Shown piece by piece: positions 1 to 64,000 of a stretch of 64,000 bases of DNA. The translations under genes and the position numbers were made by a program. The notes under the pieces are model-generated. The model did not search any database and had not been told where the DNA came from. It worked only from the letters and a program-made list of their open reading frames with translations. Numbering within the stretch: the first letter of the stretch is position 1; every line of letters starts with the position of its first letter. The DNA is from Cytobacillus massiliigabonensis (lineage in GTDB: Bacteria; Bacillota; Bacilli; Bacillales; Cytobacillaceae): the NCBI RefSeq assembly GCF_900199725.1, contig NZ_LT904904.1:1703932-1767931 (forward strand), given 5' to 3'.

Positions 1-372
1 TTATTAGAACCGCCTCTTCCAGGTGAAACGGTGCGTCCGAAGCCCCAGCTGCAATACAATGAATCATTAAGAAAGCTTTCGAAGCTTCCGATTCAGCTCG
101 TTTATTCGGGACATGGCAATGATATTTATCAGGTGAATGCCCTGATTGAAAAAAGGCTCGCCCGCCAGCATGACAGAGCGATGAATGTAAGAGAATGGCT
201 TGAAGCAGAAGCACTTACTGTATTTGATATTTGCCGCAGGCTGTTTCCGATGGTTTATGAAAAGGAGCTTTCTCTAACGATTTCTGAAACAATTGCCCAG
301 CTTGACTATTTGCTTGCAATCGGGGAAATTAATGTAAAGAAGGAAGGAAAAGCATTTTTATACTATGTTTAG
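1..372 (+). CDS. yqjP: MBL-fold metallo-hydrolase, YqjP-like, C-terminal part (cut by window edge)
   Basis: The reading frame is open from base 1, so this is the end of a gene that starts before the window; the GTG at 31 is internal. About 123 residues are visible. They contain the motif YSGHGND, the late metal-ligand region of metallo-beta-lactamase fold hydrolases, followed by a roughly 80-residue helical tail that looks like the small winged-helix domain found after the MBL domain in this subfamily. The neighbour yqjQ 27 bp downstream fits the conserved yqjP-yqjQ pair. The substrate is unknown. The catalytic HxHxDH motif lies outside the window, so activity cannot be judged. Confidence 0.8.
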   Translation, partial: LLEPPLPGETVRPKPQLQYNESLRKLSKLPIQLVYSGHGNDIYQVNALIEKRLARQHDRAMNVREWLEAEALTVFDICRRLFPMVYEKELSLTISETIAQLDYLLAIGEINVKKEGKAFLYYV

Positions 373-399
373 TCCTAAAGTTAAAAGTGAGGGTACTGT

Positions 400-1194
400 A
401 TGTCTGGTCGTTTAAAAAATAAAAATATTATTATTACAGGAGCGTCAGGGGGAATTGGGGCAGAAATGGCTGCACTTTGTGCCAAGAGCGGAGCAAATCT
501 TGTGCTGCTTGCCCGAAATTTTGAAAAGCTCCATGCCTTGAAAAACAAATTAGAAAATCAATTTCATGTTCAAGTTGATGTACATAAACTGGATGTTTCC
601 AATACGGATGAAGTGCAGGCTGTTTTTTCAAATATACTTGCTAAGCTTGATCATGTCGATGTCCTTGTGAATAATGCTGGCTTCGGAATTTTTCGTGAGG
701 TCCATGAGGCAAAAATGGATGAAATAAAAGGCATGTTTGATGTAAATGTTATCGGATTGATGGCTTGTACAAGCATGGTGCTGCCTAAAATGAGACAGCA
801 GAAAAGCGGTCATATTATTAATATTGCTTCCCAGGCTGGAAAAATCGCGACGCCAAAATCGAGTGTATATTCAGCAACGAAGCATGCTGTTCTCGGGTAC
901 ACCAACAGTCTTCGGATGGAGCTTGCCCGCACAAATGTCTATGTAACAGCTGTGAATCCCGGACCGATAGAAACGGATTTTTTTATTATTGCTGATGAAA
1001 AAGGGACGTATGTGAAGAATGTGCAGAAATACATGCTTAAACCAGCGTACGTGGCAAGAAAAGTTGTTGATGCCATGCTTACTCCTACAAGAGAAATCAA
1101 TTTGCCGCGTTGGATGAATGCGGGAAGCATTGTTTACGCACTCTTTCCCCGTTTGTTCGAACGGCTTGGCCGTAAGGCATTCGAAAAAAAATAG
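400..1194 (+). CDS. yqjQ: short-chain dehydrogenase/reductase YqjQ
   Basis: A 264-residue classical SDR, the usual family length, predicted cytosolic and NAD(P)H-dependent. Visible motifs in order are the dinucleotide-binding TGASGGIG near residue 14, NNAG near residue 91, the catalytic Ser region NIASQAG, and the YSATK active site (Tyr-x3-Lys) near residues 157-161. The start ATG follows GAGGG at a good distance and lies 27 bp after yqjP, so the two are probably co-transcribed. The substrate is not known for this family member. A hairpin terminator follows immediately. Confidence 0.9.
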   Translation: MSGRLKNKNIIITGASGGIGAEMAALCAKSGANLVLLARNFEKLHALKNKLENQFHVQVDVHKLDVSNTDEVQAVFSNILAKLDHVDVLVNNAGFGIFREVHEAKMDEIKGMFDVNVIGLMACTSMVLPKMRQQKSGHIINIASQAGKIATPKSSVYSATKHAVLGYTNSLRMELARTNVYVTAVNPGPIETDFFIIADEKGTYVKNVQKYMLKPAYVARKVVDAMLTPTREINLPRWMNAGSIVYALFPRLFERLGRKAFEKK

Positions 1195-1218
1195 CCGCCA
1201 GTTCATGGCGGTTTTTCC
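1195..1218. terminator. intrinsic terminator between yqjQ and yqzH
   Basis: CCGCCA-GTTCA-TGGCGG is followed by TTTTT on the plus strand. It sits just after the yqjQ stop and before the convergent yqzH stop. A run of A upstream may let it serve both directions. Confidence 0.75.
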
Positions 1219-1223
1219 TTTGT

Positions 1224-1424
1224 CTAAAAATAAGGAGAATCTGTTATGTAACCGTAAACAACATCATTAACAATATCATACAAATCATCATCCTCTTTTT
1301 TTGCCGCAACAATTTTATTATAAATCTCCTTAAAGATTCTGCTGTTTAGGGTAATCGAATCGCCATCCTCATTGTATTGTTTCAGGCAGTTTTGCACCAT
1401 TTTTAAAATGAATTTTCGATCCAT
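1224..1424 (-). CDS. yqzH: small conserved protein YqzH
   Basis: A 66-residue protein recognised as the B. subtilis YqzH type by sequence and by its place between yqjQ and the Y-family polymerase. It is acidic and helical, with a cluster of Asp/Glu near residues 48-53, and has no membrane segment. The start was chosen at MDRKF because GAAGGGGG lies at the proper distance upstream; an ATG ten codons earlier has no such site. Function is unknown. Confidence 0.75.
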   Translation of the reverse strand: MDRKFILKMVQNCLKQYNEDGDSITLNSRIFKEIYNKIVAAKKEDDDLYDIVNDVVYGYITDSPYF

Positions 1425-1507
1425 TTTTTTGCCCCCTTCAACAAGATTATACATGCTAAAGAGAGGAATCGCTCCCCGAGATTAAGAAATTAGTCGATAA
1501 ATTCCTG

Positions 1508-1562
1508 TTGTAAACGAACGTATATTCGATTAATATAATGGGTATAATCAGAACAAACGTTC
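1508..1562 (+). promoter_or_regulatory. SOS promoter with two LexA (DinR) boxes
   Basis: Two LexA-type dyads precede the polymerase gene. CGAACGTATATTCG at 1515-1528 matches the CGAAC-N4-GTTCG box with one change. GAACAAACGTTC at 1551-1562 is a perfect GAAC-N4-GTTC. Between them lie two TATAAT hexamers (1534-1539 and 1543-1548), with a weak TTGTAA at 1508. The boxes flank the probable -10, so LexA would block transcription until DNA damage. Confidence 0.75.
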
Positions 1563-1587
1563 CCTTTGGTTTTAGGAGATGACGAAT

Positions 1588-2847
1588 ATGATTGATTACA
1601 GCATGATGCCAAAGAACAAAATTCTGTGTATCGATATGAAAAGTTTTTATGCAAGCTGCTCCGCTGTTATAAGAGGACTTGATCCGCTTGAGTGCTATCT
1701 TGTTGTTGCTGGCAATCAGGAGCGAAAGGGGAGTATTGTCTTGGCAGCATCCCCCCAGATGAAAAAGGTATTTGGAATAAAAACTGGTGCGCGCCTTTTC
1801 GAAGTGCCAGACGATCCGCGCATCATCGTTGATGAACCGAAAATGGCAACCTATTTAAGAGTAGCTGCTGAAATTACACGTGTTTTTAATCGCTATGTCC
1901 CGAAGGAGGACATTCATGTGTACAGTGTAGATGAGAGTTTTATTAAAGTCGATAGTGTCCTTCATCTTTGGGGGGATGCTTTTACGATTGCAAGGAAAAT
2001 TAAAGATGATATTGAGCGGGAGTTTCAATTGCCGTGTGCAATTGGAATTGGTCCCAACATGCTGATGGCAAAGCTTGTGCTTGATTTAGAGGCAAAAAAG
2101 AAAGAAATTGCTGAATGGACATATGAGGATGTTCAGGCAAAGCTATGGAAGGTTTCGCCTTTAAGGGAAATGTGGGGAATCGGTCGCCGTGTGGAAAAAA
2201 CACTGAATGGGATGGGAATTTTTACAGTTGGTCAGTTAGCTAAGTATGATTTGGAAAAACTCGAAAAAAAGTTTGGGGTTATGGGCAATCAATTGTACCA
2301 CCATGCATGGGGTGTTGATCTTTCTGATTTAGGCGCACCGATCATGGAAGGGCAAATTAGCTTCGGAAAAAGTCAAATTCTGCTGAGGGATTATAAAGAG
2401 GAGCATGAAATTAAGGCTGTTATTTTAGAAATGTGTGAGGAGGTAGCAAGAAGGGCGCGAGATCATCGAAAAGCTGCACGCACTGTTAGTTTTGGCGTCA
2501 GCTATAGCCAGGATGAATTTGGCGGCGGTTTTTATCGTTCCCAAACAATTGATGAGCCGACAAATATTACAATGGAAATTTATGGTGTGTGTTTAAAGCT
2601 TTTTCACAAGCATTATGAAGGAAAAACCGTTCGGCAAATTTCCATTTCGCTTAGCAAGCTTGTTGATGATACGGAGATGCAGCTAAATCTTTTTGATGCG
2701 AATGGCTGGAAGAAGCGGGAGCTGGGTTACACAGTTGACCATATCCGCTCTAAATTTGGAGCTGGGGCTCTTCTAAGGGCCGTTTCTTATACAAGCGCCG
2801 GAACCGCTAAACACCGGGCAACACTTGTTGGCGGTCATAAAATGTAG
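1588..2847 (+). CDS. yqjW: Y-family DNA polymerase (YqjW/PolY2, UvrX-like), SOS-induced
   Basis: A translesion DNA polymerase of the UvrX/ImpB branch, 419 residues. The palm motifs are visible: IDMKSFYAS near the N-terminus with the first catalytic Asp, and YSVDESF near residue 113 with the Asp-Glu pair. A helix-hairpin-helix stretch (WGIGRR, GMGIF) follows in the thumb region, and the little-finger domain occupies the C-terminal third. The C-terminus carries a QLNLF motif typical of a beta-clamp binding peptide. The start at 1588 is preferred over the ATG at 1579, which overlaps the AGGAG site. The LexA boxes upstream and the YolD-like partner downstream fit an SOS mutagenesis operon. Confidence 0.92.
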   Translation: MIDYSMMPKNKILCIDMKSFYASCSAVIRGLDPLECYLVVAGNQERKGSIVLAASPQMKKVFGIKTGARLFEVPDDPRIIVDEPKMATYLRVAAEITRVFNRYVPKEDIHVYSVDESFIKVDSVLHLWGDAFTIARKIKDDIEREFQLPCAIGIGPNMLMAKLVLDLEAKKKEIAEWTYEDVQAKLWKVSPLREMWGIGRRVEKTLNGMGIFTVGQLAKYDLEKLEKKFGVMGNQLYHHAWGVDLSDLGAPIMEGQISFGKSQILLRDYKEEHEIKAVILEMCEEVARRARDHRKAARTVSFGVSYSQDEFGGGFYRSQTIDEPTNITMEIYGVCLKLFHKHYEGKTVRQISISLSKLVDDTEMQLNLFDANGWKKRELGYTVDHIRSKFGAGALLRAVSYTSAGTAKHRATLVGGHKM

Positions 2848-2864
2848 ATAAAGGAGGAAATCAT

Positions 2865-3197
2865 ATGATTCGGGATCGCGGCAGAATAAAATGGACAGCA
2901 ATGATGCTTCCTGAACATGTAAAGCTGCTGAGAGAATGGGCTGAGGAAGATAGGTACGAACATAGACGGGAAATGGATGAGCAAGCACTAGAAAGCATGA
3001 ACAATTGTATTTCCGAGGCGATGGAGTATGGTAAGGCAGTGACACTTACCTACTATCAGCATAAAAATTACCATCTCCTCATTGGGAGCATTCATTATTG
3101 GGATGAAATCAATCATAAAGTGCATATTGTCGATCGCTTTGGGGAGGTACACCAAATTCAAATTTCTGAGATAGCAGATGTGCGGTTTACAGATTAA
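2865..3197 (+). CDS. yqjX: YolD-like family protein YqjX
   Basis: A 110-residue YolD-like protein. The N-terminal sequence DRGRIKW and the central MMLPEH are hallmarks of this family, which is nearly always encoded beside UvrX-type polymerases. The gene starts 18 bp after yqjW with a strong AAGGAGG, so the two form an operon and share the SOS promoter. The family is thought to act as an accessory (UmuD-like) factor for the polymerase, but its biochemical role is unproven. The C-terminal half (HKVHIVDRFGEV) is predicted beta-rich. Confidence 0.88.
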   Translation: MIRDRGRIKWTAMMLPEHVKLLREWAEEDRYEHRREMDEQALESMNNCISEAMEYGKAVTLTYYQHKNYHLLIGSIHYWDEINHKVHIVDRFGEVHQIQISEIADVRFTD

Positions 3198-3256
3198 AAA
3201 TAGAGCGGCTAGTTTTCTATGGATTGAAGCACCTTAACAGTAAGGGGTGATTTACT

Positions 3257-3418
3257 TTGCCAAGAGGAAAAGAGCTTGAACAGCTTCCTATGTCGACGAT
3301 TGCTCCAGGTGCAGGTGAGGACAGCACGAGGATGGATCGGGAAAATCTTCAAGGGATGATGGACGGGGAACAAGTGACTCCAGCAAAGGCTGGAAATGAA
3401 AAGAAAAAGCGAGGGTGA
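3257..3418 (+). CDS. small hypothetical protein (53 aa), TTG start
   Basis: An ORF of 53 residues beginning MPRGKELEQLPMS and ending in the basic run EKKKRG. The TTG at 3257 is preceded by AAGGGGTGA at a good distance, which supports translation. The composition is polar with no membrane segment or recognised domain, and it contains a Gly/Ala-Pro-Gly turn (APGAGED). The stop lies inside the stem of the following hairpin terminator. I do not recognise the family; the good ribosome site and codon use make a real gene likely. Confidence 0.55.
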   Translation: MPRGKELEQLPMSTIAPGAGEDSTRMDRENLQGMMDGEQVTPAKAGNEKKKRG

Positions 3419-3434
3419 AATTCCCCGCTTTTCT
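3404..3434. terminator. bidirectional hairpin between the 53-aa gene and the CDGSH gene
   Basis: AAAAGCG(A)GGG is followed by a seven-base loop and CCCCGCTTTT. A T-rich tail follows on both strands. The stem overlaps the last codons of the upstream small gene. Confidence 0.65.
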
Positions 3435-3450
3435 CTTATTATCATCTTTT

Positions 3451-3663
3451 TTAATCTTCAGAAGGCTTTGGGGCACGAACAACAGATTCAAATACCCCTT
3501 TATGGCTTCCATCACAAAATGGAGCATTGGCAGATCTTCCACAACGGCAAAGCGAAAACGTTGGCTTCGTAACAAATGGATTTCCTTCCGCGTCCACGAG
3601 CTCAACATCGCCAGTAATACGATAAGACCCATTATCATTCACTTTAATTATAACCTTTGACAT
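3451..3663 (-). CDS. CDGSH-type iron-sulfur domain protein
   Basis: A 70-residue protein with a CDGSH domain: CRCG at about residue 39 and FCDGSH near residues 49-54 supply the three Cys and one His that bind a 2Fe-2S cluster. Such proteins move electrons or clusters; no partner is fixed here. The start at MSKVI is set by GGGGAGG upstream on the minus strand (spacing 6); the ATG two codons earlier lies directly on that site. The next gene is an IscA/HesB-like protein, which hints at a shared iron-sulfur theme, although the two genes diverge. Confidence 0.88.
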   Translation of the reverse strand: MSKVIIKVNDNGSYRITGDVELVDAEGNPFVTKPTFSLCRCGRSANAPFCDGSHKGVFESVVRAPKPSED

Positions 3664-3790
3664 AAACATCCTCCCCTTCACAAAATTGACACATTTTCTT
3701 CTCATGTTATAGGGAAAGAGGAAAAAATGCAATAGAAGGAGGTTTCACAGCAAATTATGATAAAATGAAGCGGTAGAGGGGGTTATATAA

Positions 3791-4126
3791 TTGGAAATTA
3801 TCGTAACCGAAGAAGCAGCAAATAAAATTAGAGCAAAAAAGTCCGGCAGAAATAGCAGCTATTTAAAGCTTAAATATGATACAGAAGGCTGCGGATGTGT
3901 AGTCAGCGGCGTAGCAGCTCTTTGGCTCGTAAATGAGCTGGAAGATGATGACAATGAGATCCATACGAATATAGGCAGCATCTATATTGAAAAATCAAAA
4001 GAAGTCTTTTTCGAGGAAACAATGACAATCGATTTCTCAGAAAAGGCGAACTGCTTTCAATTAAAAAGCCCAAATCAATACTTGAATCCGAGAATGAGCT
4101 TGTATGATAAGACAACAGTTAAATAG
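3791..4126 (+). CDS. yqkB: HesB/IscA-like core protein YqkB
   Basis: A 111-residue protein of the HesB/YadR/IscA-like fold family, close in length to B. subtilis YqkB. It begins with TTG at 3791 behind GAGGGGG; no ATG is available in a better position. It has the beta-rich core and a Gly-Cys-Gly-Cys motif (EGCGC near residue 37), but not the canonical late Cys-x-Cys pair of true A-type carriers, so a scaffold role in iron-sulfur assembly is possible but not shown. A hairpin terminator follows. Confidence 0.8.
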   Translation: MEIIVTEEAANKIRAKKSGRNSSYLKLKYDTEGCGCVVSGVAALWLVNELEDDDNEIHTNIGSIYIEKSKEVFFEETMTIDFSEKANCFQLKSPNQYLNPRMSLYDKTTVK

Positions 4127-4133
4127 AATTGTA

Positions 4134-4182
4134 GAAAGTGAAACTTCTAGCAGGGATCTCTCTAGATGTTTCACTTTTTATT
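4134..4182 (+). terminator. intrinsic terminator after yqkB
   Basis: AAAGTGAAAC and GTTTCACTTTTT form the outer stem, with an inner CTAG/CTAG pairing. Confidence 0.75.
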
Positions 4183-4257
4183 TTCAGAAAAATGTCACAT
4201 AAGCAGGCGGGAATGTGTCTTAATAGATAGAACAAAAGGAAAGGGAGGTGAAGGGCT

Positions 4258-4779
4258 ATGTATGCAAATAGATCGGAATATCGGCTGGAAGAGTTAAACG
4301 ATGAAACAGGCATCGAAGGGTTATTGAAGCAGCATCAACAGCCAATTTATCGTTATTGCTATAACATCTTAAGAAATCCTCATGATGCAGAGGATGCGGT
4401 ACAGGAAGTATTTTTTAAAGCCTATCAAAGCAGAAAAGTCATGGACATTGATAATCATCGTGCTTGGCTTTATAAAATTGCTTACAATCACTGTTTGAAT
4501 AAAATCAGAAGGAAGACCTTAATTGAATGTATCCCTTTTACCGGGAAAGAAAAGAAAAGTGTAGATGAACTACATAATGATTTTGAGCTCAATTACATAC
4601 TGTCAAAATTAAAGCCAAAGGAACGAGCCCTTATTATACTTAGAATTAATGAGGATAGAGATTTTTCGGAGATAGCCATGATCCTAGGAATTAACGCTGC
4701 GACGGCAAGAAAACGCTTTGAACGAGTAAAACTGAAAATACAAAAAATAATCGAAAGGAGGATCCATGATGAAGGATAA
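4258..4779 (+). CDS. ECF-type RNA polymerase sigma factor
   Basis: A 173-residue sigma-70 family factor of the extracytoplasmic function group. Region 2 is visible around residues 22-60 (PIYRYCYNILRN, DAEDAVQEVFFKAY) and region 4 near residues 115-165 (LKPKERALIILR, then a helix-turn-helix around FSEIAMILGINAATARKR). GGGAGGTGA precedes the ATG. The anti-sigma gene starts within its 3' end, the normal layout for co-regulated sigma/anti-sigma pairs. The B. subtilis region has no such gene between yqkB and yqkD, so the cassette is an addition. The signal sensed is unknown. Confidence 0.88.
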   Translation: MYANRSEYRLEELNDETGIEGLLKQHQQPIYRYCYNILRNPHDAEDAVQEVFFKAYQSRKVMDIDNHRAWLYKIAYNHCLNKIRRKTLIECIPFTGKEKKSVDELHNDFELNYILSKLKPKERALIILRINEDRDFSEIAMILGINAATARKRFERVKLKIQKIIERRIHDEG

Positions 4780-5698
4780 AATTCAATCGTATGAAGAATT
4801 TGAGAAGCGATTAAAGAGTCAGGTCATCCCAGAAATAGAAGATGTGGCCACCCAGGCGATAACACGCAAAAAGACACCGATATTTCTGCGTGCCTCATTT
4901 ATTACAATCGTTCTTACGGTTTGTCTTTCTGTATCAATCGCAGCGGCAGTTAACTACACAGGCTGGAAGTTTTTTGACTCTGAAGGGAATCAAGTGTTTG
5001 AGGTAAGAACAATGACGGAGGAGGAAGCGGAGCCAAATCGTACGTATAATGAAACTTATAAGAAATACAAAGATGTGATGGAAGAAATTCAGAAAGATAT
5101 CCCCAAAGGACAATTTAAATATTTTTTTGTAAAGGAAGCTTATGAAGAAATAGGTGAGTACGCATTAACGATGTTATTAAATGGAGAGGAAATTGAAAAT
5201 GTCGAGCAAATACCAACTGATATTAGAGAATTTCTCTATTTAAAGAATGAAATACTAAGTGATTTAGTACTAAAGACAGGAACCATGTATTATGATATTC
5301 CGAAGAGTGACGTAAATTTGTCTGAAGAAATGTATAAAGAAGCAAAAGAGAAAAATTTAGAATATATCATTAAGGATGGAATTTTAACAACGGATATTTC
5401 AAGTATAATCCTTCATTATGAGAGTAAGGTTATGAATTTAGAAGAAGGGCGAAATATTCAAATGATGATCAGCCCAGCAAAAGGAGCTATGCTTACGACA
5501 GGAAACCTGGCAGGCTACACTCAACTAACAGAAGCTGGAACAGACTTTTTATACGGCGATCATAAGATATATTTTATCAAAGAAGATGGTTCTAAGAAAT
5601 TTTTAATCACTATTTCCACTTCATGGCGAGAAAATGCCTTTAACAAAGATGAAGAAAAAGAAGCGTTAATCGCGATTGCCAAGACAATTTTAAATTAA
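4769..5698 (+). CDS. membrane-anchored anti-sigma factor, partner of the ECF sigma
   Basis: A protein of about 309 residues with a short cytosolic N-terminus (about 36 residues), one membrane helix (roughly residues 37-60, SFITIVLTVCLSVSIAAA), and a large outside domain. This is the architecture of anti-sigma factors that hold an ECF factor at the membrane. It overlaps the sigma gene by 11 bases. ATG 4769 is favoured over 4766 because GGAGG then has seven bases of spacing. The outer domain has no recognised fold and may receive the signal. There is no zinc-binding ZAS motif (HxxxCxxC), so it is not of that class. Confidence 0.72.
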   Translation: MKDKIQSYEEFEKRLKSQVIPEIEDVATQAITRKKTPIFLRASFITIVLTVCLSVSIAAAVNYTGWKFFDSEGNQVFEVRTMTEEEAEPNRTYNETYKKYKDVMEEIQKDIPKGQFKYFFVKEAYEEIGEYALTMLLNGEEIENVEQIPTDIREFLYLKNEILSDLVLKTGTMYYDIPKSDVNLSEEMYKEAKEKNLEYIIKDGILTTDISSIILHYESKVMNLEEGRNIQMMISPAKGAMLTTGNLAGYTQLTEAGTDFLYGDHKIYFIKEDGSKKFLITISTSWRENAFNKDEEKEALIAIAKTILN

Positions 5699-5793
5699 TT
5701 TTGTTCTTTATCCAAAATTTACAAAAAAACAGGCATGTTCCCTCCTTCACCAACATTTAATGATAAAGATGTTGCTAAAGTGGAGGGAATAGT

Positions 5794-6327
5794 GTGAAAC
5801 AGAAATGGATTGTCGTATGGCTAACAGTGATGCTATTGCTAACAGCCTGCAGGGCAGTGCCGATGAATCAAGTAATTGAAAAGGACATCCCATTTAATGT
5901 AAAGGAAGTTATACATACAGAAAAAGTGAAGGATGGCGTTATTCTGTTATATGTAACAAGACAGAAAAATGAAAAGAGAGAGGAATTTGATGCTGTTACA
6001 GTAGCCTATTTAAAGGGAAATGATCAGGACGGATGGGAAAATGCGGGGCACAATCATTGGGATTATCATAAAGATGAACAGGTGAATGTCTTTAAGGATG
6101 TTTTCTATGATTATAATGGCAATGGTGACCTGGAAACTAGAATTCCTGTTATCTATGGAAAAATAGAAGATAGCAAAATTAACATAGTGGAAATGGCCGG
6201 AAATGTAGGAATGGAAAGAGCATATGTGATTAAAAATGAAAGTGGACGATACTTTTTTAAAGTGGGGGATTATGAATTCGTCAGAGGACTGACAGGAAAT
6301 GAAAAAGGGATTCAACTGCTAAAATAA
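5794..6327 (+). CDS. putative lipoprotein (177 aa)
   Basis: Starts at GTG 5794 behind GGAGGG. The N-terminus is a lipoprotein signal: charged MKQKW, a hydrophobic core, then the lipobox LLTAC with the Cys at residue 19, so the mature protein should be attached to the outer face of the membrane. The rest is acidic and beta-rich (VILLYVTRQ, YDYNGNGDLETR, YFFKVGDYEFVRG) without a recognised domain. It lies 95 bp after the anti-sigma gene with no clear terminator between, so it may be a member of that regulon. Function is unknown. Confidence 0.65.
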   Translation: MKQKWIVVWLTVMLLLTACRAVPMNQVIEKDIPFNVKEVIHTEKVKDGVILLYVTRQKNEKREEFDAVTVAYLKGNDQDGWENAGHNHWDYHKDEQVNVFKDVFYDYNGNGDLETRIPVIYGKIEDSKINIVEMAGNVGMERAYVIKNESGRYFFKVGDYEFVRGLTGNEKGIQLLK

Positions 6328-6331
6328 AGTG

Positions 6332-6357
6332 GAGACCTATAGCTAGGTCTCTTTATT
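6332..6357. terminator. bidirectional terminator, lipoprotein gene / yqkD
   Basis: A perfect stem GAGACCTA-TAGC-TAGGTCTC is followed by TTTATTA, between convergent stops. The yqkD stop codon begins inside its tail. Confidence 0.75.
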
Positions 6358-7273
6358 ATGTGAACACATATTCGGCTAAAAATTCATCAATTACCTTTTC
6401 ATAATCATCTTTATTCTCGTTCAATGACTGTGCATGAACTCCATTGGAAGCTAGATAGAGTTTTTTTGGCCCCTTTTTTAATTCATATAAGGCTTTAGAC
6501 ATCGTTGGCAAAATAAAATCATCTTTCTGGCTATGAATGAAGAGAATAGGTTTTTGAATATTCTCAATGACTGAAATCGGGGAGACATCTTTAATTGAAT
6601 ACTTTTGCCGCATGCGTAAAAATAAATCACCAACAGATAGGATAAGCTTTGGCGGTACCTTTAATTCTCTTTTAATTTGGTATGCAAGCTGTTCCTTAAA
6701 GTCAGAAAAAGGACAGTCTGCAATATAAAAATCTGCCCCATCCTCAATCATACCCGCATATAACAGCATCGTTGCCGCTCCCATTGATTCTCCGTGGATT
6801 CCTATCTCAATATTCGGTCCGTGTTCTTTCTTCAGCCAGTCTACAATGGTCTTCAAGTCGAATTTTTCATAGTGGCCAAAGCTTGTCGTTTTTCCTCCGG
6901 ACTCTCCGTGGCGGCGATGATCGTAAATAACTGCATTAAATCCGCGCTCCAAAAAAAGATTCATATATTTAATAGAGTTCATTTTATTTTCAGTTACTCC
7001 ATGAGAAATAATAATAAAGCGATTATTATCATGTGGAGCAATAATGACAGCCTTGAGATTGTAGCCGAAAGGGGAAGGAATGAGAACTTCTTTCTTCGGA
7101 AGCCCCTCATATTCCATTAAATCAAGCCTTCCTGCTCCTTGTTCCCGATCCAAGATAAATTGATCTTCTTTCTTCTTCATATACATAAGCCGATTCGTAA
7201 AATAAACACCGATTGATGTGAAAAAGAGAAGGAAAGAAATAAAGTAGCGAGTAAAACGAAGCAGTCTTTTCAT
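6356..7273 (-). CDS. yqkD: membrane-anchored alpha/beta hydrolase YqkD
   Basis: A 305-residue serine hydrolase. A single N-terminal hydrophobic segment (about residues 10-29) anchors it in the membrane. The alpha/beta hydrolase core shows the nucleophile elbow GESMG, an Asp in the HSQKDDF stretch and a His in NGVHAQS, completing a Ser-Asp-His triad. The oxyanion region IISHGVTEN and the YDHRRHGES motif are typical of the BEM46/DUF3887-like peptidase-esterase group. The start at 7273 is set by AGGAGG with six-base spacing; an ATG at 7279 abuts that site. The substrate is unknown. The promoter region holds a 52-bp tandem array. Confidence 0.85.
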   Translation of the reverse strand: MKRLLRFTRYFISFLLFFTSIGVYFTNRLMYMKKKEDQFILDREQGAGRLDLMEYEGLPKKEVLIPSPFGYNLKAVIIAPHDNNRFIIISHGVTENKMNSIKYMNLFLERGFNAVIYDHRRHGESGGKTTSFGHYEKFDLKTIVDWLKKEHGPNIEIGIHGESMGAATMLLYAGMIEDGADFYIADCPFSDFKEQLAYQIKRELKVPPKLILSVGDLFLRMRQKYSIKDVSPISVIENIQKPILFIHSQKDDFILPTMSKALYELKKGPKKLYLASNGVHAQSLNENKDDYEKVIDEFLAEYVFT

Positions 7274-7375
7274 GTCCATCCTCCTGATAATCTTTTTCTT
7301 TATTTTACCATTTTATTGAAATTTAAAACATGAACCCGACTTAAATGGGAAAGGAATCTGAGAAAAAGGGATAAG

Positions 7376-7740
7376 GTTGCCCTTAATCGTCTTTATTGAG
7401 TGCAAAAATGGGGGAGAATGGTCGAAATTGTCCTCAATCGCCTTTATTGAGTCTAAAAGCAGAGAAAAAACCGGGGGAATTGTCCTCAATCACCCTTATT
7501 GGGTACAAAAAACAGAGAAGAAAGACAAAAATTGTCCTCAATCACCTTCATTGGGTACAAAAAGCAGAGAAAAAAGACCAATATTGTCCTCAATCACCCT
7601 CATTGGGTACAAAAAACAGAGAAGAAAGACCAAAATTGTCCTCAATCACCTTTATTGAGTCCAAAAAGCAGAGAAAAAACGGGGGAATTGTCCTTAATCA
7701 CCCTCGAAAAATGGGGGAAAAGGGGCAAAATTTTCCTCCA
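7376..7740. repeat. 52-bp tandem repeat array, about seven units
   Basis: The word ATTGTCCT(C/T)AATC recurs with starts at 7427, 7479, 7531, 7583, 7635 and 7687, exactly 52 bases apart each time, with a degenerate unit before them (from about 7376). Each unit reads ATTG-N4-CAAT-N7-ATTG, then GGGTACAAAAA and an A/G-rich part (AGAGAARAAAG). Two units carry GGGGGA in place of the A-rich end. The period is not a multiple of three and all three forward frames are open through it, so the long ORFs here are an effect of the repeat. It lies upstream of yqkD and downstream of the 43-aa gene. Confidence 0.9.
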
Positions 7741-7811
7741 TTCCCCCTATTCACGACCAAAATCTCACCAAAAGTACGAAACCAGTAACAAGACGCCCCC
7801 AGGGATAAACC

Positions 7812-7943
7812 TTACTGCTCTGAATTTTGACGCTTCGTCGGATGAATTGCTTTTTCTAATTCCTCAGCAGCGATTGTTTGACTTACTGTATCACTATTTG
7901 GCTTTCCTTTTTGGCTGAAACCCTTATCCCTTTTCCGGCTCAT
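7812..7943 (-). CDS. small basic hypothetical protein (43 aa)
   Basis: A 43-codon ORF on the minus strand, starting MSRKRDKGFSQKGK and ending KRQNSEQ. It is very polar, basic at the start, with no membrane segment. A strong AAAGGGGGA lies nine bases before the ATG, better than chance. It resembles the small basic peptides (YuzL-like, or small spore proteins) common in Bacillaceae, but I cannot assign a family. The 52-bp array begins about 70 bp after its stop. Confidence 0.5.
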   Translation of the reverse strand: MSRKRDKGFSQKGKPNSDTVSQTIAAEELEKAIHPTKRQNSEQ

Positions 7944-8012
7944 ATGAACTGTCCCCCTTTAAATATGTTTCACCTAATAAGATGGATAAACGAGGGAGAG
8001 ATTATTCATTCT

Positions 8013-8918
8013 CTAAACGTTTTGTTGCAAAAGGCGATAATACGCACTTTCAATCGATCGAGACAAATAAGGTCCGACGATTGCAATCGCCTCAACTAAT
8101 TTTTCTAAATTAACATTTGTTTGAATGCCCATTCGCTCTAGCATGTAGACAACATCCTCTGTTGCAGCATTTCCTGCAGCTCCGGGAGCAAATGGACACC
8201 CGCCAAGACCGCCGGCTGAAGTATCAAACCGGTCAATTCCAGCTTGCAAAGCGGCAAGAATATTTGAAAGGGCAAGTTTTCTCGTATCATGGAAATGAGC
8301 AGTCAGCAAGGTATCAGTAAACTCCCTCTTTAAGCTGCTGAACAAAGCATAGGATTCATGTGGAGCAGCCATTCCAATGGTATCAGCTACACTCAGCTCA
8401 TCAACACCTGCGTCAACGAATTGGCGGCATAGACTTAAAGTATCTTCCAGTTTGATTTTTCCTTCGTATGGGCAGTAAAAGGCAGTGGAAATACAAGCAC
8501 GGACAAAATATCCTTTCTCCTTTAATTCACCAATAATCGGTATGAGCTCGGCCATGCTTTCCTGTGTAGATTTGTTAATGTTTTTTTGGTTAAAAGTATT
8601 ACTGACTCCAACGAAAACAGCAACTGCCTTGCAATCAGTCATATAGACCCTTTCCATTCCTTTTCTATTGGGAGCCAAAACGATATTGCGTGTTTCATTA
8701 TCAAGGCAGTCAGCAACAATTTCAGCTGCATCTCCCATTTGTGGAACCCATTTTGGCGAAACGAAAGAAGTAAGCTCCATTTCTGTTAAGCCAGCACTTT
8801 TCAATCCCCTGATAAAATCCTTTTTGACCTCTGTAGGCACAAAGTTTTTCTCGTTTTGCAGCCCATCACGCGGACCGACTTCAATAATTGTTGCTTTAGC
8901 AGGCAATTGCAGCGTCAT
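8013..8918 (-). CDS. mvaB: hydroxymethylglutaryl-CoA lyase
   Basis: A 301-residue cytosolic HMG-CoA lyase (B. subtilis YngG type) that splits HMG-CoA into acetoacetate and acetyl-CoA, the last step of leucine degradation. The TIM-barrel family motifs are present: PRDGLQNE near the N-terminus, which carries catalytic Arg and metal ligands; the HFHDTR metal-binding strand; and GGLGGCPFAPGA near residue 230, which carries the signature active-site Cys. It diverges from the thiolase/CoA-transferase operon, whose products use acetoacetate, so together they form one route. The start is backed by GGAGAGG upstream. Confidence 0.92.
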   Translation of the reverse strand: MTLQLPAKATIIEVGPRDGLQNEKNFVPTEVKKDFIRGLKSAGLTEMELTSFVSPKWVPQMGDAAEIVADCLDNETRNIVLAPNRKGMERVYMTDCKAVAVFVGVSNTFNQKNINKSTQESMAELIPIIGELKEKGYFVRACISTAFYCPYEGKIKLEDTLSLCRQFVDAGVDELSVADTIGMAAPHESYALFSSLKREFTDTLLTAHFHDTRKLALSNILAALQAGIDRFDTSAGGLGGCPFAPGAAGNAATEDVVYMLERMGIQTNVNLEKLVEAIAIVGPYLSRSIESAYYRLLQQNV

Positions 8919-8963
8919 TTTTTCCTCTCCAGTCTCATAGTTTATAAAGGCAGAATGAAAAGA

Positions 8964-8977
8964 TGTAAACGTTTTCT
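8964..8977. promoter_or_regulatory. candidate cre (CcpA) site between mvaB and thiolase genes
   Basis: TGTAAACGTTTTCT matches the Bacillus cre consensus TGWNANCGNTNWCA at 13 of 14 positions. It lies 46 bp before the mvaB start and 150 bp before the thiolase gene, which suits carbon catabolite control of a ketone-body degradation module. Confidence 0.55.
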
Positions 8978-9127
8978 TTCAACTGAGCGGGCGCTCTCCT
9001 ATTCTCTTATTTTATTCAATTTGTTTTTTAAAAAGCAAGAATAATAGAAATTTTGACATAATAAAAGGGTTTTTGCGTTTTTTCTCGAAATAGTATGATT
9101 GAAACTGATTGTGAAAGGATGAGAAGT

Positions 9128-10315
9128 ATGACACAAACAGAAGTAGTGATCGTAAGTGCTGTAAGAACAGCGATTGGCAGTTTTAATGGGAGTTTGAAGG
9201 ATATTTCCGCTCCTGAACTAGGGGCAGCAGCAATTAAAGGCGCACTGGAAAAAGCGGGTTTAAAACCTGAACAAATAGACGAAGTAATTCTAGGAAATGT
9301 TTTGCAGGCTGGGCTTGGCCAGAACCCAGCAAGACAAGCCGCACTTAAAGCAGGTCTTCCTGTAAGCGTTTCCGCGATGACAATCAATAAAGTATGCGGT
9401 TCTGGATTAAAGGCAGTTCATTTGGCGACACAGGCAATTATTGCAGGAGATGCTGAGATCGTTGTAGCTGGCGGAATAGAAAATATGAGCCAAGCACCAT
9501 ACATATTAAAAAATGCCCGCAATGGATTTAAAATGGGTGATCAAAAGCTGATCGATACGATGACTTCAGATGGCTTAACATGTGTATTCAATGATTATCA
9601 TATGGGTGTAACAGCGGAAAACCTTTGTGATAAATATGAGTTAACAAGAGAAGAGCAAGATGAATTTGCTGCTGCAAGTCAAGAAAAGGCAGTGAATGCG
9701 ATCGAAGCAGGCAGATTTAGGGATGAGATTGTTCCTGTTGAAATCCCGCAAAGAAAAGGTGACCCACTCATATTTGATACAGATGAATATCCGAAAAAAG
9801 GGACAACAGCTGAAAAGCTGGCGAAGCTGAGACCGGCGTTTAAAAAAGACGGCAGTGTCACAGCAGGTAATGCTTCAGGTATTAATGACGGTGCAGCTAT
9901 CCTTGTTGTAATGAGCAGGAAAAAGGCTGATGAGCTTGGAATCAAGCCGCTTGTTACGATTAAAGGAAATGCAAGTGCTGGAGTAGATCCAAGCATCATG
10001 GGCATTGGTCCGGTTCAAGCTGTAAAAAAAGCGCTTGAAAAAGCAGCTGTATCCATGGAAGAGCTGGAGCTGATTGAAGCAAATGAGGCTTTTGCTGCTC
10101 AGTCACTTGCAGTCGATCGTGAGCTTCAATTTAATAAGGATATTTTGAACGTCAATGGAGGAGCCATTGCATTAGGTCATCCAATTGGTGCGAGTGGGGC
10201 AAGAATTCTTGTCACATTGATCCATGAAATGCAGAAGCGCCAGGCAAAAAAGGGCCTTGCAACCCTATGCATTGGCGGCGGTCAAGGCGTAGCTACCATT
10301 GTGGAACTTGCCTAA
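9128..10315 (+). CDS. acetyl-CoA C-acetyltransferase (thiolase)
   Basis: A 395-residue thiolase of the degradative acetoacetyl-CoA type. The acyl-accepting Cys lies in [10 protein letters not shown] (about residue 90), the His in [15 protein letters not shown], and the second Cys in TLCIGGGQG, so all three catalytic elements are intact. It would cleave acetoacetyl-CoA made by the CoA-transferase encoded next to it. The start at 9128 follows AAAGGA; the in-frame ATG eleven codons earlier has no ribosome site. The two subunits of the CoA-transferase follow, probably in the same transcript. Confidence 0.92.
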
Positions 10316-10380
10316 TCAAATAGGAAACAAGTTATTTTTGATATAAATAAAACGTTCTCGAAAAAGAGGGGGAGAATGAC

Positions 10381-11070
10381 ATGAAAACAATTTGTACTTC
10401 CTTTAATGAAGCAGTGAAGGATATTCATGATGGCGCTGTTTTAATGGTTGGCGGATTTGGCCTATGTGGAATCCCGGAAAACCTAATCCTTGCATTAGTT
10501 GAAAAAGGTGTAAAGGATTTGACAGTTATTTCGAATAACTGTGGAGTGGATGACTGGGGCCTTGGGCTGCTTCTGAAAAATAAGCAGATTAAGAAAATGG
10601 TAGGTTCCTATGTAGGGGAAAATAAAGAGTTTGAAAGACAGGTGCTTTCCGGGGAGATTGAGGTCGAGCTTCTCCCACAAGGGACACTTGCCGAGAAAAT
10701 CCGAGCGGGCGGAGCAGGAATTCCTGCTTTTTATACACCTGCTGGAGTCGGTACACCAGTAGCAGAAGGGAAAGAGACAAAGATTTTTAATGGGAAAGAA
10801 TACCTGCTGGAAGAATCCTTAATTGCGGACTTCAGTTTAGTGAGAGCGTGGAAGGGCGATAAAATGGGAAATCTCGTCTATCATAAGACAGCAAGGAACT
10901 TTAACCCGATGATTGCTGCGGCAGGGAAAGTAACCATTGCTGAAGTAGAAAAGCTATATGAAATTGGTGAGCTGGATCCGAATGGGATTCATACACCAAG
11001 CATTTATGTGCAGTCTTTAATCGAAGGAAACCAGGAAAAACGAATTGAACGACTGACAGTACAAAAGTAA
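10381..11070 (+). CDS. scoA: 3-oxoacid CoA-transferase, subunit A
   Basis: A 229-residue alpha subunit of succinyl-CoA:3-oxoacid (acetoacetate) CoA-transferase. The family signature [12 protein letters not shown] near residue 24 binds CoA, and [12 protein letters not shown] follows. It activates acetoacetate to acetoacetyl-CoA using succinyl-CoA. It starts behind GAGGGGGAG, 65 bp after the thiolase and 25 bp before the B subunit. Order thiolase-A-B in one strand argues for one operon. Confidence 0.92.
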
Positions 11071-11095
11071 AAACGATGAGGAAGGAGACGCTGCA

Positions 11096-11764
11096 ATGAC
11101 TAATGATAAAGCTGCTGTTCGGGAAAAAATTGCAAGACGTGCTGAAAAGGAAATTGAAAATGGCTTTTATGTGAATCTTGGGATTGGCATGCCAACACTT
11201 GTGGCTAATTATATTTCAGATAATAAAGAAGTGGTGCTGCAATCAGAGAATGGTCTGCTTGGCATTGGTCCATATCCTACAAATGAAGAAGTAGATCCCG
11301 ATCTTATAAATGCGGGAAAAGAGACGGTGACCGCAATTCCTGGCTCTGCTTATTTTGATAGTGCGGAATCCTTTGCAATGATCCGCGGCGGTCACGTAAA
11401 TATTGCGATCCTTGGCGGAATGGAAGTTTCCGAAAATGGGGATCTCGCAAACTGGATGATCCCTGGTAAAATGATTAAAGGCATGGGCGGCGCAATGGAT
11501 CTTGTCCATGGTGCGAAGAAAATCATTGTTATTATGGACCATACGAACAAAACGGGCGAGTCCAAAATTTTAAAGGAATGTACGCTGCCGCTAACAGGAA
11601 AAGGTGTCGTTAATCGTATCATTACGGAACGGGCTGTCATTGATGTAACGGAGTCCGGCTTAAAGCTTATAGAAGTAGCAAAGGGCTTTACAATCGATGA
11701 TATTATTCAATCGACAGAAGCCAAATTGCAGGTAGATGAGAACGTTCTTACAGAGGCATATTAA
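11096..11764 (+). CDS. scoB: 3-oxoacid CoA-transferase, subunit B
   Basis: A 222-residue beta subunit. The catalytic Glu is in [10 protein letters not shown] (Glu51), preceded by the VNLGIGMPT motif; both are intact. It pairs with the A subunit encoded 25 bp upstream. The gene has AAGGAG before its ATG and is followed by a hairpin terminator, so it ends the catabolic operon. Confidence 0.92.
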
Positions 11765-11771
11765 TTGATTT

Positions 11772-11810
11772 AGAAAAGTGCAGCTGTAAATGCTGTGCTT
11801 TTCTCTATTT
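11772..11810 (+). terminator. intrinsic terminator after scoB
   Basis: AGAAAAG-TG-CAGC and GCTG-TG-CTTTTCT form the stem (loop TGTAAAT), followed by CTATTTT. It overlaps the leader of the next gene. Confidence 0.65.
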
Positions 11811-11825
11811 TGGGAGGAGAGGCAT

Positions 11826-12197
11826 ATGAGTTTTTCTTTTAAAGGAATTGATCATATTCAATTAGCAGCACAGGAAGGCTGTGAAGAGCAAGCTAGAGAA
11901 TTTTTCGGAGTCATTCTCGGACTGGAAGAAATTCCGAAACCGGAAAATCTGTTAAAACGGGGAGGCTGCTGGTTTCAGTGCGGGAATCAGGAAATACATA
12001 TTGGTGTCCAAAAAGACTTCGTTCCTGCTAAAAAGGCCCATCCGGGATTGGTAGTAGAGAATCTGTCTGCCTTGCGTGAAAGCTTACAAAAGCAAGGAAT
12101 TGTCATAAAAGAGGAACCGCCAATCGCAGGAAGAAATCGATTTTTCGTTGATGATCCATTCGGAAATCGGATTGAGTTTCTCGAGTTTTTGCGATGA
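11826..12197 (+). CDS. VOC (glyoxalase/bleomycin-resistance fold) family protein, YqjT-like
   Basis: A 123-residue single-domain protein of the vicinal oxygen chelate superfamily. The N-terminal FKGIDHIQLAA has the first metal-ligand His, the middle holds GNQEIHIGVQ, and DPFGNRIEFLEF near the end has the closing Glu ligand. The start at 11826 follows GGGAGGAG; an upstream ATG lacks a site. It looks closest to YqjT of B. subtilis, from memory only. The substrate is unknown; it may be a lyase or dioxygenase. It lies beside the catabolic operon but behind its terminator. Confidence 0.8.
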   Translation: MSFSFKGIDHIQLAAQEGCEEQAREFFGVILGLEEIPKPENLLKRGGCWFQCGNQEIHIGVQKDFVPAKKAHPGLVVENLSALRESLQKQGIVIKEEPPIAGRNRFFVDDPFGNRIEFLEFLR

Positions 12198-12241
12198 AAA
12201 TGGTATAATAAGTTGTAAATTATTCATATGAGGGGATTTCA

Positions 12242-12487
12242 ATGAAAAAGAAGAAACAGCAGTCCCAGCCAAAAAAAGAGGATAGACCCGTAACACTTGG
12301 TGATATGCTCAACCAAGATTTAATGGCAAAACTAAAAGATACAAAGCAGCAATTAAAAGCGGCTGAGGATAAGAAAATAGAAGAAGAAGAGAAACGCAAA
12401 AAAGAGGAAAGAAGATTGCGTGAAAAAAATAAAAGCTTTGAAGAATTGCTTGGTGAAAGCAGTTTGAACTGGAAAGAGTTTAAATAA
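12242..12487 (+). CDS. yqkE: small charged protein YqkE
   Basis: An 81-residue, highly charged protein recognised as YqkE by the opening KKKKQQSQ, the VTLGDMLN stretch, and the ending REKNKSFEELLGESSLNWKEFK-like tail, together with its position before yqkF. The middle (residues 25-60) is a continuous Lys/Glu-rich helix. Function is unknown. It is followed by a strong bidirectional terminator. Confidence 0.82.
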   Translation: MKKKKQQSQPKKEDRPVTLGDMLNQDLMAKLKDTKQQLKAAEDKKIEEEEKRKKEERRLREKNKSFEELLGESSLNWKEFK

Positions 12488-12496
12488 TGAAGGAAA

Positions 12497-12537
12497 TGAA
12501 AGGACGCTTGGGAGCGGTTAGCCCAAGCGTCCTTTCA
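12497..12537. terminator. bidirectional terminator yqkE/yqkF
   Basis: GAAAGGACGCTTGGG pairs perfectly with CCCAAGCGTCCTTTC over a nine-base loop, between convergent genes. Confidence 0.85.
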
Positions 12538-12539
12538 TT

Positions 12540-13454
12540 TTATAGCCGATGCTGCTCGTATTGGCTCGCTTTAGTAATTGAGTGAATAAGTGAAAGTTCA
12601 GCTTTAGAAAGCGGATTGGCCTGAACGGCTTTTGCATTTTCTTTTATCTGCTCTACTTTACTTGCCCCTGCCACTACAGAAGAAACGGCAGGTTGGGCTA
12701 AATTAAACTGAAGAGCGATTTCTGTCATTGTTCGGGAATCGGCAAGCTTTTCTTTTAATTGCGGGAGGATATTGCTTAACTCTTCATAACTGTAATTTAT
12801 GAACCCTTTTTCTGATGCTTTATCAAGCATCTTATTGCTTAATAGCCCCTTTGCCAGCGGCCCTCTAGTTACAGCACTGATGTTATAATCCTGAAGAAGC
12901 GGGAGTGCCTCTTCCTCTGGACGGCGATCAAGCATACTATATTGCATCATCACAGACACAATGCTTGATTTTTTCGCATATTCGCGTATCACATTTGGCC
13001 GGATTGATGAAATGCCATAATAGCGGATAATGCCTTCTGCTTTCAACTCTTCGAACGCTTCAATGGTTTCATCAATCGGATCTTCCATCGTTCCGCCATG
13101 AAGCTGGTATAAATCAATATAATCTGTACCGAGTCTTGTTAAGCTATTTTTAACAGCTTCTTTTATATACTGTTTCGAAGGATCCCAGCTCCAGCCATCT
13201 TTATTTTCATTCCAGCGGTTTCCAACTTTCGTGGCGATAATTACTTTGTCCCTTACAGGCTTTAATACTTGCCCGATGATTCGCTCATTTTCGCCAAAAT
13301 CATAAAGATCAGCTGTATCAAAATAATTAATTCCTTCTTCTAAAGCAGCTTCAATGATTTCCTGTGCCTTTTTCGGTTCAGTTCCAAGGGACATGCAGCC
13401 TAGACCAAGTTCACTGACATATAAATCTGATTTTCCCACTTGTCTTTTTTTCAT
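12540..13454 (-). CDS. yqkF: aldo/keto reductase YqkF
   Basis: A 304-residue NADPH-dependent aldo/keto reductase. The tetrad is visible: Asp in FDTADLYDFGENE with Tyr nearby, Lys in VIIATKVGNRW, and His in YQLHGGTMEDP. The C-terminal part (VVAGASKVEQIKENA) binds the cofactor 2'-phosphate. It is cytosolic; the physiological substrate is unknown. A TTGCAAA-type array follows its start region. Confidence 0.9.
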   Translation of the reverse strand: MKKRQVGKSDLYVSELGLGCMSLGTEPKKAQEIIEAALEEGINYFDTADLYDFGENERIIGQVLKPVRDKVIIATKVGNRWNENKDGWSWDPSKQYIKEAVKNSLTRLGTDYIDLYQLHGGTMEDPIDETIEAFEELKAEGIIRYYGISSIRPNVIREYAKKSSIVSVMMQYSMLDRRPEEEALPLLQDYNISAVTRGPLAKGLLSNKMLDKASEKGFINYSYEELSNILPQLKEKLADSRTMTEIALQFNLAQPAVSSVVAGASKVEQIKENAKAVQANPLSKAELSLIHSITKASQYEQHRL

Positions 13455-13525
13455 CGGCCATCCTCATTTTTCTTTTCTTTCTATTGTATAAAACAAATGA
13501 AGCAAACTGCAATGATAGTGAATAC

Positions 13526-13706
13526 GCAAATAAAAGTGGGACTTCGCAAAAATAATCAATTTTTCGCAAGTATATTGGAGAAATTGCAAAAAAAAGAAAT
13601 GATTGCAAAAAAGATTATTTTTTTGCAAAAATTATTAGAGAAGTTGCAAATAAAAAGGAATAATTGCAAAAATAAGTCACTTTTTTGCAAAAATAAAGGA
13701 ATAAGG
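13526..13706 (+). repeat. 20-21 bp phased TTGCAAA array, nine units (array 1)
   Basis: The word (T/C)GCAA(A/G) recurs with its G at 13526, 13546, 13566, 13586, 13605, 13625, 13646, 13666 and 13687: steps of 20,20,20,19,20,21,20,21. The DNA between the words is A/T-rich and follows a loose three-unit superpattern (units ending TTTTTT, GAGAARTT, GRAATRATT). A second copy of the array on the other strand is at 26.1 kb. It lies between yqkF and mciZ. Confidence 0.88.
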
Positions 13707-13719
13707 GATCTTATTCTAC

Positions 13720-13860
13720 TTATTTTTTTTGACCATTCGAACAAGAATAAACCCAATCCTTTAACAAATAATAATCCTTGCTGTATTCTTTCAATTTAGC
13801 CCGTATTTCCCATGCTTTTCCGACGAGTGTGACGCCTTTCTCATGTACGTATATTTTCAT
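13720..13860 (-). CDS. mciZ: MciZ, mother-cell inhibitor of FtsZ
   Basis: A 46-residue protein recognised as MciZ by GVTLVGKAWEIRAKLKEY (residues 9-26), nearly identical to the core of the 40-residue B. subtilis protein, and by its place between yqkF and nudF. MciZ caps FtsZ filaments in the mother cell during sporulation and stops Z-ring formation. GGGGGAG precedes the ATG on the minus strand. It is about six residues longer than the B. subtilis form at the C-terminus. Sequences CATACATA and CATACTTT upstream resemble a sigma-E -10, but no convincing -35 is seen. Confidence 0.9.
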   Translation of the reverse strand: MKIYVHEKGVTLVGKAWEIRAKLKEYSKDYYLLKDWVYSCSNGQKK

Positions 13861-13937
13861 AGCCTGCTCCCCCAATTAAAGTATGATAATATGTATGAGA
13901 AAACATAATCGGAATAGAACAGGAGTGGCCGCAAATA

Positions 13938-14489
13938 ATGAGTCGCCTAGAAGAAAAGACGTTGCATACAGAGAAGATTTTTACCGGGAAGGTAATTAGC
14001 CTTCAAGTGGAAGATGTAGAATTGCCTAACGGAAACACCTCAAAGCGTGAAATCATAAAGCATCCAGGTGCGGTAGCAATTTTGGCATTAACAGACGATG
14101 ATAAAATTATCATGGTCGAGCAGTACCGTAAGGCATTAGAAAAGACAATTATCGAAATACCTGCTGGAAAGCTTGAGCATGGAGAAGATCCAGTAGCCTG
14201 TGCTAAAAGAGAATTGGAAGAGGAAACAGGTTATGGCTGCAAGGAAATGGAGTGGCTTATTTCCTTCTATACATCTCCAGGGTTTGCCGATGAAATTGTC
14301 CATCTATACATAGCAAAAGGGCTTTCGAAGAAGGAAAATGCTGCATCCCTTGATGAGGACGAATTTGTCAATTTGATGGAAATCACATTAGAAGAAGCAG
14401 AAACTTACCTGAAAGAACAGAAAATTTATGATGCAAAAACAGCTTATGCCGTTCAATTATTGCAATTACAAAAGGCGTTGAAGAAGTAA
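13938..14489 (+). CDS. nudF: ADP-ribose pyrophosphatase (Nudix hydrolase) NudF
   Basis: A 183-residue Nudix hydrolase that splits ADP-ribose into AMP and ribose 5-phosphate. The Nudix box is complete: G-x5-E-x7-REL-x-EE-x-G (GKLEHGE through REL to EEETGY), near residues 76-98. The protein is cytosolic and Mg2+-dependent by family. It diverges from mciZ and its stop abuts the EndoQ start, so the two share a transcript. Confidence 0.92.
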   Translation: MSRLEEKTLHTEKIFTGKVISLQVEDVELPNGNTSKREIIKHPGAVAILALTDDDKIIMVEQYRKALEKTIIEIPAGKLEHGEDPVACAKRELEEETGYGCKEMEWLISFYTSPGFADEIVHLYIAKGLSKKENAASLDEDEFVNLMEITLEEAETYLKEQKIYDAKTAYAVQLLQLQKALKK

Positions 14490-15653
14490 ATGAAGAATTA
14501 TTATTCTGATTTGCATATTCATATCGGAAGAACACGATCTGGAAAACCGGTAAAAATAACTGGAGCTAAATCCCTAACCTTTACGAATATTATAGAACAT
14601 GCCAGAAATGAAAAAGGGCTGAACATCATTGGGATTATTGATTGCCATTCGCCTGAGGTGATTTTGGAAATCGCAAATCTAATGGAAACAGGGGATGTGA
14701 CTGAGCATCAGGATGGCGGTTTACAGTATGGGGATTTAACGATTATTCCAGGTTCTGAGCTGGAAATATATGATGAGAATTGTCACGGTCCGATTCATGT
14801 TCTTGCTTACTTTCCTGCACTTTCCATCATGCGGGAATTTTCGATGTGGCTGTCTAATCATTTGAAAAATATCACACTCAGCTCCCAAAGAATTTATGTA
14901 TCAGGCAGGGAGCTTCAATTAAAAGTAAAAGAGCTAGGGGGATTATTTATTCCAGCCCATGTTTTTACCCCCTTTAAAAGCCTGTTCGGAAAAGGCGTTC
15001 AAAAGTCATTAACAGAAGTGTTTGATAAGGACCTGATAGATGGGATTGAGCTAGGCTTAAGTGCTGACACTGCGATGGCAGATCAAATAAAAGAATTGCA
15101 TGACTACTCGTTTGTAACGAATTCTGATGCACATTCTTTAAAGAAAATTGCTAGAGAATACCATGTTTTACATATGGAAGCTCCAACTTTTAATGAACTG
15201 GAAAAAGCATTGCATGAAATAGGCGGACGCAAAGTCAAAGCTAATTATGGGCTTGATCCTCTCCTTGGAAAGTATCATCAGACCGTGTGCTCTCAGTGCT
15301 TTGCCCCATTTGATCCAGAAAAGGGAGAATGCAGCAATTGCGGCAGTTCCAAGTTTATAAAAGGGGTCGCAGATCGGATTACTGAACTGAAAACAGCGAG
15401 CATGTCACCTGATAATCGACCGCCATATATTCATCAAGTGCCGCTTGAATTCATTCCAGGTCTCGGCCCGAAAATGCTTGAAAAACTTCTTGATCATTTT
15501 GGAACGGAAATGGCAATCTTACATGAAGTTCCTTTGGAAAAATTAGAACAGATCATTCCAGCAAAAACAGCAGAAATGATCATCAAAGCACGTGAAGGAA
15601 AATTAAGTTTATCTGCCGGCGGCGGAGGGAAATACGGGAAAATTGCAGATTAA
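14490..15653 (+). CDS. endonuclease Q-like PHP-domain DNA repair protein
   Basis: A 387-residue protein with EndoQ architecture: an N-terminal PHP phosphoesterase domain (SDLHIH, DCHSP, PGSELEIYD, PAHVFTP, NSDAHS as metal ligands), then a four-Cys zinc ribbon (CSQC and CSNC near residues 268-287), then a helix-hairpin-helix (IPGLGPKMLEKLL near residue 330). EndoQ-family enzymes nick 5' of deaminated bases and abasic sites; the family is described in Thermococcales and some Bacillus. It starts directly after the nudF stop (ATG at 14490). The Gly-rich end (SAGGGGKYGK) is probably flexible. Confidence 0.8.
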   Translation: MKNYYSDLHIHIGRTRSGKPVKITGAKSLTFTNIIEHARNEKGLNIIGIIDCHSPEVILEIANLMETGDVTEHQDGGLQYGDLTIIPGSELEIYDENCHGPIHVLAYFPALSIMREFSMWLSNHLKNITLSSQRIYVSGRELQLKVKELGGLFIPAHVFTPFKSLFGKGVQKSLTEVFDKDLIDGIELGLSADTAMADQIKELHDYSFVTNSDAHSLKKIAREYHVLHMEAPTFNELEKALHEIGGRKVKANYGLDPLLGKYHQTVCSQCFAPFDPEKGECSNCGSSKFIKGVADRITELKTASMSPDNRPPYIHQVPLEFIPGLGPKMLEKLLDHFGTEMAILHEVPLEKLEQIIPAKTAEMIIKAREGKLSLSAGGGGKYGKIAD

Positions 15654-15694
15654 AAAAAGGGTCTAGTTCCTAATAAGAACTAGATCTTTTTTTG
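15654..15694 (+). terminator. intrinsic terminator after the EndoQ gene
   Basis: AAAAGGGTCTAGTTC and GAACTAGATCTTTTTTT form the stem, with loop CTAATAA. Confidence 0.8.
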
Positions 15695-15696
15695 TG

Positions 15697-15724
15697 TCAT
15701 ACAAAGCAAGGACGAGCATACAAT
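15697..15724 (+). promoter_or_regulatory. sigma-E type promoter of spoIIM
   Basis: TCATACA, 13 bases, then CATACAAT. The -10 is a perfect sigma-E consensus and the -35 fits KMATATT at five of seven. spoIIM of B. subtilis is sigma-E dependent, so site and gene agree. Confidence 0.7.
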
Positions 15725-15755
15725 TTAATAACAGAAATTTAGCAGGAGGATCGCA

Positions 15756-16394
15756 ATGAGAAAAAAAATGTACCAGAACGTCGTCGCAAATCATTTTCGT
15801 GAGCATTCCTCAATTTATTTATTTGTGGTTGTCTTATTTTTAATGGGTGTCATTTTTGGAGCAATTATTGTGAATAGTTTGAGCTTTACACAAAAAGAGG
15901 ATTTATTTTACTACCTCTCTCAATTTTTTGGACAAGTATCGGACGGGAATGTAGCTGATGCAAATGATTTATTCAAGCAAAGCTTTTTCCATAACACGAA
16001 ATTTATCGGGTTAATGTGGATATTAGGAATATCTATTATTGGTCTTCCTGTCATCCTAATTCTCTTGTTTATGAAGGGGATGGTCGTTGGATTTACTGTC
16101 GGTTTCTTAGTAAACCAAATGGGCTGGGATGGATTTTTGCTATCATTCGTTACGGTTTTGCCACAAAATTTAATTATCATTCCTGTATTTATAATCGCTT
16201 CAACAATCTCAGTTGCGTTTTCATTAAAAATGATAAGCAGACAATTTATGAAAAAGGTAGGCCAGCCAATCATGCCGATGTTAGGAAAGTATATGTTTGC
16301 TTTTGTTGTAGCAATTTTATTTTTATGTGCAGCGGCAGGAATTGAGGCGCTGCTCTCACCATTATTAATGAAATCGCTAATCAATTCATTCTAG
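15756..16394 (+). CDS. spoIIM: stage II sporulation protein M
   Basis: A 212-residue integral membrane protein with about five hydrophobic helices (first near residues 20-42, last near 180-205). SpoIIM works with SpoIID and SpoIIP in the septal machine that remodels peptidoglycan during engulfment. Length and order before fur match B. subtilis. A sigma-E promoter lies just upstream and AGGAGG precedes the ATG. A hairpin terminator follows. Confidence 0.93.
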   Translation: MRKKMYQNVVANHFREHSSIYLFVVVLFLMGVIFGAIIVNSLSFTQKEDLFYYLSQFFGQVSDGNVADANDLFKQSFFHNTKFIGLMWILGISIIGLPVILILLFMKGMVVGFTVGFLVNQMGWDGFLLSFVTVLPQNLIIIPVFIIASTISVAFSLKMISRQFMKKVGQPIMPMLGKYMFAFVVAILFLCAAAGIEALLSPLLMKSLINSF

Positions 16395-16425
16395 ACTTGT
16401 GAAAATAGTTCTATCTTATATATAA

Positions 16426-16459
16426 TGGGCGAATAAACGAAAAGTTTATTCGCCTTTTG
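16426..16459 (+). terminator. intrinsic terminator after spoIIM
   Basis: GGCGAATAAAC-GAAAA-GTTTATTCGCC, then TTTT. Confidence 0.85.
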
Positions 16460-16490
16460 CCATTAAATAACGAATAAGTATTCTTCTCTT

Positions 16491-16575
16491 TTGATAATAA
16501 TTATTATATAATATTGAATATCAACCCTTAATTGTAATAATTTTATTTTGAATCTATCCCATAATCTGTTATAAT
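16491..16575 (+). promoter_or_regulatory. fur promoter region with AT-rich dyads
   Basis: TATAAT at 16570-16575 is a sigma-A -10, with a weak TTTTGA or TTGAAT 15-17 bases upstream. TGATAAT and ATTATTA at 16492-16507 form a dyad close to a Fur/PerR 7-1-7 box but with two central bases rather than one. PerR or Fur control is therefore only suggested. Confidence 0.35.
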
Positions 16576-16606
16576 GAGAATGTTAGTGGCGAGGGAGGAA
16601 CTTCGG

Positions 16607-17083
16607 ATGGAAAGTAGAATTGATAGAATAAAGAAACAGTTGCATTCGTCAAGCTATAAATTAACGCCTCAGCGTGAAGCAACCGTTCGCGTATTGTTGG
16701 AGAATGAAGAGGATCATTTAAGTGCGGAAGATGTCTACCTCCTTGTAAAAGAAAAATCGCCTGAGATAGGCTTGGCAACTGTATATAGAACACTTGAACT
16801 ATTAACGGAATTGAAAATTGTCGATAAAATCAACTTTGGTGATGGGGTTTCACGCTATGACCTTCGCCAAGAAGGAGCAGCACATTTCCATCATCATTTA
16901 GTATGCATTGAATGTGGAGCAGTGGATGAGATCCAGGAAGATTTATTAGAGGATGTCGAAGAGGTCGTTGAACGAAGATGGAATTTTAAAATAAAAGACC
17001 ACCGTCTGACGTTTCATGGCATTTGTTATCGGTGCCATGATAAAGCAAATAGTGAAGAAACTGAAAAAGTGGAACAACAATAG
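16607..17083 (+). CDS. fur: ferric uptake regulator Fur
   Basis: A 158-residue Fur-family repressor. The N-terminal winged helix is followed by the metal-sensing domain: HFHHHLVCIECG near residues 88-99 supplies His ligands and the first CxxC, and ICYRCHD near residue 139 the second CxxC of the structural zinc site. The location between spoIIM and yqzK/xerD is that of B. subtilis fur, not perR or zur. The start at 16607 is placed behind GAGGGAGG; the longer form would add 11 residues. A terminator follows directly. Confidence 0.93.
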   Translation: MESRIDRIKKQLHSSSYKLTPQREATVRVLLENEEDHLSAEDVYLLVKEKSPEIGLATVYRTLELLTELKIVDKINFGDGVSRYDLRQEGAAHFHHHLVCIECGAVDEIQEDLLEDVEEVVERRWNFKIKDHRLTFHGICYRCHDKANSEETEKVEQQ

Positions 17084-17119
17084 CAAAAAAACCTTTTCTG
17101 TAAGTGGAAAAGGTTTTTT
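17084..17119 (+). terminator. intrinsic terminator after fur
   Basis: AAAAAACCTTTTC-TGTAAGTG-GAAAAGGTTTTTT. Confidence 0.85.
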
Positions 17120-17155
17120 ATTTTGGCAATGTTCATGTTTATTGTTAATAAGTAG

Positions 17156-17220
17156 CCTGTGATATAAGCAAGAATGAGTTTTATTCGTATGAATAACGTA
17201 ATGAGGAGGTGTATCACAGG
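17156..17220 (+). promoter_or_regulatory. structured leader upstream of yqzK
   Basis: A perfect nine-base inverted repeat, CCTGTGATA at 17156-17164 and TATCACAGG at 17212-17220, encloses a second short dyad TTATTC-GTAT-GAATAA (17181-17196) and a GAGGAGGTG word. No start codon lies at the right distance after that ribosome-like site. It could be an operator or RNA leader; no known element is recognised. Confidence 0.35.
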
Positions 17221-17348
17221 CGGTATAATGCACCAACAGTATAATTTTACAAGACCTTTATTTTATAAACCAAACATATTCATAGGTATATTTCTTGTCC
17301 AAAATGGCATATCTTTTACTATCAATGATATGGTGGGGGACAAGTATA

Positions 17349-17579
17349 ATGAAATCCTGGCTAAAAATTGCTTTTCAAACGTTCAAAGTGTTCGTGCTTT
17401 TCACAGGATGCACAATCCTTTTTTATTATGGTATTATGTGGTTAAACGAAGAATATCAAGATTATCACCGCTATGATGAACCAGAGGGCACTGCTGTAAA
17501 GGTAACCACTAGCGGAAATGCTGAAGGTTCATCAAGCTGGTTTGATCGGTTAATTCTTTTCTATTTAAATGGAGAGTAG
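17349..17579 (+). CDS. yqzK: small membrane protein YqzK (DUF4227)
   Basis: A 76-residue protein with one membrane helix (about residues 8-28, [18 protein letters not shown]) followed by the conserved [13 protein letters not shown] motif of DUF4227. Start at 17349 is set by GGTGGGGG upstream and by the family N-terminus; the longer frame would add 18 residues. It lies 8 bp before xerD and is probably co-transcribed with it. Function is unknown. Confidence 0.8.
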
Positions 17580-17587
17580 GGCCATCA

Positions 17588-18481
17588 ATGGAGGACAATC
17601 TGAAAGATTTCATACATTATTTAATAGTGGAAAAAGGGCTGGCGAAAAATACAATCGTTTCTTACGAGAGAGATCTGAAAAGCTATATAAAGTATTTGAA
17701 GAAAGTTGAAGCAATATCGGCAATGAATGATGTCCAGCGCGTTCAAATCATTCATTTTCTGAAGAACTTGAAAGAACAGGGGAAATCATCTAAAACTTTG
17801 GCAAGGCATATTGCTTCTATTAGAGCCTTTCATCAATTTCTTTTAAGGGAGAAAGCTGTAGACCAAGACCCCTCTGTACATATTGAATCCCCTCAGCATG
17901 AACGATCACTGCCAAAGGTATTAAATATGCAAGAGGTGGAAACATTGTTAGATTCACCGAAGGCTCATGATCATTATGGACTTCGTGATAAAGCGATGCT
18001 TGAATTATTATATGCAACTGGAATCAGGGTTAGCGAATTAATCGGTTTGAAGATTGGAGATGTCCATTTGACAATGGGGTTTGTCCGTTGCTTTGGCAAG
18101 GGCAATAAAGAACGAATCATTCCAATTGGAAAAACAGCTGCTCGGGCACTTGAACAGTATCTTCAAGAAGGAAGAAGCCACTTTGTTTCAAAGAAACAAA
18201 AAGATGAATCCATCTTTTTAAATCATCATGGCCGTGGGCTATCTAGACAAGGCTTCTGGAAAATTCTCAAACGGCTTGCTGCTGAAGCAGGCATTGAAAA
18301 GGAATTAACTCCGCATACGCTCAGGCATTCTTTTGCAACCCATCTTCTTGAGAATGGGGCTGATTTACGTGCAGTACAAGAAATGCTTGGTCATGCAGAT
18401 ATATCAACAACACAAATTTATACACATGTAACTAAAACTAGATTGAAAGATGTATATAGTCAATATCATCCTCGAGCATAA
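17588..18481 (+). CDS. xerD: site-specific tyrosine recombinase XerD
   Basis: A 297-residue recombinase (B. subtilis RipX), the expected length. The N-terminal SAM-like core-binding domain is followed by the catalytic domain with all key residues: Arg in ATGIRVSEL, His-x-Leu-Arg in HTLRHSF, His in LGHADI, and the Tyr nucleophile in TTQIYTH. With CodV/XerC it resolves chromosome dimers at dif. It follows yqzK by 8 bp. An intergenic repeat starts two bases after the stop. Confidence 0.93.
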
Positions 18482-18483
18482 CG

Positions 18484-18635
18484 AAAAAGCGGAAGCGCCT
18501 TCGGAACAATCAAAGTTCAGATTGTTCCTGCGATGTGCCGCTGTCGAAGCTTTCCTTGTCCAGTTGCATTGTCGACCCTAGTAGGTCCTGTACGTCGGGG
18601 GGGGAGGCGCTGTAGCTAGACAGTTCTCTAAATTC
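18484..18635 (+). repeat. intergenic repeat, type III
   Basis: Begins GAAAAAGCGGAAGCGCC and ends GGCGCTGTAGCTAGACA, the same ends as the other repeats in this window. The core has a hairpin GGAACAATC-AAAGTTCA-GATTGTTCC, then TGTCGAAGCTTTCCTTGTCC. A second, mosaic copy on the other strand is at 22495-22784. Confidence 0.8.
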
Positions 18636-18671
18636 AAAGTTGCCATGAAAAATGGCAGCTTTTTCTTTCAT

Positions 18672-18716
18672 TTGTTAAAGATATTAGGTAAAATATAGAT
18701 GTCAGACTTCCGACAT
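18672..18716 (+). promoter_or_regulatory. deoB-punA-pdp promoter with operator-like dyad
   Basis: TTGTTA, 16 bases, TATAGA gives a sigma-A promoter. The dyad ATGTC-N8-GACAT at 18699-18716 overlaps the -10 end and start point, where a repressor of GntR type could bind. The leader from here to deoB is nearly 400 bases and carries two hairpin-forming repeats. No other promoter is evident nearer to deoB. Confidence 0.45.
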
Positions 18717-18796
18717 ATAGAAATGGAAAAAATGTGATAAAGGTGTTTATAAAGGGTAACCTAATTTATATTTACAAATGTAACCGTATTCAGTAA

Positions 18797-18915
18797 GAAA
18801 AGCGCAGACGGCTCGTTCACCCCGACAAGCATAAGACGAACTGGTTGGAAGGTTGTTCTTTAACCTTTAGCCAGTTGGGCTTATGACCTCGAGGGGGTAG
18901 ACGCCGGAGCTAGAC
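18797..18915 (+). repeat. intergenic repeat, type I, copy a
   Basis: GAAAAGCG at the left end, GCTAGAC at the right. The core folds as CATAAG ... AACTGG ... AAGGTT-loop-AACCTT ... CCAGTT ... CTTATG, followed by CCTCGAG. It is in tandem with copy b. Confidence 0.85.
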
Positions 18916-18920
18916 AAACA

Positions 18921-19050
18921 GAAAAGCGGAGGCGGCTTGCCCAGGGGCGACAAGCATAAGACGAATCGGCAGGAAGGCTGCTCTTTAGCCTTCTTGACGA
19001 TTTGGCTTATGTCCTCGAGCCCCTAGCCGGTCGAAGCTAGACAATTCTCT
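18921..19050 (+). repeat. intergenic repeat, type I, copy b
   Basis: Same ends as copy a. Inner stem AAGGCT/AGCCTT replaces AAGGTT/AACCTT of copy a, a compensatory change. Right flank GCTAGACAATTCTCTAACTC continues to AAAGTTATAAATT, also found at the copy near 51.7 kb. It ends about 50 bp before deoB. Confidence 0.85.
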
Positions 19051-19097
19051 AACTCTAAAGTTATAAATTTTTATTCACTTTAAAAGGAGGAGTTTAA

Positions 19098-20282
19098 ATG
19101 ACTTCACATGCATATAAAAGAGTTTTCGTCGTTGTAATGGATTCAGTTGGAATCGGTGAAGCACCGGATGCCGAAATATTCGGGGACAAGGGAGCCGATA
19201 CGCTTGGTCATATTGCCGAAAAAATGAACGGCTTAAAGATGCCGAACATGGGTAAGCTTGGACTTAGCAATATTCGTGAAATTAAAGGTATTGAAAAGGC
19301 AAAGAACCCGCTCGCTTTCTACACGAAAATGAAGGAAGCATCAAATGGAAAAGATACGATGACTGGTCATTGGGAGATTATGGGGCTAAATATTCAAACA
19401 CCTTTTCAAGTTTTCCCTGAAGGCTTTCCGCAAGAATTAATTGCTGAGCTAGAGTCACGCACTGGCAGAAAGGTAATTGGCAATAAACCTGCCAGCGGAA
19501 CGGAAATTCTCGTCGAACTTGGGGAAGAACATATGAAGACCGGTGCACTTATTGTCTATACATCGGCTGATTCCGTTCTTCAAATTGCAGCGCATGAAGA
19601 AGTTATCCCATTAGATGAACAATATAAAATTTGTCAGATCGCTAGAGAACTTACACTGGACGAGAAATATATGGTTGGGCGTGTAATCGCTAGACCATTT
19701 ATAGGCGAGCCGGGAGACTTTCAGCGAACATCTAATCGTCATGATTATGCCTTAAAGCCTTTTGATCGTACAGTAATGTCAGAAATGAAGGATGCGGGGC
19801 TTGATGTTATAGCCATCGGAAAAATTTCCGATATCTTTGATGGTGAAGGCGTTACAAAGTCTCTTCGAACTGTTTCAAATATGGATGGGATGGATAAATT
19901 ACTGCAATCATTTGATATGGACTTTACCGGTCTAAGCTTTTTGAATTTAGTAGATTTTGATGCATTATATGGTCACCGCAGGGATCCTGAAGGCTACGGA
20001 AAAGCGCTTGAAGAATATGACGCACGTTTGCCGGAAGTGTTTGAAAAGATGCAAGATGGAGATTTGCTCATAATTACTGCTGACCATGGGAATGACCCGA
20101 TTCATCATGGAACAGACCATACAAGAGAATACGTACCGCTTCTTGTATATACAAAAAATAATGAAAATGGCAAAGAGCTTACGATTCGGGAAACATTTGC
20201 AGACATTGGTGCAACAGTTGCAGAAAACTTTCACGTTAAAATGCCTGCTTATGGAAAGAGTTTTTTACAGGAATTGAAATAG
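19098..20282 (+). CDS. deoB: phosphopentomutase DeoB
   Basis: A 394-residue phosphopentomutase that interconverts (deoxy)ribose 1- and 5-phosphate in nucleoside salvage. It has the alkaline phosphatase-like metal-binding pattern: [14 protein letters not shown] near residue 14, DTMTGHWE near residue 95, and ITADHGNDP with HTREYVPLL near residues 330-350. Its partners punA and pdp follow directly. AAGGAGGAG precedes the ATG. Confidence 0.94.
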
Positions 20283-20294
20283 GAGGAAATGGTT

Positions 20295-21119
20295 ATGTCA
20301 TTCGAAAAAATTGAAAAAGCAGCAAACTTCTTAAAAGGAAAATATGAGGAGACACCGCAAATTGGTTTAATCCTTGGGTCTGGTCTCGGTGTTTTAGCAG
20401 ATGAAATCGAAAACCCTGTGAAAATTCCATATAATGAAATTCCAGATTTTCCGGTTTCAACTGTTGAAGGCCACGCGGGTCAGTTAGTTTTCGGTCTGCT
20501 TAATGGCATTCATGTTGTTGCCATGCAAGGGCGTTTTCACTATTATGAGGGCTATTCATTTGAAAAGGTAACATTCCCGGTTCGTGTAATGAAAGAGCTT
20601 GGAATCGAACAATTAATTGTAACAAATGCAGCCGGAGGAGTGAATGAAAGCTTTTCACCAGGCGATTTAATGCTTATCAGCGATCATATTAATAATATGG
20701 GAAGCAATCCGCTAATTGGTCCAAATGATTCTCGTCTTGGTGTTCGTTTCCCAGATATGTCTGAAGCTTACTCTTCTGAACTGCGGCAGCTGGCAAAAGG
20801 AATAGCAGCGAAATTAGGCTTAAACATTCAAGAAGGTGTCTATGTCGGCAATACGGGTCCAACATACGAAACACCAGCTGAAATACGCATGCTTCGCCAG
20901 TTAGGCGGAGATGCAGTTGGCATGTCCACTGTACCTGAAGTCATTGTCGCGAGACATGCAGGCATGAGAGTACTGGGAATTTCCTGTATTTCGAATATGG
21001 CTGCTGGGATTTTAGATCAGCCGTTAAATCATGAAGAAGTCATTGAAACAACGGAAAAAGTAAAAGCTGATTTTCTTAGCTATGTAAAAGCGTTAGTACA
21101 AGAGCTTGGTACAAAGTAG
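20295..21119 (+). CDS. punA: purine-nucleoside phosphorylase
   Basis: A 274-residue trimeric-type phosphorylase (B. subtilis PupG) that splits purine nucleosides with phosphate. Motifs include ILGSGLG (phosphate loop), GRFHYYEGY with the active-site His, VTNAAGGVN, and [10 protein letters not shown] near the purine site. Start at 20295 follows AGGAGG by eight bases; an ATG at 20289 is too near. It follows deoB with a 12-base gap and is in the same operon. Confidence 0.93.
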
Positions 21120-21149
21120 GAAATAGACGAAAGCGAACGGTGATTTATT

Positions 21150-22454
21150 ATGAGAATGGTTGATATTATTGAAAATAAAAGAGATGGAAAAGAATTATCG
21201 ACGGATGAAATCAAATTTTTCATTGAAGGATATACAGACGGCTCCATTCCTGATTATCAAGTAAGTGCATTAATGATGGCGATTTTCTTTCAAGGAATGA
21301 CAGAACAAGAAAGAGCAGATTTAACAATGGCGATGGTTGAATCTGGCGATAATATCGATCTATCCAAGATTGAAGGAATCAAAGTCGATAAGCACTCGAC
21401 TGGCGGGGTTGGAGACACAACTACACTAGTATTAGGACCATTAGTTGCAGCCGTTGGTGTTCCAGTTGCAAAAATGTCTGGAAGAGGGCTTGGCCATACA
21501 GGAGGAACAATTGACAAGCTTGAATCCGTTGGAGGCTTCCATGTAGAAATTGAAAATGAAGAATTTATTAATCTTGTGAACAAAAATAAGATTGCTGTTA
21601 TTGGACAAAGCGGAAATTTAACACCTGCAGATAAAAAGCTTTATGCTCTTCGTGATGTCACGGCAACCGTTGATAGCATCCCATTAATTGCAAGCTCCAT
21701 TATGAGCAAGAAAATTGCCGCAGGAGCCGATGCGATTGTGCTCGATGTTAAGACAGGTGCAGGTGCATTTATGAAAACACTTGATGATTCGAATGAACTT
21801 GCAAAGGCAATGGTCCGTATTGGAAATAATGTCGGAAGAAACACAATGGCAGTTATTTCTGACATGAGTCAGCCGCTTGGGTTTGCGATTGGAAATGCCC
21901 TTGAAGTAAAAGAGGCGATTGATACGCTTAAAGGAGAAGGACCGGAAGATCTAACAGAGCTTTGCTTAACATTAGGAAGCCATATGGTTTTTCTTGCTAA
22001 AAAGGCAGACAGCTTAAAAGAAGCACGTGAAATGCTTGAAGGAGTTATGAAAGATGGAACGGCTTTAGAAACATTTAAAACGTTCCTAAGCTCACAAGGC
22101 GGAGATGCGTCTGTCGTTGATGATCCATCAAAGCTTCCACAGGCGAAATTTACATTTGAATTAGAAGCAAAGGAAGATGGTTACGTTTCCGAAATAGTTG
22201 CTGATGAAATTGGAACAGCAGCTATGCTTCTTGGAGCTGGAAGAGCTACGAAAGAATCTGTTATTGACCTCGCAGTTGGTCTGATGCTTCGAAAAAAAAT
22301 CGGTGATCAAGTGAAAAAAGGGGAGTCACTTGTGACGATTTACAGCAATTTTGAAGAAATTGATGAAGTAAAATTAAAGCTTTATGCAAATATAACATTA
22401 TCTAAGGAAAAAGTTGCTGCACCAACATTAATACATGGTGAAATTACCGAATAA
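21150..22454 (+). CDS. pdp: pyrimidine-nucleoside phosphorylase
   Basis: A 434-residue thymidine/pyrimidine-nucleoside phosphorylase. Family motifs are KHSTGGVGD near residue 82 and [15 protein letters not shown] near residue 110 (signature). The C-terminal domain has the alpha/beta hammerhead fold ([13 protein letters not shown]). In B. subtilis pdp is with dra-nupC; here it completes a purine plus pyrimidine salvage operon after deoB and punA. The ribosome site is weak (CGGTGA), suggesting coupling or low expression. A strong terminator follows. Confidence 0.92.
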
Positions 22455-22455
22455 G

Positions 22456-22493
22456 TAAAAAATGTCAGGGGAAATCTACCCTGACATTTTTTA
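22456..22493 (+). terminator. intrinsic terminator after pdp
   Basis: AAAAAATGTCAGGG-GAAATCTA-CCCTGACATTTTTT. Confidence 0.88.
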
Positions 22494-22494
22494 T

Positions 22495-22784
22495 TGCCTA
22501 GCGCAATCAGCCTACCCTCGAGGTACTAGTGTCGACAATGCGACAGGACAAGGAAAGCTTCGACAGCGGCACATCGCACGACTAAAAGTGAAGCTATTAG
22601 GAGGACGTCGCGTTATTGCCGACCTCGATTTCCCAAGCCAATCCTGCTGCAAAAGGGAATGAACACCTTTCTGTGAGGCTCGTCTTGTGCTTGTTGAGGG
22701 TGAGCATTAAGGAAAGCTTCCAAGGGCATCTTCGCAGGAACAATCGGCACTTTGATTGTTCTGAAGGCGCTTCTGCTTTTCTAT
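22495..22784 (-). repeat. mosaic intergenic repeat (type III split by type I-like DNA)
   Basis: On the minus strand the right part matches type III (GGAACAATC/GATTGTTC hairpin, then GGCGCTTCTGCTTTT at the end), and the left part repeats the type III segment GTCGACAATGC to GACAGCGGCACATCGC. Between them lie about 140 bases including AAGCCAATCC and GCTCGTCTTGTGCTTGT, which are type I words. The short ORFs over it are not coding. Confidence 0.7.
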
Positions 22785-22825
22785 TTTCGCAGTACAAAAT
22801 TTAAAATTTTTAGGAAGGGAAAATT

Positions 22826-22854
22826 GTATAAATTTGCCGCAAATGGAAATGATG
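22826..22854 (+). promoter_or_regulatory. sigma-F type promoter of dacF
   Basis: GTATA, 14 bases, GGAAATGATG. The -35 matches GYWTA, and the -10 fits GGNRANAHTR at nine of ten positions. dacF of B. subtilis is a sigma-F gene. A second -10-like word (GGGAAAATTG, 22817-22826) has no matching -35. Confidence 0.5.
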
Positions 22855-22882
22855 GAGGCTATAAAGAATGGAGGTTTGTGTG

Positions 22883-24052
22883 ATGAAACGATTTGTCTCT
22901 TTAATAGTTATGTCTTTTCTATTGACAGCACTCTTTGTACCTGCGGCATTTGCAAAAGAAAATGATGGACTAGATTTAGCGAAAAATGTAAAGTCCGCGA
23001 TCTTAATTGAACGAGATACAGGTGCCATTTTATACGAAAAGAACAGCAATGAACAGCTCCCTCCTGCAAGCATGACGAAAGTAATGACAATGCTATTAAT
23101 TATGGAGGCATTGGATGAGGGCAGGCTGTCGATGGATGAAAAAATTCGCACAAGTGAATATGCTGCCTCAATGGGAGGCTCACAAATCTTCCTTGAGCCA
23201 GGAGAGGAAATGACCACTGAGCAAATGCTAGAAGGAATTGCCATCGGTTCTGGGAATGATGCGTCTGTTGCGATGGCAGAGAGGCTTGCTGGCTCTGAAG
23301 AAGAGTTTGTAAAGCTTATGAACAAAAAAGCTAAAGAACTTGGGCTGAAAAATACTGAATTTAAAACTGCAACTGGTTTGCCTGGTCATGGTGATTATAG
23401 TACTGCTCACGATATGTCCATGATGGCTAAGGAACTCCTAAAATACGAAGGAATAACGAAATTTACCGGCACTTATGAGTCTTATCTGCGTGAAAATACA
23501 GATAAAAAATTCTGGCTAGTAAATACAAATCGACTAGTTAAATTTTATCCAGGTGTGGATGGATTGAAAACTGGATTCACAAATGAAGCAAAATATTGCC
23601 TGACAGCAACGGCTGAAAAGAATGGCATGCGTGTAATAGCGGTTGTATTCGGGGCACCAACCTCAAAGGAGAGAAATGCACAAGTAACAAAGATGCTTGA
23701 TTACGCTTTCAGCCAATATGAGACACACCCGCTGTATAAACGAAATGTGGCACTTGGGAAAGTTGCTATTAGTAAGGGAGAAAAGAAAAGGGTTGAGGCA
23801 ATGACAAGTGAACCTATATCCCTTTTAACGAAAAAAGGAGAAGGCATTGAAAATATCAAGCAATCTATTGAATTAGATAAAAATGTGAAAGCCCCAGTAA
23901 ATAAAGGGGATAAAGTAGGAACATTAAAACTGGCGCAAGATGGAAAAACAATCGTTGAGACACCGCTTGTTGCAAAAGAAAATAGCAAGGAAGCAAGCTG
24001 GTGGACATTGTATAAGCGTTCAATGGGCATGTTTACAAAAGCAGGGCAATAA
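22883..24052 (+). CDS. dacF: D-alanyl-D-alanine carboxypeptidase DacF
   Basis: A 389-residue low-molecular-mass penicillin-binding protein, about the B. subtilis length. A Sec signal peptide covers residues 1-24 (cut near AFAKEN). The active-site triads are PASMTK (SxxK), GSGNDA (SGN) and GLKTGFTN (KTG). The C-terminal beta domain anchors it at the membrane. It trims cortex precursor pentapeptides during sporulation. Start at 22883 follows GGAGG; an ATG five codons earlier overlaps that site. The gene precedes the spoIIA operon, from which it is split by a pair of repeats. Confidence 0.93.
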   Translation: MKRFVSLIVMSFLLTALFVPAAFAKENDGLDLAKNVKSAILIERDTGAILYEKNSNEQLPPASMTKVMTMLLIMEALDEGRLSMDEKIRTSEYAASMGGSQIFLEPGEEMTTEQMLEGIAIGSGNDASVAMAERLAGSEEEFVKLMNKKAKELGLKNTEFKTATGLPGHGDYSTAHDMSMMAKELLKYEGITKFTGTYESYLRENTDKKFWLVNTNRLVKFYPGVDGLKTGFTNEAKYCLTATAEKNGMRVIAVVFGAPTSKERNAQVTKMLDYAFSQYETHPLYKRNVALGKVAISKGEKKRVEAMTSEPISLLTKKGEGIENIKQSIELDKNVKAPVNKGDKVGTLKLAQDGKTIVETPLVAKENSKEASWWTLYKRSMGMFTKAGQ

Positions 24053-24060
24053 TAGCTAAA

Positions 24061-24202
24061 GGCGCTTCCGCTTTCTATGTCCAGCTGCAGGCGCCTACCC
24101 CCTCGAGGTCACAAGCCAATCCGACAAGAAGGTTAAAGAACAACCTCCATGCCGGCTCGTCTTGTGCTTGTCGCCGATAAGCGGGCGCCTTCCGCTTTTC
24201 TA
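24061..24202 (-). repeat. intergenic repeat, type I, copy d (with an upstream end remnant)
   Basis: Minus-strand type I element, 24079-24202, preceded at 24061-24077 by the terminal word GGCGCTTCCGCTTTCTA of another copy. Its outer stem reads CACAAG/CTTGTG where other copies have CATAAG/CTTATG. It starts within ten bases of the dacF stop. Confidence 0.85.
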
Positions 24203-24325
24203 TGTCCAGCTGCAGGCGCCATCGGCTCGAGGTCACAAGCCAATCCGACAAGGAGGTTAAAGAACAACCTCCATGCCGGCTCGTCTTGTGCTTGTCGCCG
24301 ATAAGCGGGCGCCTTCCGCTTTTCT
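24203..24325 (-). repeat. intergenic repeat, type I, copy e
   Basis: Tandem duplicate of copy d with a 124-base period. The two differ at only a few positions (ACCCCCTCGAG versus ATCGGCTCGAG, AGAAGG versus AGGAGG), so the duplication is recent. Confidence 0.88.
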
Positions 24326-24388
24326 TATTTGTCGAATAGACGATTATACATTCTAGTTTTAGCGAAATGCCACTAGTTTTGTCTTTCG

Positions 24389-24416
24389 GAAGGAAATGCG
24401 TGACCGCATATCGAAT
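24389..24416 (+). promoter_or_regulatory. sigma-H promoter of the spoIIA operon
   Basis: GAAGGAAAT at 24389-24397, 12 bases, ATCGAAT at 24410-24416. Both boxes match the sigma-H consensus (RnAGGAwWW and RnnGAAT) without mismatch, and the B. subtilis spoIIA operon is sigma-H dependent. Confidence 0.85.
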
Positions 24417-24529
24417 TTGACTCACTATAAAGGCCAATTTATGTCATGTAAAATGACGGTCATACCGAACCTGTTTTGTTATGTTTATTATTAATAGACA
24501 AACGGGTCCCAGATAAGGAGGCTATGATA

Positions 24530-24880
24530 GTGAGTCTTACCATTAATTTAGAAGTGAAAAAAGATGTCTTATGTATTCGTTTAAGCGGGGAATTAGATCA
24601 CCATTCTGCAGATGAGCTTCGGAGACAGGCGTCTCACGCAATTGAGGAATATGATATCCATCATATCGTCTTAAATCTTGAACAGCTTTCCTTTATGGAT
24701 AGTTCAGGTTTAGGTGTCATTTTAGGCAGATATAAACAAATAAAACAGCAGCACGGTGAAATGGTTGTTTGTGCAATTTCTCCAGCAGTTCAAAGATTAT
24801 TTGATATGTCGGGCTTATTTAAAATTATCCGTTTAGAGCCGACAGAAGAGTTTGCTTTGCAGAGACTGGGGGTTGCATGA
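24530..24880 (+). CDS. spoIIAA: anti-anti-sigma factor SpoIIAA
   Basis: A 116-residue STAS-domain protein. FMDSSGLG near residues 55-62 holds the regulatory Ser58, phosphorylated by SpoIIAB and dephosphorylated by SpoIIE; unphosphorylated SpoIIAA frees sigma-F in the forespore. Start is GTG at 24530: it gives eight bases after AAGGAGG and an N-terminus (SLTINLEVK) that lines up with B. subtilis SpoIIAA, while ATG 24524 lies two bases from that site. First gene of spoIIAA-AB-sigF. Confidence 0.95.
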
Positions 24881-24883
24881 ACA

Positions 24884-25324
24884 ATGAAAAATGAAATGCA
24901 AATAAAATTCAGTGCATTAAGCCAAAATGAATCTTTTGCCCGTGTAACTGTCGCAGCATTCATTAGTCAGCTCGACCCAACGATGGATGAGTTAACGGAG
25001 ATTAAAACAGTTGTATCTGAGGCAGTCACAAATTCAATCATTCATGGGTATGAACAAGATCCAAACGGACTTGTGTATATTTCTGTGACCATTGAGGATG
25101 GCTTCATCGATATGTCCATCCGAGATGAGGGATTAGGAATAATGAATGTTGACGAAGCTCGTCAGCCGCTCTTTACAACAAAGCCTGAACTTGAAAGATC
25201 AGGTATGGGTTTTACAATTATGGAAAATTTCATGGATGAAATCGAAATTCAATCGCAACCGGGGAAAGGCACAGAGATCCGATTAAGAAAGCATTTATCA
25301 AATAGTAAAATGCTATGCAATTAA
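24884..25324 (+). CDS. spoIIAB: anti-sigma-F factor and kinase SpoIIAB
   Basis: A 146-residue GHKL-fold serine kinase that binds and inhibits sigma-F and phosphorylates SpoIIAA. The ATP-binding boxes are visible: [11 protein letters not shown] (N box), RDEGLGI (G1) and [10 protein letters not shown] (G2). It begins three bases after the spoIIAA stop, so translation is coupled, which keeps partner levels matched. Length equals that of the B. subtilis protein. Confidence 0.96.
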
Positions 25325-25336
25325 GGGAGTCTTGCT

Positions 25337-26095
25337 ATGGATGTGGAGGTTAAAGCAGAAAAGAGCCAAACTTTTTTGAAGGATCATGAAGTCAAGGAGC
25401 TAATCCAAAAAAGCCAGGCTGGAGATCAGGATTCAAGGGATCTAATTGTCCAAAAGAATATGCGTCTTGTTTGGTCGGTTGTTCAACGTTTTTTAAACCG
25501 TGGATATGAACCGGATGATCTCTTTCAAATCGGTTGTATTGGATTATTGAAGTCAGTCGATAAATTTGACCTAACGTTTGATGTGAAGTTTTCAACGTAT
25601 GCGGTTCCAATGATCATTGGGGAAATTCAGCGATTTATACGTGATGATGGGACAGTCAAAGTCAGCCGTTCTTTAAAAGAGATGGGAAATAAAATTCGCA
25701 AAGCCAAGGATGAATTGTCTAAATCGCTTGGCAGAATCCCGACTGTGTCAGAGCTTTCTAATTTCCTTGATATCCCTCCTGAGGATATCATCCTTGCCCA
25801 AGAAGCTAGCCGGACCCCATCGTCCATTCATGAAACGGTTTACGAAAATGATGGAGACCCGATCACATTGCTTGATCAAATCGATGATGGAAATGAAGGA
25901 AAATGGTTTGACAAGATTGCACTCAAAGAAGCAATTAATGAATTGGATGATAGGGAAAGATTAATCGTCTATTTGCGCTATTATAAAGATCAAACACAAT
26001 CTGAAGTAGCTGTAAGGCTTGGCATCTCACAAGTTCAAGTATCTAGGCTTGAAAAAAAGATCCTCCAGCAAATGAAAGACCGAATGGATTTATGA
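25337..26095 (+). CDS. sigF: RNA polymerase sigma-F factor
   Basis: A 252-residue sporulation sigma factor, the first active in the forespore. Region 2 contains DDLFQIGCIGLLKSVDKFD and the -10 contact stretch FSTYAVPMIIGEIQRFIRD. Region 3 lies near residues 110-160, and region 4 ends with the helix-turn-helix QSEVAVRLGISQVQVSRLE. It is held by SpoIIAB until engulfment starts. AAGGGAG precedes the ATG, and a terminator follows. Confidence 0.96.
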   Translation: MDVEVKAEKSQTFLKDHEVKELIQKSQAGDQDSRDLIVQKNMRLVWSVVQRFLNRGYEPDDLFQIGCIGLLKSVDKFDLTFDVKFSTYAVPMIIGEIQRFIRDDGTVKVSRSLKEMGNKIRKAKDELSKSLGRIPTVSELSNFLDIPPEDIILAQEASRTPSSIHETVYENDGDPITLLDQIDDGNEGKWFDKIALKEAINELDDRERLIVYLRYYKDQTQSEVAVRLGISQVQVSRLEKKILQQMKDRMDL

Positions 26096-26115
26096 TCCAT
26101 TCGGTCTTTTTTTTG
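26078..26115 (+). terminator. intrinsic terminator after sigF
   Basis: GACCGAATGGAT-TTATG-ATCCATTCGGTC, then eight T. The stem includes the last codons and the stop of sigF. Confidence 0.9.
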
Positions 26116-26325
26116 CGAAACTTTCCGATATAATAAGCTAAACTCCTGATATACCTGCAAAATCCCCAATAAATTTGCGAACCTCATAGCTTTATTTGCA
26201 AATTCTTCTGATGTTTTTGCAAAAGAAACAATATATTTGCAAATGTCTCCGATAATTTTGCGAAAAAACAATATATTTGCAAACGCCAGCGTTATTTTTG
26301 CAAAAAGCCAAATATATTTGAAGTT
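26111..26325 (-). repeat. 20-21 bp phased TTGCAAA array, about ten units (array 2)
   Basis: Plus-strand TGC words fall at 26114, 26156, 26176, 26197, 26218, 26238, 26259, 26278 and 26299 (steps 42,20,21,21,20,21,19,21), with degenerate units filling the 42-base gap and the far end near 26320. Read on the minus strand the units are GCAAA-WATAT-YRGAGAAATT-like, as in array 1. It fills the space between the sigF terminator and the spoVA promoter. Confidence 0.88.
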
Positions 26326-26357
26326 GGTCCATATGTTCAATACCCAATTATTGGTCA

Positions 26358-26387
26358 TCATGAAGTAAATATATGTAACTCATACTA
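26358..26387 (+). promoter_or_regulatory. sigma-G type promoter of spoVA
   Basis: TCATG, 18 bases, CATACTA. The -10 matches the sigma-G consensus CATNHTA fully; the -35 fits GHATR at four of five. The spoVA operon of B. subtilis is a sigma-G unit. Confidence 0.6.
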
Positions 26388-26424
26388 GTGATACAAGGAA
26401 ATAACTGTGTGGGAAGTGAACGAA

Positions 26425-27045
26425 ATGGAACGAACGGTTTATATTCGATTGCGACACCGCATACAAGTACGAGCCCGCGAAGAAATTTTGCTCAAGGATA
26501 TTGCTCAATTAATTGTCGAAGAAAAGCTTTTTGAACAGTTGAGTCATTTGAAGGTTTATGAAGTAACTGAACAAGACCGCAATATAATTATCATTGATGT
26601 CATGATGGTTATCCGTTTAATAACAGAAATGCTGCCGAACATGGAAATCCAAACACAAGGTCCGTCCCAAGTAATCGTTGAAGTGGTATCTGAAAAAAAG
26701 AAAGTATCCTTGCCGCTTTTTACTTTAATATGGCTTTTATTGTTTATTGGTGCAGCACTTACGATTATGAATTTTCATGAGGATGTTAGCATGCAGGCTG
26801 TTCAGCAGCGAATTTACACGATTATAACTGGAGAACTGGATGATAAACCTTTAATCTTTCAGATTCCATATTCCATAGGCCTTGGTCTAGGAATGATTCT
26901 TTTTTTTAATCACCTTTTTAAGAAGCGTCTTAATGAAGAACCGAGCCCGCTAGAAGTAGAAATGTTTAATTATCAGCTAGATCTGGACAATTATGTGGCA
27001 ATGAACGAAAACAAAGAAAGTATGAAAAATATTGACGAGCGGTAA
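26425..27045 (+). CDS. spoVAA: stage V sporulation protein AA
   Basis: A 206-residue protein, identical in length to B. subtilis SpoVAA. A soluble N-terminal part (MERTVYIRLRHRI onward) is followed by two membrane helices (about residues 98-118 and 146-168) and the conserved tail NEEPSPLEVEMFNYQLDLD. It belongs to the machinery that moves dipicolinic acid into and out of spores. The start at MERTV is chosen by homology; a GTG six codons upstream (26407) has an AAGGAA site and is an alternative. It overlaps spoVAB. Confidence 0.93.
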   Translation: MERTVYIRLRHRIQVRAREEILLKDIAQLIVEEKLFEQLSHLKVYEVTEQDRNIIIIDVMMVIRLITEMLPNMEIQTQGPSQVIVEVVSEKKKVSLPLFTLIWLLLFIGAALTIMNFHEDVSMQAVQQRIYTIITGELDDKPLIFQIPYSIGLGLGMILFFNHLFKKRLNEEPSPLEVEMFNYQLDLDNYVAMNENKESMKNIDER

Positions 27046-27457
27046 TGTCGTCTTAGTCATGTTTGTTGGTCTTGCTGGAGGGTTAGCAGTAGGCTCAGGG
27101 TTCGTAGCTTTTTTGTCTGTATTAGGGGTAATCCCTAGACTTATGCAGCTGACAAAAACAATGAAAATGATCCGTTTTTATGAATGGGCTGTTGTTATGG
27201 GTGCTGTTATTGGTGGAATGAGTACACTATGGGATCCAATCTTTCACTTAACATCTTATTTGTTAGTACCAATCGGTTTAGCTTCCGGAATATTCGTAGG
27301 TATGATTGCGGCAGCCTTGACGGAAGTGCTAAATGTTCTTCCTATTCTTGCGAAACGAATAGGGATTGATGGGCAAATAGTTTTTTTATTAATGGCCATC
27401 GTATTTGGAAAGATTTTAGGATCACTCTTTCAATGGATATATTTTGTCGATAAGTAG
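27032..27457 (+). CDS. spoVAB: stage V sporulation protein AB
   Basis: A 141-residue membrane protein with about four helices and the conserved FVGLAGGLAVGSGFVAF and IPRLMQLTKTMKM segments. The TTG at 27032 is the longest start and overlaps spoVAA by 14 bases; ATG 27059 is a shorter possibility, so the first nine residues are uncertain. It is part of the DPA transport machine in the inner spore membrane. In other Bacillus spoVAC follows; here it does not. Confidence 0.9.
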   Translation: MTSGNVVLVMFVGLAGGLAVGSGFVAFLSVLGVIPRLMQLTKTMKMIRFYEWAVVMGAVIGGMSTLWDPIFHLTSYLLVPIGLASGIFVGMIAAALTEVLNVLPILAKRIGIDGQIVFLLMAIVFGKILGSLFQWIYFVDK

Positions 27458-27529
27458 GAAAAAAATAGCGGATTAACATATCTGTATCATCCTTCTATAA
27501 GCAAGTCTATGACGAAAGGATAATAGAAC

Positions 27530-28108
27530 ATGGAGGATCATCGGAGGCACGTAATTTTAATTACAGATGGAGATGACTATGCTAGAAAATCAATTGAGCA
27601 CATAGCAAAGGAAGTCGGGGGCAGATGTATCTCCTTATCCCACGGAAATCCTACCACTTTAGACGGCTCCCTCATTGTTAAGCTAATAAAAAAAGCACCG
27701 CATGACCCAGTGTTTGTCATGTTTGATGATAGCGGTTTTGTTGGTGAAGGAGCGGGGGAACGCGCCTTAAAGTATGTAGCAGCCCATAAAGAAATCAATG
27801 TACTCGGAATCATTGCGGTTGCAGCAAAAACAAGGCAAGCCGAATGGACGAAAGTAGATGTTTGCATCGATCGTGATGGAGAATTAACCCCTAATGGAGT
27901 TGATAAATATGGTCTTCAAGAAATGGAAAAAGGAAGACTTTATGGTGATACGGTCTATTGTCTGGATGAAATAGATGTTCCGATCAAAGTCGGAATTGGT
28001 GATATCGGAAAAATGGCGAAAAAAGACCATTATGAAATTGGCTCGCCAATTACGAAAAAAGCCGTAGAACTCGTATTGGAAAGGAGCGGTTATCGTGGCA
28101 GACAATAA
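27530..28108 (+). CDS. spoVAEA: stage V sporulation protein AEa
   Basis: A 192-residue soluble protein of the SpoVAE(a) family. The N-terminus [16 protein letters not shown] and the central [17 protein letters not shown] are its hallmarks; no membrane helix is predicted. Its exact role in DPA movement is not known and it is not essential in B. subtilis. It begins 72 bp after spoVAB, exactly where spoVAC, spoVAD and spoVAEb would be expected. AAAGGATAA precedes the ATG. It overlaps spoVAF by 14 bases. Confidence 0.9.
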
Positions 28109-29591
28109 GATGGAAAATAAGTTGCCCATTCCTGATTCAGTAGAAGAAATAGAAGAGTATATGAAAAAAAGAATTGGGCTGGGAGACAGCTTTGATTTAG
28201 GTGTCAGGAAACTAAAAGTCCTCAGAAAAGACGTTCATTTTTATTTTGTAAATGGGCTAACTGATACACAATTTATTATCGAAATTGTTGAAGAGCTTGT
28301 AGCAATCAATGATAACGAGAAATTATCAGCAAATATAAGTAAAATAGTTGAAAACAGGCTAGTTCATCAATCTGTGGCTCAAATAAAAACGATGGATGAA
28401 CTTGTGGATCAAGTGCTTTCAGGGCTGATTGTCGTTGTGATGGAAGGGGTTACCCATGGCTTAGTCGTTGATGTACGCAGCTATCCGGGAAGAACTCCGA
28501 TGGAGCCGGACACGGAAAAGGTAGTACGGGGGTCAAGGGATGGGTACGTAGAAAATATTATCATAAATACTGCCTTAACAAGAAGAAGGATTCGTGATGA
28601 AAGACTTCGTTTTGAAATTATGAGGGTTGGTGAAAGATCAAAAACGGATGTGGCAATAGGCTATATTAAAGATATTGCCAATCCTGATTTAATTGATGTA
28701 ATCCGAAAAGAAATTGCTGCCATACAAATTGATGGAATTACAATGGCTGACAAAACAATTGAGGAATTTTTATTAAAACAAGGATTTAATCCTTTTCCGC
28801 TTGTACGATATACAGAGCGAGCGGATGTTGCGGCAACTCATTTGCTTGAAGGGCATGTATTAATATTTGTCGATACCTCACCAAGCGTGATGATTTCACC
28901 AACAACATACTTTCATCATTTGCAGCATGCGGAAGAGTATCGGCAATCGCCCGCAGTAGGTACGTTTGTAAGATGGATTCGTTTTCTAGGGGTAGCTTCA
29001 TCCTTGTTTTTGCTGCCGCTTTGGTTTTTGTTTGTACTGGAGCCGTCTTTATTACCCGAAAGTATAGCATTCATTGGACCGAACGAAGAAACAAATATTC
29101 CTGTGATTATTCAATTATTTCTTGCGGAAATAGGGATTGAGCTGCTGCGGATTGCGGCCATTCATACACCAACTCCGCTATCAACAGCTATGGGCTTAAT
29201 TGCAGCTGTCTTAATCGGACAAATTGCCATTGATGTTGGTTTATTTGTTCCAGAGGTTATTTTGTATGTGTCACTTGCTGCGATTGGAACTTATACGACA
29301 CCAAGCTATGAATTAAGTATTGCAAACAAGCTATTCCGGCTCTTATTATTAGTTTTGGTTGCAATATTTCATACCCCGGGGTTTGTCGTTGGGATTACGA
29401 TATTTATTCTATTCCTTGCGAATATGAAGCCGTTGAATACACCGTATTTATGGCCGTTTATTCCGTTTCATCCGAAAGCATTATGGAGAATATTAATTCG
29501 TGCATCTGTACCAGGTTCGAGTATACGTCCAAGTATTGTTCATACGACAAACCGTTATAAGCAGCCTCCAAAAAACAATACCTCAAAATGA
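28095..29591 (+). CDS. spoVAF: stage V sporulation protein AF (GerA-family)
   Basis: A 498-residue membrane protein homologous to the A subunits of germinant receptors. The N-terminal half (to about residue 290) is soluble with the [20 protein letters not shown] signature region, and the C-terminal part has about five helices. It starts at GTG 28095 inside spoVAEa behind GGAGCGG. It influences DPA release during germination. A hairpin terminator follows. Confidence 0.93.
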
Positions 29592-29662
29592 TGTCTGCTT
29601 ATTGCGGACTTCACTGAATTGTGTTAAAATTTCATAAAATTAATAAACAAAATACGACAAAA

Positions 29663-29708
29663 AGCAGAAAATAGACAGTTTCTAATAAAGATACTGTCTA
29701 TTTTCTAA
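29663..29708 (+). terminator. intrinsic terminator after spoVAF
   Basis: AGAAAATAGACAGT and ACTGTCTATTTTCT form a 14-base perfect stem, T-rich after. Confidence 0.75.
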
Positions 29709-29739
29709 TTAATTTCGCCTAGAGGAAAGAGGTAGATCT

Positions 29740-31059
29740 ATGTATTTAAACGGTACATCGAAAGTAAATGATAAGGGGCATTTGGAGATAGGCGGACTAG
29801 ACACTGTAGAGCTAGCCGAACAATTTGGCACACCTTTATATATTTACGATGTTTCTTTAATTAGAGAAAGAGCAAGAGGCTTTAAGCAAACGTTTGAAAA
29901 ATTAGGAGTAACCGCTCAAGTTGCGTACGCGAGCAAAGCCTTTTCGACGATTGCGATGGTGCAGCTTGCAGACGAAGAGGGGCTTTCTCTTGATGTTGTT
30001 TCTGGAGGAGAATTATATACAGCGTTAGCGGCAGAATTTCCACCTGAAAGAATTCATTTTCATGGAAATAACAAAAGTAAAGAAGAGCTGGAAATGGCTC
30101 TTAAGCATGGTGTTGGCTGCATTGTTGTTGATAATTTTTATGAATTAGAGATCATTCAATCCATTTGTGAAGCGATGGAAGTGAACGCGAAAATTCTGTT
30201 AAGAGTAACACCTGGAGTTGAAGCACATACACATGAGTATATTACAACTGGGCAGGCAGATTCTAAATTTGGTTTCGATCTGCAAAATGGACAAGCAGAA
30301 AAAGCTATGAAGAATGTTTTGAAATCCTCGAAAATTGAACTGCTTGGCTTGCATTGCCATATCGGTTCACAAATATTTGAGACCGCTGGCTTTATCGTAG
30401 CAGCCAAGAAAATATTTGAGAAACTAAACGAATGGAAAGAGTCATACGCTTTTGAATCAAAGGTGCTAAACTTAGGCGGAGGTTTTGGTATTCGCTATAC
30501 GAATGAGGATCATCCTCTTCCAGCAGGTCAATATGTGGAAGAAATTATAGAGGAAGTGCAAAGACAGGCAGATCATTTTGCAATGAATATGCCTGAAATA
30601 TGGATTGAACCAGGTCGTTCTCTTGTTGGGGATGCTGGTACAACTTTATACAAGATTGGCTCCAGTAAGGAAGTTCCCGATATTCGCAAATATATTGCTG
30701 TTGATGGCGGGATGAGCGACAATATAAGACCAGCTCTTTATCAAGCAAAATATGAAGCTATTTTAGCAAATAAAGCACTAGAGGAAGCTGAGGAAACTGT
30801 CTCTGTTGCTGGAAAATGCTGTGAGTCTGGTGATATGCTCATTTGGGATATCCCTCTTCCAAAGGCGGATCATAATGATTTGCTAGCTGTTTTTTGCACT
30901 GGGGCATATGGATATGCGATGGCGAATAATTATAATCGGATTCCAAGACCGCCGGTTATCTTTGTTGAAAATGGGGAAGCAAAGCTCGTAGTAAGAAGAG
31001 AAACGTATGAAGATCTAATCCGGATGGACTTATCAATCAAAGAAAAGATTAATAATTAA
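29740..31059 (+). CDS. lysA: diaminopimelate decarboxylase
   Basis: A 439-residue PLP enzyme that converts meso-diaminopimelate into lysine, the last step of lysine synthesis. The Schiff-base Lys is in AYASKAF (about residue 66), PLP-phosphate contacts lie in GGGFGIRY and EPGRSLVGDAG, and the partner-subunit Cys in CCESGD. Placement after spoVAF is conserved. GAAAGAGGT precedes the ATG. No lysine riboswitch is seen in front. Confidence 0.95.
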   Translation: MYLNGTSKVNDKGHLEIGGLDTVELAEQFGTPLYIYDVSLIRERARGFKQTFEKLGVTAQVAYASKAFSTIAMVQLADEEGLSLDVVSGGELYTALAAEFPPERIHFHGNNKSKEELEMALKHGVGCIVVDNFYELEIIQSICEAMEVNAKILLRVTPGVEAHTHEYITTGQADSKFGFDLQNGQAEKAMKNVLKSSKIELLGLHCHIGSQIFETAGFIVAAKKIFEKLNEWKESYAFESKVLNLGGGFGIRYTNEDHPLPAGQYVEEIIEEVQRQADHFAMNMPEIWIEPGRSLVGDAGTTLYKIGSSKEVPDIRKYIAVDGGMSDNIRPALYQAKYEAILANKALEEAEETVSVAGKCCESGDMLIWDIPLPKADHNDLLAVFCTGAYGYAMANNYNRIPRPPVIFVENGEAKLVVRRETYEDLIRMDLSIKEKINN

Positions 31060-31091
31060 CATCTGCATTTCATTTGTTCGTGAATATTGTA

Positions 31092-31163
31092 AAAAAGCTT
31101 GCAGGATGAGGGGACATGACATTCATGTCATTGATTAAACACGCTTCCTGCAGGCTTTTTCGC
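31092..31163 (+). terminator. long terminator after lysA with nested hairpin
   Basis: Outer stem AAAAAGCTTGCAGGA / TCCTGCAGGCTTTTT encloses a perfect inner hairpin ATGACAT-TC-ATGTCAT. T-rich tail. Confidence 0.75.
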
Positions 31164-31275
31164 ATTTAATCATATTAATTACTAGAGTAGAATGGAAAAA
31201 TAGAAAGGTTTCGTGTAGAATAGAACTAATCCTTGAATGTGTGAAAACGTATAGGAGTTTGGTACAGGAGGTCTT

Positions 31276-31371
31276 ATGAAAAAAAGCAATTGGATTCTAT
31301 TTCTTTTATTAATAGTGATGAGTTTAGCATGGGGACTTTATTATTGGTTTTTTATCGTTCCTTCTAAGTAG
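31276..31371 (+). CDS. small single-pass membrane peptide (31 aa)
   Basis: A 31-residue ORF MKKSNWILFLLL... ending FFIVPSK. After three charged/polar residues it is one continuous hydrophobic helix with Trp/Tyr near the outer end, typical of small membrane peptides. ACAGGAGGTC lies six bases before the ATG, an excellent site. It stands alone between the lysA terminator and ribT, where other Bacillus carry ppiB and the rib operon. No family is recognised. Confidence 0.6.
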   Translation: MKKSNWILFLLLIVMSLAWGLYYWFFIVPSK

Positions 31372-31515
31372 AGCCCAGAAAAAATTTTATAGAATAAGCA
31401 GATGCTAAAAGATCAGCCATTAGTGTACAAACTAGTGCTGTGTACATATATTATTATTACAGTTTGAAATACTAATTTTTTGGGGAAAATAGGATGGAAT
31501 GCTAAAATCTAATGA

Positions 31516-31896
<381 letters not shown>

Positions 31897-31918
<22 letters not shown>

Positions 31919-32445
31919 TGCGGTTGAATGAACCGTGTGTTCTTATTTAATGCATCTAGCCGCTCTTGAATGACATTGCTTCGGTCTCTAGTGGAATGGC
32001 GATGAACTAATCTCTTATTATGCAAATCACTAACTGAATCCCATGTGAACCCACGTTCTATGCAGCCTGATTTGCAGTTAGAAATTAATATCGAATCTAT
32101 TATTGGTATTGTATAGCTAGTATAGGGATTTCCTAAAGAAAGTGCCTTTTGTCTTGCTAGGAGGTCGTTAATTAATTTTTCAGCATCAATTCCTAAATGA
32201 AGAAGCCGATTTTTTTCGTTTTTTAGGATGGAAATTGCTTTAGTCATAGTCTTTTTGGCACCTAGAAAATTTTCACGCCGGTGATGATAATTAGATACCG
32301 CAAGGAGGATCAGACCTACCCAGATAGACTGCTTGTTGTTTGGATCTACCTCTTTCCAATATTCTTCTAAGATTTCATGGCATTCGAAATAATCTCGATC
32401 TCCATGAAAATGTATAAGGTATTCGATATACGCTTCAGGATACAC
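31897..32445 (-). CDS. ypuF: DUF309 family protein YpuF
   Basis: A 182-residue helical protein with the DUF309 signature DYFECHEILEEYWK near residue 20 and a second helix pair AVSNYHHRRENFLGAKK. Gene order after ribT matches B. subtilis ypuF. No catalytic role is known for the family. Its C-terminus QTEKGSE is the same as that of RibT because of the palindromic terminator. A GGTGAAGAGGT stretch precedes the ATG. Confidence 0.85.
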
Positions 32446-32524
32446 CTCTTCACCCCCTATAAATATATGTTTATCATATCACAGAATACTCGTCAAAAAA
32501 TCCAGCAGCAGTTTTAAAGCCAAT

Positions 32525-32551
32525 AAAAAAACCCGGCAATAACCGGGTTAG
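32525..32551 (-). terminator. intrinsic terminator after the YjcZ-type gene
   Basis: On the minus strand AACCCGG-TTATTG-CCGGGTT, then a run of T. Confidence 0.85.
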
Positions 32552-32565
32552 ATATCCATATTATC

Positions 32566-32661
32566 TTAGCACCAAGCAGCCCCTACAATAATCAGCAGGA
32601 TGAACAAGACGACAAGTAAAGCAAACCCTGTTCCGCCGCACCCATTGTTTCCTTTAGACAT
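32566..32661 (-). CDS. YjcZ-family sporulation peptide (31 aa)
   Basis: A 31-residue peptide: polar Gly/Asn-rich start (MSKGNNGCGG), then a hydrophobic helix ending in IIVGAAWC. This is the pattern of the YjcZ/YhdX-type tiny sporulation proteins that are abundant in Bacillus. GGGAGG lies eight bases before the ATG on the minus strand and a clean terminator follows, so the gene is real. Its role in the spore is unknown. Confidence 0.85.
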   Translation of the reverse strand: MSKGNNGCGGTGFALLVVLFILLIIVGAAWC

Positions 32662-32765
32662 ACATCATACCTCCCGTTTCCTTTTTTTGTTTCAAGATCA
32701 TTTTATGTAGGCAAACATCAAATTGTATGGGCGAATGAAGGAATAATTTATATGTTTTTAGTCAG

Positions 32766-32936
32766 AGAGTTGTCTAGCTTCAGCGCCTATCAAACTTCGG
32801 GTCTTCCTCCGCAACGATTGCGTCAGCATCGGTTCGCTTTCGCTCACCGTGTTCACTTTACCGAAAGGAAGAGCGCTCCAGTTTGTACGGCGATGAACAA
32901 GGCGCAGTCGCATTTCTAATATTTTTCTATTGGAAC
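32766..32936 (-). repeat. intergenic repeat, type II
   Basis: Starts (plus strand) AGTTGTCTAGCTTCAGCGCC, contains CGCAACGATTGCGTCAGCATC and CGGTTCGCTTTCGCTCACCG, and ends GTTTGTACGGCGATGAACAA GGCGC. Same terminal words as types I and III. It lies upstream of scpA. Right end is degenerate (GCAGTCGCATTTCTA). Confidence 0.8.
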
Positions 32937-33007
32937 ACTCACTTTTATAATTTATACTATAGTAGTCTTTAATGAGGAACTTAATAAGGAAATTTTGGTG
33001 AGTAGTA

Positions 33008-33769
33008 ATGGAACATTATAATGTAAAGATTGAAGCGTTTGAAGGACCGCTTGATTTGCTTCTTCACTTAATAAACAGGCTTGAAATTGATATATACGAT
33101 ATTCCAGTAGCAGAAATAACTGAGCAATATTTATTATATATCCATACGATGCAAGTGCTGCAGCTTGACGTGGCAAGTGAATATCTCGTTATGGCAGCCA
33201 CCTTGCTTGCGATTAAAAGTAAAATGCTTCTCCCAAAGCACGAGGAAGATTTGCTTGACGATGAAATGGGATTAGGGCAAGAAGAAGACTCGATGGAAGA
33301 GCTTGTTGAAAGATTAGTTGAATACAGAAAATATAAAGAGGCAGCAGTTGATTTTAAAGAAATGGAAAAAGAAAGGGGCTTAATGTTCACAAAGCCTCCG
33401 AGTGATTTAAGCGATTTTGCAAAAGATATGCAACCGGAAAAAACGGAATTAAATGTCTCCTTGTATGACATGCTTGGTGCATTTCAAAAACTATTAAGAA
33501 GGCAAAAGCTGCAAAAACCGCTTTCAACAAAAATAGCACGTCAAGAAATTCCAATAGAAACAAGAATGGCAGAAATTCTTGATGATTTAAGGCAATTTAA
33601 AGAACGAAAAAGCTTTTATGAACTTTTTCCCATACTTGACCGTGAAAATATTGTGGTTACATTTTTAGCAGTTTTAGAGCTAATGAAGCGCCATGAAATA
33701 TTTATTGAGCAGGAAGGCAATTTTTCTGAGATTTATGTAAGTGCCATGGAAGGGGGAGAAGAATATTAA
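33008..33769 (+). CDS. scpA: segregation and condensation protein A
   Basis: A 253-residue kleisin subunit of the Smc-ScpAB condensin. The N-terminal [12 protein letters not shown] motif binds the Smc neck, an acidic linker (residues 77-100, [17 protein letters not shown]) follows, and a C-terminal winged helix binds the Smc head. It lies next to scpB as in other Firmicutes. TTGGTGAG precedes the ATG. Confidence 0.95.
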
Positions 33770-34352
33770 TATTATAAATTGGAAAGGCATTGTTGAAAGT
33801 CTTTTATTTGCCGCAGGAGATGAAGGGCTAACCTTAAAGCAAATTGCTCTTGTTCTTGAAGTAGAGGAACTGCAAGCAGAAGAAATTATAAAAGAATTAA
33901 TGGAAGATTATCGTAAAGATGACATACGAGGCATCACGGTTATTGAGCTGGCAGGTACCTTTCAGCTTGCCACGAAAAAAGAAAATTCAGCCTATCTAAA
34001 AAGGCTGGTTGTTACTCCGCAAGCCTCGACTTTATCGCAGGCAGCATTAGAAACGCTGGCAATTATAGCCTATAAACAGCCAATCACAAGAGCGGAGATT
34101 GAGGAAATAAGAGGGGTGAAGACAGAGCGTCCAATACAGACGCTTATGGCGAAAGCGCTCATTAAAGAGGCAGGTCGGGCTGACGGTTCGGGAAGGGCTT
34201 ACCTCTATGGCACTACGAAAGAATTTCTTGATTATTTTGGTTTGAAAAAAATTGAAGAGCTCCCTCCGCTCCCTGAAAAGATAGATGATGATTATTTCCA
34301 GGATGAGGCTGACTTGTTCTTTGATAAGTTTCAAGAAACAATGGATTCTTGA
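33741..34352 (+). CDS. scpB: segregation and condensation protein B
   Basis: ScpB, 195-203 residues depending on start, with two winged-helix domains; [18 protein letters not shown] and [13 protein letters not shown] in the second are family hallmarks. It dimerises and binds ScpA. The coordinates use GTG 33741, the only canonical start, but it has no good ribosome site. GGGGGAG at 33752-33758 sits six bases before ATT 33765, which overlaps the scpA stop and would give the N-terminus expected from B. subtilis ([11 protein letters not shown]), so an ATT start is likely. Confidence 0.93.
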
Positions 34353-34400
34353 ATTTTTCATACAATTAAATCTATTTATGATAAAATATACTTGTAAAAT

Positions 34401-34431
34401 AATGCTTCATTTCAAAAATGGAGCATTTTCT
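34401..34431 (+). terminator. probable terminator after scpB
   Basis: AATGCTTCATT and AATGGAGCATT pair with one mismatch, followed by TTTC. Confidence 0.5.
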
Positions 34432-34481
34432 ATATCGTTTTCATTATTACATATGGGGAATAGGTTTGAGGAGGGGTTAAG

Positions 34482-34901
34482 ATGCTTATTAAACAATGCA
34501 AGGGATATGAGCTGGAAAAGGAAAAGTCGAATACGTCTGAGGATTTCTTCAATCGAAGTGAGGTTACCTTTGAAGAAAATGGACAAGAAAAGACTTTACA
34601 CGTTCTATATGTTCGGTATTTTGATGAGCTAGTTTCTGAGTTTACTCCATTTGAAGGAAGTTCAATTTTTAAAGCTGGCACCAGGGATGTTGAATTTAAA
34701 GATATCGTGGCACTGATTTGTTTATTGAAGAATCCAGGTTTTCGTCACCGCAAGCGAGTTTACATTAATTCTAAGCTTGAATTCGCATCGTATTTTCAAG
34801 ATATTGACTACACAAAGCTTGCTGGGATATTTGAGGATTTAGAAACAAAGAAGAGCTTTAATCTACGTTCACCCTTAGAGTACATCGTTCAGCCTCAATA
34901 A
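34482..34901 (+). CDS. hypothetical protein (139 aa)
   Basis: A 139-residue protein that I cannot assign to a family. GAGGAGGGG precedes the ATG and a terminator follows, so it is a single-gene unit. The sequence mixes charged and aromatic residues with no membrane segment or signal; a predicted alpha/beta stretch lies at VLYVRYFDELVSEF, and the second half (RHRKRVYINSKLEF, then DYTKLAGIFEDLE) may be a small helical domain. It occupies the place where B. subtilis has ypuI, but I see no resemblance from memory. Confidence 0.6.
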   Translation: MLIKQCKGYELEKEKSNTSEDFFNRSEVTFEENGQEKTLHVLYVRYFDELVSEFTPFEGSSIFKAGTRDVEFKDIVALICLLKNPGFRHRKRVYINSKLEFASYFQDIDYTKLAGIFEDLETKKSFNLRSPLEYIVQPQ

Positions 34902-34915
34902 GAATAATTTTTTGT

Positions 34916-34947
34916 AAAGGGCAGGTTTGAATATCTGCCCTTTTTTA
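34916..34947 (+). terminator. intrinsic terminator after the 139-aa gene
   Basis: AAAGGGCAG-GTTTGAATAT-CTGCCCTTTTTT. Confidence 0.88.
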
Positions 34948-35130
34948 TGTTGAAATTTCCAAATGATTGTTTTATTAATTTTTATGAATGAATTTTGATT
35001 GCAAATTTGTTTCAAATCACTACACCTAATTAGCAGCTATGTTTATTACCATTTACATTCTACAGGAAAAGCAATATTTCATTCAGCTATTCATACGATA
35101 GAAAGGGACTATTTAGGGAAGAGGGATCGT

Positions 35131-36021
35131 ATGAGTAAAATGAATGATTATATCCAAGAAGTGTTTAAATGGAATAAGGAACTACGGGGATTTCTCGAAT
35201 CAGAAAATGTTGATGAGAACGATGAGCTATGGCTAAAGATGGATCGAATGACCGATATTATGGAGGGAATTCAAAATCCATTAAGCAATGAAGGATTATT
35301 GGAGATTCAAAACCATGTGGAAGAGCTGCACTTGGATATGGAGGATTATTTCACGAAAAGGCAGGAGCTTGGGAGTGTCTATAACAATCCGCCTCAAATT
35401 GCGGCAGGATCTCATACATTGCCTCCATTGCCATATTCATACAATGCATTAGAGCCATATATTTCTGAGGAAATTATGAGATTGCATCATACTAAGCATC
35501 ATCAATCTTATGTTGATGGACTGAATAAAGCAGAAAAAGAGCTGAAAAAGGCAAGAAAATCTGGGGACTTTTCATTAGTTAAGCATTGGTCGCGGGAACT
35601 TGCCTTCCATGGTTCAGGTCACTATCTGCATACGATATTCTGGAATAATATGATTCCTAAAGGAGGGGGAAAGCCGTCAGGAGGCCTGTTAAAAGCAATA
35701 GAAAAGTATTTTGGCAGTTTTGAGGCATTTAAAAAGCAATTTACAGAAGCTGCAAATCAGGTGGAAGGTGTTGGCTGGGCAGTACTAGTTTGGTCCCCTA
35801 GAGCTCATCATCTCGAAATACTGCAATCAGAAAGACATATGATTTTAACTCAGTGGGATACGATTCCATTGCTTGTTTTGGATGTCTGGGAGCATGCATA
35901 TTATCTGCAATATAAAAATGAACGTTCCAACTATGTGAAAAATTGGTGGAATATAGTTAATTGGAAAGATGTTGAACAACGGTTTATGAAAGCTTCTGAG
36001 CTTAAGTGGAAACCATTTTAA
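35131..36021 (+). CDS. Fe/Mn superoxide dismutase with N-terminal extension (SodF-like)
   Basis: A 296-residue superoxide dismutase. Residues 1-85 form an acidic helical extension absent from normal 200-residue SODs, as in B. subtilis SodF. The SOD domain begins at LPPLPYSYNALEPYI. The metal ligands are in LHHTKHHQSYVDGL, HGSGHYLHTIFW, and DVWEHAYYLQY (Asp and His). The usual GGHxNH is GSGHYLH here. Start at 35131 follows GGGAAGAGGG; the frame is open 44 codons further upstream without a site. It removes superoxide; Fe or Mn use cannot be told by eye. Confidence 0.9.
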   Translation: MSKMNDYIQEVFKWNKELRGFLESENVDENDELWLKMDRMTDIMEGIQNPLSNEGLLEIQNHVEELHLDMEDYFTKRQELGSVYNNPPQIAAGSHTLPPLPYSYNALEPYISEEIMRLHHTKHHQSYVDGLNKAEKELKKARKSGDFSLVKHWSRELAFHGSGHYLHTIFWNNMIPKGGGKPSGGLLKAIEKYFGSFEAFKKQFTEAANQVEGVGWAVLVWSPRAHHLEILQSERHMILTQWDTIPLLVLDVWEHAYYLQYKNERSNYVKNWWNIVNWKDVEQRFMKASELKWKPF

Positions 36022-36024
36022 TAG

Positions 36025-36062
36025 AATGAAAAGGCGAAAAACATTCTTTGTTTTTCGCCTTT
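36025..36062 (+). terminator. intrinsic terminator after the SOD gene
   Basis: AAAAGGCGAAAAACA-TTCT-TTGTTTTTCGCCTTTT. Confidence 0.85.
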
Positions 36063-36067
36063 TATTG

Positions 36068-36095
36068 TCATATCAGTACTTGTCCTGCATAAAAT
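36068..36095 (+). promoter_or_regulatory. sigma-E type promoter of dacB-spmA-spmB
   Basis: TCATATC, 13 bases, CATAAAAT. It fits KMATATT at six of seven and CATACAAT at seven of eight. The dacB operon of B. subtilis is transcribed by sigma-E in the mother cell. Confidence 0.7.
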
Positions 36096-36121
36096 TGTAC
36101 AAACCAGTGAAGGAGACTGCA

Positions 36122-37267
36122 ATGATAAATATGAAAAAGCTGATAATCTTTCCCTTGATTGCTGCAATTTTTATAGCGTTTATTCCACAAAGGGCATATG
36201 CCTCTTTTTCAGTAAGTGCACATAGTGCAATTTTAATGGAGCAAAGCTCGGGCCGGGTACTTTATGATAAAAATGCAAATAAGCCAATGAGAATTGCAAG
36301 CATTACTAAGATTATGACCGCCATTTTAGCAATTGAATCGGGGAAAATGGATGAATGGGTAAAAGTAAGTGAAAAGGCAGTCCATACAGAAGGATCCTCC
36401 ATATATTTATTTCCTGGTGAAAAAATAAAGCTAGAGGATTTGGTGTACGGGTTAATGCTCAGGTCCGGCAATGACGCAGCTGTAGCTATTGCAGAGCATG
36501 TCGGCGGCAGCCTGGATGGCTTTGTTTATCTAATGAATCAAAAGGCAGAAGAAATAGGTATGAATAATACTCATTTTGCCAATCCTCATGGGCTGGATGA
36601 CCATGAAAATCATTTGTCAACAGCTTATGATATGGCTGTTTTAACTCGTTATGCGATGAATAATGAAGTGTATGAGAAAATTTCAGGCACAAAGGTTCAT
36701 AAAGCACCGCACCCTACTGAGAAATGGGATCGAAAATGGAAGAATAAAAATAGATTGCTCACAGAGCTCTACAGGTACACAACAGGGGGAAAGACAGGCT
36801 ATACAAAACGTGCAAAGCGGACATTAGTGACGACAGCTGAAAAAGATGAGCTGAAATTAATTGCTGTAACACTAAATGGGCCAGATGATTGGAATGATCA
36901 TATTCAAATGTATGAAACAGGGTTTAACACCTATCGTTTAACAGAGGTTTTGCCAAAGGGAAATATCCCACAAGTGAAGGATCAATTTTATAAAAAGAAG
37001 GTCTATGTTGAGCATAGCTTCGATTATCCAGTGACACCGAAGGAAAAGAAGCTTTTCAGAATAGAATATAAACTTATGAAGCCAGATAAAGAATGGAAAG
37101 AGAATCCTCCCGAAATAGTTGGTCAGGTGATTGTTTATTTTGACGATAAACAAGTAAGAAGGATGCCAATTTATTATAAACATGCTGATAATGAAGACAA
37201 GCAGTCGTTTTTTGAGCGATTCAGAAAAATATTTCTTGTAATGATTGGTGTGAAAATAGATGGTTAA
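36122..37267 (+). CDS. dacB: D-alanyl-D-alanine carboxypeptidase DacB (PBP5*)
   Basis: A 381-residue low-molecular-mass penicillin-binding protein, one short of the B. subtilis length. Signal peptide about residues 1-27 (cut near AYASFS). Active-site motifs: ASITKI (SxxK), RSGNDAAV (SGN), GGKTGYTK (KTG). It controls cross-linking of spore cortex peptidoglycan. AAGGAG lies six bases before ATG 36122. It overlaps spmA by eight bases, and all three genes act in cortex formation and spore core dehydration. Confidence 0.94.
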   Translation: MINMKKLIIFPLIAAIFIAFIPQRAYASFSVSAHSAILMEQSSGRVLYDKNANKPMRIASITKIMTAILAIESGKMDEWVKVSEKAVHTEGSSIYLFPGEKIKLEDLVYGLMLRSGNDAAVAIAEHVGGSLDGFVYLMNQKAEEIGMNNTHFANPHGLDDHENHLSTAYDMAVLTRYAMNNEVYEKISGTKVHKAPHPTEKWDRKWKNKNRLLTELYRYTTGGKTGYTKRAKRTLVTTAEKDELKLIAVTLNGPDDWNDHIQMYETGFNTYRLTEVLPKGNIPQVKDQFYKKKVYVEHSFDYPVTPKEKKLFRIEYKLMKPDKEWKENPPEIVGQVIVYFDDKQVRRMPIYYKHADNEDKQSFFERFRKIFLVMIGVKIDG

Positions 37268-37847
37268 TATCATATGGGTATTCCTAACAGTCATCGGAAT
37301 TATCTTTGCCATGATTAATGGCACGATGGATCAAGTGAATGAAGCGATCTTTAATGGTGCAGCAGAGGCAGTTACTTTATGTATCGGGTTAATCAGTGTA
37401 CTTGTTTTTTGGTTAGGCATGATGAGAATTGCAGAGGAAGCTGGACTATTGCAAAAATTGTCACTCCTATTTAGACCGCTTGTGAAAAAGCTTTTCCCGG
37501 ATGTACCGAATGAACATCCTGCAATGGGCTACATACTCTCCAATATGATGGCAAATATGTTTGGTCTTGGCAATGCAGCTACCCCGCTAGGAATTAAGGC
37601 GATGGAGGAATTAAAACGATTAAATGGAGGATTGGATGTTGCAAGCCGTTCAATGATCACTTTTTTAGCAATTAATACGTCAAGCATCACACTCATTCCA
37701 ACAATGGTTATTGCCATTCGAATGAAATATGAGTCCGCATCCCCAACAGAAATTGTAGGTCCAACGTTAATTGCATCCTTTTGCTCAGCAATAGGCGCCA
37801 TCATCATTGATCGGTATTTTTACTATAGAAGAACGAGAAAGGGATGA
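37260..37847 (+). CDS. spmA: spore maturation protein A
   Basis: A 195-residue membrane protein of the nucleoside recognition/Gate domain family, with about five helices and the conserved MGYILSNMMANMFGLGNAATP and FLAINTSSITLIP motifs. With SpmB it is needed for spore core dehydration; it is presumed to be a transporter, but the solute is unknown. It overlaps dacB and is 6 bp before spmB. Confidence 0.94.
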   Translation: MVNIIWVFLTVIGIIFAMINGTMDQVNEAIFNGAAEAVTLCIGLISVLVFWLGMMRIAEEAGLLQKLSLLFRPLVKKLFPDVPNEHPAMGYILSNMMANMFGLGNAATPLGIKAMEELKRLNGGLDVASRSMITFLAINTSSITLIPTMVIAIRMKYESASPTEIVGPTLIASFCSAIGAIIIDRYFYYRRTRKG

Positions 37848-37853
37848 AGTCGT

Positions 37854-38390
37854 ATGCAAATTGTGTCGGTGATCTCCCTCTGGTTTATTCCTGTTCTAAT
37901 AGGTTTTATTTTAATCTACGGGACGATAAAACGTGTACCTACTTATGAAAGCTTTGTTGAAGGCGGAAAAGAAGGAATAAAAATTGCTGTCTCAATTATC
38001 CCTTTTTTAGTTGGGATGCTCGTAGCGATTTCAGTTTTTCGAGCATCCGGAGCATTGGAATACTTCATGGAGTTTATACGGCCTGTGCTGGAAGCAATAG
38101 GCGTTCCCCCTGATATTGTGCCGTTAGCCATCATTCGTCCAATCTCTGGCTCTGCCGCACTTGGAATAACAAGTGATCTTATCTCCGTTCATGGACCTGA
38201 TTCGTTTATCGGCAGACTAGCATCAGTTCTTCAAGGCAGTACAGACACAACGTTTTATGTGCTTACAGTCTACTTTGGTGCAGTTGGAATCAGGAAAATG
38301 GGAGATGCCTTAAAGGTAGGTTTGTTGGCAGATTTAATCGGAATCATTGCAGCAATAGTGGTTGTTACGATTATTTTCGGCAGAATATGA
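37854..38390 (+). CDS. spmB: spore maturation protein B
   Basis: A 178-residue membrane protein, partner of SpmA and of the same Gate-domain family. Visible motifs are IPFLVGMLVAISVFRASGA and the substrate-gate region AIIRPISGSAALGI, followed by LQGSTDTTFYVLTVYFGAVGI. Last gene of the dacB operon, then a terminator. Confidence 0.94.
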   Translation: MQIVSVISLWFIPVLIGFILIYGTIKRVPTYESFVEGGKEGIKIAVSIIPFLVGMLVAISVFRASGALEYFMEFIRPVLEAIGVPPDIVPLAIIRPISGSAALGITSDLISVHGPDSFIGRLASVLQGSTDTTFYVLTVYFGAVGIRKMGDALKVGLLADLIGIIAAIVVVTIIFGRI

Positions 38391-38418
38391 AAGATACAAA
38401 CGATAAAAAAACAATCAA

Positions 38419-38447
38419 TGATACCTAAAAAATAGGTATTTTTTTTT
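38419..38447 (+). terminator. intrinsic terminator after spmB
   Basis: ATACCT-AAAAAAT-AGGTAT, then eight T. Confidence 0.8.
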
Positions 38448-38625
38448 ATTGCTAATGAAATTTTAGAAATTATTGTTGTGTTCCACTTTGTGAACGAGAC
38501 GCTTCCGCATTGGTTACTTATTATTTGAAAAAAGCGTCTACTTTGAAAAAAGGATGATTTATGTCATAATTCATTAGGATGGAAATAGGTATAATCCTTA
38601 ATAAGTATTAGTTGGGGTGACATAA

Positions 38626-39345
38626 ATGGAAAGATTGCAAAAGGTAATTGCCCATGCAGGATTTGCTTCACGCAGGAAAGCGGAGGAGCTCATCAAGGAA
38701 GGGCATGTAAGGGTGAATGGAAAAACAGTAAAGGAATTGGGTATTAAGGTTTCATCTTCTGATCGAGTAGAAGTGAATGGGATTCCTGTGGAAAGGGAAG
38801 AACCAGTTTATTTTCTTCTATATAAACCAAGAGGCGTTATTTCAAGTGTAACGGATGATAAAGGAAGAAAAGTAGTGACTGACTTTTTTCAGCAAATTGA
38901 ACAGCGGATATACCCAGTAGGGCGTTTAGACTTTGATACCTCTGGTCTGTTGCTTTTAACAAATGACGGGGAGTTTGCAAACATGCTCATGCACCCAAAA
39001 AATGAAATTGAAAAGGTGTATGTAGCAAAGGTGAAGGGGATTCCATCAAGAGAGAAAATGAGAAGCCTAGAAAAAGGAGTCCGCTTGGAAGATGGGAAAA
39101 CAGCCCCAGCTCAGACGAAGGTGCTTTCTATCGATAAGAAAAAGCAGACGGCTATTATTGAATTAACCATTCATGAGGGCAGAAATCGTCAAGTCAGAAG
39201 GATGCTCGAGGCAATTGGTCATCCAGTCATTAAATTAAAAAGGGAAAGGTACGGTTTCTTAACACTTCAAGGGTTAAAGGCGGGAGAAGCAAGAGAGTTA
39301 ACAGCACATGAAGTCAAGCAATTACGCGCACTTTCAAAATCATAA
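38626..39345 (+). CDS. rluB: 23S rRNA pseudouridine synthase RluB
   Basis: A 239-residue RsuA/RluB-family synthase that modifies a uridine in 23S rRNA (position 2605 in E. coli numbering). The S4 RNA-binding domain covers residues 1-60 (SRRKAEELIKEGHVRVNG). The catalytic Asp lies in VGRLDFDTSGLLLLTNDG near residue 104; the basic tail is NRQVRRMLEA. GGGGTGA precedes the ATG. It usually stands before resA. Confidence 0.92.
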   Translation: MERLQKVIAHAGFASRRKAEELIKEGHVRVNGKTVKELGIKVSSSDRVEVNGIPVEREEPVYFLLYKPRGVISSVTDDKGRKVVTDFFQQIEQRIYPVGRLDFDTSGLLLLTNDGEFANMLMHPKNEIEKVYVAKVKGIPSREKMRSLEKGVRLEDGKTAPAQTKVLSIDKKKQTAIIELTIHEGRNRQVRRMLEAIGHPVIKLKRERYGFLTLQGLKAGEARELTAHEVKQLRALSKS

Positions 39346-39505
39346 ATACTTTTGTTTAATTGTGTTAATTTTCAACCATTAAGGGAAATTTCATAGAAAA
39401 GTCACAGTTACTTCAAATTGTAAACATTATTGGAATGTTGATAAATGATATAATAAAAATCGGCTGTTTCGTTTTCCACAGCGTTTTTCTAAAGGGGAGA
39501 GTGTG

Positions 39506-40030
39506 ATGAAAAAGCGTCGTTTAGTAATGAGAACGATTATTTTGCTAATATTAGGTGCAGCTGTCGCATATACCTTGTATGCAAATTTCACAAAAGATGA
39601 TATTAAAAAGGTTGTTGTTGGCGAACAAGCACCTGATTTCGTTCTTGTAGATTTGAATGGAGAAGAGCATCGTCTTTCAGATTACAAAGGTCAGGGTGTT
39701 TTTCTAAACTTCTGGGGTACATATTGCAAGCCATGTGAAAAAGAAATGCCGTATATGGATAATCAGTATAAACAATTTAAAGACAAAGGTGTACAAACAT
39801 TAGCTGTAAACGTAGGTGAGTCAGAGCTATCAGTAAGTAAATTTGCTGATAGACATAATTTATCTTTTCCAATTGTTATAGATAAAGACGGACAAGTTCA
39901 GACTGCTTACAAAATTGGCGCACTTCCTGCAACTTTTATGATAGATAAAGATGGAAAAGTTGTTAAGTATCACACAGGTCAATTGACGGAAGAAATGATT
40001 AAAGAGTTAATGGAACAAGTTCAACCATAA
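39506..40030 (+). CDS. resA: thiol-disulfide oxidoreductase ResA
   Basis: A 174-residue membrane-tethered thioredoxin-fold protein. One N-terminal helix (about residues 10-27) anchors it with the active domain outside. The active site is CKPC (in GTYCKPCEKE) where B. subtilis ResA has CEPC. It reduces the haem-binding Cys pair of apocytochrome c before haem attachment. Start is ATG 39506, six bases after AAGGGGAG; a GTG one codon earlier is less likely. First gene of resABCDE; TATAAT at 39449-39454 is a probable -10. Confidence 0.94.
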   Translation: MKKRRLVMRTIILLILGAAVAYTLYANFTKDDIKKVVVGEQAPDFVLVDLNGEEHRLSDYKGQGVFLNFWGTYCKPCEKEMPYMDNQYKQFKDKGVQTLAVNVGESELSVSKFADRHNLSFPIVIDKDGQVQTAYKIGALPATFMIDKDGKVVKYHTGQLTEEMIKELMEQVQP

Positions 40031-40049
40031 GCTACGGGGAGTTTTTAAA

Positions 40050-41675
40050 ATGAAACATGTAAAATGTGAATGCGGGCATGTGAATCCTCATGGAACCATT
40101 CTTTGCGAAGCATGTGGAAGAGTTCTTCAGGAATCGGAAAAGGATAAGAAACTTGTTGATATGCGCTATGAAGGCAGTGCACGCCGCTCGCAAACATACA
40201 ACAAAACAATTATTGATAAAGTTTGGAACTTTTTCTCATCTGTAAAGGTTGGTGTTTGGCTAATTGTCATTACACTGATTGCCTCTGCACTTGGAACAAT
40301 CTTACCGCAAGAAATGTACATTCCTCCTATTATGCCTGCTGAAGAATATTATGAGGATCAGTATGGGTGGATAGGAAAGCTGTATTACGATCTTGGATTT
40401 CATAATTTATACAGTTCATGGTGGTATCTTGTATTAATCGCATCAATTGGTATTTCTTTAGTTATATGCAGTCTTGACCGGATGATTCCATTATGGAGGG
40501 CTTTAAAAGCTCAGCGTGTCGCAAGGCATGAGGGGTTTTTAAAACGCCAGCGTATCTTTGGTGTCTCAGAGGCTAGCAATCTTGATGAATCCTATGAAGA
40601 GGTTAAAGAAAGATTAAAAGCGAAGAGATACAATATCCGGGAAGAAGATGGGAATATTCTTGCTGAAAAGGGCAGATTTTCAAGATGGGGTCCGTATGTG
40701 AACCATATCGGGCTTATTATCTTCTTAATCGGCGGAATGCTCCGATTTGTTCCAGGGATGTATATTGATGAAATCCTTTGGATTCGTGAGGGTGAAACAA
40801 AAGTTATTCCTGAAACAGATGGACAGTACTATTTAAAGAATAATAAGTTTATTTTAGAAGTTTATGATAAGGATAAAGATAATAAAGCATTTAGTGAAGC
40901 CATTGAGGAAAAAGGGATGGTAGCTAAGAATTATCAGTCAGATGTAACCCTTTACAAAAAGAAAGGTGAAACGGTTGCTGGACAAGAACCTGAACTTGAG
41001 AAGGTAAAGGATTATTCGATTAAAGTAAATGAGCCGTTAAAGTTTGAAGGATATGCACTCTATCAAGTTAGTTATAAATTAGATGAATTAAATAAAATGA
41101 CTTTTACACTTAATAAAAAGGATTCGGATGAGTCATTTGGTGAAATAAAAATTGATTTAAATGATCCTAAGGATCGTTATGATCTTGGTAATGGCTATGC
41201 TGTAGAAGTTGTGAGCTATTTTCCTGACTTTGAGTTTGATGACAGTGGGGAGCCAATAACGAAATCAAAAGTTCCAAACAATCCAGCTTTTGTTTTCAAA
41301 ATGATTACTCCTGATAAAAAAGACGGTGAAGTCAGCTTCGTGGCTATTCAGCAAACGATCGAGCCATTTGGAGATAATGAATATAAAATGAATTTTGCTG
41401 GTATTGATACGAAAAATGTATCATCCATAACGGTTCGTAAAGATTTAACATTGTGGATTATCGCGTTAGGCGGACTTATTTTCATGATAGGGGTTGCTCA
41501 AGGATCGTATTGGAACCATCGCCGTATATGGATTCGCAGAGTAAATGATGAAGTATGGGTTGCTGGACATACAAATAAAAACTGGCATGGCCTAAAAAGG
41601 GAAATCGCCGCAGTTTTAGATGGTACTGGAATCGATGAACCTGAGGATCAAGTGCAGAAAGAAAGTAAAGAATAA
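40050..41675 (+). CDS. resB: cytochrome c biogenesis protein ResB
   Basis: A 541-residue Ccs1/ResB protein. A small N-terminal zinc-ribbon (CECG and CEAC, residues 5-20) precedes three membrane helices, a large extracytoplasmic domain (about residues 240-470), and a last helix before a soluble tail. With ResC it forms the System II haem delivery and ligation complex. It starts 19 bp after resA and precedes resC by 12 bp. Confidence 0.94.
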   Translation: MKHVKCECGHVNPHGTILCEACGRVLQESEKDKKLVDMRYEGSARRSQTYNKTIIDKVWNFFSSVKVGVWLIVITLIASALGTILPQEMYIPPIMPAEEYYEDQYGWIGKLYYDLGFHNLYSSWWYLVLIASIGISLVICSLDRMIPLWRALKAQRVARHEGFLKRQRIFGVSEASNLDESYEEVKERLKAKRYNIREEDGNILAEKGRFSRWGPYVNHIGLIIFLIGGMLRFVPGMYIDEILWIREGETKVIPETDGQYYLKNNKFILEVYDKDKDNKAFSEAIEEKGMVAKNYQSDVTLYKKKGETVAGQEPELEKVKDYSIKVNEPLKFEGYALYQVSYKLDELNKMTFTLNKKDSDESFGEIKIDLNDPKDRYDLGNGYAVEVVSYFPDFEFDDSGEPITKSKVPNNPAFVFKMITPDKKDGEVSFVAIQQTIEPFGDNEYKMNFAGIDTKNVSSITVRKDLTLWIIALGGLIFMIGVAQGSYWNHRRIWIRRVNDEVWVAGHTNKNWHGLKREIAAVLDGTGIDEPEDQVQKESKE

Positions 41676-41687
41676 GGAGGGAAATCA

Positions 41688-42872
41688 GTGGTTAATTTAA
41701 GTGGAAATTTATTATTCGCTTCTTTTATTCTTTATTTAATCGCCACTGTCTTTTTTGCAGGAGCGATTAAGGATAAAAAGGGAAAGATAAAAGAAAAAGG
41801 TCCGAATAAATGGGCAAGAATAGCAATTCTTATTACTATCATTGGATTTATTTCTCAGTTGGGCTATTTTATTACACGCTGGATTGTGGCTGGACATGCT
41901 CCTGTAAGTAATATGTTTGAATTTGGTACATTTTTTGCTTTATCATTGGTTGGTGCTTTTATCGTATTATACTATATGTATAAAACACCATTGCTTGGTG
42001 CATTCACTTTACCAGTAGCACTCTTGCTAATTGCATTTTCAAGCATGTTTTCACGTGATATATCACCGCTCATTCCGGCACTGCAAAGTCATTGGCTTTA
42101 TATTCACGTAACAACTGCTGCACTGGGACAAGCAATTTTGGGAATGAGTTTTGCGGCGGGTCTTATTTATCTTGTCAAAGCAGTAGATCAATCAAAACCA
42201 AGTAAACGTACATTTTGGCTAGAAACAATTATGTTTGGCCTCATTTGTACGCTTGGATTTGTAATTGTAACAACTACATTCTCATTATTAGATTATAAAG
42301 CTGAGTTTAATTGGATTGATAAGAATGGCCAAGAGTTAAAACAAGAATTTAATATGCCTGCAATAACCGGACCGAATGAGGGTGAATTGCTAACGGCTGG
42401 AAAATTTGAGCCTCTTGTAGAAATGCCCGGCATTATTAATGCGAAAAAGCTAAATACTGTTATATGGTCATTATTGTCAGGAACCATTATCTACTTATTA
42501 TTCAGATTGATCATCCGTAAACGTGTAGGAGCTCTGTTGCAGCCAGTAGTGAAAAATATTAAACTAGATTTAGTAGATGAAATTGGCTACCGTTCAGTAT
42601 TAATAGGCTTCCCGGTATTTACTTTGGGAGCATTAATATTTGCAATGATTTGGGCGCAAATTGCCTGGACAAGATTTTGGGGATGGGATCCGAAAGAGGT
42701 TTGGGCACTCATCACTTTCTTATTCTATGCAGCTTTCCTGCATTTACGATTATCAAAAGGCTGGCATGGAGAAAAATCTGCTTGGCTTGCTGTTATAGGG
42801 TTTGTGATTATCATGTTTAACTTTGTAGCAGTAAATCTTGTCATTGCAGGTCTGCATTCTTATGCAGGCTAA
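41688..42872 (+). CDS. resC: cytochrome c biogenesis protein ResC (CcsA)
   Basis: A 394-residue polytopic membrane protein with about eight helices and the tryptophan-rich haem-handling motif [16 protein letters not shown] near residue 330. Conserved His residues lie in [25 protein letters not shown] and [13 protein letters not shown]. It starts at GTG 41688 after AAGGAGG. Together with ResB it attaches haem to c-type cytochromes. A terminator follows, before resD. Confidence 0.94.
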
Positions 42873-42924
42873 TGAAGCGGCAGAAGTATTGATAGGAATA
42901 GATTAAAAATTTTACTTAACTTGG

Positions 42925-42963
42925 AAAAAAGCCTTCACTTCACGTTAGTGAAGGCTTCTTTTA
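42925..42963 (+). terminator. terminator between resC and resD
   Basis: AAAAAAGCCTTCACT-TCACGTT-AGTGAAGGCTTCTTTT. It should limit read-through, giving resDE lower or separate expression. Confidence 0.85.
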
Positions 42964-43004
42964 AAAGATATTTTCGGGGGAAAATGATAAGGGGGATATG
43001 AGTT

Positions 43005-43721
43005 ATGGACAAAGACGTTAGAATTTTAGTGGTGGATGATGAGGAAAGAATTCGGCGTTTATTAAAAATGTACTTGGAGAGGGAAAACTATTCCATAGAC
43101 GAAGCAGAGGATGGAAATGAAGCAGTTGCAAAGGCACTAGGGAATGAGTATGATGTCATTCTGCTCGATTTAATGATGCCAGGGAAAGACGGAATCGAAG
43201 TATGCCGTGAAGTAAGAGAGAAAAAAGCTACGCCAATTATCATGTTAACAGCCAAGGGGGAGGAAGTTAACAGAGTACAAGGTTTTGAGGTTGGCACTGA
43301 TGATTATATTGTCAAGCCGTTTAGTCCAAGAGAGGTTGTTTTGCGTGTAAAGGCCCTCCTGCGCCGGTCATCAAAGACTTCCTTTATTCAAACAGAAACA
43401 ACTGCGAAGGATGTCATTGTCTTTCCGCATTTAACGATCGATCATGATGCGCATCGAGTATTAGCGGATGGAAAAGAAGTAAGTCTTACTCCAAAAGAAT
43501 ATGAATTACTCTATTTCTTAGCAAAATCTCCTGATAAAGTTTTTGACAGGGAACAATTGCTCAAAGAAGTGTGGCATTATGAATTTTTTGGCGATTTAAG
43601 AACGGTTGATACACATGTGAAGCGTCTGCGTGAAAAGTTAAATAAAGTCTCGGAACAAGCGGCAAAAATGATTGTAACTGTTTGGGGAGTTGGCTATAAG
43701 TTTGAGGTTATTAATGAATGA
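43005..43721 (+). CDS. resD: response regulator ResD
   Basis: A 238-residue OmpR-type regulator. Receiver domain: acidic pair in VVDDEE, phospho-acceptor Asp in [10 protein letters not shown] (about residue 55), Lys in [10 protein letters not shown]. The C-terminal winged helix (about residues 140-235) includes [12 protein letters not shown] and [14 protein letters not shown]. With ResE it controls respiration and low-oxygen genes, including the res operon. Overlaps resE by four bases (ATGA). Confidence 0.95.
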
Positions 43722-45499
43722 TGCTGTGGCGCAGTGTTGTAGGTAAGCTGTGGATTACCATTCTTCTGCTCGTATCTTTTGTGTTATTTATATTAACCAT
43801 TATGCTTCTTGAGTTTTTTGAGAATTATCATATCAATGAAACAGAAAAAGGGCTTACAGATACTGCGCAAAAAATTGCACAAATTCTGGAGGAGCATGAG
43901 AAAGAAATCGGGCTGGAAATTGCGTGGGAATTAGTTGATGACTATACAAAAATTGTTATCATTCACAATGAAAATGAATATGATTACTCACCGAATAAAA
44001 ACCAAACATTTCAGTTGCCATTGTCGTATTTAACGGAAGATAAAGATCTGCAAAAAGTATTTACAGAAAAGAAAACAGTCCAGAAAATTTCTCCATTTTC
44101 GGTAAAAGAGGAAATGGATAATGATAAAACAAAAATATTAATAATTGGTGTTCCTTTAAGTGAAATAGATAATGAAAATGGTGCAGTTTTTATATACCAA
44201 TCATTAGAGGTTATGCAGGAAACAACTCAGACTACAACAAAATTTATTTTTCTTGCAGCAGGTGTAGCGATTATTCTAACAACTATTTTCGCTTTCTTCC
44301 TATCGACTCGGATTACTGCACCGCTCCGTAAAATGCGAGAAGCAGCATTTGAAGTGGCAAGGGGAAAATTTGATACGAAAATCCCTCTAACTTCCCATGA
44401 CGAGATTGGTGAATTGGCGATCGCCTTTAACCAAATGGGAAAACAGCTGAAATTTAATATGAATGCTTTAAGTCAGGAAAAAGAGCAGTTTGCCAGTATT
44501 TTAAGCGGGATGGCAGACGGTGTTATTACGTTTAATAGAGATGGGACCATTCTAATCACCAATCCTCCAGCAGATCGCTTTTTGCATAATTGGTATTATG
44601 AGCAAGAGGAAGGCAATAAAGATACAGCTGCTGTTCCTTCAAAAGTAATGGAGCTTTTCCAGCAGGCGGTTAATACTGAAAAAGAACAGGTTGGTGAAAT
44701 CTCTATACAGGGTAGATTCTGGGTTATGATTGTCAGCCCGCTCTATGATAATAAATATATTCGCGGTGCAGTGGCAGTTATTCGTGATATGACAGAAGAA
44801 AGGCAGCTTGACAAGCTAAGGCAAGATTTTATTGCCAATGTTTCTCATGAACTACGAACACCTATTTCAATGATGCAAGGGTATAGTGAAGCGATCGTAG
44901 ATGATATTGCTGGGACTGATGATGAAAAGAAAGAAATGGCTCGGGTCATTTATGATGAATCCTTAAGAATGGGCAGACTTGTCAATGAGCTGCTTGATCT
45001 TGCAAGAATGGAAGCGGGTCATATTCAATTAACAATTGAAGAGATTGAGGTTCATTCTTATTTTCAGAAAATTATTCGGAAGTTTCAAGGGCTTGCAAAA
45101 GACAAGGGGATCGTGCTTGAACAGGAACTTGAAGGAAATGAAACGTGGTTTAAATTTGATCCTGATCGATTAGATCAAGTATTAACCAATTTGATTGATA
45201 ACGCGATACGCCATACACCAGAAAAGGGATTTGTAAAAGTTTCCGAACGTATGGAAGAACGCGGATTGATAATTGAAGTAAAGGATTCTGGTTCAGGTAT
45301 TCCAGAGGAAGACTTGCCTTTTGTGTTTGAAAGGTTTTATAAAGCCGATAAAGCGAGAACAAGGGGCCGATCAGGAACAGGTTTAGGTCTTGCCATTGCC
45401 AAAAACATTGTCAATGCACATAAAGGTCAAATATCTGTCCAAAGCAAACTAGGCCAAGGAACGACATTTTCCATCCTTATTCCTCGAAAAAACGAATAA
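43718..45499 (+). CDS. resE: sensor histidine kinase ResE
   Basis: A 593-residue membrane kinase. Order: first helix about residues 8-32; extracytoplasmic sensor domain to about 165; second helix about 170-192; HAMP; PAS-like domain around 250-350; HisKA with the phospho-acceptor His in [12 protein letters not shown] (near residue 377); HATPase with [11 protein letters not shown] (N), DSGSGIP (G1) and GTGLGLAI (G2). It senses redox or oxygen status for ResD. Cotranslated with resD. Confidence 0.95.
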
Positions 45500-45542
45500 T
45501 ATCGTATACTATGCCGATTGTTCTTGATACACGAGAAACATA

Positions 45543-45705
45543 GAAAAGCGAAAGCGCCTTGTTCATCGCCGTACAAACTGGAAGGACCGCGAATGAGATA
45601 AAGGAAACACGGAGAGCGATAGCGATTCGATGTTGACGCAATCGTTGCGGAGGGGACCTGAAATTTGGTAGGCGATAGGTCGCTTGCGCTAGACAATTCT
45701 CATCT
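45543..45705 (+). repeat. intergenic repeat, type II
   Basis: GAAAAGCGAAAGCGCC at the left, then TCATCGCCGTACAAACTGG, GAAACACGG, GTTGACGCAATCGTTGCGG, and a right end GCGCTAGACAATTCTC. It has the same orientation as resE and lies 44 bp after its stop. Confidence 0.85.
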
Positions 45706-45795
45706 TTTAAAACAAATGAATCATGAATAGGGGCAAAAGGAAGGATTCCTGAGAAAATCCTTCCTTTTTTGTATAGAAAATACTATATTTAAAGG

Positions 45796-45822
45796 TGTAA
45801 CTTTTTCTTTTTTCTATGCGAC
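45796..45822 (+). promoter_or_regulatory. sigma-X autoregulatory promoter of sigX-rsiX
   Basis: TGTAAC, exactly 17 bases (T-rich), CGAC. This is the published B. subtilis sigma-X promoter pattern with no mismatch, 28 bases before the sigX start. Confidence 0.85.
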
Positions 45823-45849
45823 TAAATTAATGAACGGGGAGGGGAATCG

Positions 45850-46401
45850 ATGGACTCCGTTTTTGATGAATTATATAGAAAATATCATCATGACGTTTTT
45901 CAATTTCTTTTTTATATGGTCAAAAACAAAGAGCAGGCTGAAGACCTTGTACAAGAGGTATATATAAGAGTATTAAAATCGTATGAAAGATTTGAAGGAA
46001 AAAGCAGTGAGAAGACATGGCTTTTTTCGATTGCCCGAAATGTTGCGATTGATTCTTTTCGTAAACAAAAAGGGTGGAAACAAAGGATATTAGAAAAGTT
46101 TGATTGGTCTACTTCTCAGGTTAAGGATGATCATCCAATTCCTGAAGATATTGCAGTTCAAAATGAAGAGATTCAACAAATATATAAATGTCTGGATCAG
46201 TGCACAGTTGATCAGCGTCTTGTCATTGTCATGAGGTATATCCATGAATTTTCTATCTTAGAAACAGCTGAAAGCTTAGGATGGACTGAAAGCAAGGTAA
46301 AGACGACTCAGCATAGGGCATTAAAAATATTAAAAAAACAGATGGAGGAAATGATTAGAAAGGAGGGGATAGAAAATGAAAAAATCAGAATGGAGCGATA
46401 A
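45850..46401 (+). CDS. sigX: ECF sigma factor SigX
   Basis: A 183-residue ECF sigma factor. Region 2: FQFLFYMVKNKEQAEDLVQEVYIRV and WLFSIARNVAIDSFRK. Region 4: LVIVMRYIHEFSILETAESLGWTESKVK (shown in parts) near residues 125-165. SigX controls cell-envelope charge and lipid modification genes in B. subtilis. Location after resE, the sigma-X promoter and the following rsiX confirm the identity. Overlaps rsiX by 26 bases. Confidence 0.93.
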   Translation: MDSVFDELYRKYHHDVFQFLFYMVKNKEQAEDLVQEVYIRVLKSYERFEGKSSEKTWLFSIARNVAIDSFRKQKGWKQRILEKFDWSTSQVKDDHPIPEDIAVQNEEIQQIYKCLDQCTVDQRLVIVMRYIHEFSILETAESLGWTESKVKTTQHRALKILKKQMEEMIRKEGIENEKIRMER

Positions 46402-47599
46402 TCAGCTTAAAGAATTATTAAGCCAAATGCCAAAAATAAAAGATGAGCGAGATCCAAGTGAAATATTCCAAAATATTACCGTTCGGATGAATAAGCGGAA
46501 ACAACGAACATGGATCATGCCTACGGCTGCTGCAGCCCTTGCTGCCGTTCTATTTTTAATTCTTGTCCCTAACCTTTTTAATTGGGAGAACACTGAAGAG
46601 CAAGCGTCGGATAGCACAAAACAGTCGGCAGCCTCAGAAAAAATCTCTATGAAGGAAGGCGTGAATATACAGGAAGCGGAACAAAATGAGACATATGAAG
46701 ATAGTGCGATTCCATTTACAGCGGAGGAAGCACCTGAAAAGGATAGCGAGATTGGAATAAGATCAATGGATATCGAAGATCCTGAAACAGCTGTATATGA
46801 AGAGGATATTAGCGGGATGGAAGTTCTAACCTATGCAATACCTGATGAAAAGGCAATGATGGCGGTGCCTGTTAGTGTGCTAGTGACGAAGAATGAAGAT
46901 AAATCTAAATTTGACCTATTTGAAGAAAACATGGTGAATTTAAGTGAAAGAGAGTGGGGATTAAGCGATTATTTCCCATTAAATGCAGAATTTGCTTTTG
47001 ATGAGGCTAGCAGGGAACTAACAATAGATTTTCCTGTAGACCATACTTATGGAGATGGCTCAGCTTCCGAAATGGTTTTTAGCGAAGTGCTTAGCTATAC
47101 AATGACTGCATTAAATATTAGTAAAATTAAGGTTACAACAGATGGAAAGACTGGAATGGAGCTTGGAAACAGCGGTGTAATAGAAGAATTTGAACCTGAA
47201 ATCGGAAATCATGCGTATTATTTATATTATCCGAACGAGGCTAAAAAGCCTTATATTGTTCCTTATGGAGAGAAGTTAAGTTCAATTAGCGATGCATTTG
47301 CGGCTATGAAAGAAAACCAGGAGAAAGCAAACTTACTTGCTTCCATCCCTGCTGATATAAATTTTGAAACTGAGGAGAACCCGGAAGAAAAGAAATTAAC
47401 GATTCGCTTCGGGGAAGGATCGGTCATAAATAATGATGAGTCTACATTGCATACAATTGAGGCTATTCTCTTAACAGCGAAAGACTTTAACTACCAAGCG
47501 GTAAAATTGGAGAATGCAGACGTGGATATGGTAGGCAGATTTAACTTAGATAATGAAATTAAAGTACCAGTTGCAGCAAATAAGCGCAGCTTGCCATAA
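46376..47599 (+). CDS. rsiX: anti-sigma-X factor RsiX
   Basis: A 407-residue membrane anti-sigma factor. The cytosolic N-terminus (about 40 residues, SEWSDNQLKELLSQMPKIKD) binds sigma-X, one helix (about residues 43-64, PTAAAALAAVLFLILVPNLF) crosses the membrane, and the outer region has an acidic low-complexity linker (residues 70-135) and a C-terminal domain with GerMN-like beta strands repeated twice. Somewhat longer than B. subtilis RsiX because of the linker. AAAGGAGG precedes the ATG. Confidence 0.9.
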   Translation: MKKSEWSDNQLKELLSQMPKIKDERDPSEIFQNITVRMNKRKQRTWIMPTAAAALAAVLFLILVPNLFNWENTEEQASDSTKQSAASEKISMKEGVNIQEAEQNETYEDSAIPFTAEEAPEKDSEIGIRSMDIEDPETAVYEEDISGMEVLTYAIPDEKAMMAVPVSVLVTKNEDKSKFDLFEENMVNLSEREWGLSDYFPLNAEFAFDEASRELTIDFPVDHTYGDGSASEMVFSEVLSYTMTALNISKIKVTTDGKTGMELGNSGVIEEFEPEIGNHAYYLYYPNEAKKPYIVPYGEKLSSISDAFAAMKENQEKANLLASIPADINFETEENPEEKKLTIRFGEGSVINNDESTLHTIEAILLTAKDFNYQAVKLENADVDMVGRFNLDNEIKVPVAANKRSLP

Positions 47600-47632
47600 A
47601 AGAAGATGAGCCAATGGCTTGTCTTCTTTTTC
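47598..47632 (+). terminator. intrinsic terminator after rsiX
   Basis: AAAAGAAGA-TG-AGCC-AAT-GGCT-TG-TCTTCTTTTT. Confidence 0.75.
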
Positions 47633-47705
47633 TGTAATAATCATAAGATCCTCCTCATATGGTGAATATGTCAGGAATTAAGTAAGAAAAGGAGCGGGAA
47701 TCAAG

Positions 47706-47846
47706 GTGGATTATATCAAACGTTTTATTATTGCAATCATAATGGTACTTTGTGTTAGCCTATTGTTTATTGGCGGAAAAAACACAAGGGCACAAACGGC
47801 AGAAAAAATTGATACACCGATGGAGTTATATCAATTGATTTCATAG
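47706..47846 (+). CDS. small membrane or secreted peptide (46 aa)
   Basis: A 46-codon ORF from GTG 47706: basic VDYIKR start, a hydrophobic core (about residues 7-23), then a polar tail KNTRAQTAEKID. This is a signal-peptide or membrane-anchor pattern with an ARA-like cleavage possibility near TRAQ. AAAAGGAG lies 11 bases upstream, slightly far, with AAGGTGG nearer. No family recognised. It stands alone between rsiX and the PHP gene. Confidence 0.45.
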   Translation: MDYIKRFIIAIIMVLCVSLLFIGGKNTRAQTAEKIDTPMELYQLIS

Positions 47847-47911
47847 AATATATGATTTGCTAGTCTGCAGCCTTCAAAGTATAATAGGTAAAAATTAGGG
47901 AGGCAATAAAA

Positions 47912-48724
47912 GTGCTTACAGATTATCATAATCATTTGGAAACAGGTACTTTAAGTTTAGACTATTTACGGCAGTTTACAGATATGGCGAAACAAAGAGG
48001 GATTAATAGCTTTGGTATTTCAGAGCATGCCTATCATTTTTATCAGACTGCTGATATTTTGCAGAACCCGTGGGTGAATGAGCGACGTTATTATGACATG
48101 AAGGATTATGTAAGTCTGTTTCAACAAGCCTGGAAAAACGAGTTAGATGTAAAAATGTCGATTGAAATGGACTATACTCCAGGTAAGCATGAGGAAATGA
48201 AGCAGTTCATTCAAGCGTATTCCTTTGATTATGTAATCGGCTCCATCCATTGGATAGGCGATTTTGGGATTGATCTGTCTGAGTATAAGCATGAATGGAA
48301 AGAAAGAGATATTTATGAAATTTACAAGAAGTATTTTGACCAAGTTGTTACACTGGCCCAGTCCAATTTGTTTGATATTATTGGACATATTGATTTAGTG
48401 AAAATATTTAACTATGTACCCGAGAATGAAGAGTTCCTTTTAGAACAGTATGAGCGAGCGACAGATGCTTTAGCCGAATCAAAGACTTGTGTGGAAATAA
48501 GTACGGCAGGTTTAAGAAAACCTGTAGGAGAGCTATATCCAGATAAACGGCTATTAGAAAGATGTTTTGCAAAAAATATTCCAATCGTTTTATCATCAGA
48601 TGCGCATTTCCCCCAGCATGTAGGTGCGGACTTTGATCAGGCGATTGCTTTAGCAAAAGAAGCAGGATATACAACTATTATGACGTTTTCAAAAGGAGAA
48701 CGAAAAGAATATCCCCTCGGATAA
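47912..48724 (+). CDS. PHP-domain phosphatase, histidinol-phosphatase family
   Basis: A 270-residue PHP phosphoesterase. Metal-binding motifs in order: DYHNHLE near residue 4, ISEHAYHF near residue 37, VIGSIHWIGD near residue 110, IIGHIDLVK near residue 152, and SSDAHFPQHVG near residue 230. The HisJ/HisK group dephosphorylates L-histidinol phosphate, but no his genes are near; the convergent neighbour is serA, so another substrate such as phosphoserine is a possibility. GTG start behind GGGAGG. Confidence 0.82.
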   Translation: MLTDYHNHLETGTLSLDYLRQFTDMAKQRGINSFGISEHAYHFYQTADILQNPWVNERRYYDMKDYVSLFQQAWKNELDVKMSIEMDYTPGKHEEMKQFIQAYSFDYVIGSIHWIGDFGIDLSEYKHEWKERDIYEIYKKYFDQVVTLAQSNLFDIIGHIDLVKIFNYVPENEEFLLEQYERATDALAESKTCVEISTAGLRKPVGELYPDKRLLERCFAKNIPIVLSSDAHFPQHVGADFDQAIALAKEAGYTTIMTFSKGERKEYPLG

Positions 48725-48727
48725 AAT

Positions 48728-48764
48728 AAAAAGGATGACTTATCTTGCGAGTCATCCTTTTCTT
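48728..48764. terminator. bidirectional terminator PHP gene / serA
   Basis: AAAAAGGATGACT-TATCTTGCG-AGTCATCCTTTTC, T-rich on both sides. Confidence 0.85.
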
Positions 48765-48770
48765 TTTCAC

Positions 48771-50345
48771 TCATACAGTCATTCGATTGATGGAAACAAT
48801 ATCTTCCAGCTTTGTTAATAAAGCCATTATATCATCCTCTAACGGATTATCAAAAGTAAGGACCATAATCGCCTCGCCCCCTGCTTCTTTTCTTCCTACT
48901 TGCATAGTGGCGATATTGATTGAATGGTCACCCAGTATTTTTCCAACACGGCCAATTACACCTGGACGATCCATATGCTGAATATAAAGCAAGTTTCCTT
49001 CAGGCAGAAAATCAATATTGAATCCGTTTAGAAAAACAATCCGTGGTCCGTAATTCTCAATATACGATCCTCTGATCACAAATGAATTTTCTTCGCCCTT
49101 AGCAGTAATAGTAATGCAGTTGGCATAGCCATAAGCATCTGCAGATATTTTCTCCCCAACTGTAATGCCTCGTTCTTTTGCTGTCAGCAGGGCATTTACT
49201 TCGTTTACATTAACAGCGATTCTGTTTTTAAAGAAGCCGGCCAAAGTTGCTTTTGTCAAATAGGAAGTTTCTAATTCGGCAACAGTACCTGAATATGTAA
49301 TCGTTAATTCATGGATTCCTTCGTTGATGCATTGCGATAAAATATAGCCCATTTGTTTGGAAATATGATGGAATGGACGAATTTTATCAAAAATATCTTT
49401 TGAAATTGCTGGTAGATTAATAGAATTTGAAACAGGATTATTTTCTAGGAATAATCGGACTTCCTTTGCTACTTGAATAGAAACATTTAATTGTGCTTCC
49501 TTTGTTGAAGCGCCTAGGTGGGGTGTTACAATGACATTATCAAATTTAAGAAGCGGGTTTTCGCCAGGAGGTTCCGTTTCAAAGACGTCAAGAGCTGCCC
49601 CAGCCACATGGCCAATCCCAATATATTTTGCGAGAGCTTGTTCATCAATTATTCCTCCGCGCGCGCAATTAAGAAAGAAAACTCCCTTTTTCGTTTTTCT
49701 TAAAGCCTGTTCATTAATGATGCCTTTTGTTTCTGCTGTGAGTGGCGTATGAACGGTGATGATATCCGCTTCTTCTAATACTCCGTCAATTTCGCAGGAC
49801 TCAACTCCTAGCTTTGATGCGCGATCCTTTGTTAAAAAGGGATCATAAACTTTAATTGTCATACCGAATGCTTTTGATCGTTTGGCTATTTCAGTCCCAA
49901 TTCTCCCCATCCCAATAATGCCTAATGTTTTTCCATAAAGCTCTGTTCCAAGAAAATGATTTCGCTTCCATTCTAAATTTTTGACTGTTTGATGTGCTTG
50001 AGGAATATTTCTCATCATGGAGGCCATCATGGCAAAGGTGTGTTCAGCGGTAGAAATTGTATTTCCATCAGGAGCGTTAATGACAACGATGCCTCTGCGT
50101 GTTGCTGCTTCTACTTCAATATTATCGACACCTACACCAGCACGGGCGATAATTTTTAAATTTGGCATCTTGTTTAATAATTTCTCGTTAACTTTTGTTG
50201 CACTTCTTACAAGTAAAGCATCAATGATTTCTAAGTTAACTTCTTGATCCGTAGTCTTTTTTTGAATAATAGCAGCATTTTCCATTTCTGATAATGGCAG
50301 CAATCCCTCTTCACTAATTGAGTCAGCAACTAAAATAGTAAACAT
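48771..50345 (-). CDS. serA: D-3-phosphoglycerate dehydrogenase
   Basis: A 524-residue enzyme of the long SerA type, first step of serine synthesis. N-terminal catalytic and NAD domains hold GIIGMGRIGTEIAKR, catalytic Arg in LNCARGGIIDEQ, and the His in VTPHLGASTKEAQ. The middle has the allosteric substrate-binding domain, and the last 75 residues are an ACT domain (YIQHMDRPGVIGRVG) for serine feedback. A cre-like word (50432-50445, two mismatches) lies upstream. Confidence 0.95.
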   Translation of the reverse strand: MFTILVADSISEEGLLPLSEMENAAIIQKKTTDQEVNLEIIDALLVRSATKVNEKLLNKMPNLKIIARAGVGVDNIEVEAATRRGIVVINAPDGNTISTAEHTFAMMASMMRNIPQAHQTVKNLEWKRNHFLGTELYGKTLGIIGMGRIGTEIAKRSKAFGMTIKVYDPFLTKDRASKLGVESCEIDGVLEEADIITVHTPLTAETKGIINEQALRKTKKGVFFLNCARGGIIDEQALAKYIGIGHVAGAALDVFETEPPGENPLLKFDNVIVTPHLGASTKEAQLNVSIQVAKEVRLFLENNPVSNSINLPAISKDIFDKIRPFHHISKQMGYILSQCINEGIHELTITYSGTVAELETSYLTKATLAGFFKNRIAVNVNEVNALLTAKERGITVGEKISADAYGYANCITITAKGEENSFVIRGSYIENYGPRIVFLNGFNIDFLPEGNLLYIQHMDRPGVIGRVGKILGDHSINIATMQVGRKEAGGEAIMVLTFDNPLEDDIMALLTKLEDIVSINRMTV

Positions 50346-50555
50346 GTAAACACCTCATATGGAAACAATTTTCAGATAATTCTACAAGACAGATAGACAT
50401 CTGTCAATTCACTAAACAACCTTATTTTGTTTGGAAGCGCTTTAATTTGCTGGTGTTAATAAATTGTCATTTAAGGCCTGAATAGTGGTGAAGTTTATGC
50501 CTTCCATTTTTAATCTTTTTCGAGTATAATATTATTTGTATAAAATTATACGGTC

Positions 50556-50759
50556 TATCTTCGGGGCAGGGTGAAATTCCCGACCGGCGGTGTTGAGTGT
50601 TCTATTCTCTAAGCCCGCGAGCCTATAATGGCGAAAGCAATGATCCAAAGAAATCTACAGTACATGCTGTTGAGAACTTTTCGGAATTGCTCTAGCTTGG
50701 GGCAGGATTTGGTGCGAATCCAAAGCCGACAGTACAGTCTGGATGGGAGAAGATGGAGG
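50556..50759 (+). ncRNA. FMN riboswitch (RFN element)
   Basis: The conserved RFN core is clear: TCTTCGGGGCAGGGTGAAAT, then CCCGACCGGCGGT, later AGCCCGCGAGCC, GGCAGGATTTGGTGCGAATC, CCGACAGTA and GGATGGGAGAAGATGGAG. A terminator follows at 50815-50852. GGGAGA of the aptamer end can pair with TCTCCC at 50818-50823, which overlaps the terminator 5' arm, giving an antiterminator when FMN is absent. It controls ribU. Confidence 0.95.
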
Positions 50760-50817
50760 TTCTGCAGACGTTCAAAAATGCAGGTTTATTGAACGTTTAT
50801 TTAGTGAGCCTTTGTAA

Positions 50818-50852
50818 TCTCCCTCAAGTGATCAGCTTGAGGGTTTTCTTTT
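50818..50852 (+). terminator. riboswitch-controlled terminator
   Basis: CCCTCAAG-TGATCAG-CTTGAGGG, then TTTTCTTTT, between the FMN aptamer and ribU. Confidence 0.9.
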
Positions 50853-50920
50853 GCATTGGCTTTTAATACTGCTGAACCTTTCTTCTTTAGGAGAGATAGT
50901 CCTAACAAGGAGAGAGGAAC

Positions 50921-51508
50921 ATGAAGAAACTTACGGTTAAAGCTTTAGTTGGAATTGGAATGCTAAGCAGCATTTCGTACATTTTGATGCTACTGAATTT
51001 CCCATTGCCGCCATTTCCGAATTTTTTAATGATTGACTTTAGCGATATTCCTGCATTGATTGCTGCGTTAATCTTTGGTCCAGTGGCTGGAATTTTGGTC
51101 GAATTGATCAAGAACATATTGGATTACTTTATGACTGGAAGTGCAACTGGTGTGCCAGTTGGGCATATAGCAAACTTTGTGGCTGGGATCCTGTTTGTAT
51201 TGCCGACATACTTCGTTTATAACAAACTAAAAACGAAAAAAGGCATGACATTTGGATTAGTAATTGGCACCTTTATCATGGCAGTGATCATGAGTGTGTT
51301 AAATTACTTTATTATTTACCCTGCATATACCCTCTTTTTGAATATGCCAGCGATGTCTGCTCCAGAAATACGAACAGTCGTTGTAACGGCAATCTTGCCT
51401 TTTAATATTATCAAAGGGTTATTAATTACACTTGTATTTATGCTATTATTTACGCGCATGAGTCCTTGGATTAACAAGCAAGGTCCATATAAGGGTGCGA
51501 TACAATAA
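50921..51508 (+). CDS. ribU: riboflavin transporter RibU (ECF S-component)
   Basis: A 195-residue membrane protein (B. subtilis YpaA/FmnP) with about six helices, the substrate-binding subunit of an energy-coupling factor transporter for riboflavin. Family features include the N-terminal KKLTVKALVGIGMLSSISY and the FGPVAGILVELIKN segment. The FMN riboswitch upstream confirms substrate. With riboflavin biosynthesis genes missing from the usual place, uptake may matter more. A type I repeat starts five bases after the stop. Confidence 0.94.
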   Translation: MKKLTVKALVGIGMLSSISYILMLLNFPLPPFPNFLMIDFSDIPALIAALIFGPVAGILVELIKNILDYFMTGSATGVPVGHIANFVAGILFVLPTYFVYNKLKTKKGMTFGLVIGTFIMAVIMSVLNYFIIYPAYTLFLNMPAMSAPEIRTVVVTAILPFNIIKGLLITLVFMLLFTRMSPWINKQGPYKGAIQ

Positions 51509-51513
51509 AGACT

Positions 51514-51633
51514 GAAAAGCGGAGGCGACTGATCAGCCCCGACAAGCATAAGGCGAGCTGGATGGAAGGTTGTTCTTTAACCTTCTAGCCAGATCGACTT
51601 ATGACCTCGAGGGGCTAGGAGCCGCAGCTAGAC
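51514..51633 (+). repeat. intergenic repeat, type I, copy f
   Basis: GAAAAGCGGAGGCG to GCAGCTAGAC. Core hairpin CATAAG ... GCTGG ... AAGGTT-loop-AACCTT ... CCAG ... CTTATG. Directly follows ribU. Confidence 0.88.
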
Positions 51634-51700
51634 GATAAAAAGCAACGGCCTGCACCGTTGCTTTTTACTATTAATAGTATCAGAATTTATAACTTTGGAG

Positions 51701-51830
51701 TTAGAGAATTGTCTAGCTATGGCGCTAGGGGCTCGAGGTCATAAGCAAACTCATCAAGAAGGCTAAAGAGCAGCCTTCTTGACAATTCATCTTATGCTTT
51801 TCGCCCCTGGGCAAGCCGCCCCCGCATTTC
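51701..51830 (-). repeat. intergenic repeat, type I, copy g
   Basis: Minus-strand copy. Inner stem TCAAGAAGGCT / AGCCTTCTTGA is a perfect 11-base pairing. The right-end flank (TTATAACTTTGGAGTTAGAG in plus-strand order, 51689-51708) is nearly the same as that of copy b at 19.04 kb. Confidence 0.88.
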
Positions 51831-51835
51831 GGATT

Positions 51836-51990
51836 TTCTAGCGCAAGCGTCCTATTGCCTATCAAACTTCAGGTCCCCTCCGCAACGATTGCGTCAACAT
51901 CGGTTCGCTTTCGCTCACCGTGTTTCCTTTATCGAAAGAACCGGCCCTTCTGCGTTTGTACGGCGATGACCATGGTGCTTCCACTTTTCT
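51836..51990 (-). repeat. intergenic repeat, type II, adjoining copy g
   Basis: Minus-strand type II element with CGCAACGATTGCGTCAACATC, CGGTTCGCTTTCGCTCACCG and GTTTGTACGGCGATGACCA. It abuts the type I copy, so two kinds lie end to end. Its outer ends are somewhat worn. Confidence 0.82.
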
Positions 51991-51993
51991 TGT

Positions 51994-52027
51994 TAAAAAA
52001 ACTCCCTTTTCCATATGAAAGGGAGCA
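51994..52027 (-). terminator. intrinsic terminator after fer
   Basis: On the minus strand CTCCCTTTC-ATATG-GAAAAGGGAG, then TTTTTTT. Confidence 0.82.
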
Positions 52028-52050
52028 GTAGCGTTCACTATAAAAGAAAA

Positions 52051-52607
<557 letters not shown>

Positions 52608-53666
52608 ATGAAAAACTTTTATCTGTCTATGATTGTTTTATTTTGTTTACATAAAATTAATGGGGAGAGGACCATATATTCCATTCTTCATCTATTGAAT
52701 GGAAAAAAATCATCGCAGACCATTCAGGATGCTCATTTTTTTAGGCTAACTTCTTTTTTCAGTATATACCCATCAATAAAAAGAGTAGAATTAGAAAGGA
52801 TTATTGACTTTTTGCAGAAGCAAAGATTTATTTCAAAAAATACAGAACAGAGCTATTGTGTGACGTCTTTTGGGATAAAGCAGCTTGAGGAATACTTTAA
52901 ACAAAATCCTATTCCTGTATATTTGAATGGCTGGAAATATCATAACCTGACAGAACTTTTTTGGGAAAGGCTATCATTAGCTGTTCAGGTAATTTCACAG
53001 CTGAAAAATCGAAATTCTAAATATTTGCCGATTCAAAAGAACAAGGAGCTTCATCATTGGCTAAAAGAGTACTTATTTAAAAGTAAGCTTAGCAAGGATG
53101 AAATAGCAGAAAAGTTATATGATGAACTTGTGGCATGCTTAGAAACAATTGACGGCATAGACCCGTCTATACTTGTGAGGAGATTAACAGGCTTTTCTTT
53201 AATCGGACTAACTGAGAACCAGGCTGCTGATCTATTTGACTTGGATGAAGGTGCTTATCATATACAATTCCTTAGTATACTTCATTATATGCTGGAAAAA
53301 GTCGGAACGAAACAAAGTGATTTTCCGCTTCTAAGTTTTATGATTGAGGACAAAAAAAGAAATGTGCCGCTTACTGAGTCAAGTAATCGAACGTTTAATC
53401 TATTGCAGACAGGTTATAATCTTGATCAAATTGCACATATGCGTAATTTGAAAAAGAATACGATTGAGGATCATCTCGTAGAAATTGCCTTAAATATTCC
53501 TGATTTTGATGTCACACCCTTTGTAGATATAGAAAAGCAAAAGAAAATAATAGCGGCAATCAATTCAGTGTCATCAAAACAGCTTAAACATATACGTGTA
53601 CTTGTACCAGACGCAGACTATTTTGAAATCCGTTTGGTTTTAGCTAAAGGTGGTGAAAGGAAATGA
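52608..53666 (+). CDS. ypbB: helix-turn-helix protein YpbB
   Basis: A 352-residue protein, identical in length to B. subtilis YpbB when started at 52608. The N-terminal LHKINGERTIYSILHLLNGKKS (in two parts) is a family hallmark, and a C-terminal helix-turn-helix (LDQIAHMRNLKKNTIEDHL) resembles the helicase-associated HTH_40 domain that other organisms carry fused to RecQ. It overlaps recS by four bases, so it probably acts with that helicase. The ribosome site is weak. Confidence 0.85.
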   Translation: MKNFYLSMIVLFCLHKINGERTIYSILHLLNGKKSSQTIQDAHFFRLTSFFSIYPSIKRVELERIIDFLQKQRFISKNTEQSYCVTSFGIKQLEEYFKQNPIPVYLNGWKYHNLTELFWERLSLAVQVISQLKNRNSKYLPIQKNKELHHWLKEYLFKSKLSKDEIAEKLYDELVACLETIDGIDPSILVRRLTGFSLIGLTENQAADLFDLDEGAYHIQFLSILHYMLEKVGTKQSDFPLLSFMIEDKKRNVPLTESSNRTFNLLQTGYNLDQIAHMRNLKKNTIEDHLVEIALNIPDFDVTPFVDIEKQKKIIAAINSVSSKQLKHIRVLVPDADYFEIRLVLAKGGERK

Positions 53667-55168
53667 ACTTGGAGGAGCAATTGAAAAAGTATTTTGATTA
53701 CACCACTTTTAGGTCAGGACAAAAAGAAGTGATATCCTCCATTTTGGAGGGGAATCATACGATCGCTATGCTGCCCACTGGAACGGGGAAATCATTATGC
53801 TATCAGCTGTCAGGCTATTTGTTAAACGGACAGGTTATCATCATTTCACCTCTCCTCTCATTAATGCAAGATCAGACTGAACAGTTAATGATGAATGGGG
53901 AAAAGAGAGTAATTGCATTAAATTCTTTTTTAGCGCAGCGGGAGAGAAGACAAGCCTTATCTCAATTAGATACGTATAAATTTATCTTTCTGTCTCCAGA
54001 AATGCTGAAATCTGATTTTATTTTGACTAGGCTGAAGGAGCTTCAAATTGCACTGTTCGTCATTGACGAAGCGCATTGTATATCTCAGTGGGGGTATGAT
54101 TTTAGACCTGATTATTTGAAGCTGGGGGATTTTAGAAGGAAATTAGGGAATCCCTTAACCCTCGCTTTAACTGCAACGGCAACACCTGAGGTGAAGAAGG
54201 AATTGATTGCTTCCCTGAATTTGATAAAATGGAATGAATTTATCTATTCAGTAGATAGACCTAATATTACATTAGCCGTTGAAATGATTGACTCCTATCA
54301 GGATAAAACGGAGCGATTAGTAGAGCTGGTTAAAAATCTTCAAGGACCAGGAATTGTTTATTTTTCTAGTAAAAAAATGGCAGAAAAGATGGCTAATTAC
54401 TTAAAACGACACGGGATCGATCGAGTGATGGCCTATCATGGAGGGATGGATCAGGAAAATAGGATTCTCATTCAACAGCAATTTCTTCATAGTCAACTGG
54501 ATGTCATCTGCGCTACAAGTGCATTTGGCATGGGAATTAATAAGGAAAATATACGCTACGTGATCCATTTTCATATGCCGATCCAGCTCGAATCCTATTT
54601 GCAGGAAATTGGGCGGGCAGGCAGGGATGGAATGAAAAGTATTGCACTTCTTCTATATTCTCCTGGAGATGAGCAGCTGCCATATCAGCTTGCAGAGGCT
54701 GAACTGCCCAGTGAGGCGCAGATTGATTTTGTCTATCGTTTGCTTGAAGAAAAAAATAATTCAATTCATGATTTCGCTAAGCTTGAAAATGAGCTGATAA
54801 GTCTTTCCGGATTAACAGAGATCCAGTGGAGGATAGCGGCAGATTACTTATTTGGGAACACAGCTGAGACTCTACAGCAAAGATATATCCAATTAAAATT
54901 GTTTATAAATGAGCGTTTGCAAGTGAAGAGGAAAAAAATTAACGAAATGTTGACATGGACTCAAGCACAATTAAATGGGTGCAGAAGAAAAAATATCTTG
55001 AAGTATTTTAAAGAAGACAAGACAATAGAGATAGTTGATTGCTGCGATCAATGTGGGATTGATTTATCTGTATTTTATACGAAGATGAAAAATCATACTG
55101 CCGAGAAGAGTTATGATTGGAAAAATCATTTGGCAAAAATTCTTTTAATAAGTGAGCGTGGCAGATGA
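53663..55168 (+). CDS. recS: RecQ-family ATP-dependent DNA helicase RecS
   Basis: A 501-residue superfamily 2 helicase. Walker A LPTGTGKS near residue 38, DEAH in FVIDEAHCISQWG, motif III ALTATATPE, motif VI in EIGRAGRDG. The zinc-binding region has CRRKNILKYF and CCDQCG with four Cys. It lacks the HRDC domain of full RecQ, as does B. subtilis RecS. It unwinds 3'-5' for recombination repair. Overlaps both neighbours by four bases. Confidence 0.93.
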   Translation: MNLEEQLKKYFDYTTFRSGQKEVISSILEGNHTIAMLPTGTGKSLCYQLSGYLLNGQVIIISPLLSLMQDQTEQLMMNGEKRVIALNSFLAQRERRQALSQLDTYKFIFLSPEMLKSDFILTRLKELQIALFVIDEAHCISQWGYDFRPDYLKLGDFRRKLGNPLTLALTATATPEVKKELIASLNLIKWNEFIYSVDRPNITLAVEMIDSYQDKTERLVELVKNLQGPGIVYFSSKKMAEKMANYLKRHGIDRVMAYHGGMDQENRILIQQQFLHSQLDVICATSAFGMGINKENIRYVIHFHMPIQLESYLQEIGRAGRDGMKSIALLLYSPGDEQLPYQLAEAELPSEAQIDFVYRLLEEKNNSIHDFAKLENELISLSGLTEIQWRIAADYLFGNTAETLQQRYIQLKLFINERLQVKRKKINEMLTWTQAQLNGCRRKNILKYFKEDKTIEIVDCCDQCGIDLSVFYTKMKNHTAEKSYDWKNHLAKILLISERGR

Positions 55169-55764
55169 AGAACAATTATGCTGATATGATTAAAGAAATT
55201 TCTACTAAACAGCTATTATTCCATCTCTATTTAACCCAAATTATCCTATTAACGATTTCTTTCATTTTAGGTATTATTTTGTTTGAAAGTCTTTCGGAGT
55301 TTCTTAGCCTGTTTAAATGGAAAGATGTTCGTATATTATTAATTGGTGGAGTCGCTGGATTAGCAGTGGTTATGCTTGACCTTATTTTAATGAAGGTCCT
55401 GCCGGCCTCATATTATGATGATGGCGGATTAAATGAGAGAATCTTCCGTAATCGAAATATCGTTCACATAGCGTTCATTGCAGCAGTTGTTGCCTTCTGC
55501 GAGGAATTATTATTTCGAGGCATTATCCAGACACATGCTGGATTAATGGTTTCAAGTATTATATTTGCTATCGTTCATCATCGCTATTTATTTAACTGGT
55601 TTTTATTTTTAAATATTATTGTTTTAAGCTTTTTTATTGGTTATCTTTTTTTAATAACGGGGAATTTATTGGTAACCATTTTTATGCATTTTATTATTGA
55701 TTTTTTGCTTGGCATACTTATAAAGAACCGTAATAACAAACAGGAAGGGATGTTCAATGAATAG
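55165..55764 (+). CDS. ypbD: CPBP-family intramembrane metalloprotease YpbD
   Basis: A 199-residue membrane protein with about five helices and the CAAX/Abi protease motifs: EELLFRG (about residues 113-119), a His in AIVHH, and the final HFIIDF. These are the expected metal and catalytic residues of type II CAAX prenyl protease-like enzymes. Its substrate is unknown. Overlaps recS by four bases and ypbE by eight. Confidence 0.88.
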   Translation: MKNNYADMIKEISTKQLLFHLYLTQIILLTISFILGIILFESLSEFLSLFKWKDVRILLIGGVAGLAVVMLDLILMKVLPASYYDDGGLNERIFRNRNIVHIAFIAAVVAFCEELLFRGIIQTHAGLMVSSIIFAIVHHRYLFNWFLFLNIIVLSFFIGYLFLITGNLLVTIFMHFIIDFLLGILIKNRNNKQEGMFNE

Positions 55765-56461
55765 AGAAGATCCTTACAGAGATCAGGCTGAACGGCTTAG
55801 GAAGAAAATTGAGAAAAATATAGATAGCAATGAGATCGAACCAGTTAAAGAAAAATTACCGCCGAGGAGCAGGCATCATCAGAAGAAAAAAAAGAAAAAC
55901 AAGTGGAAAATAAAGTATCCTGTAATCAGTTTATTAGCCCTATTTTTTATCCTGCTGCCAATAGCTGTTTTAAGTATTTATCATTCGTTGAATGATGGAA
56001 GTTCTGGAAGTGCTGAAAAGGCAAGCACTACGAATTCAGGGTTTGAAACGGTAGGGTATGAAAATAAAGTAGATAAAAAAGTGAACGAAACAGAAGTGAA
56101 ACAGGATGCCGGGAAAACAAAAGACGACACAGCTAAAAATAGCAATCAAGCAGAATCTAAATCTTCTATTCCGACTCCAAGGGATCCAGTGAATGGAGAC
56201 AAAAATGATAAAGGAGTAACGGAAACCTCCAAGGAAGCTGAGAACAAAGCAAATCAAGAAAAGCAAAAGGAAAAAGAAGAACAAGAACAAGACAAGGACG
56301 CAGCGGTTATTTATCATACAGTTAAGTCAAATGAAACATTGTACAGAATTGCCATGAATTATTATAAATCTCAGTCAGGTATTGAAATTATTAGGCAAGC
56401 AAATAATCTGAACGGCAATGAAATCCGAGTAGGACAAGTATTAAAAATTCCGAAGAAATAA
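55757..56461 (+). CDS. ypbE: LysM-domain membrane protein YpbE
   Basis: A 234-residue protein: a cytosolic basic N-terminus (residues 1-52, with a KKKKKNK run), one membrane helix (about 53-76), a long charged low-complexity linker (about 80-180, Lys/Glu/Asn), and one LysM domain at the end (TVKSNETLYRIAMNYY to LKIPKK) that should bind peptidoglycan. So it links membrane and wall. The cell role is unknown. It overlaps ypbD. Confidence 0.88.
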   Translation: MNREDPYRDQAERLRKKIEKNIDSNEIEPVKEKLPPRSRHHQKKKKKNKWKIKYPVISLLALFFILLPIAVLSIYHSLNDGSSGSAEKASTTNSGFETVGYENKVDKKVNETEVKQDAGKTKDDTAKNSNQAESKSSIPTPRDPVNGDKNDKGVTETSKEAENKANQEKQKEKEEQEQDKDAAVIYHTVKSNETLYRIAMNYYKSQSGIEIIRQANNLNGNEIRVGQVLKIPKK

Positions 56462-56556
56462 TATTAATTTTCCCTTATCATATAAGATCGTACAAGCTCA
56501 TATAGTAAGAGTATAGTGATGTGCATTCATATATGGGCTTTACAAGGAGGGGGAAA

Positions 56557-57015
56557 ATGGAACCATCGATTAAAATGCTTGATGAAAGAACAGATCAAGC
56601 AACAAGAAAGATGCTTCAAAAGGTAGTTGAAAGGAAAATGAAGTTTGATAATTTTAAGCGCCGGCATTTATATGTGATGTGGACAACTATATTTATAACC
56701 TTCTTCTACATGCTTTATATTAATCAGACAGTAATCGAACCCTACTCCTACTCCTTTGCTGCGATGTTTTCTGCTTATGTAAATAATACTGCTAATCTAT
56801 ATTTAATTGTTTTCACAGTTGGTTTGTATGGATTAATGAATTTATTAAAGGCAAAAAGAGAAAAAGCGGAAAAAGAATTCCATGCCTTAAGATGTGAAAT
56901 TATTGATAAAAGCAAGGATCTTTGGAAGAAGGAAGAAGAATGGAAAAATAGGCATCTTGTTTTTGAAATGATGAAAGCAAATTATGATATTAATCTTTAT
57001 CATGAAAATAAATAG
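56557..57015 (+). CDS. ypbF: membrane protein YpbF (DUF2663)
   Basis: A 152-residue protein with two membrane helices (about residues 38-58 and 75-96) flanked by charged, coiled-coil-like ends (LDERTDQATRKMLQKVVERK and EEEWKNRHLVFEMMK). It is DUF2663 by resemblance and by order after ypbE. Start at 56557 follows AAGGAGGGGG; the frame opens 12 codons earlier without a site. Function is unknown. Confidence 0.85.
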   Translation: MEPSIKMLDERTDQATRKMLQKVVERKMKFDNFKRRHLYVMWTTIFITFFYMLYINQTVIEPYSYSFAAMFSAYVNNTANLYLIVFTVGLYGLMNLLKAKREKAEKEFHALRCEIIDKSKDLWKKEEEWKNRHLVFEMMKANYDINLYHENK

Positions 57016-57056
57016 ACTAGAAAAGAAGCATGAAGACTGCTTCTTTTCTAGTCTAT
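57012..57056. terminator. bidirectional terminator ypbF/cotJC
   Basis: AGACTAGAAAAGAAGCA-TGAAGAC-TGCTTCTTTTCTAGTCT, a 17-base perfect stem between convergent genes. Confidence 0.9.
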
Positions 57057-57625
57057 TAATAAATTTTCTTTTTTCCCCGCTCATCTTTCAGGATTTCAAC
57101 AGCCTCTCTAAAGCGCTGGGAATGTATTATTTCACGTTCTCGTAAAAATCGTAAGCCATCATTTAAATCTGGGTCATCACTCATATTGATTATCCATTGA
57201 TAAGTGGCTCTAGCCTTTTCTTCCGCAGCAATATCCTCGTATAAATCTGCGATTGGGTCTCCTTTTGCCTGAATATACGTGGCGGTCCAAGGCACACCAG
57301 CTGCATTATGATAAAAGAGTGCCTTATCATGGTCAGCATAATGAGCACCAAGCCCTGCAGCCTTTAATTGTTCTGGAGTAGCATCTTTTGTTAGCTTATA
57401 GACCATTGTTGCGATCATTTCTAAATGGGCAAATTCCTCAGTCCCAATATCTGTGAGAAGTCCAATTACCTTATCTGGAATCGTATAGCGCTGATTTAAG
57501 TACCTTAATGCGGCTGCTAACTCTCCATCTGCCCCGCCATATTGTTCAATTAAAAATTTTGCAAGCATCGGGTTGCAAGTACTAACTCGAACAGGATACT
57601 GTAATTTCTTTTCATAGACCCACAT
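57056..57625 (-). CDS. cotJC: spore coat protein CotJC (manganese catalase-like)
   Basis: A 189-residue protein of the di-manganese catalase family. Metal ligands are recognisable: Glu in DGELAAALRY, Glu and His in IGTEEFAHLEM, Glu in AAEEKARATY, and Glu/His in EREIIHSQRF. It is a coat component made in the mother cell; whether it acts as a catalase in the spore is not settled. Last gene of cotJABC. In B. subtilis the operon is elsewhere, so this is a positional difference. Confidence 0.93.
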   Translation of the reverse strand: MWVYEKKLQYPVRVSTCNPMLAKFLIEQYGGADGELAAALRYLNQRYTIPDKVIGLLTDIGTEEFAHLEMIATMVYKLTKDATPEQLKAAGLGAHYADHDKALFYHNAAGVPWTATYIQAKGDPIADLYEDIAAEEKARATYQWIINMSDDPDLNDGLRFLREREIIHSQRFREAVEILKDERGKKKIY

Positions 57626-57688
57626 AGGACCCCTCCTTCGTCCTTTCTATTAATAGCATTCTATTTTCCTGAATTTTTCCACCTGTCC

Positions 57689-57955
57689 TTAAACTTGCCA
57701 AGGCCAAGGGGAATCGTCCCAATTCCATGGGGTACCTGAATGGCTATGACCGAAGTGCATAAGTGGACCGTACCTGCTTTCATACGCCTTCCTTAACTTT
57801 TTTCTCTCACTGACATAATGATTAAATTGCTTTATTGCCTCTTCATCTCCATTATGGGTGTCAAGGTATAGATTAAGTTCAACTAATACGAAGTCAACTG
57901 CCTGAAGCTGTTCTAAAAGCTGATAGTATTCTGCTGGCAGCTGTTTTTGTTTCAT
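57689..57955 (-). CDS. cotJB: spore coat protein CotJB
   Basis: An 88-residue small coat protein. The first 65 residues are helical (LLEQLQAVDFVLVELNLYLDTH in two parts), and the end is rich in His, Pro and Trp (HFGHSHSGTPWNWDDSPWPW), typical of CotJB. It overlaps cotJA by four bases, and is needed together with CotJA and CotJC for coat assembly of this sub-complex. Confidence 0.92.
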   Translation of the reverse strand: MKQKQLPAEYYQLLEQLQAVDFVLVELNLYLDTHNGDEEAIKQFNHYVSERKKLRKAYESRYGPLMHFGHSHSGTPWNWDDSPWPWQV

Positions 57956-58179
57956 GAATGTCCCTCCTTTACCTTCTCGTATGGACTGAAATATGGGTCA
58001 TAGAATGGCTTCCATAATGTTCCTGCTCTAAGTGCCTCCATGGGAGTGAATTGGGGAAGATTAGGAGGCTGAAACCCCATATAAAGATTGGGAGGAGTGG
58101 AGTAGGTCTTTACTTTAATGGGTGGACAAGGATCGAAGGGGCTAATATATGGGTAGTAAGCTTTAGTAGTTGTAAACAT
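57952..58179 (-). CDS. cotJA: spore coat protein CotJA
   Basis: A 75-residue Pro- and Tyr-rich coat protein (YYPYISPFDPCPPIKVK near the start, FYDPYFSPYEK near the end). Start at 58179 is set by AAGGAGGG upstream; nine more codons are open before it. First gene of the cotJ operon; B. subtilis cotJ is sigma-E dependent, but I find no convincing sigma-E promoter here by eye. Confidence 0.92.
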   Translation of the reverse strand: MFTTTKAYYPYISPFDPCPPIKVKTYSTPPNLYMGFQPPNLPQFTPMEALRAGTLWKPFYDPYFSPYEKVKEGHS

Positions 58180-58316
58180 GAAATCCCTCCTTTTTAAGTA
58201 TGTCATTCAATCTTATGAATAAAATTTTGCTTTCATGTTTAATTTTAAAAAGGGTTTTACTGATTCGTGTGGAATAATAAATTTGTAGCTGTAAATAATA
58301 CTTTGAGGTGATAAAT

Positions 58317-58949
58317 ATGTTTGTAAAAAGTGTCATGATTCCAAAATTTAAGAGCTATACGATTGATCACAACAAAACGGTTAAAGAGGCCCTTGATAAA
58401 TTAGAAGAACATCAAATTGATGGATTGCCAGTTTTAGATGGGGAGTCCTATGTTGGGATTGTTACACGATATGGAATTTATGAAAATTTCTTTACAGCTG
58501 AACAAACGAAAGAAGATTATTTACAGAATACACAAGTGAAGGAAATTGCCACCCATAAAGAACATTATTTAAGTGGGGATGAAATATTTGAAAATACCCT
58601 TATTGATTTGAAAGATTTCCCATTACTTGCAGTGTTGGATGATAATCAAAAGTTTTTAGGGGTTGTGACACGTTATGACGTCCTTGAACAATTTCAATCT
58701 GCCTTTGGAATGAATAAACCAGGCATTCGTATTGCTTTTACCTCTTCTGAAACAGAGGGAAGAATTGCACGTTTGGCAGATATTGCTCAAGCATACCACG
58801 AACAAATTATTTCACTCGTTACTTTTGATGAAACAGATCGGCTGATCAGAAGAATCGTTATGAAAATTGAGAAGAAGGATAATGTAGAGAAATTTATTGA
58901 AAAGCTTGAAGCTTCAGGTTTCCGGGTCCTTAGTGTAAAGGAAAACTAG
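58317..58949 (+). CDS. CBS-pair domain protein
   Basis: A 210-residue protein with two CBS motifs (about residues 1-60, with GLPVLDGESYVGIVTRYG, and 70-128, with PLLAVLDDNQKFLGVVTRYD) and a C-terminal ACT-like regulatory stretch (about 135-210). CBS pairs bind adenosyl ligands such as AMP, ATP or c-di-AMP, so it is probably a sensor or regulator. GAGGTGAT precedes ATG 58317. It is a single-gene unit with a terminator. Confidence 0.8.
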   Translation: MFVKSVMIPKFKSYTIDHNKTVKEALDKLEEHQIDGLPVLDGESYVGIVTRYGIYENFFTAEQTKEDYLQNTQVKEIATHKEHYLSGDEIFENTLIDLKDFPLLAVLDDNQKFLGVVTRYDVLEQFQSAFGMNKPGIRIAFTSSETEGRIARLADIAQAYHEQIISLVTFDETDRLIRRIVMKIEKKDNVEKFIEKLEASGFRVLSVKEN

Positions 58950-58972
58950 CTTTTAAGAGAAAATAATGAGCA

Positions 58973-59013
58973 GCCCCTCTCATACATTTAATATGTGAGG
59001 GGATTTTTTTTTC
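58973..59013 (+). terminator. intrinsic terminator after the CBS gene
   Basis: CCCCTCTCATA-CATTTAA-TATGTGAGGGG, then ATTTTTTTT. Confidence 0.85.
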
Positions 59014-59073
59014 GTGTATGTGGTATGATTTCTTAAGATTGAAAAAAGCTAGGTATGTCTTGCAGGAGGAAAT

Positions 59074-59847
59074 ATGGAATATTTGTTTACAATAGCATTT
59101 ATCTTATTAATAGGACTAATTAGTTATATGGTAAAGGAGGCTTTTGCAAACCGTGTCATTTATAATGAAATTACATTTTCGGATTTTCCCGAAACGTTTG
59201 GCGAGGTAAAGTTGTTTTTTATTTCTGATATACATAAAAGAGTTATTTCTGATCAAATTATTCAAGAAGTTAAGCGCTCGAAATCAGATATTGTAATAAT
59301 TGGCGGTGATTTAGTAGAAAAGGGCGTTCCTTTTGAAAGAGTAAAAGAAAATCTCCTCAAATTGAAAACGCTTGGTGATGTTCTATTTGTATGGGGAAAT
59401 AATGATTACGAGGTAGATTATCGATATTTGGATGCATTGTTGCTCGATTGCGGTGTGAAAATTCTCGATAATACAGCTGCTTTTTTTGAATCAGCAGAAG
59501 GTGAACGGCTAATTTTTATGGGAATAGATGATATAAGTTTAAAAAGAGATCGATTGGATCTCGCGTTGGAAGATGCTGGAGTTGATGATGGCTTTAAAAT
59601 CTTGGTTAGCCATAATCCGCAAATAGTTAGCAGAATAAAAAGTGAACACCAGATTCGTCTTGTTTTAAGCGGACATACCCACGGGGGACAAATTCATATT
59701 TTGGGATACAGTCCATATGAAAAAGGAAAGCTAAAGAGAATGAAACAAACGACACTGTTAATTAGTAATGGGTATGGAACAACTGCCCTCCCGCTAAGAT
59801 TAGGTTCTAAAGCTGAAACGCATCTAATTACTTTGAAACGTGGTTAA
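59074..59847 (+). CDS. ypbG: metallophosphoesterase YpbG
   Basis: A 257-residue calcineurin-like phosphoesterase with an N-terminal membrane helix (about residues 3-21). Metal-binding motifs: FISDIHKR, IGGDLVEKG, WGNNDYE (GNND in place of GNHD), VSHNP, and LSGHTHGGQIH. The active site faces the cytosol or surface depending on topology, which cannot be decided. The substrate is unknown. AGGAGG precedes the ATG. Confidence 0.88.
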   Translation: MEYLFTIAFILLIGLISYMVKEAFANRVIYNEITFSDFPETFGEVKLFFISDIHKRVISDQIIQEVKRSKSDIVIIGGDLVEKGVPFERVKENLLKLKTLGDVLFVWGNNDYEVDYRYLDALLLDCGVKILDNTAAFFESAEGERLIFMGIDDISLKRDRLDLALEDAGVDDGFKILVSHNPQIVSRIKSEHQIRLVLSGHTHGGQIHILGYSPYEKGKLKRMKQTTLLISNGYGTTALPLRLGSKAETHLITLKRG

Positions 59848-59979
59848 TATTACTTTTTGCAAGGCTTAATATTGTAAAAAAATATAAGCGCCATTTAGTA
59901 ATATTAGTGGACGACTCACAAACATTTATTGTTCTCATACACTAAACAAAAGAGTTGGTTCACGGCAGGGGGCATTTGC

Positions 59980-60552
59980 ATGCGCTTAGAACGGTTGAAT
60001 TATAATAAAATCAAAATTTTTCTTACGTTAGATGATTTATCGGAAAGAGGTTTGACGAAAGAAGATATATGGAAAGATTCTATGAAATGGCATCAGCTAT
60101 TCCATGAAATGCTTGAGGAAGCAAGTGACGAATTTGGTGTGGAATTTCAAGGGTCTGTAGCAGTTGAAATTTTTTCTATGCAGGCACAAGGAATGATTAT
60201 GATCGTCACGATGGAAGAAGAGCAGGAGGATAGCTTTGAGGATGGCTTTATCGAAATGCAGGTAATTATAGAGGGCAAGGATATTCTTTTTGAATTTGAG
60301 GAATTTGAATATGTGATCCAGTTATCAAAACGTTTAAGCTCAATCAATATGCTGTTCGGTTCACTCTATGCTCTTCACGACAAATATTATTTTCATCTCG
60401 TGTTTAATGACCCGACTGAATTAAACAGGCTTATCGCGATCCTTGCTGAATATGGAAATCCATCACTCGTAAGTATTCATACATTGCAGGAATATGGAAA
60501 GGAAATTGTTAAGGATCATGCCGTTGAAACAATCATAAAGTATTTTCATTGA
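59980..60552 (+). CDS. mecB: MecA-family ClpC adaptor (YpbH/MecB)
   Basis: A 190-residue MecA paralogue. The N-terminal MRLERLNYNKIKIFLTLDDL and the LTKEDIW, MKWHQLFHEMLEEA stretch match the substrate-binding domain; an acidic linker (about residues 82-92) and a C-terminal ClpC-binding domain (KYYFHLVFNDPTELNRLIAI) follow. It delivers proteins to ClpCP. Place between ypbG and gudB marks it as YpbH and not MecA. Start follows GCAGGGGG. Confidence 0.92.
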   Translation: MRLERLNYNKIKIFLTLDDLSERGLTKEDIWKDSMKWHQLFHEMLEEASDEFGVEFQGSVAVEIFSMQAQGMIMIVTMEEEQEDSFEDGFIEMQVIIEGKDILFEFEEFEYVIQLSKRLSSINMLFGSLYALHDKYYFHLVFNDPTELNRLIAILAEYGNPSLVSIHTLQEYGKEIVKDHAVETIIKYFH

Positions 60553-60575
60553 ATAGGTTAGGGGAGGGGAGCACT

Positions 60576-60618
60576 CTCCTCCAGTTTGTACGGCAATGAC
60601 CAAGGCACTTCTGCTTTT
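60576..60618 (-). repeat. truncated intergenic repeat, type II
   Basis: Only the left-end part, read as CCAGTTTGTACGGCAATGAC, CAAGGCACTTCTGCTTTT on the plus strand. It directly adjoins the full copy. Confidence 0.75.
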
Positions 60619-60777
60619 AGAGAATTGTCTAGCTCCAGCGCCTATCGCCTATCAAACTTCAGGCCCCCTCCCTACGATAAGTCAACATCGGTTCGCTGTC
60701 GCTCACCGTGTTTCCTATATCTCAGTCGCTGCCCTTCCAGTTTGTACGGCGATGACCAAGGCGCTTCCGCTTTTCTA
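60619..60777 (-). repeat. intergenic repeat, type II, full copy
   Basis: AGAGAATTGTCTAGCTCCAG to CAAGGCGCTTCCGCTTTTCT on the plus strand, with CGGTTCGCTGTCGCTCACCG and GTTTGTACGGCGATGACC inside. Best-preserved ends of the type II copies. Confidence 0.88.
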
Positions 60778-60780
60778 ATT

Positions 60781-60794
60781 TGAGAGCGTTTACA
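60781..60794. promoter_or_regulatory. cre (CcpA) site upstream of gudB
   Basis: TGAGAGCGTTTACA matches TGWNANCGNTNWCA at all 14 positions. It lies about 80 bases before the likely transcription start of the glutamate dehydrogenase gene. Confidence 0.7.
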
Positions 60795-60833
60795 TAAAAT
60801 TATCGAAAAATGCGAAAAAAACCTTTTTTCATC

Positions 60834-60861
60834 TTGCATAAATTAAACAAAGGTGTATACT
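60834..60861 (+). promoter_or_regulatory. sigma-A promoter of gudB
   Basis: TTGCAT, 16 bases, TATACT, about 50 bases before the start codon. Confidence 0.65.
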
Positions 60862-60911
60862 ATGTCATGAAAGCGGACAACAAATGAAAGAGATTTCTAG
60901 GAGGTTTACTG

Positions 60912-62186
60912 ATGGTAGCCAATAATGGTACTGAAACGAATAAAGAAGACAAACTTGACGTATTAAAGTCAACTCAAACTGTCATTCACAAGGCATTGGA
61001 AAAGCTAGGATATTCAGATGAAGTGTATGAGCTTTTAAAAGAGCCACTTCGAATGATGACAGTGAAAATTCCAGTCCGGATGGATGATGGAACTGTGAAA
61101 GTCTTTACTGGCTACCGGGCCCAGCATAATGATGCAGTTGGACCAACTAAAGGTGGTATTCGTTTCCATCCAGGTGTGACAGAGAAAGAAGTGAAAGCAC
61201 TTTCTATTTGGATGAGTTTAAAATGTGGAATTGTAGACCTACCTTATGGCGGGGGAAAAGGCGGAATTGTATGTGATCCAAGAAACATGTCATTCCGTGA
61301 ATTAGAAGCGTTAAGCCGCGGATATGTTCGTGCGATTAGTCAAATTGTTGGCCCGACGAAAGATATTCCAGCACCAGATGTATTTACTAATTCACAAATT
61401 ATGGCATGGATGATGGATGAATATAGCAGAATGGATGAGTTTAACTCACCAGGGTTTATTACTGGGAAACCGTTAGTACTTGGTGGATCTCATGGCCGTG
61501 AATCTGCAACAGCTAAAGGGGTAACAATCTGCATTAATGAAGCAGCTAAAAGAAGAGGAATTGAATTAAAAGGTGCTAGAGTGGTTGTGCAAGGATTTGG
61601 GAATGCAGGAAGTTTCTTGTCTAAATTCTTACATGATGCTGGAGCAAAAGTAATTGGTATTTCAGATGCATATGGTGCATTACATGATCCAAACGGTCTG
61701 GATATCGATTATTTACTTGACCGTCGCGATAGCTTCGGAACAGTAACGAATTTATTTAATGATACAATTACTAATAAAGAACTTTTAGAATTAGATTGTG
61801 ATATTTTAGTTCCTGCAGCAATTGAAAATCAAATAACAGATGAAAACGCTCATAATATTAAAGCAAAGATTGTTGTTGAGGCTGCAAATGGCCCAACTAC
61901 TTTAGAGGCAACACAAATCTTAACTGAGCGCGGAATTCTTTTAGTTCCAGATGTACTAGCTTCTGCGGGTGGAGTAACAGTTTCCTATTTTGAATGGGTT
62001 CAAAATAATCAAGGATATTATTGGTCTGAAGAAGAAGTTGAGGAAAAATTAGAAAAGATTTTAGTTAAATCTTTTGAAAATATTTATGAAACAGCTGAAT
62101 CCCGCAGAGTGGATATGCGTCTAGCCGCTTATATGGTCGGTGTTAGAAAAATGGCTGAAGCATCAAGATTCCGCGGCTGGGTATAA
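60912..62186 (+). CDS. gudB: NAD-dependent glutamate dehydrogenase
   Basis: A 424-residue hexameric glutamate dehydrogenase (GudB/RocG type) that converts glutamate to 2-oxoglutarate and ammonia. Catalytic Lys in DLPYGGGKGGI, the Asp in PAPDVFTN, and the Rossmann motif VVQGFGNAGSF are intact. The stretch NIKAKIVVEAANGP has no three-residue duplication of the kind that inactivates gudB in B. subtilis 168, so it should be active. By position (before ypdA) it is gudB. AGGAGG precedes the ATG; a cre site lies upstream. Confidence 0.95.
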   Translation: MVANNGTETNKEDKLDVLKSTQTVIHKALEKLGYSDEVYELLKEPLRMMTVKIPVRMDDGTVKVFTGYRAQHNDAVGPTKGGIRFHPGVTEKEVKALSIWMSLKCGIVDLPYGGGKGGIVCDPRNMSFRELEALSRGYVRAISQIVGPTKDIPAPDVFTNSQIMAWMMDEYSRMDEFNSPGFITGKPLVLGGSHGRESATAKGVTICINEAAKRRGIELKGARVVVQGFGNAGSFLSKFLHDAGAKVIGISDAYGALHDPNGLDIDYLLDRRDSFGTVTNLFNDTITNKELLELDCDILVPAAIENQITDENAHNIKAKIVVEAANGPTTLEATQILTERGILLVPDVLASAGGVTVSYFEWVQNNQGYYWSEEEVEEKLEKILVKSFENIYETAESRRVDMRLAAYMVGVRKMAEASRFRGWV

Positions 62187-62203
62187 AGTGTATTTGAATA
62201 TTT

Positions 62204-62241
62204 AAGAAAAATCCCCTATCCTATTTGATAGGGGATTTTTT
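62204..62241 (+). terminator. intrinsic terminator after gudB
   Basis: AAAAATCCCCTATC-CTATTT-GATAGGGGATTTTTTT. Confidence 0.9.
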
Positions 62242-62319
62242 TGAAGGCTTAATTTGCAGCAAAACTATTTACGAAGACATGGTTTTGCAATGCAGTACAA
62301 CAATTAAAGGAGTAAAATA

Positions 62320-63285
62320 ATGAAGAAAGAAGATGCCATTATCGTTGGGGGAGGTCCATGCGGGTTGGCTGCCGCAATTGCATTGCAGGAGATTGGGATA
62401 AATCCATTAATCATTGAAAAGGGCAATATCGTTAATGCGATCTATCATTACCCAACACATCAGACTTTTTTTAGTACAAGTGAAAAATTAGAAATTGGGA
62501 GCATCCCTTTTATTACAGTTGAATATAAGCCGCGAAGAAATGAGGCATTAACTTATTATCGCGAAGTGGTAAAAAGAAAAAATATTAGGGTGAATGCATA
62601 CGAAAAGGTTACTGAGATCATAAAGAAGGACCGTAATAATTTTCTGATAGCAACAAATAAACATCACTATGAAGCAAATCATGTGATTATTGCAACAGGT
62701 TATTATGATAATCCAAACTTTATGAATATTCCAGGTGAAGATTTACCAAAGGTGTACCATTATTTTAAAGAAGCCCACCCTTATTTTGATAAGGATGTTG
62801 TTGTTATAGGCGGCAAGAATTCCAGTGTAGATGCTGCATTAGAGCTTGTTAAGGCAGGGGCAAGGGTTACAGTCATTTATCGTGGAAAGGAGTACTCTCC
62901 AAGTATAAAACCGTGGATACTGCCAGAGTTTGATTCACTTGTTCGAAATGGAGTGATTCAAATGGAGTTTCAATCACATGTAAAAGAAATTCTTGTTGAT
63001 AAAGTGATCTATACGAAGGATGGTCAAGTTATAGAGATTAAAAATGATTTTGTATTTGCAATGACAGGCTATCACCCTGATCATCGTTTTCTGGAAGCAA
63101 TGGGTGTTCGGATAGATCATGAATCAGGCAGGCCATTGTTTAATAGTGAAACAATGGAAACAAATGTGGAAGGTATTTATATTGCAGGTGTCATAGCAGC
63201 GGGGAACAACGCTAATGAGATATTTATTGAAAATGGGCGATTCCATGGAGGGCTCATTGCTCAAGCGATCAAGAATAATAAATAA
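62320..63285 (+). CDS. ypdA: bacilliredoxin reductase YpdA
   Basis: A 321-residue flavin-dependent oxidoreductase of the thioredoxin reductase-like group. FAD motif IVGGGPCGLAAA (with the conserved Cys14-type residue), NADPH motif VVVIGGKNSSVDAALE, and FAMTGYHPDH before the C-terminal FAD contact. YpdA recycles bacillithiol disulfide or bacilliredoxins with NADPH, and its presence implies bacillithiol use. AAGGAG precedes the ATG. A terminator follows. Confidence 0.93.
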   Translation: MKKEDAIIVGGGPCGLAAAIALQEIGINPLIIEKGNIVNAIYHYPTHQTFFSTSEKLEIGSIPFITVEYKPRRNEALTYYREVVKRKNIRVNAYEKVTEIIKKDRNNFLIATNKHHYEANHVIIATGYYDNPNFMNIPGEDLPKVYHYFKEAHPYFDKDVVVIGGKNSSVDAALELVKAGARVTVIYRGKEYSPSIKPWILPEFDSLVRNGVIQMEFQSHVKEILVDKVIYTKDGQVIEIKNDFVFAMTGYHPDHRFLEAMGVRIDHESGRPLFNSETMETNVEGIYIAGVIAAGNNANEIFIENGRFHGGLIAQAIKNNK

Positions 63286-63290
63286 GTTTA

Positions 63291-63334
63291 AAAGAAAAGA
63301 AATCGGCTGGTTAGGCTGATTTCTTTTCTTTTTA
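63291..63334. terminator. bidirectional terminator ypdA/ansA
   Basis: AAAAGAAAAGAAATCGGCT-GGTT-AGGCTGATTTCTTTTCTTTT, nearly perfect stem between convergent genes. Confidence 0.85.
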
Positions 63335-63338
63335 GATA

Positions 63339-64000
63339 TTATACTTGAAAAATCTTTTCAATTTCTTTTATGTTTTGCGTACTCTCCAGTCCAATTAGGA
63401 GTTTCAGTCTAGCTTTTTGTCCATTTAAACCATTAGAAAAAATAACCCCTAGATCCTTTAAATGTTTTCCGCCGCCTTCGTATCCATACACATCTTGAGC
63501 AATCCCGTTAAAACAGCGGGATACAATAACAATAGGGATATTCTTTTCAATCAGTGCTACAATTCCAGCAACAGTAGCTGGCGGTAAATTCCCCTGACCA
63601 AGTGCTTCAATAACAACGCCATGATATTCTAAATCTCTTATCGCATATAAAAGAGTGGAATCCATTCCAGCATGGGCTTTTATTAATGCGACTTTCTTTG
63701 ATACACCGATTATTGGATAGTATTCATTAATTGTAGGAAGGTGGTGGAATAGAACACCTCTCTTTGTGACAATTCCAATAGGTCCATATTGAGGACTTTG
63801 GAACGTTGAAACATTACTTGTATGGGTTTTTGTCACATTTTCTGCTGTATGAATTTCATCATTTAGGACAACTAGAACCCCTTTATTCGTTGCTTCTTCA
63901 CAGGAAGCAACTCGAATAGATGAAATTAAATTGTATAGCCCATCTGCTCCAATTTCATTGCTTGAGCGCATGGCACCTGTTACAACAATTGGCATAAATG
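63339..64000 (-). CDS. ansA: L-asparaginase, type I (C-terminal part, cut by window edge)
   Basis: The frame stays open to the right edge, so the gene starts beyond the window; the Met at 63995 is internal. About 220 residues are visible. They begin at PIVVTGAMRSSNEIGADG, with the second catalytic region (Thr-Gly-Ala-Met) of asparaginases, and include VLVVLNDEIHTAENVTKTHT, where the Asp and Lys lie, and a C-terminal domain with EALGQGNLPP and VSRCFNG. It would hydrolyse asparagine to aspartate. Order after ypdA matches B. subtilis ansA. The N-terminal nucleophile Thr is outside the window. Confidence 0.9.
   Translation of the reverse strand, partial: FMPIVVTGAMRSSNEIGADGLYNLISSIRVASCEEATNKGVLVVLNDEIHTAENVTKTHTSNVSTFQSPQYGPIGIVTKRGVLFHHLPTINEYYPIIGVSKKVALIKAHAGMDSTLLYAIRDLEYHGVVIEALGQGNLPPATVAGIVALIEKNIPIVIVSRCFNGIAQDVYGYEGGGKHLKDLGVIFSNGLNGQKARLKLLIGLESTQNIKEIEKIFQV

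Follow-up and report, generated by a model that had tools for sequence, protein, structure and literature searches.

We show here that the arms of a hairpin repeat in the genome of Cytobacillus massiliigabonensis truly covary over evolution, and that this repeat behaves as an insertion element, with species differing in whether a given, exactly defined site holds a copy. Selection probably acts on the fold, because the covariation beats a tree-aware null and is accompanied by a strand bias that copying from arm to arm alone would not give. On balance we lean slightly towards the view that the repeat is a non-autonomous, modular insertion element whose hairpin is recognised in trans when it spreads, and that this recognition selects the fold.

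Within the window, the whole stretch of 64,000 nucleotides that was analysed, positions 18797-19043 consist of two head-to-tail type I hairpin repeat units of about 122 nt each, located between the ORFs 17588-18481 and 19098-20282 (presumably xerD-like and deoB-like, respectively). Unit 1 (18797-18916, plus strand, covariance model score 113.1 bits) carries a CCCC/GGGG stem variant and unit 2 (18921-19043, plus strand, 137.8 bits) a GGGG/CCCC variant. The pair is preceded by the 5-nt left flank AGTAA (18792-18796, plus strand), the presumed target, a flank that is A-rich at -5, -4 and -1 genome-wide, and the two units are joined by the 5-nt linker AAACA (18916-18920, plus strand), which shares the last base of unit 1. 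Unit 2 is followed by the tail ATTCTCTAACTCTAAAGTTATAAATTTTTATTCACT (19044-19079, plus strand), the probable right end of the insertion at this deoB-upstream site. Related tails are found behind other copies, and the tail region matches 51679-51718 over 40 nt with 93% identity. Each copy consists of a constant head GAAAAGCGGAAGCGCC, followed by a hairpin body and then by a tail segment GGCGCTGCAGCTAGAC, also constant, which pairs with the head; an AT-rich tail is optional. Constant head and tail enclose a type I, a type II or a third body, i.e. the ends are constant and the interior is interchangeable.

Further type I units lie at 24078-24200, 24203-24324 and 51710-51830 (all minus strand) and at 51514-51634 (plus strand). 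The first, with a 5' arm TCGG, a 3' arm GGGG and one stem mispaired, is apparently a chimaera of two stem variants; the second has a TCGG/CCGA stem. The unit at 51710-51830 belongs to a composite of a type II element, a type I unit and a tail, and the one at 51514-51634 adjoins a terminator-like hairpin at a site that is empty in the closest relative found (G014). Type II elements, with the ends of type I and a different body, are located at 51836-51989, 32771-32916 and 60626-60775 (minus strand) and at 45543-45695 (plus strand). The third body type, again with the same ends (AAAAGCGGAAGCGCC..GGCGCTGTAGCTAGACA), stands directly behind the gene 17588-18481 (18484-18622, plus strand), and a composite at 22524-22781 (minus strand) combines ends that match this third type (18485-18583) with a type I core (22624-22696). 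In the type I alignment, columns 29-34 and 92-98 form a conserved internal loop GACAAG/ACCTCGA that could contain tandem G.A pairs. The window also holds a tandem repeat with a 52-bp period (ATTGTCCTCAATCACC.., 7427-7731), which is apparently longer in G014.

A covariance model built from 20 copies (cut-off E<=0.001) has at least 130 matches in the C. massiliigabonensis genome, a lower bound because 150 candidates were scored; 110 matches exceed 60 bits. Among relatives, 58 of 61 genomes match (own genome included). In a sample of 250 drawn evenly from the class, 26 match, of which 14 belong to the own order (own genome included) and 12 to one other family. Matches also occur around deoB in 17 of 80 named loci, which include records of Cytobacillus eiseniae, Neobacillus drentensis, Fredinandcohnia onubensis, Anaerobacillus alkalilacustris and Parageobacillus caldoxylosilyticus; the best deoB relative shows 91% identity. 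With one unit as query, a single match was found in 72,556 plasmid records (a 690-kb Cytobacillus record) and none in 50,697 phage records. Along the chromosome contig C8, the matches listed are closely spaced as far as about 1.87 Mb, and 8 of them lie further on. If the replication switch is taken to be near 1.95 Mb, as gene strands suggest by eye, 35 of 53 blocks are on the presumed lagging strand. Runs of N inside element arrays at four places, with similar units on either side (between C7:464184 and 465416, C8:760637 and 765131, C6:464519 and 466700, and C8:1471919 and 1475509), are probably assembly gaps.

The original prediction had named paired segments that change together between copies, and these changes are real. 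CATAAG/CTTATG becomes CACAAG/CTTGTG in both units at 24.1-24.3 kb (pair 37-89), AAGGTT/AACCTT becomes AAGGCT/AGCCTT at 19.0 and 51.7 kb (pair 58-68), and the inner arm TCAAGAAGGCT/AGCCTTCTTGA is indeed perfect in 51710-51830, there called copy g. Because the two units at 24 kb share 99% identity over 100 nt, they are counted as one event. Six units in one window are thin evidence for covariation, a gap that the genome-wide test fills. The largest change had escaped the earlier description: a 4-bp stem (columns 24-27 with 100-103) reads GGGG/CCCC, CCCC/GGGG, GCCC/GGGC or TCGG/CCGA depending on the copy, other variants occur too, and the two sides are complementary nearly always. In a set of 20 copies that were gathered on sequence similarity alone, pairing is seen in 96.7% of 638 cells compared to 87.7% after shuffling. 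Double changes occur in 12 of 32 pairs of this set (shuffled mean 8.0, 1 of 500 shuffles as high) and in 58 cells (19.6 shuffled, 0 of 500 as high), and the latter number falls to 19-20 when the partner is slid by one column; of the five measures, one shows no excess, namely how many further pair types occur (21 vs 21.1 shuffled).

The check that had been suggested, a covariance model and a covariation test on copies collected genome-wide, gave significant covariation. For 193 unique copies, 9 of 7140 column pairs reach E<0.05 against the tree-aware null, all of them in helix register, in a test whose single-tree assumption is broken by recombination between copies; 16 pairs reach E<1. With the 98 copies of the own genome alone, E<0.05 is reached by 5 pairs. 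An internal-loop pair, 33-95 (A-T in 149 copies, G-C in 24), leans towards covariation in the larger set without being significant (E 0.68). The own set derives from the 130 matches by removal of 20 below 60 bits and two with N, which left 108 aligned copies, and then of those below 75 bits and duplicates; the other 95 copies come from other genomes and include solely matches of about 60 bits or more. Most copies were collected by the covariance model, which favours paired ones, while the set of 20 was collected by sequence alone. The 193 copies were aligned by sequence only and compared with 300 null alignments, using our own script, which follows the logic of R-scape and combines a FastTree tree and Fitch reconstruction with the re-placement of substitutions at random columns. 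The type II family shows a similar pattern in a plain count, with double changes at 14 of 29 predicted pairs among 21 copies.

It is the GAAAAGCG strand that folds. Where a column is paired, G.T on this strand arises from C>T or A>G, whereas A.C, which is G.T on the other strand, arises from G>A or T>C. The 98 own copies have G.T in 193 and A.C in 55 of 3581 cells, a ratio of 3.5 compared to 1.58 after shuffling (maximum 1.73), with most of the G.T excess coming from three pairs. When changes are counted on the tree of the 193 copies, 154 lead from a pair to G.T and 88 to A.C (p 2.6e-5), and the bias persists without the three G.T-rich pairs (126 vs 85, p 0.006). Unpaired columns have no such bias (C>T 95 and A>G 112; G>A 115 and T>C 96). 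Predicted folding energies point to the same strand: 89 of 98 copies have the lower energy on the plus strand (mean -52.6 vs -46.2 kcal/mol), part of the difference being given by shuffled copies as well (-2.3 vs -6.4 observed). G.T also forms in DNA, and therefore the bias names the strand and not the molecule.

Complementary arms can in principle be maintained without selection. Quasipalindrome correction is template switching between the arms of a hairpin, and together with gene conversion among copies it might keep the arms complementary as a mutational artefact. The chimaeric stem in 24078-24200 would fit such a process, as would bodies that differ between species at one site and the 236 changes from one Watson-Crick pair to another on single branches. 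However, such a process would be expected to affect both strands equally, and G.T is in excess over A.C. An A.G mismatch (41-85, 130 of 192 copies) and a G.T pair (43-83, 50 of 98) persist uncorrected, the loops remain conserved, and arm copying does not account for flips such as GGGG/CCCC to CCCC/GGGG. We therefore regard the artefact as distinctly unlikely to account for the covariation.

Insertion is indicated by a comparison of orthologous places. At the deoB-upstream site, C. massiliigabonensis and G014 are 90% identical over 802 bases, and both are filled at the same junction between GTATTCAGTAA and GAAAAGCG, the former with the type I pair and the latter with a type II element; the downstream tails are related. 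These are the two filled sites among the 30 species read; in the other 28 no recognisable element was seen by eye. One locus (L151) has other extra sequence at this position, and several species have short elements further upstream. A second intergenic site, between genes that we take to be dacF-like and spoIIAA-like, holds different elements in C. massiliigabonensis and G014; among the 23 species listed, L189 has a remnant and 20 have none by eye. The alignment of the two genomes is interrupted again and again over about 140 kb of synteny, with element sequence, partly degenerate, at many of the interruptions. In a clean case, C. massiliigabonensis has TATTAA, a type II element and again TATTAA directly behind a stop codon, and G014 has no element. 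The absence of a copy in a relative can also be a deletion.

The left flank is an A-rich pentamer with a sharp edge: in 81 blocks, A is found at -5 in 55, at -4 in 53 and at -1 in 51, and at -6 in 18. A bulk permutation test for duplicated flanks was not significant (6-mers in 7 of 81 blocks vs 4.1 permuted), and target duplication therefore rests on the single cases TATTAA, CTATTA and CAATAA. In arrays, another head follows 41 of 86 units. Of the 41 linkers, measured after GAC, 23 have a length of 5 nt and 13 of 3 nt (36 of 41 together), and linkers are slightly more similar to the left flank than permuted linkers are (p 0.03, 23 pairs). By eye, the extreme ends, GAAAAGCGG.. and ..GACA or ..CACT, form no terminal inverted repeat, i.e. 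pairing is subterminal. We considered but rejected rolling-circle products with an incomplete last unit as the origin of the arrays, because several apparent half heads belong to other-bodied or internally deleted elements. In a subfamily on contig C8 (79458, 318977, 1267843, 1563692 and 2572450) the copies continue with CAGACAACCTGTCACAAAGTTATCCACA or close variants, and three of the five contain exactly TTATCCACA, which we take to be the DnaA-box consensus.

Position relative to genes bears on the question whether each copy is kept in place as an RNA element, i.e. whether hairpins transcribed in untranslated regions act on the stability, processing or termination of mRNAs, with every copy selected as RNA. 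Gene calls were mechanical ORFs, and 7 of 88 blocks were left out for a missing neighbour on one side. In 22 of 34 sense cases the head lies 0-8 nt behind the stop codon, as would suit such a role, and antisense tails do so in 0 of 51 cases. Compared to intergenic AAWWA pentamers, of which 82 of 1091 (7.5%) lie 0-8 nt behind a stop codon, the 22 of 81 blocks amount to a 3.6-fold excess. A role as resident RNA would also fit the conserved loop and internal loop sequence and the G.T-tolerant strand. Over the whole tree the G.T:A.C bias is found on internal (54:28) as well as on terminal branches (100:60), the latter again in keeping with such a role. In B. cereus, presence of bcr3 in a transcript correlates with mRNA half-life, according to the accessible part of that report (PMC3446304). 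Against this explanation, 39 of 61 blocks between co-oriented genes are antisense, and at neither of the two sites that were read do further species share the element with C. massiliigabonensis and G014. Moreover, on terminal branches of own copies between co-oriented genes, changes from a pair to G.T and to A.C number 6:8 in sense (29 copies) and 28:21 in antisense orientation (44 copies), and the two do not differ in what is a weak test with small numbers (Fisher p 0.38). Sense and antisense being alike, within these small numbers, nothing favours selection in the local transcript, and we consider it unlikely that the repeat is an RNA element kept in place.

A hairpin on one strand, the lack of a terminal inverted repeat and an AT-rich flank are reminiscent of REP/REPIN or IS200/IS605-like elements, which would be moved as single-stranded DNA by an HUH (Y1) transposase. 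The Y1_Tnp domain (PF01797) is present in 23 of 36 genomes of the genus; however, it was found neither in the own genome (0 hits) nor in G014, both of which are rich in copies. We examined 32 Y1 loci, part of those listed, 12 of them IS200-like and 20 other; the labels IS200-like and RAYT-like are our assumption from size and copy number. Two of the 12 IS200-like loci fetched from relatives have an element nearby (L328 and L337), and in L328, from the relative G009, two type I units (2091-2402) lie close behind an IS200-like insertion sequence. The ends of nine near-identical G009 copies of this insertion sequence are, however, unlike those of the element, and the other 8 of the 9 have no element in the fetched stretch. 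None of the 20 other Y1 loci has a model match, and one has a loose head-like motif. With PF01797 not found in the own genome and a copy near few of the fetched loci, an HUH transposase was rejected as mobiliser, and movement by such an enzyme appears highly improbable.

A reverse transcriptase was rejected as mobiliser too, because RVT_1 (PF00078) was not found in the own genome and G014, though it may have had a role in the past. PF00078 is present in 26 of 36 genomes, including the copy-poor G016, G015 and G007. An autonomous long copy with the same ends was not recognised in 164 kb of the own genome and 147 kb of G014 (311 kb), nor was any element-like pair of head and tail that encloses a gene. 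Two longer head-to-tail spacings (680 and about 1431 nt), found in both genomes at seemingly orthologous places, are taken as chance motifs.

We return to a non-autonomous insertion element as the reading that we slightly favour. While a source copy spreads, an enzyme acting in trans would recognise the hairpin that the GAAAAGCG strand forms, be it RNA or single-stranded DNA, and it would be this recognition that selects the fold. Resident copies would drift afterwards, whichever their orientation; the terminal-branch bias of the whole tree fits poorly with free drift and calls for caution here. Copies just behind stop codons would be transcribed together with the gene and, as a by-product, may influence mRNA 3' ends. 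The original prediction had proposed that the fold is selected, either as RNA or as single-stranded DNA used in transposition. Selection of the fold gains support from tree-aware covariation and strand bias, an RNA acting in place receives no positive support from the sense and antisense counts, and movement of single-stranded DNA by an HUH transposase is not supported, as Y1_Tnp was found neither in the own genome nor in G014 and few of the Y1 loci fetched have an element nearby. A bolder view, which we regard as very unlikely, is that of a self-folding mobile family in two families of the class that would need no HUH transposase to spread via its folded strand and might use an RNA intermediate, as a bacterial counterpart of SINEs, or a new single-strand recombinase, with bodies exchangeable between constant ends.

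The repeat occurs in dozens to more than 100 copies per genome, intergenic in many Bacillaceae and often directly behind stop codons. It can confuse RNA-seq, assembly and ncRNA annotation. Combining covariation, strand asymmetry and a comparison of sense and antisense copies offers a way to ask whether a fold is selected in the resident RNA or in a spreading mobile form. Rfam gave no match to the repeat over the window, where the only hit lies elsewhere (an FMN riboswitch, RF00050, 50553-50758, plus strand, 110.8 bits), and with a relaxed threshold over 18400-19100 all hits were far below gathering scores. Literature searches, which covered mostly papers outside subscription, found no description of the repeat, and a search by short sequence words returned no title on Bacillaceae among the matches listed.

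Several known systems are similar in part. REP/REPIN-RAYT systems are likewise extragenic hairpins in high copy. REPs are given as 20-40 bp in the accessible text (PMC3733652), whereas the present repeat is longer and Y1_Tnp was not found in its own genome. With MITEs such as RUP and Correia it shares short length, non-coding nature, high copy number, structure and AT-rich insertion sites, but here terminal inverted repeats were not seen, a parent element was not found and the bulk test for duplication was not significant. In kind, the repeat may best be likened to BOX and bcr elements, by description and with no homology to either claimed. BOX elements of S. pneumoniae and S. suis (boxA-boxB-boxC) are, in the part of the report available, intergenic and of high copy number, with an interior module that varies in number and kind and end modules that form the rest of the predicted structure (PMC3049150). 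The same text states that in 36 of 58 overlaps with a CDS they lie at its extreme 3' end and provide the stop codon, and that their terminal inverted repeats resemble those of ISSpn2 (PMC3049150). Both BOX and the present repeat are modular, intergenic and of high copy number, with constant ends around an interchangeable interior. Compared by description, the two differ in hosts and in the terminal inverted repeats, present in BOX and not seen here; in addition, whole units form arrays here, with linkers mostly of 5 or 3 nt, and covariation was tested. The bcr1-bcr18 repeats of the Bacillus cereus group are described in the accessible text as 100-400 bp long and mostly chromosomal, with up to 130 intact copies of bcr1, an AT-rich motif TTTAT and, for some, conserved structure and transcription (PMC6542083, PMC3446304). 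They are reported there as specific to the B. cereus group (PMC6542083), whereas the present repeat, compared by description, spans other genera of Bacillaceae and a second family of the class.
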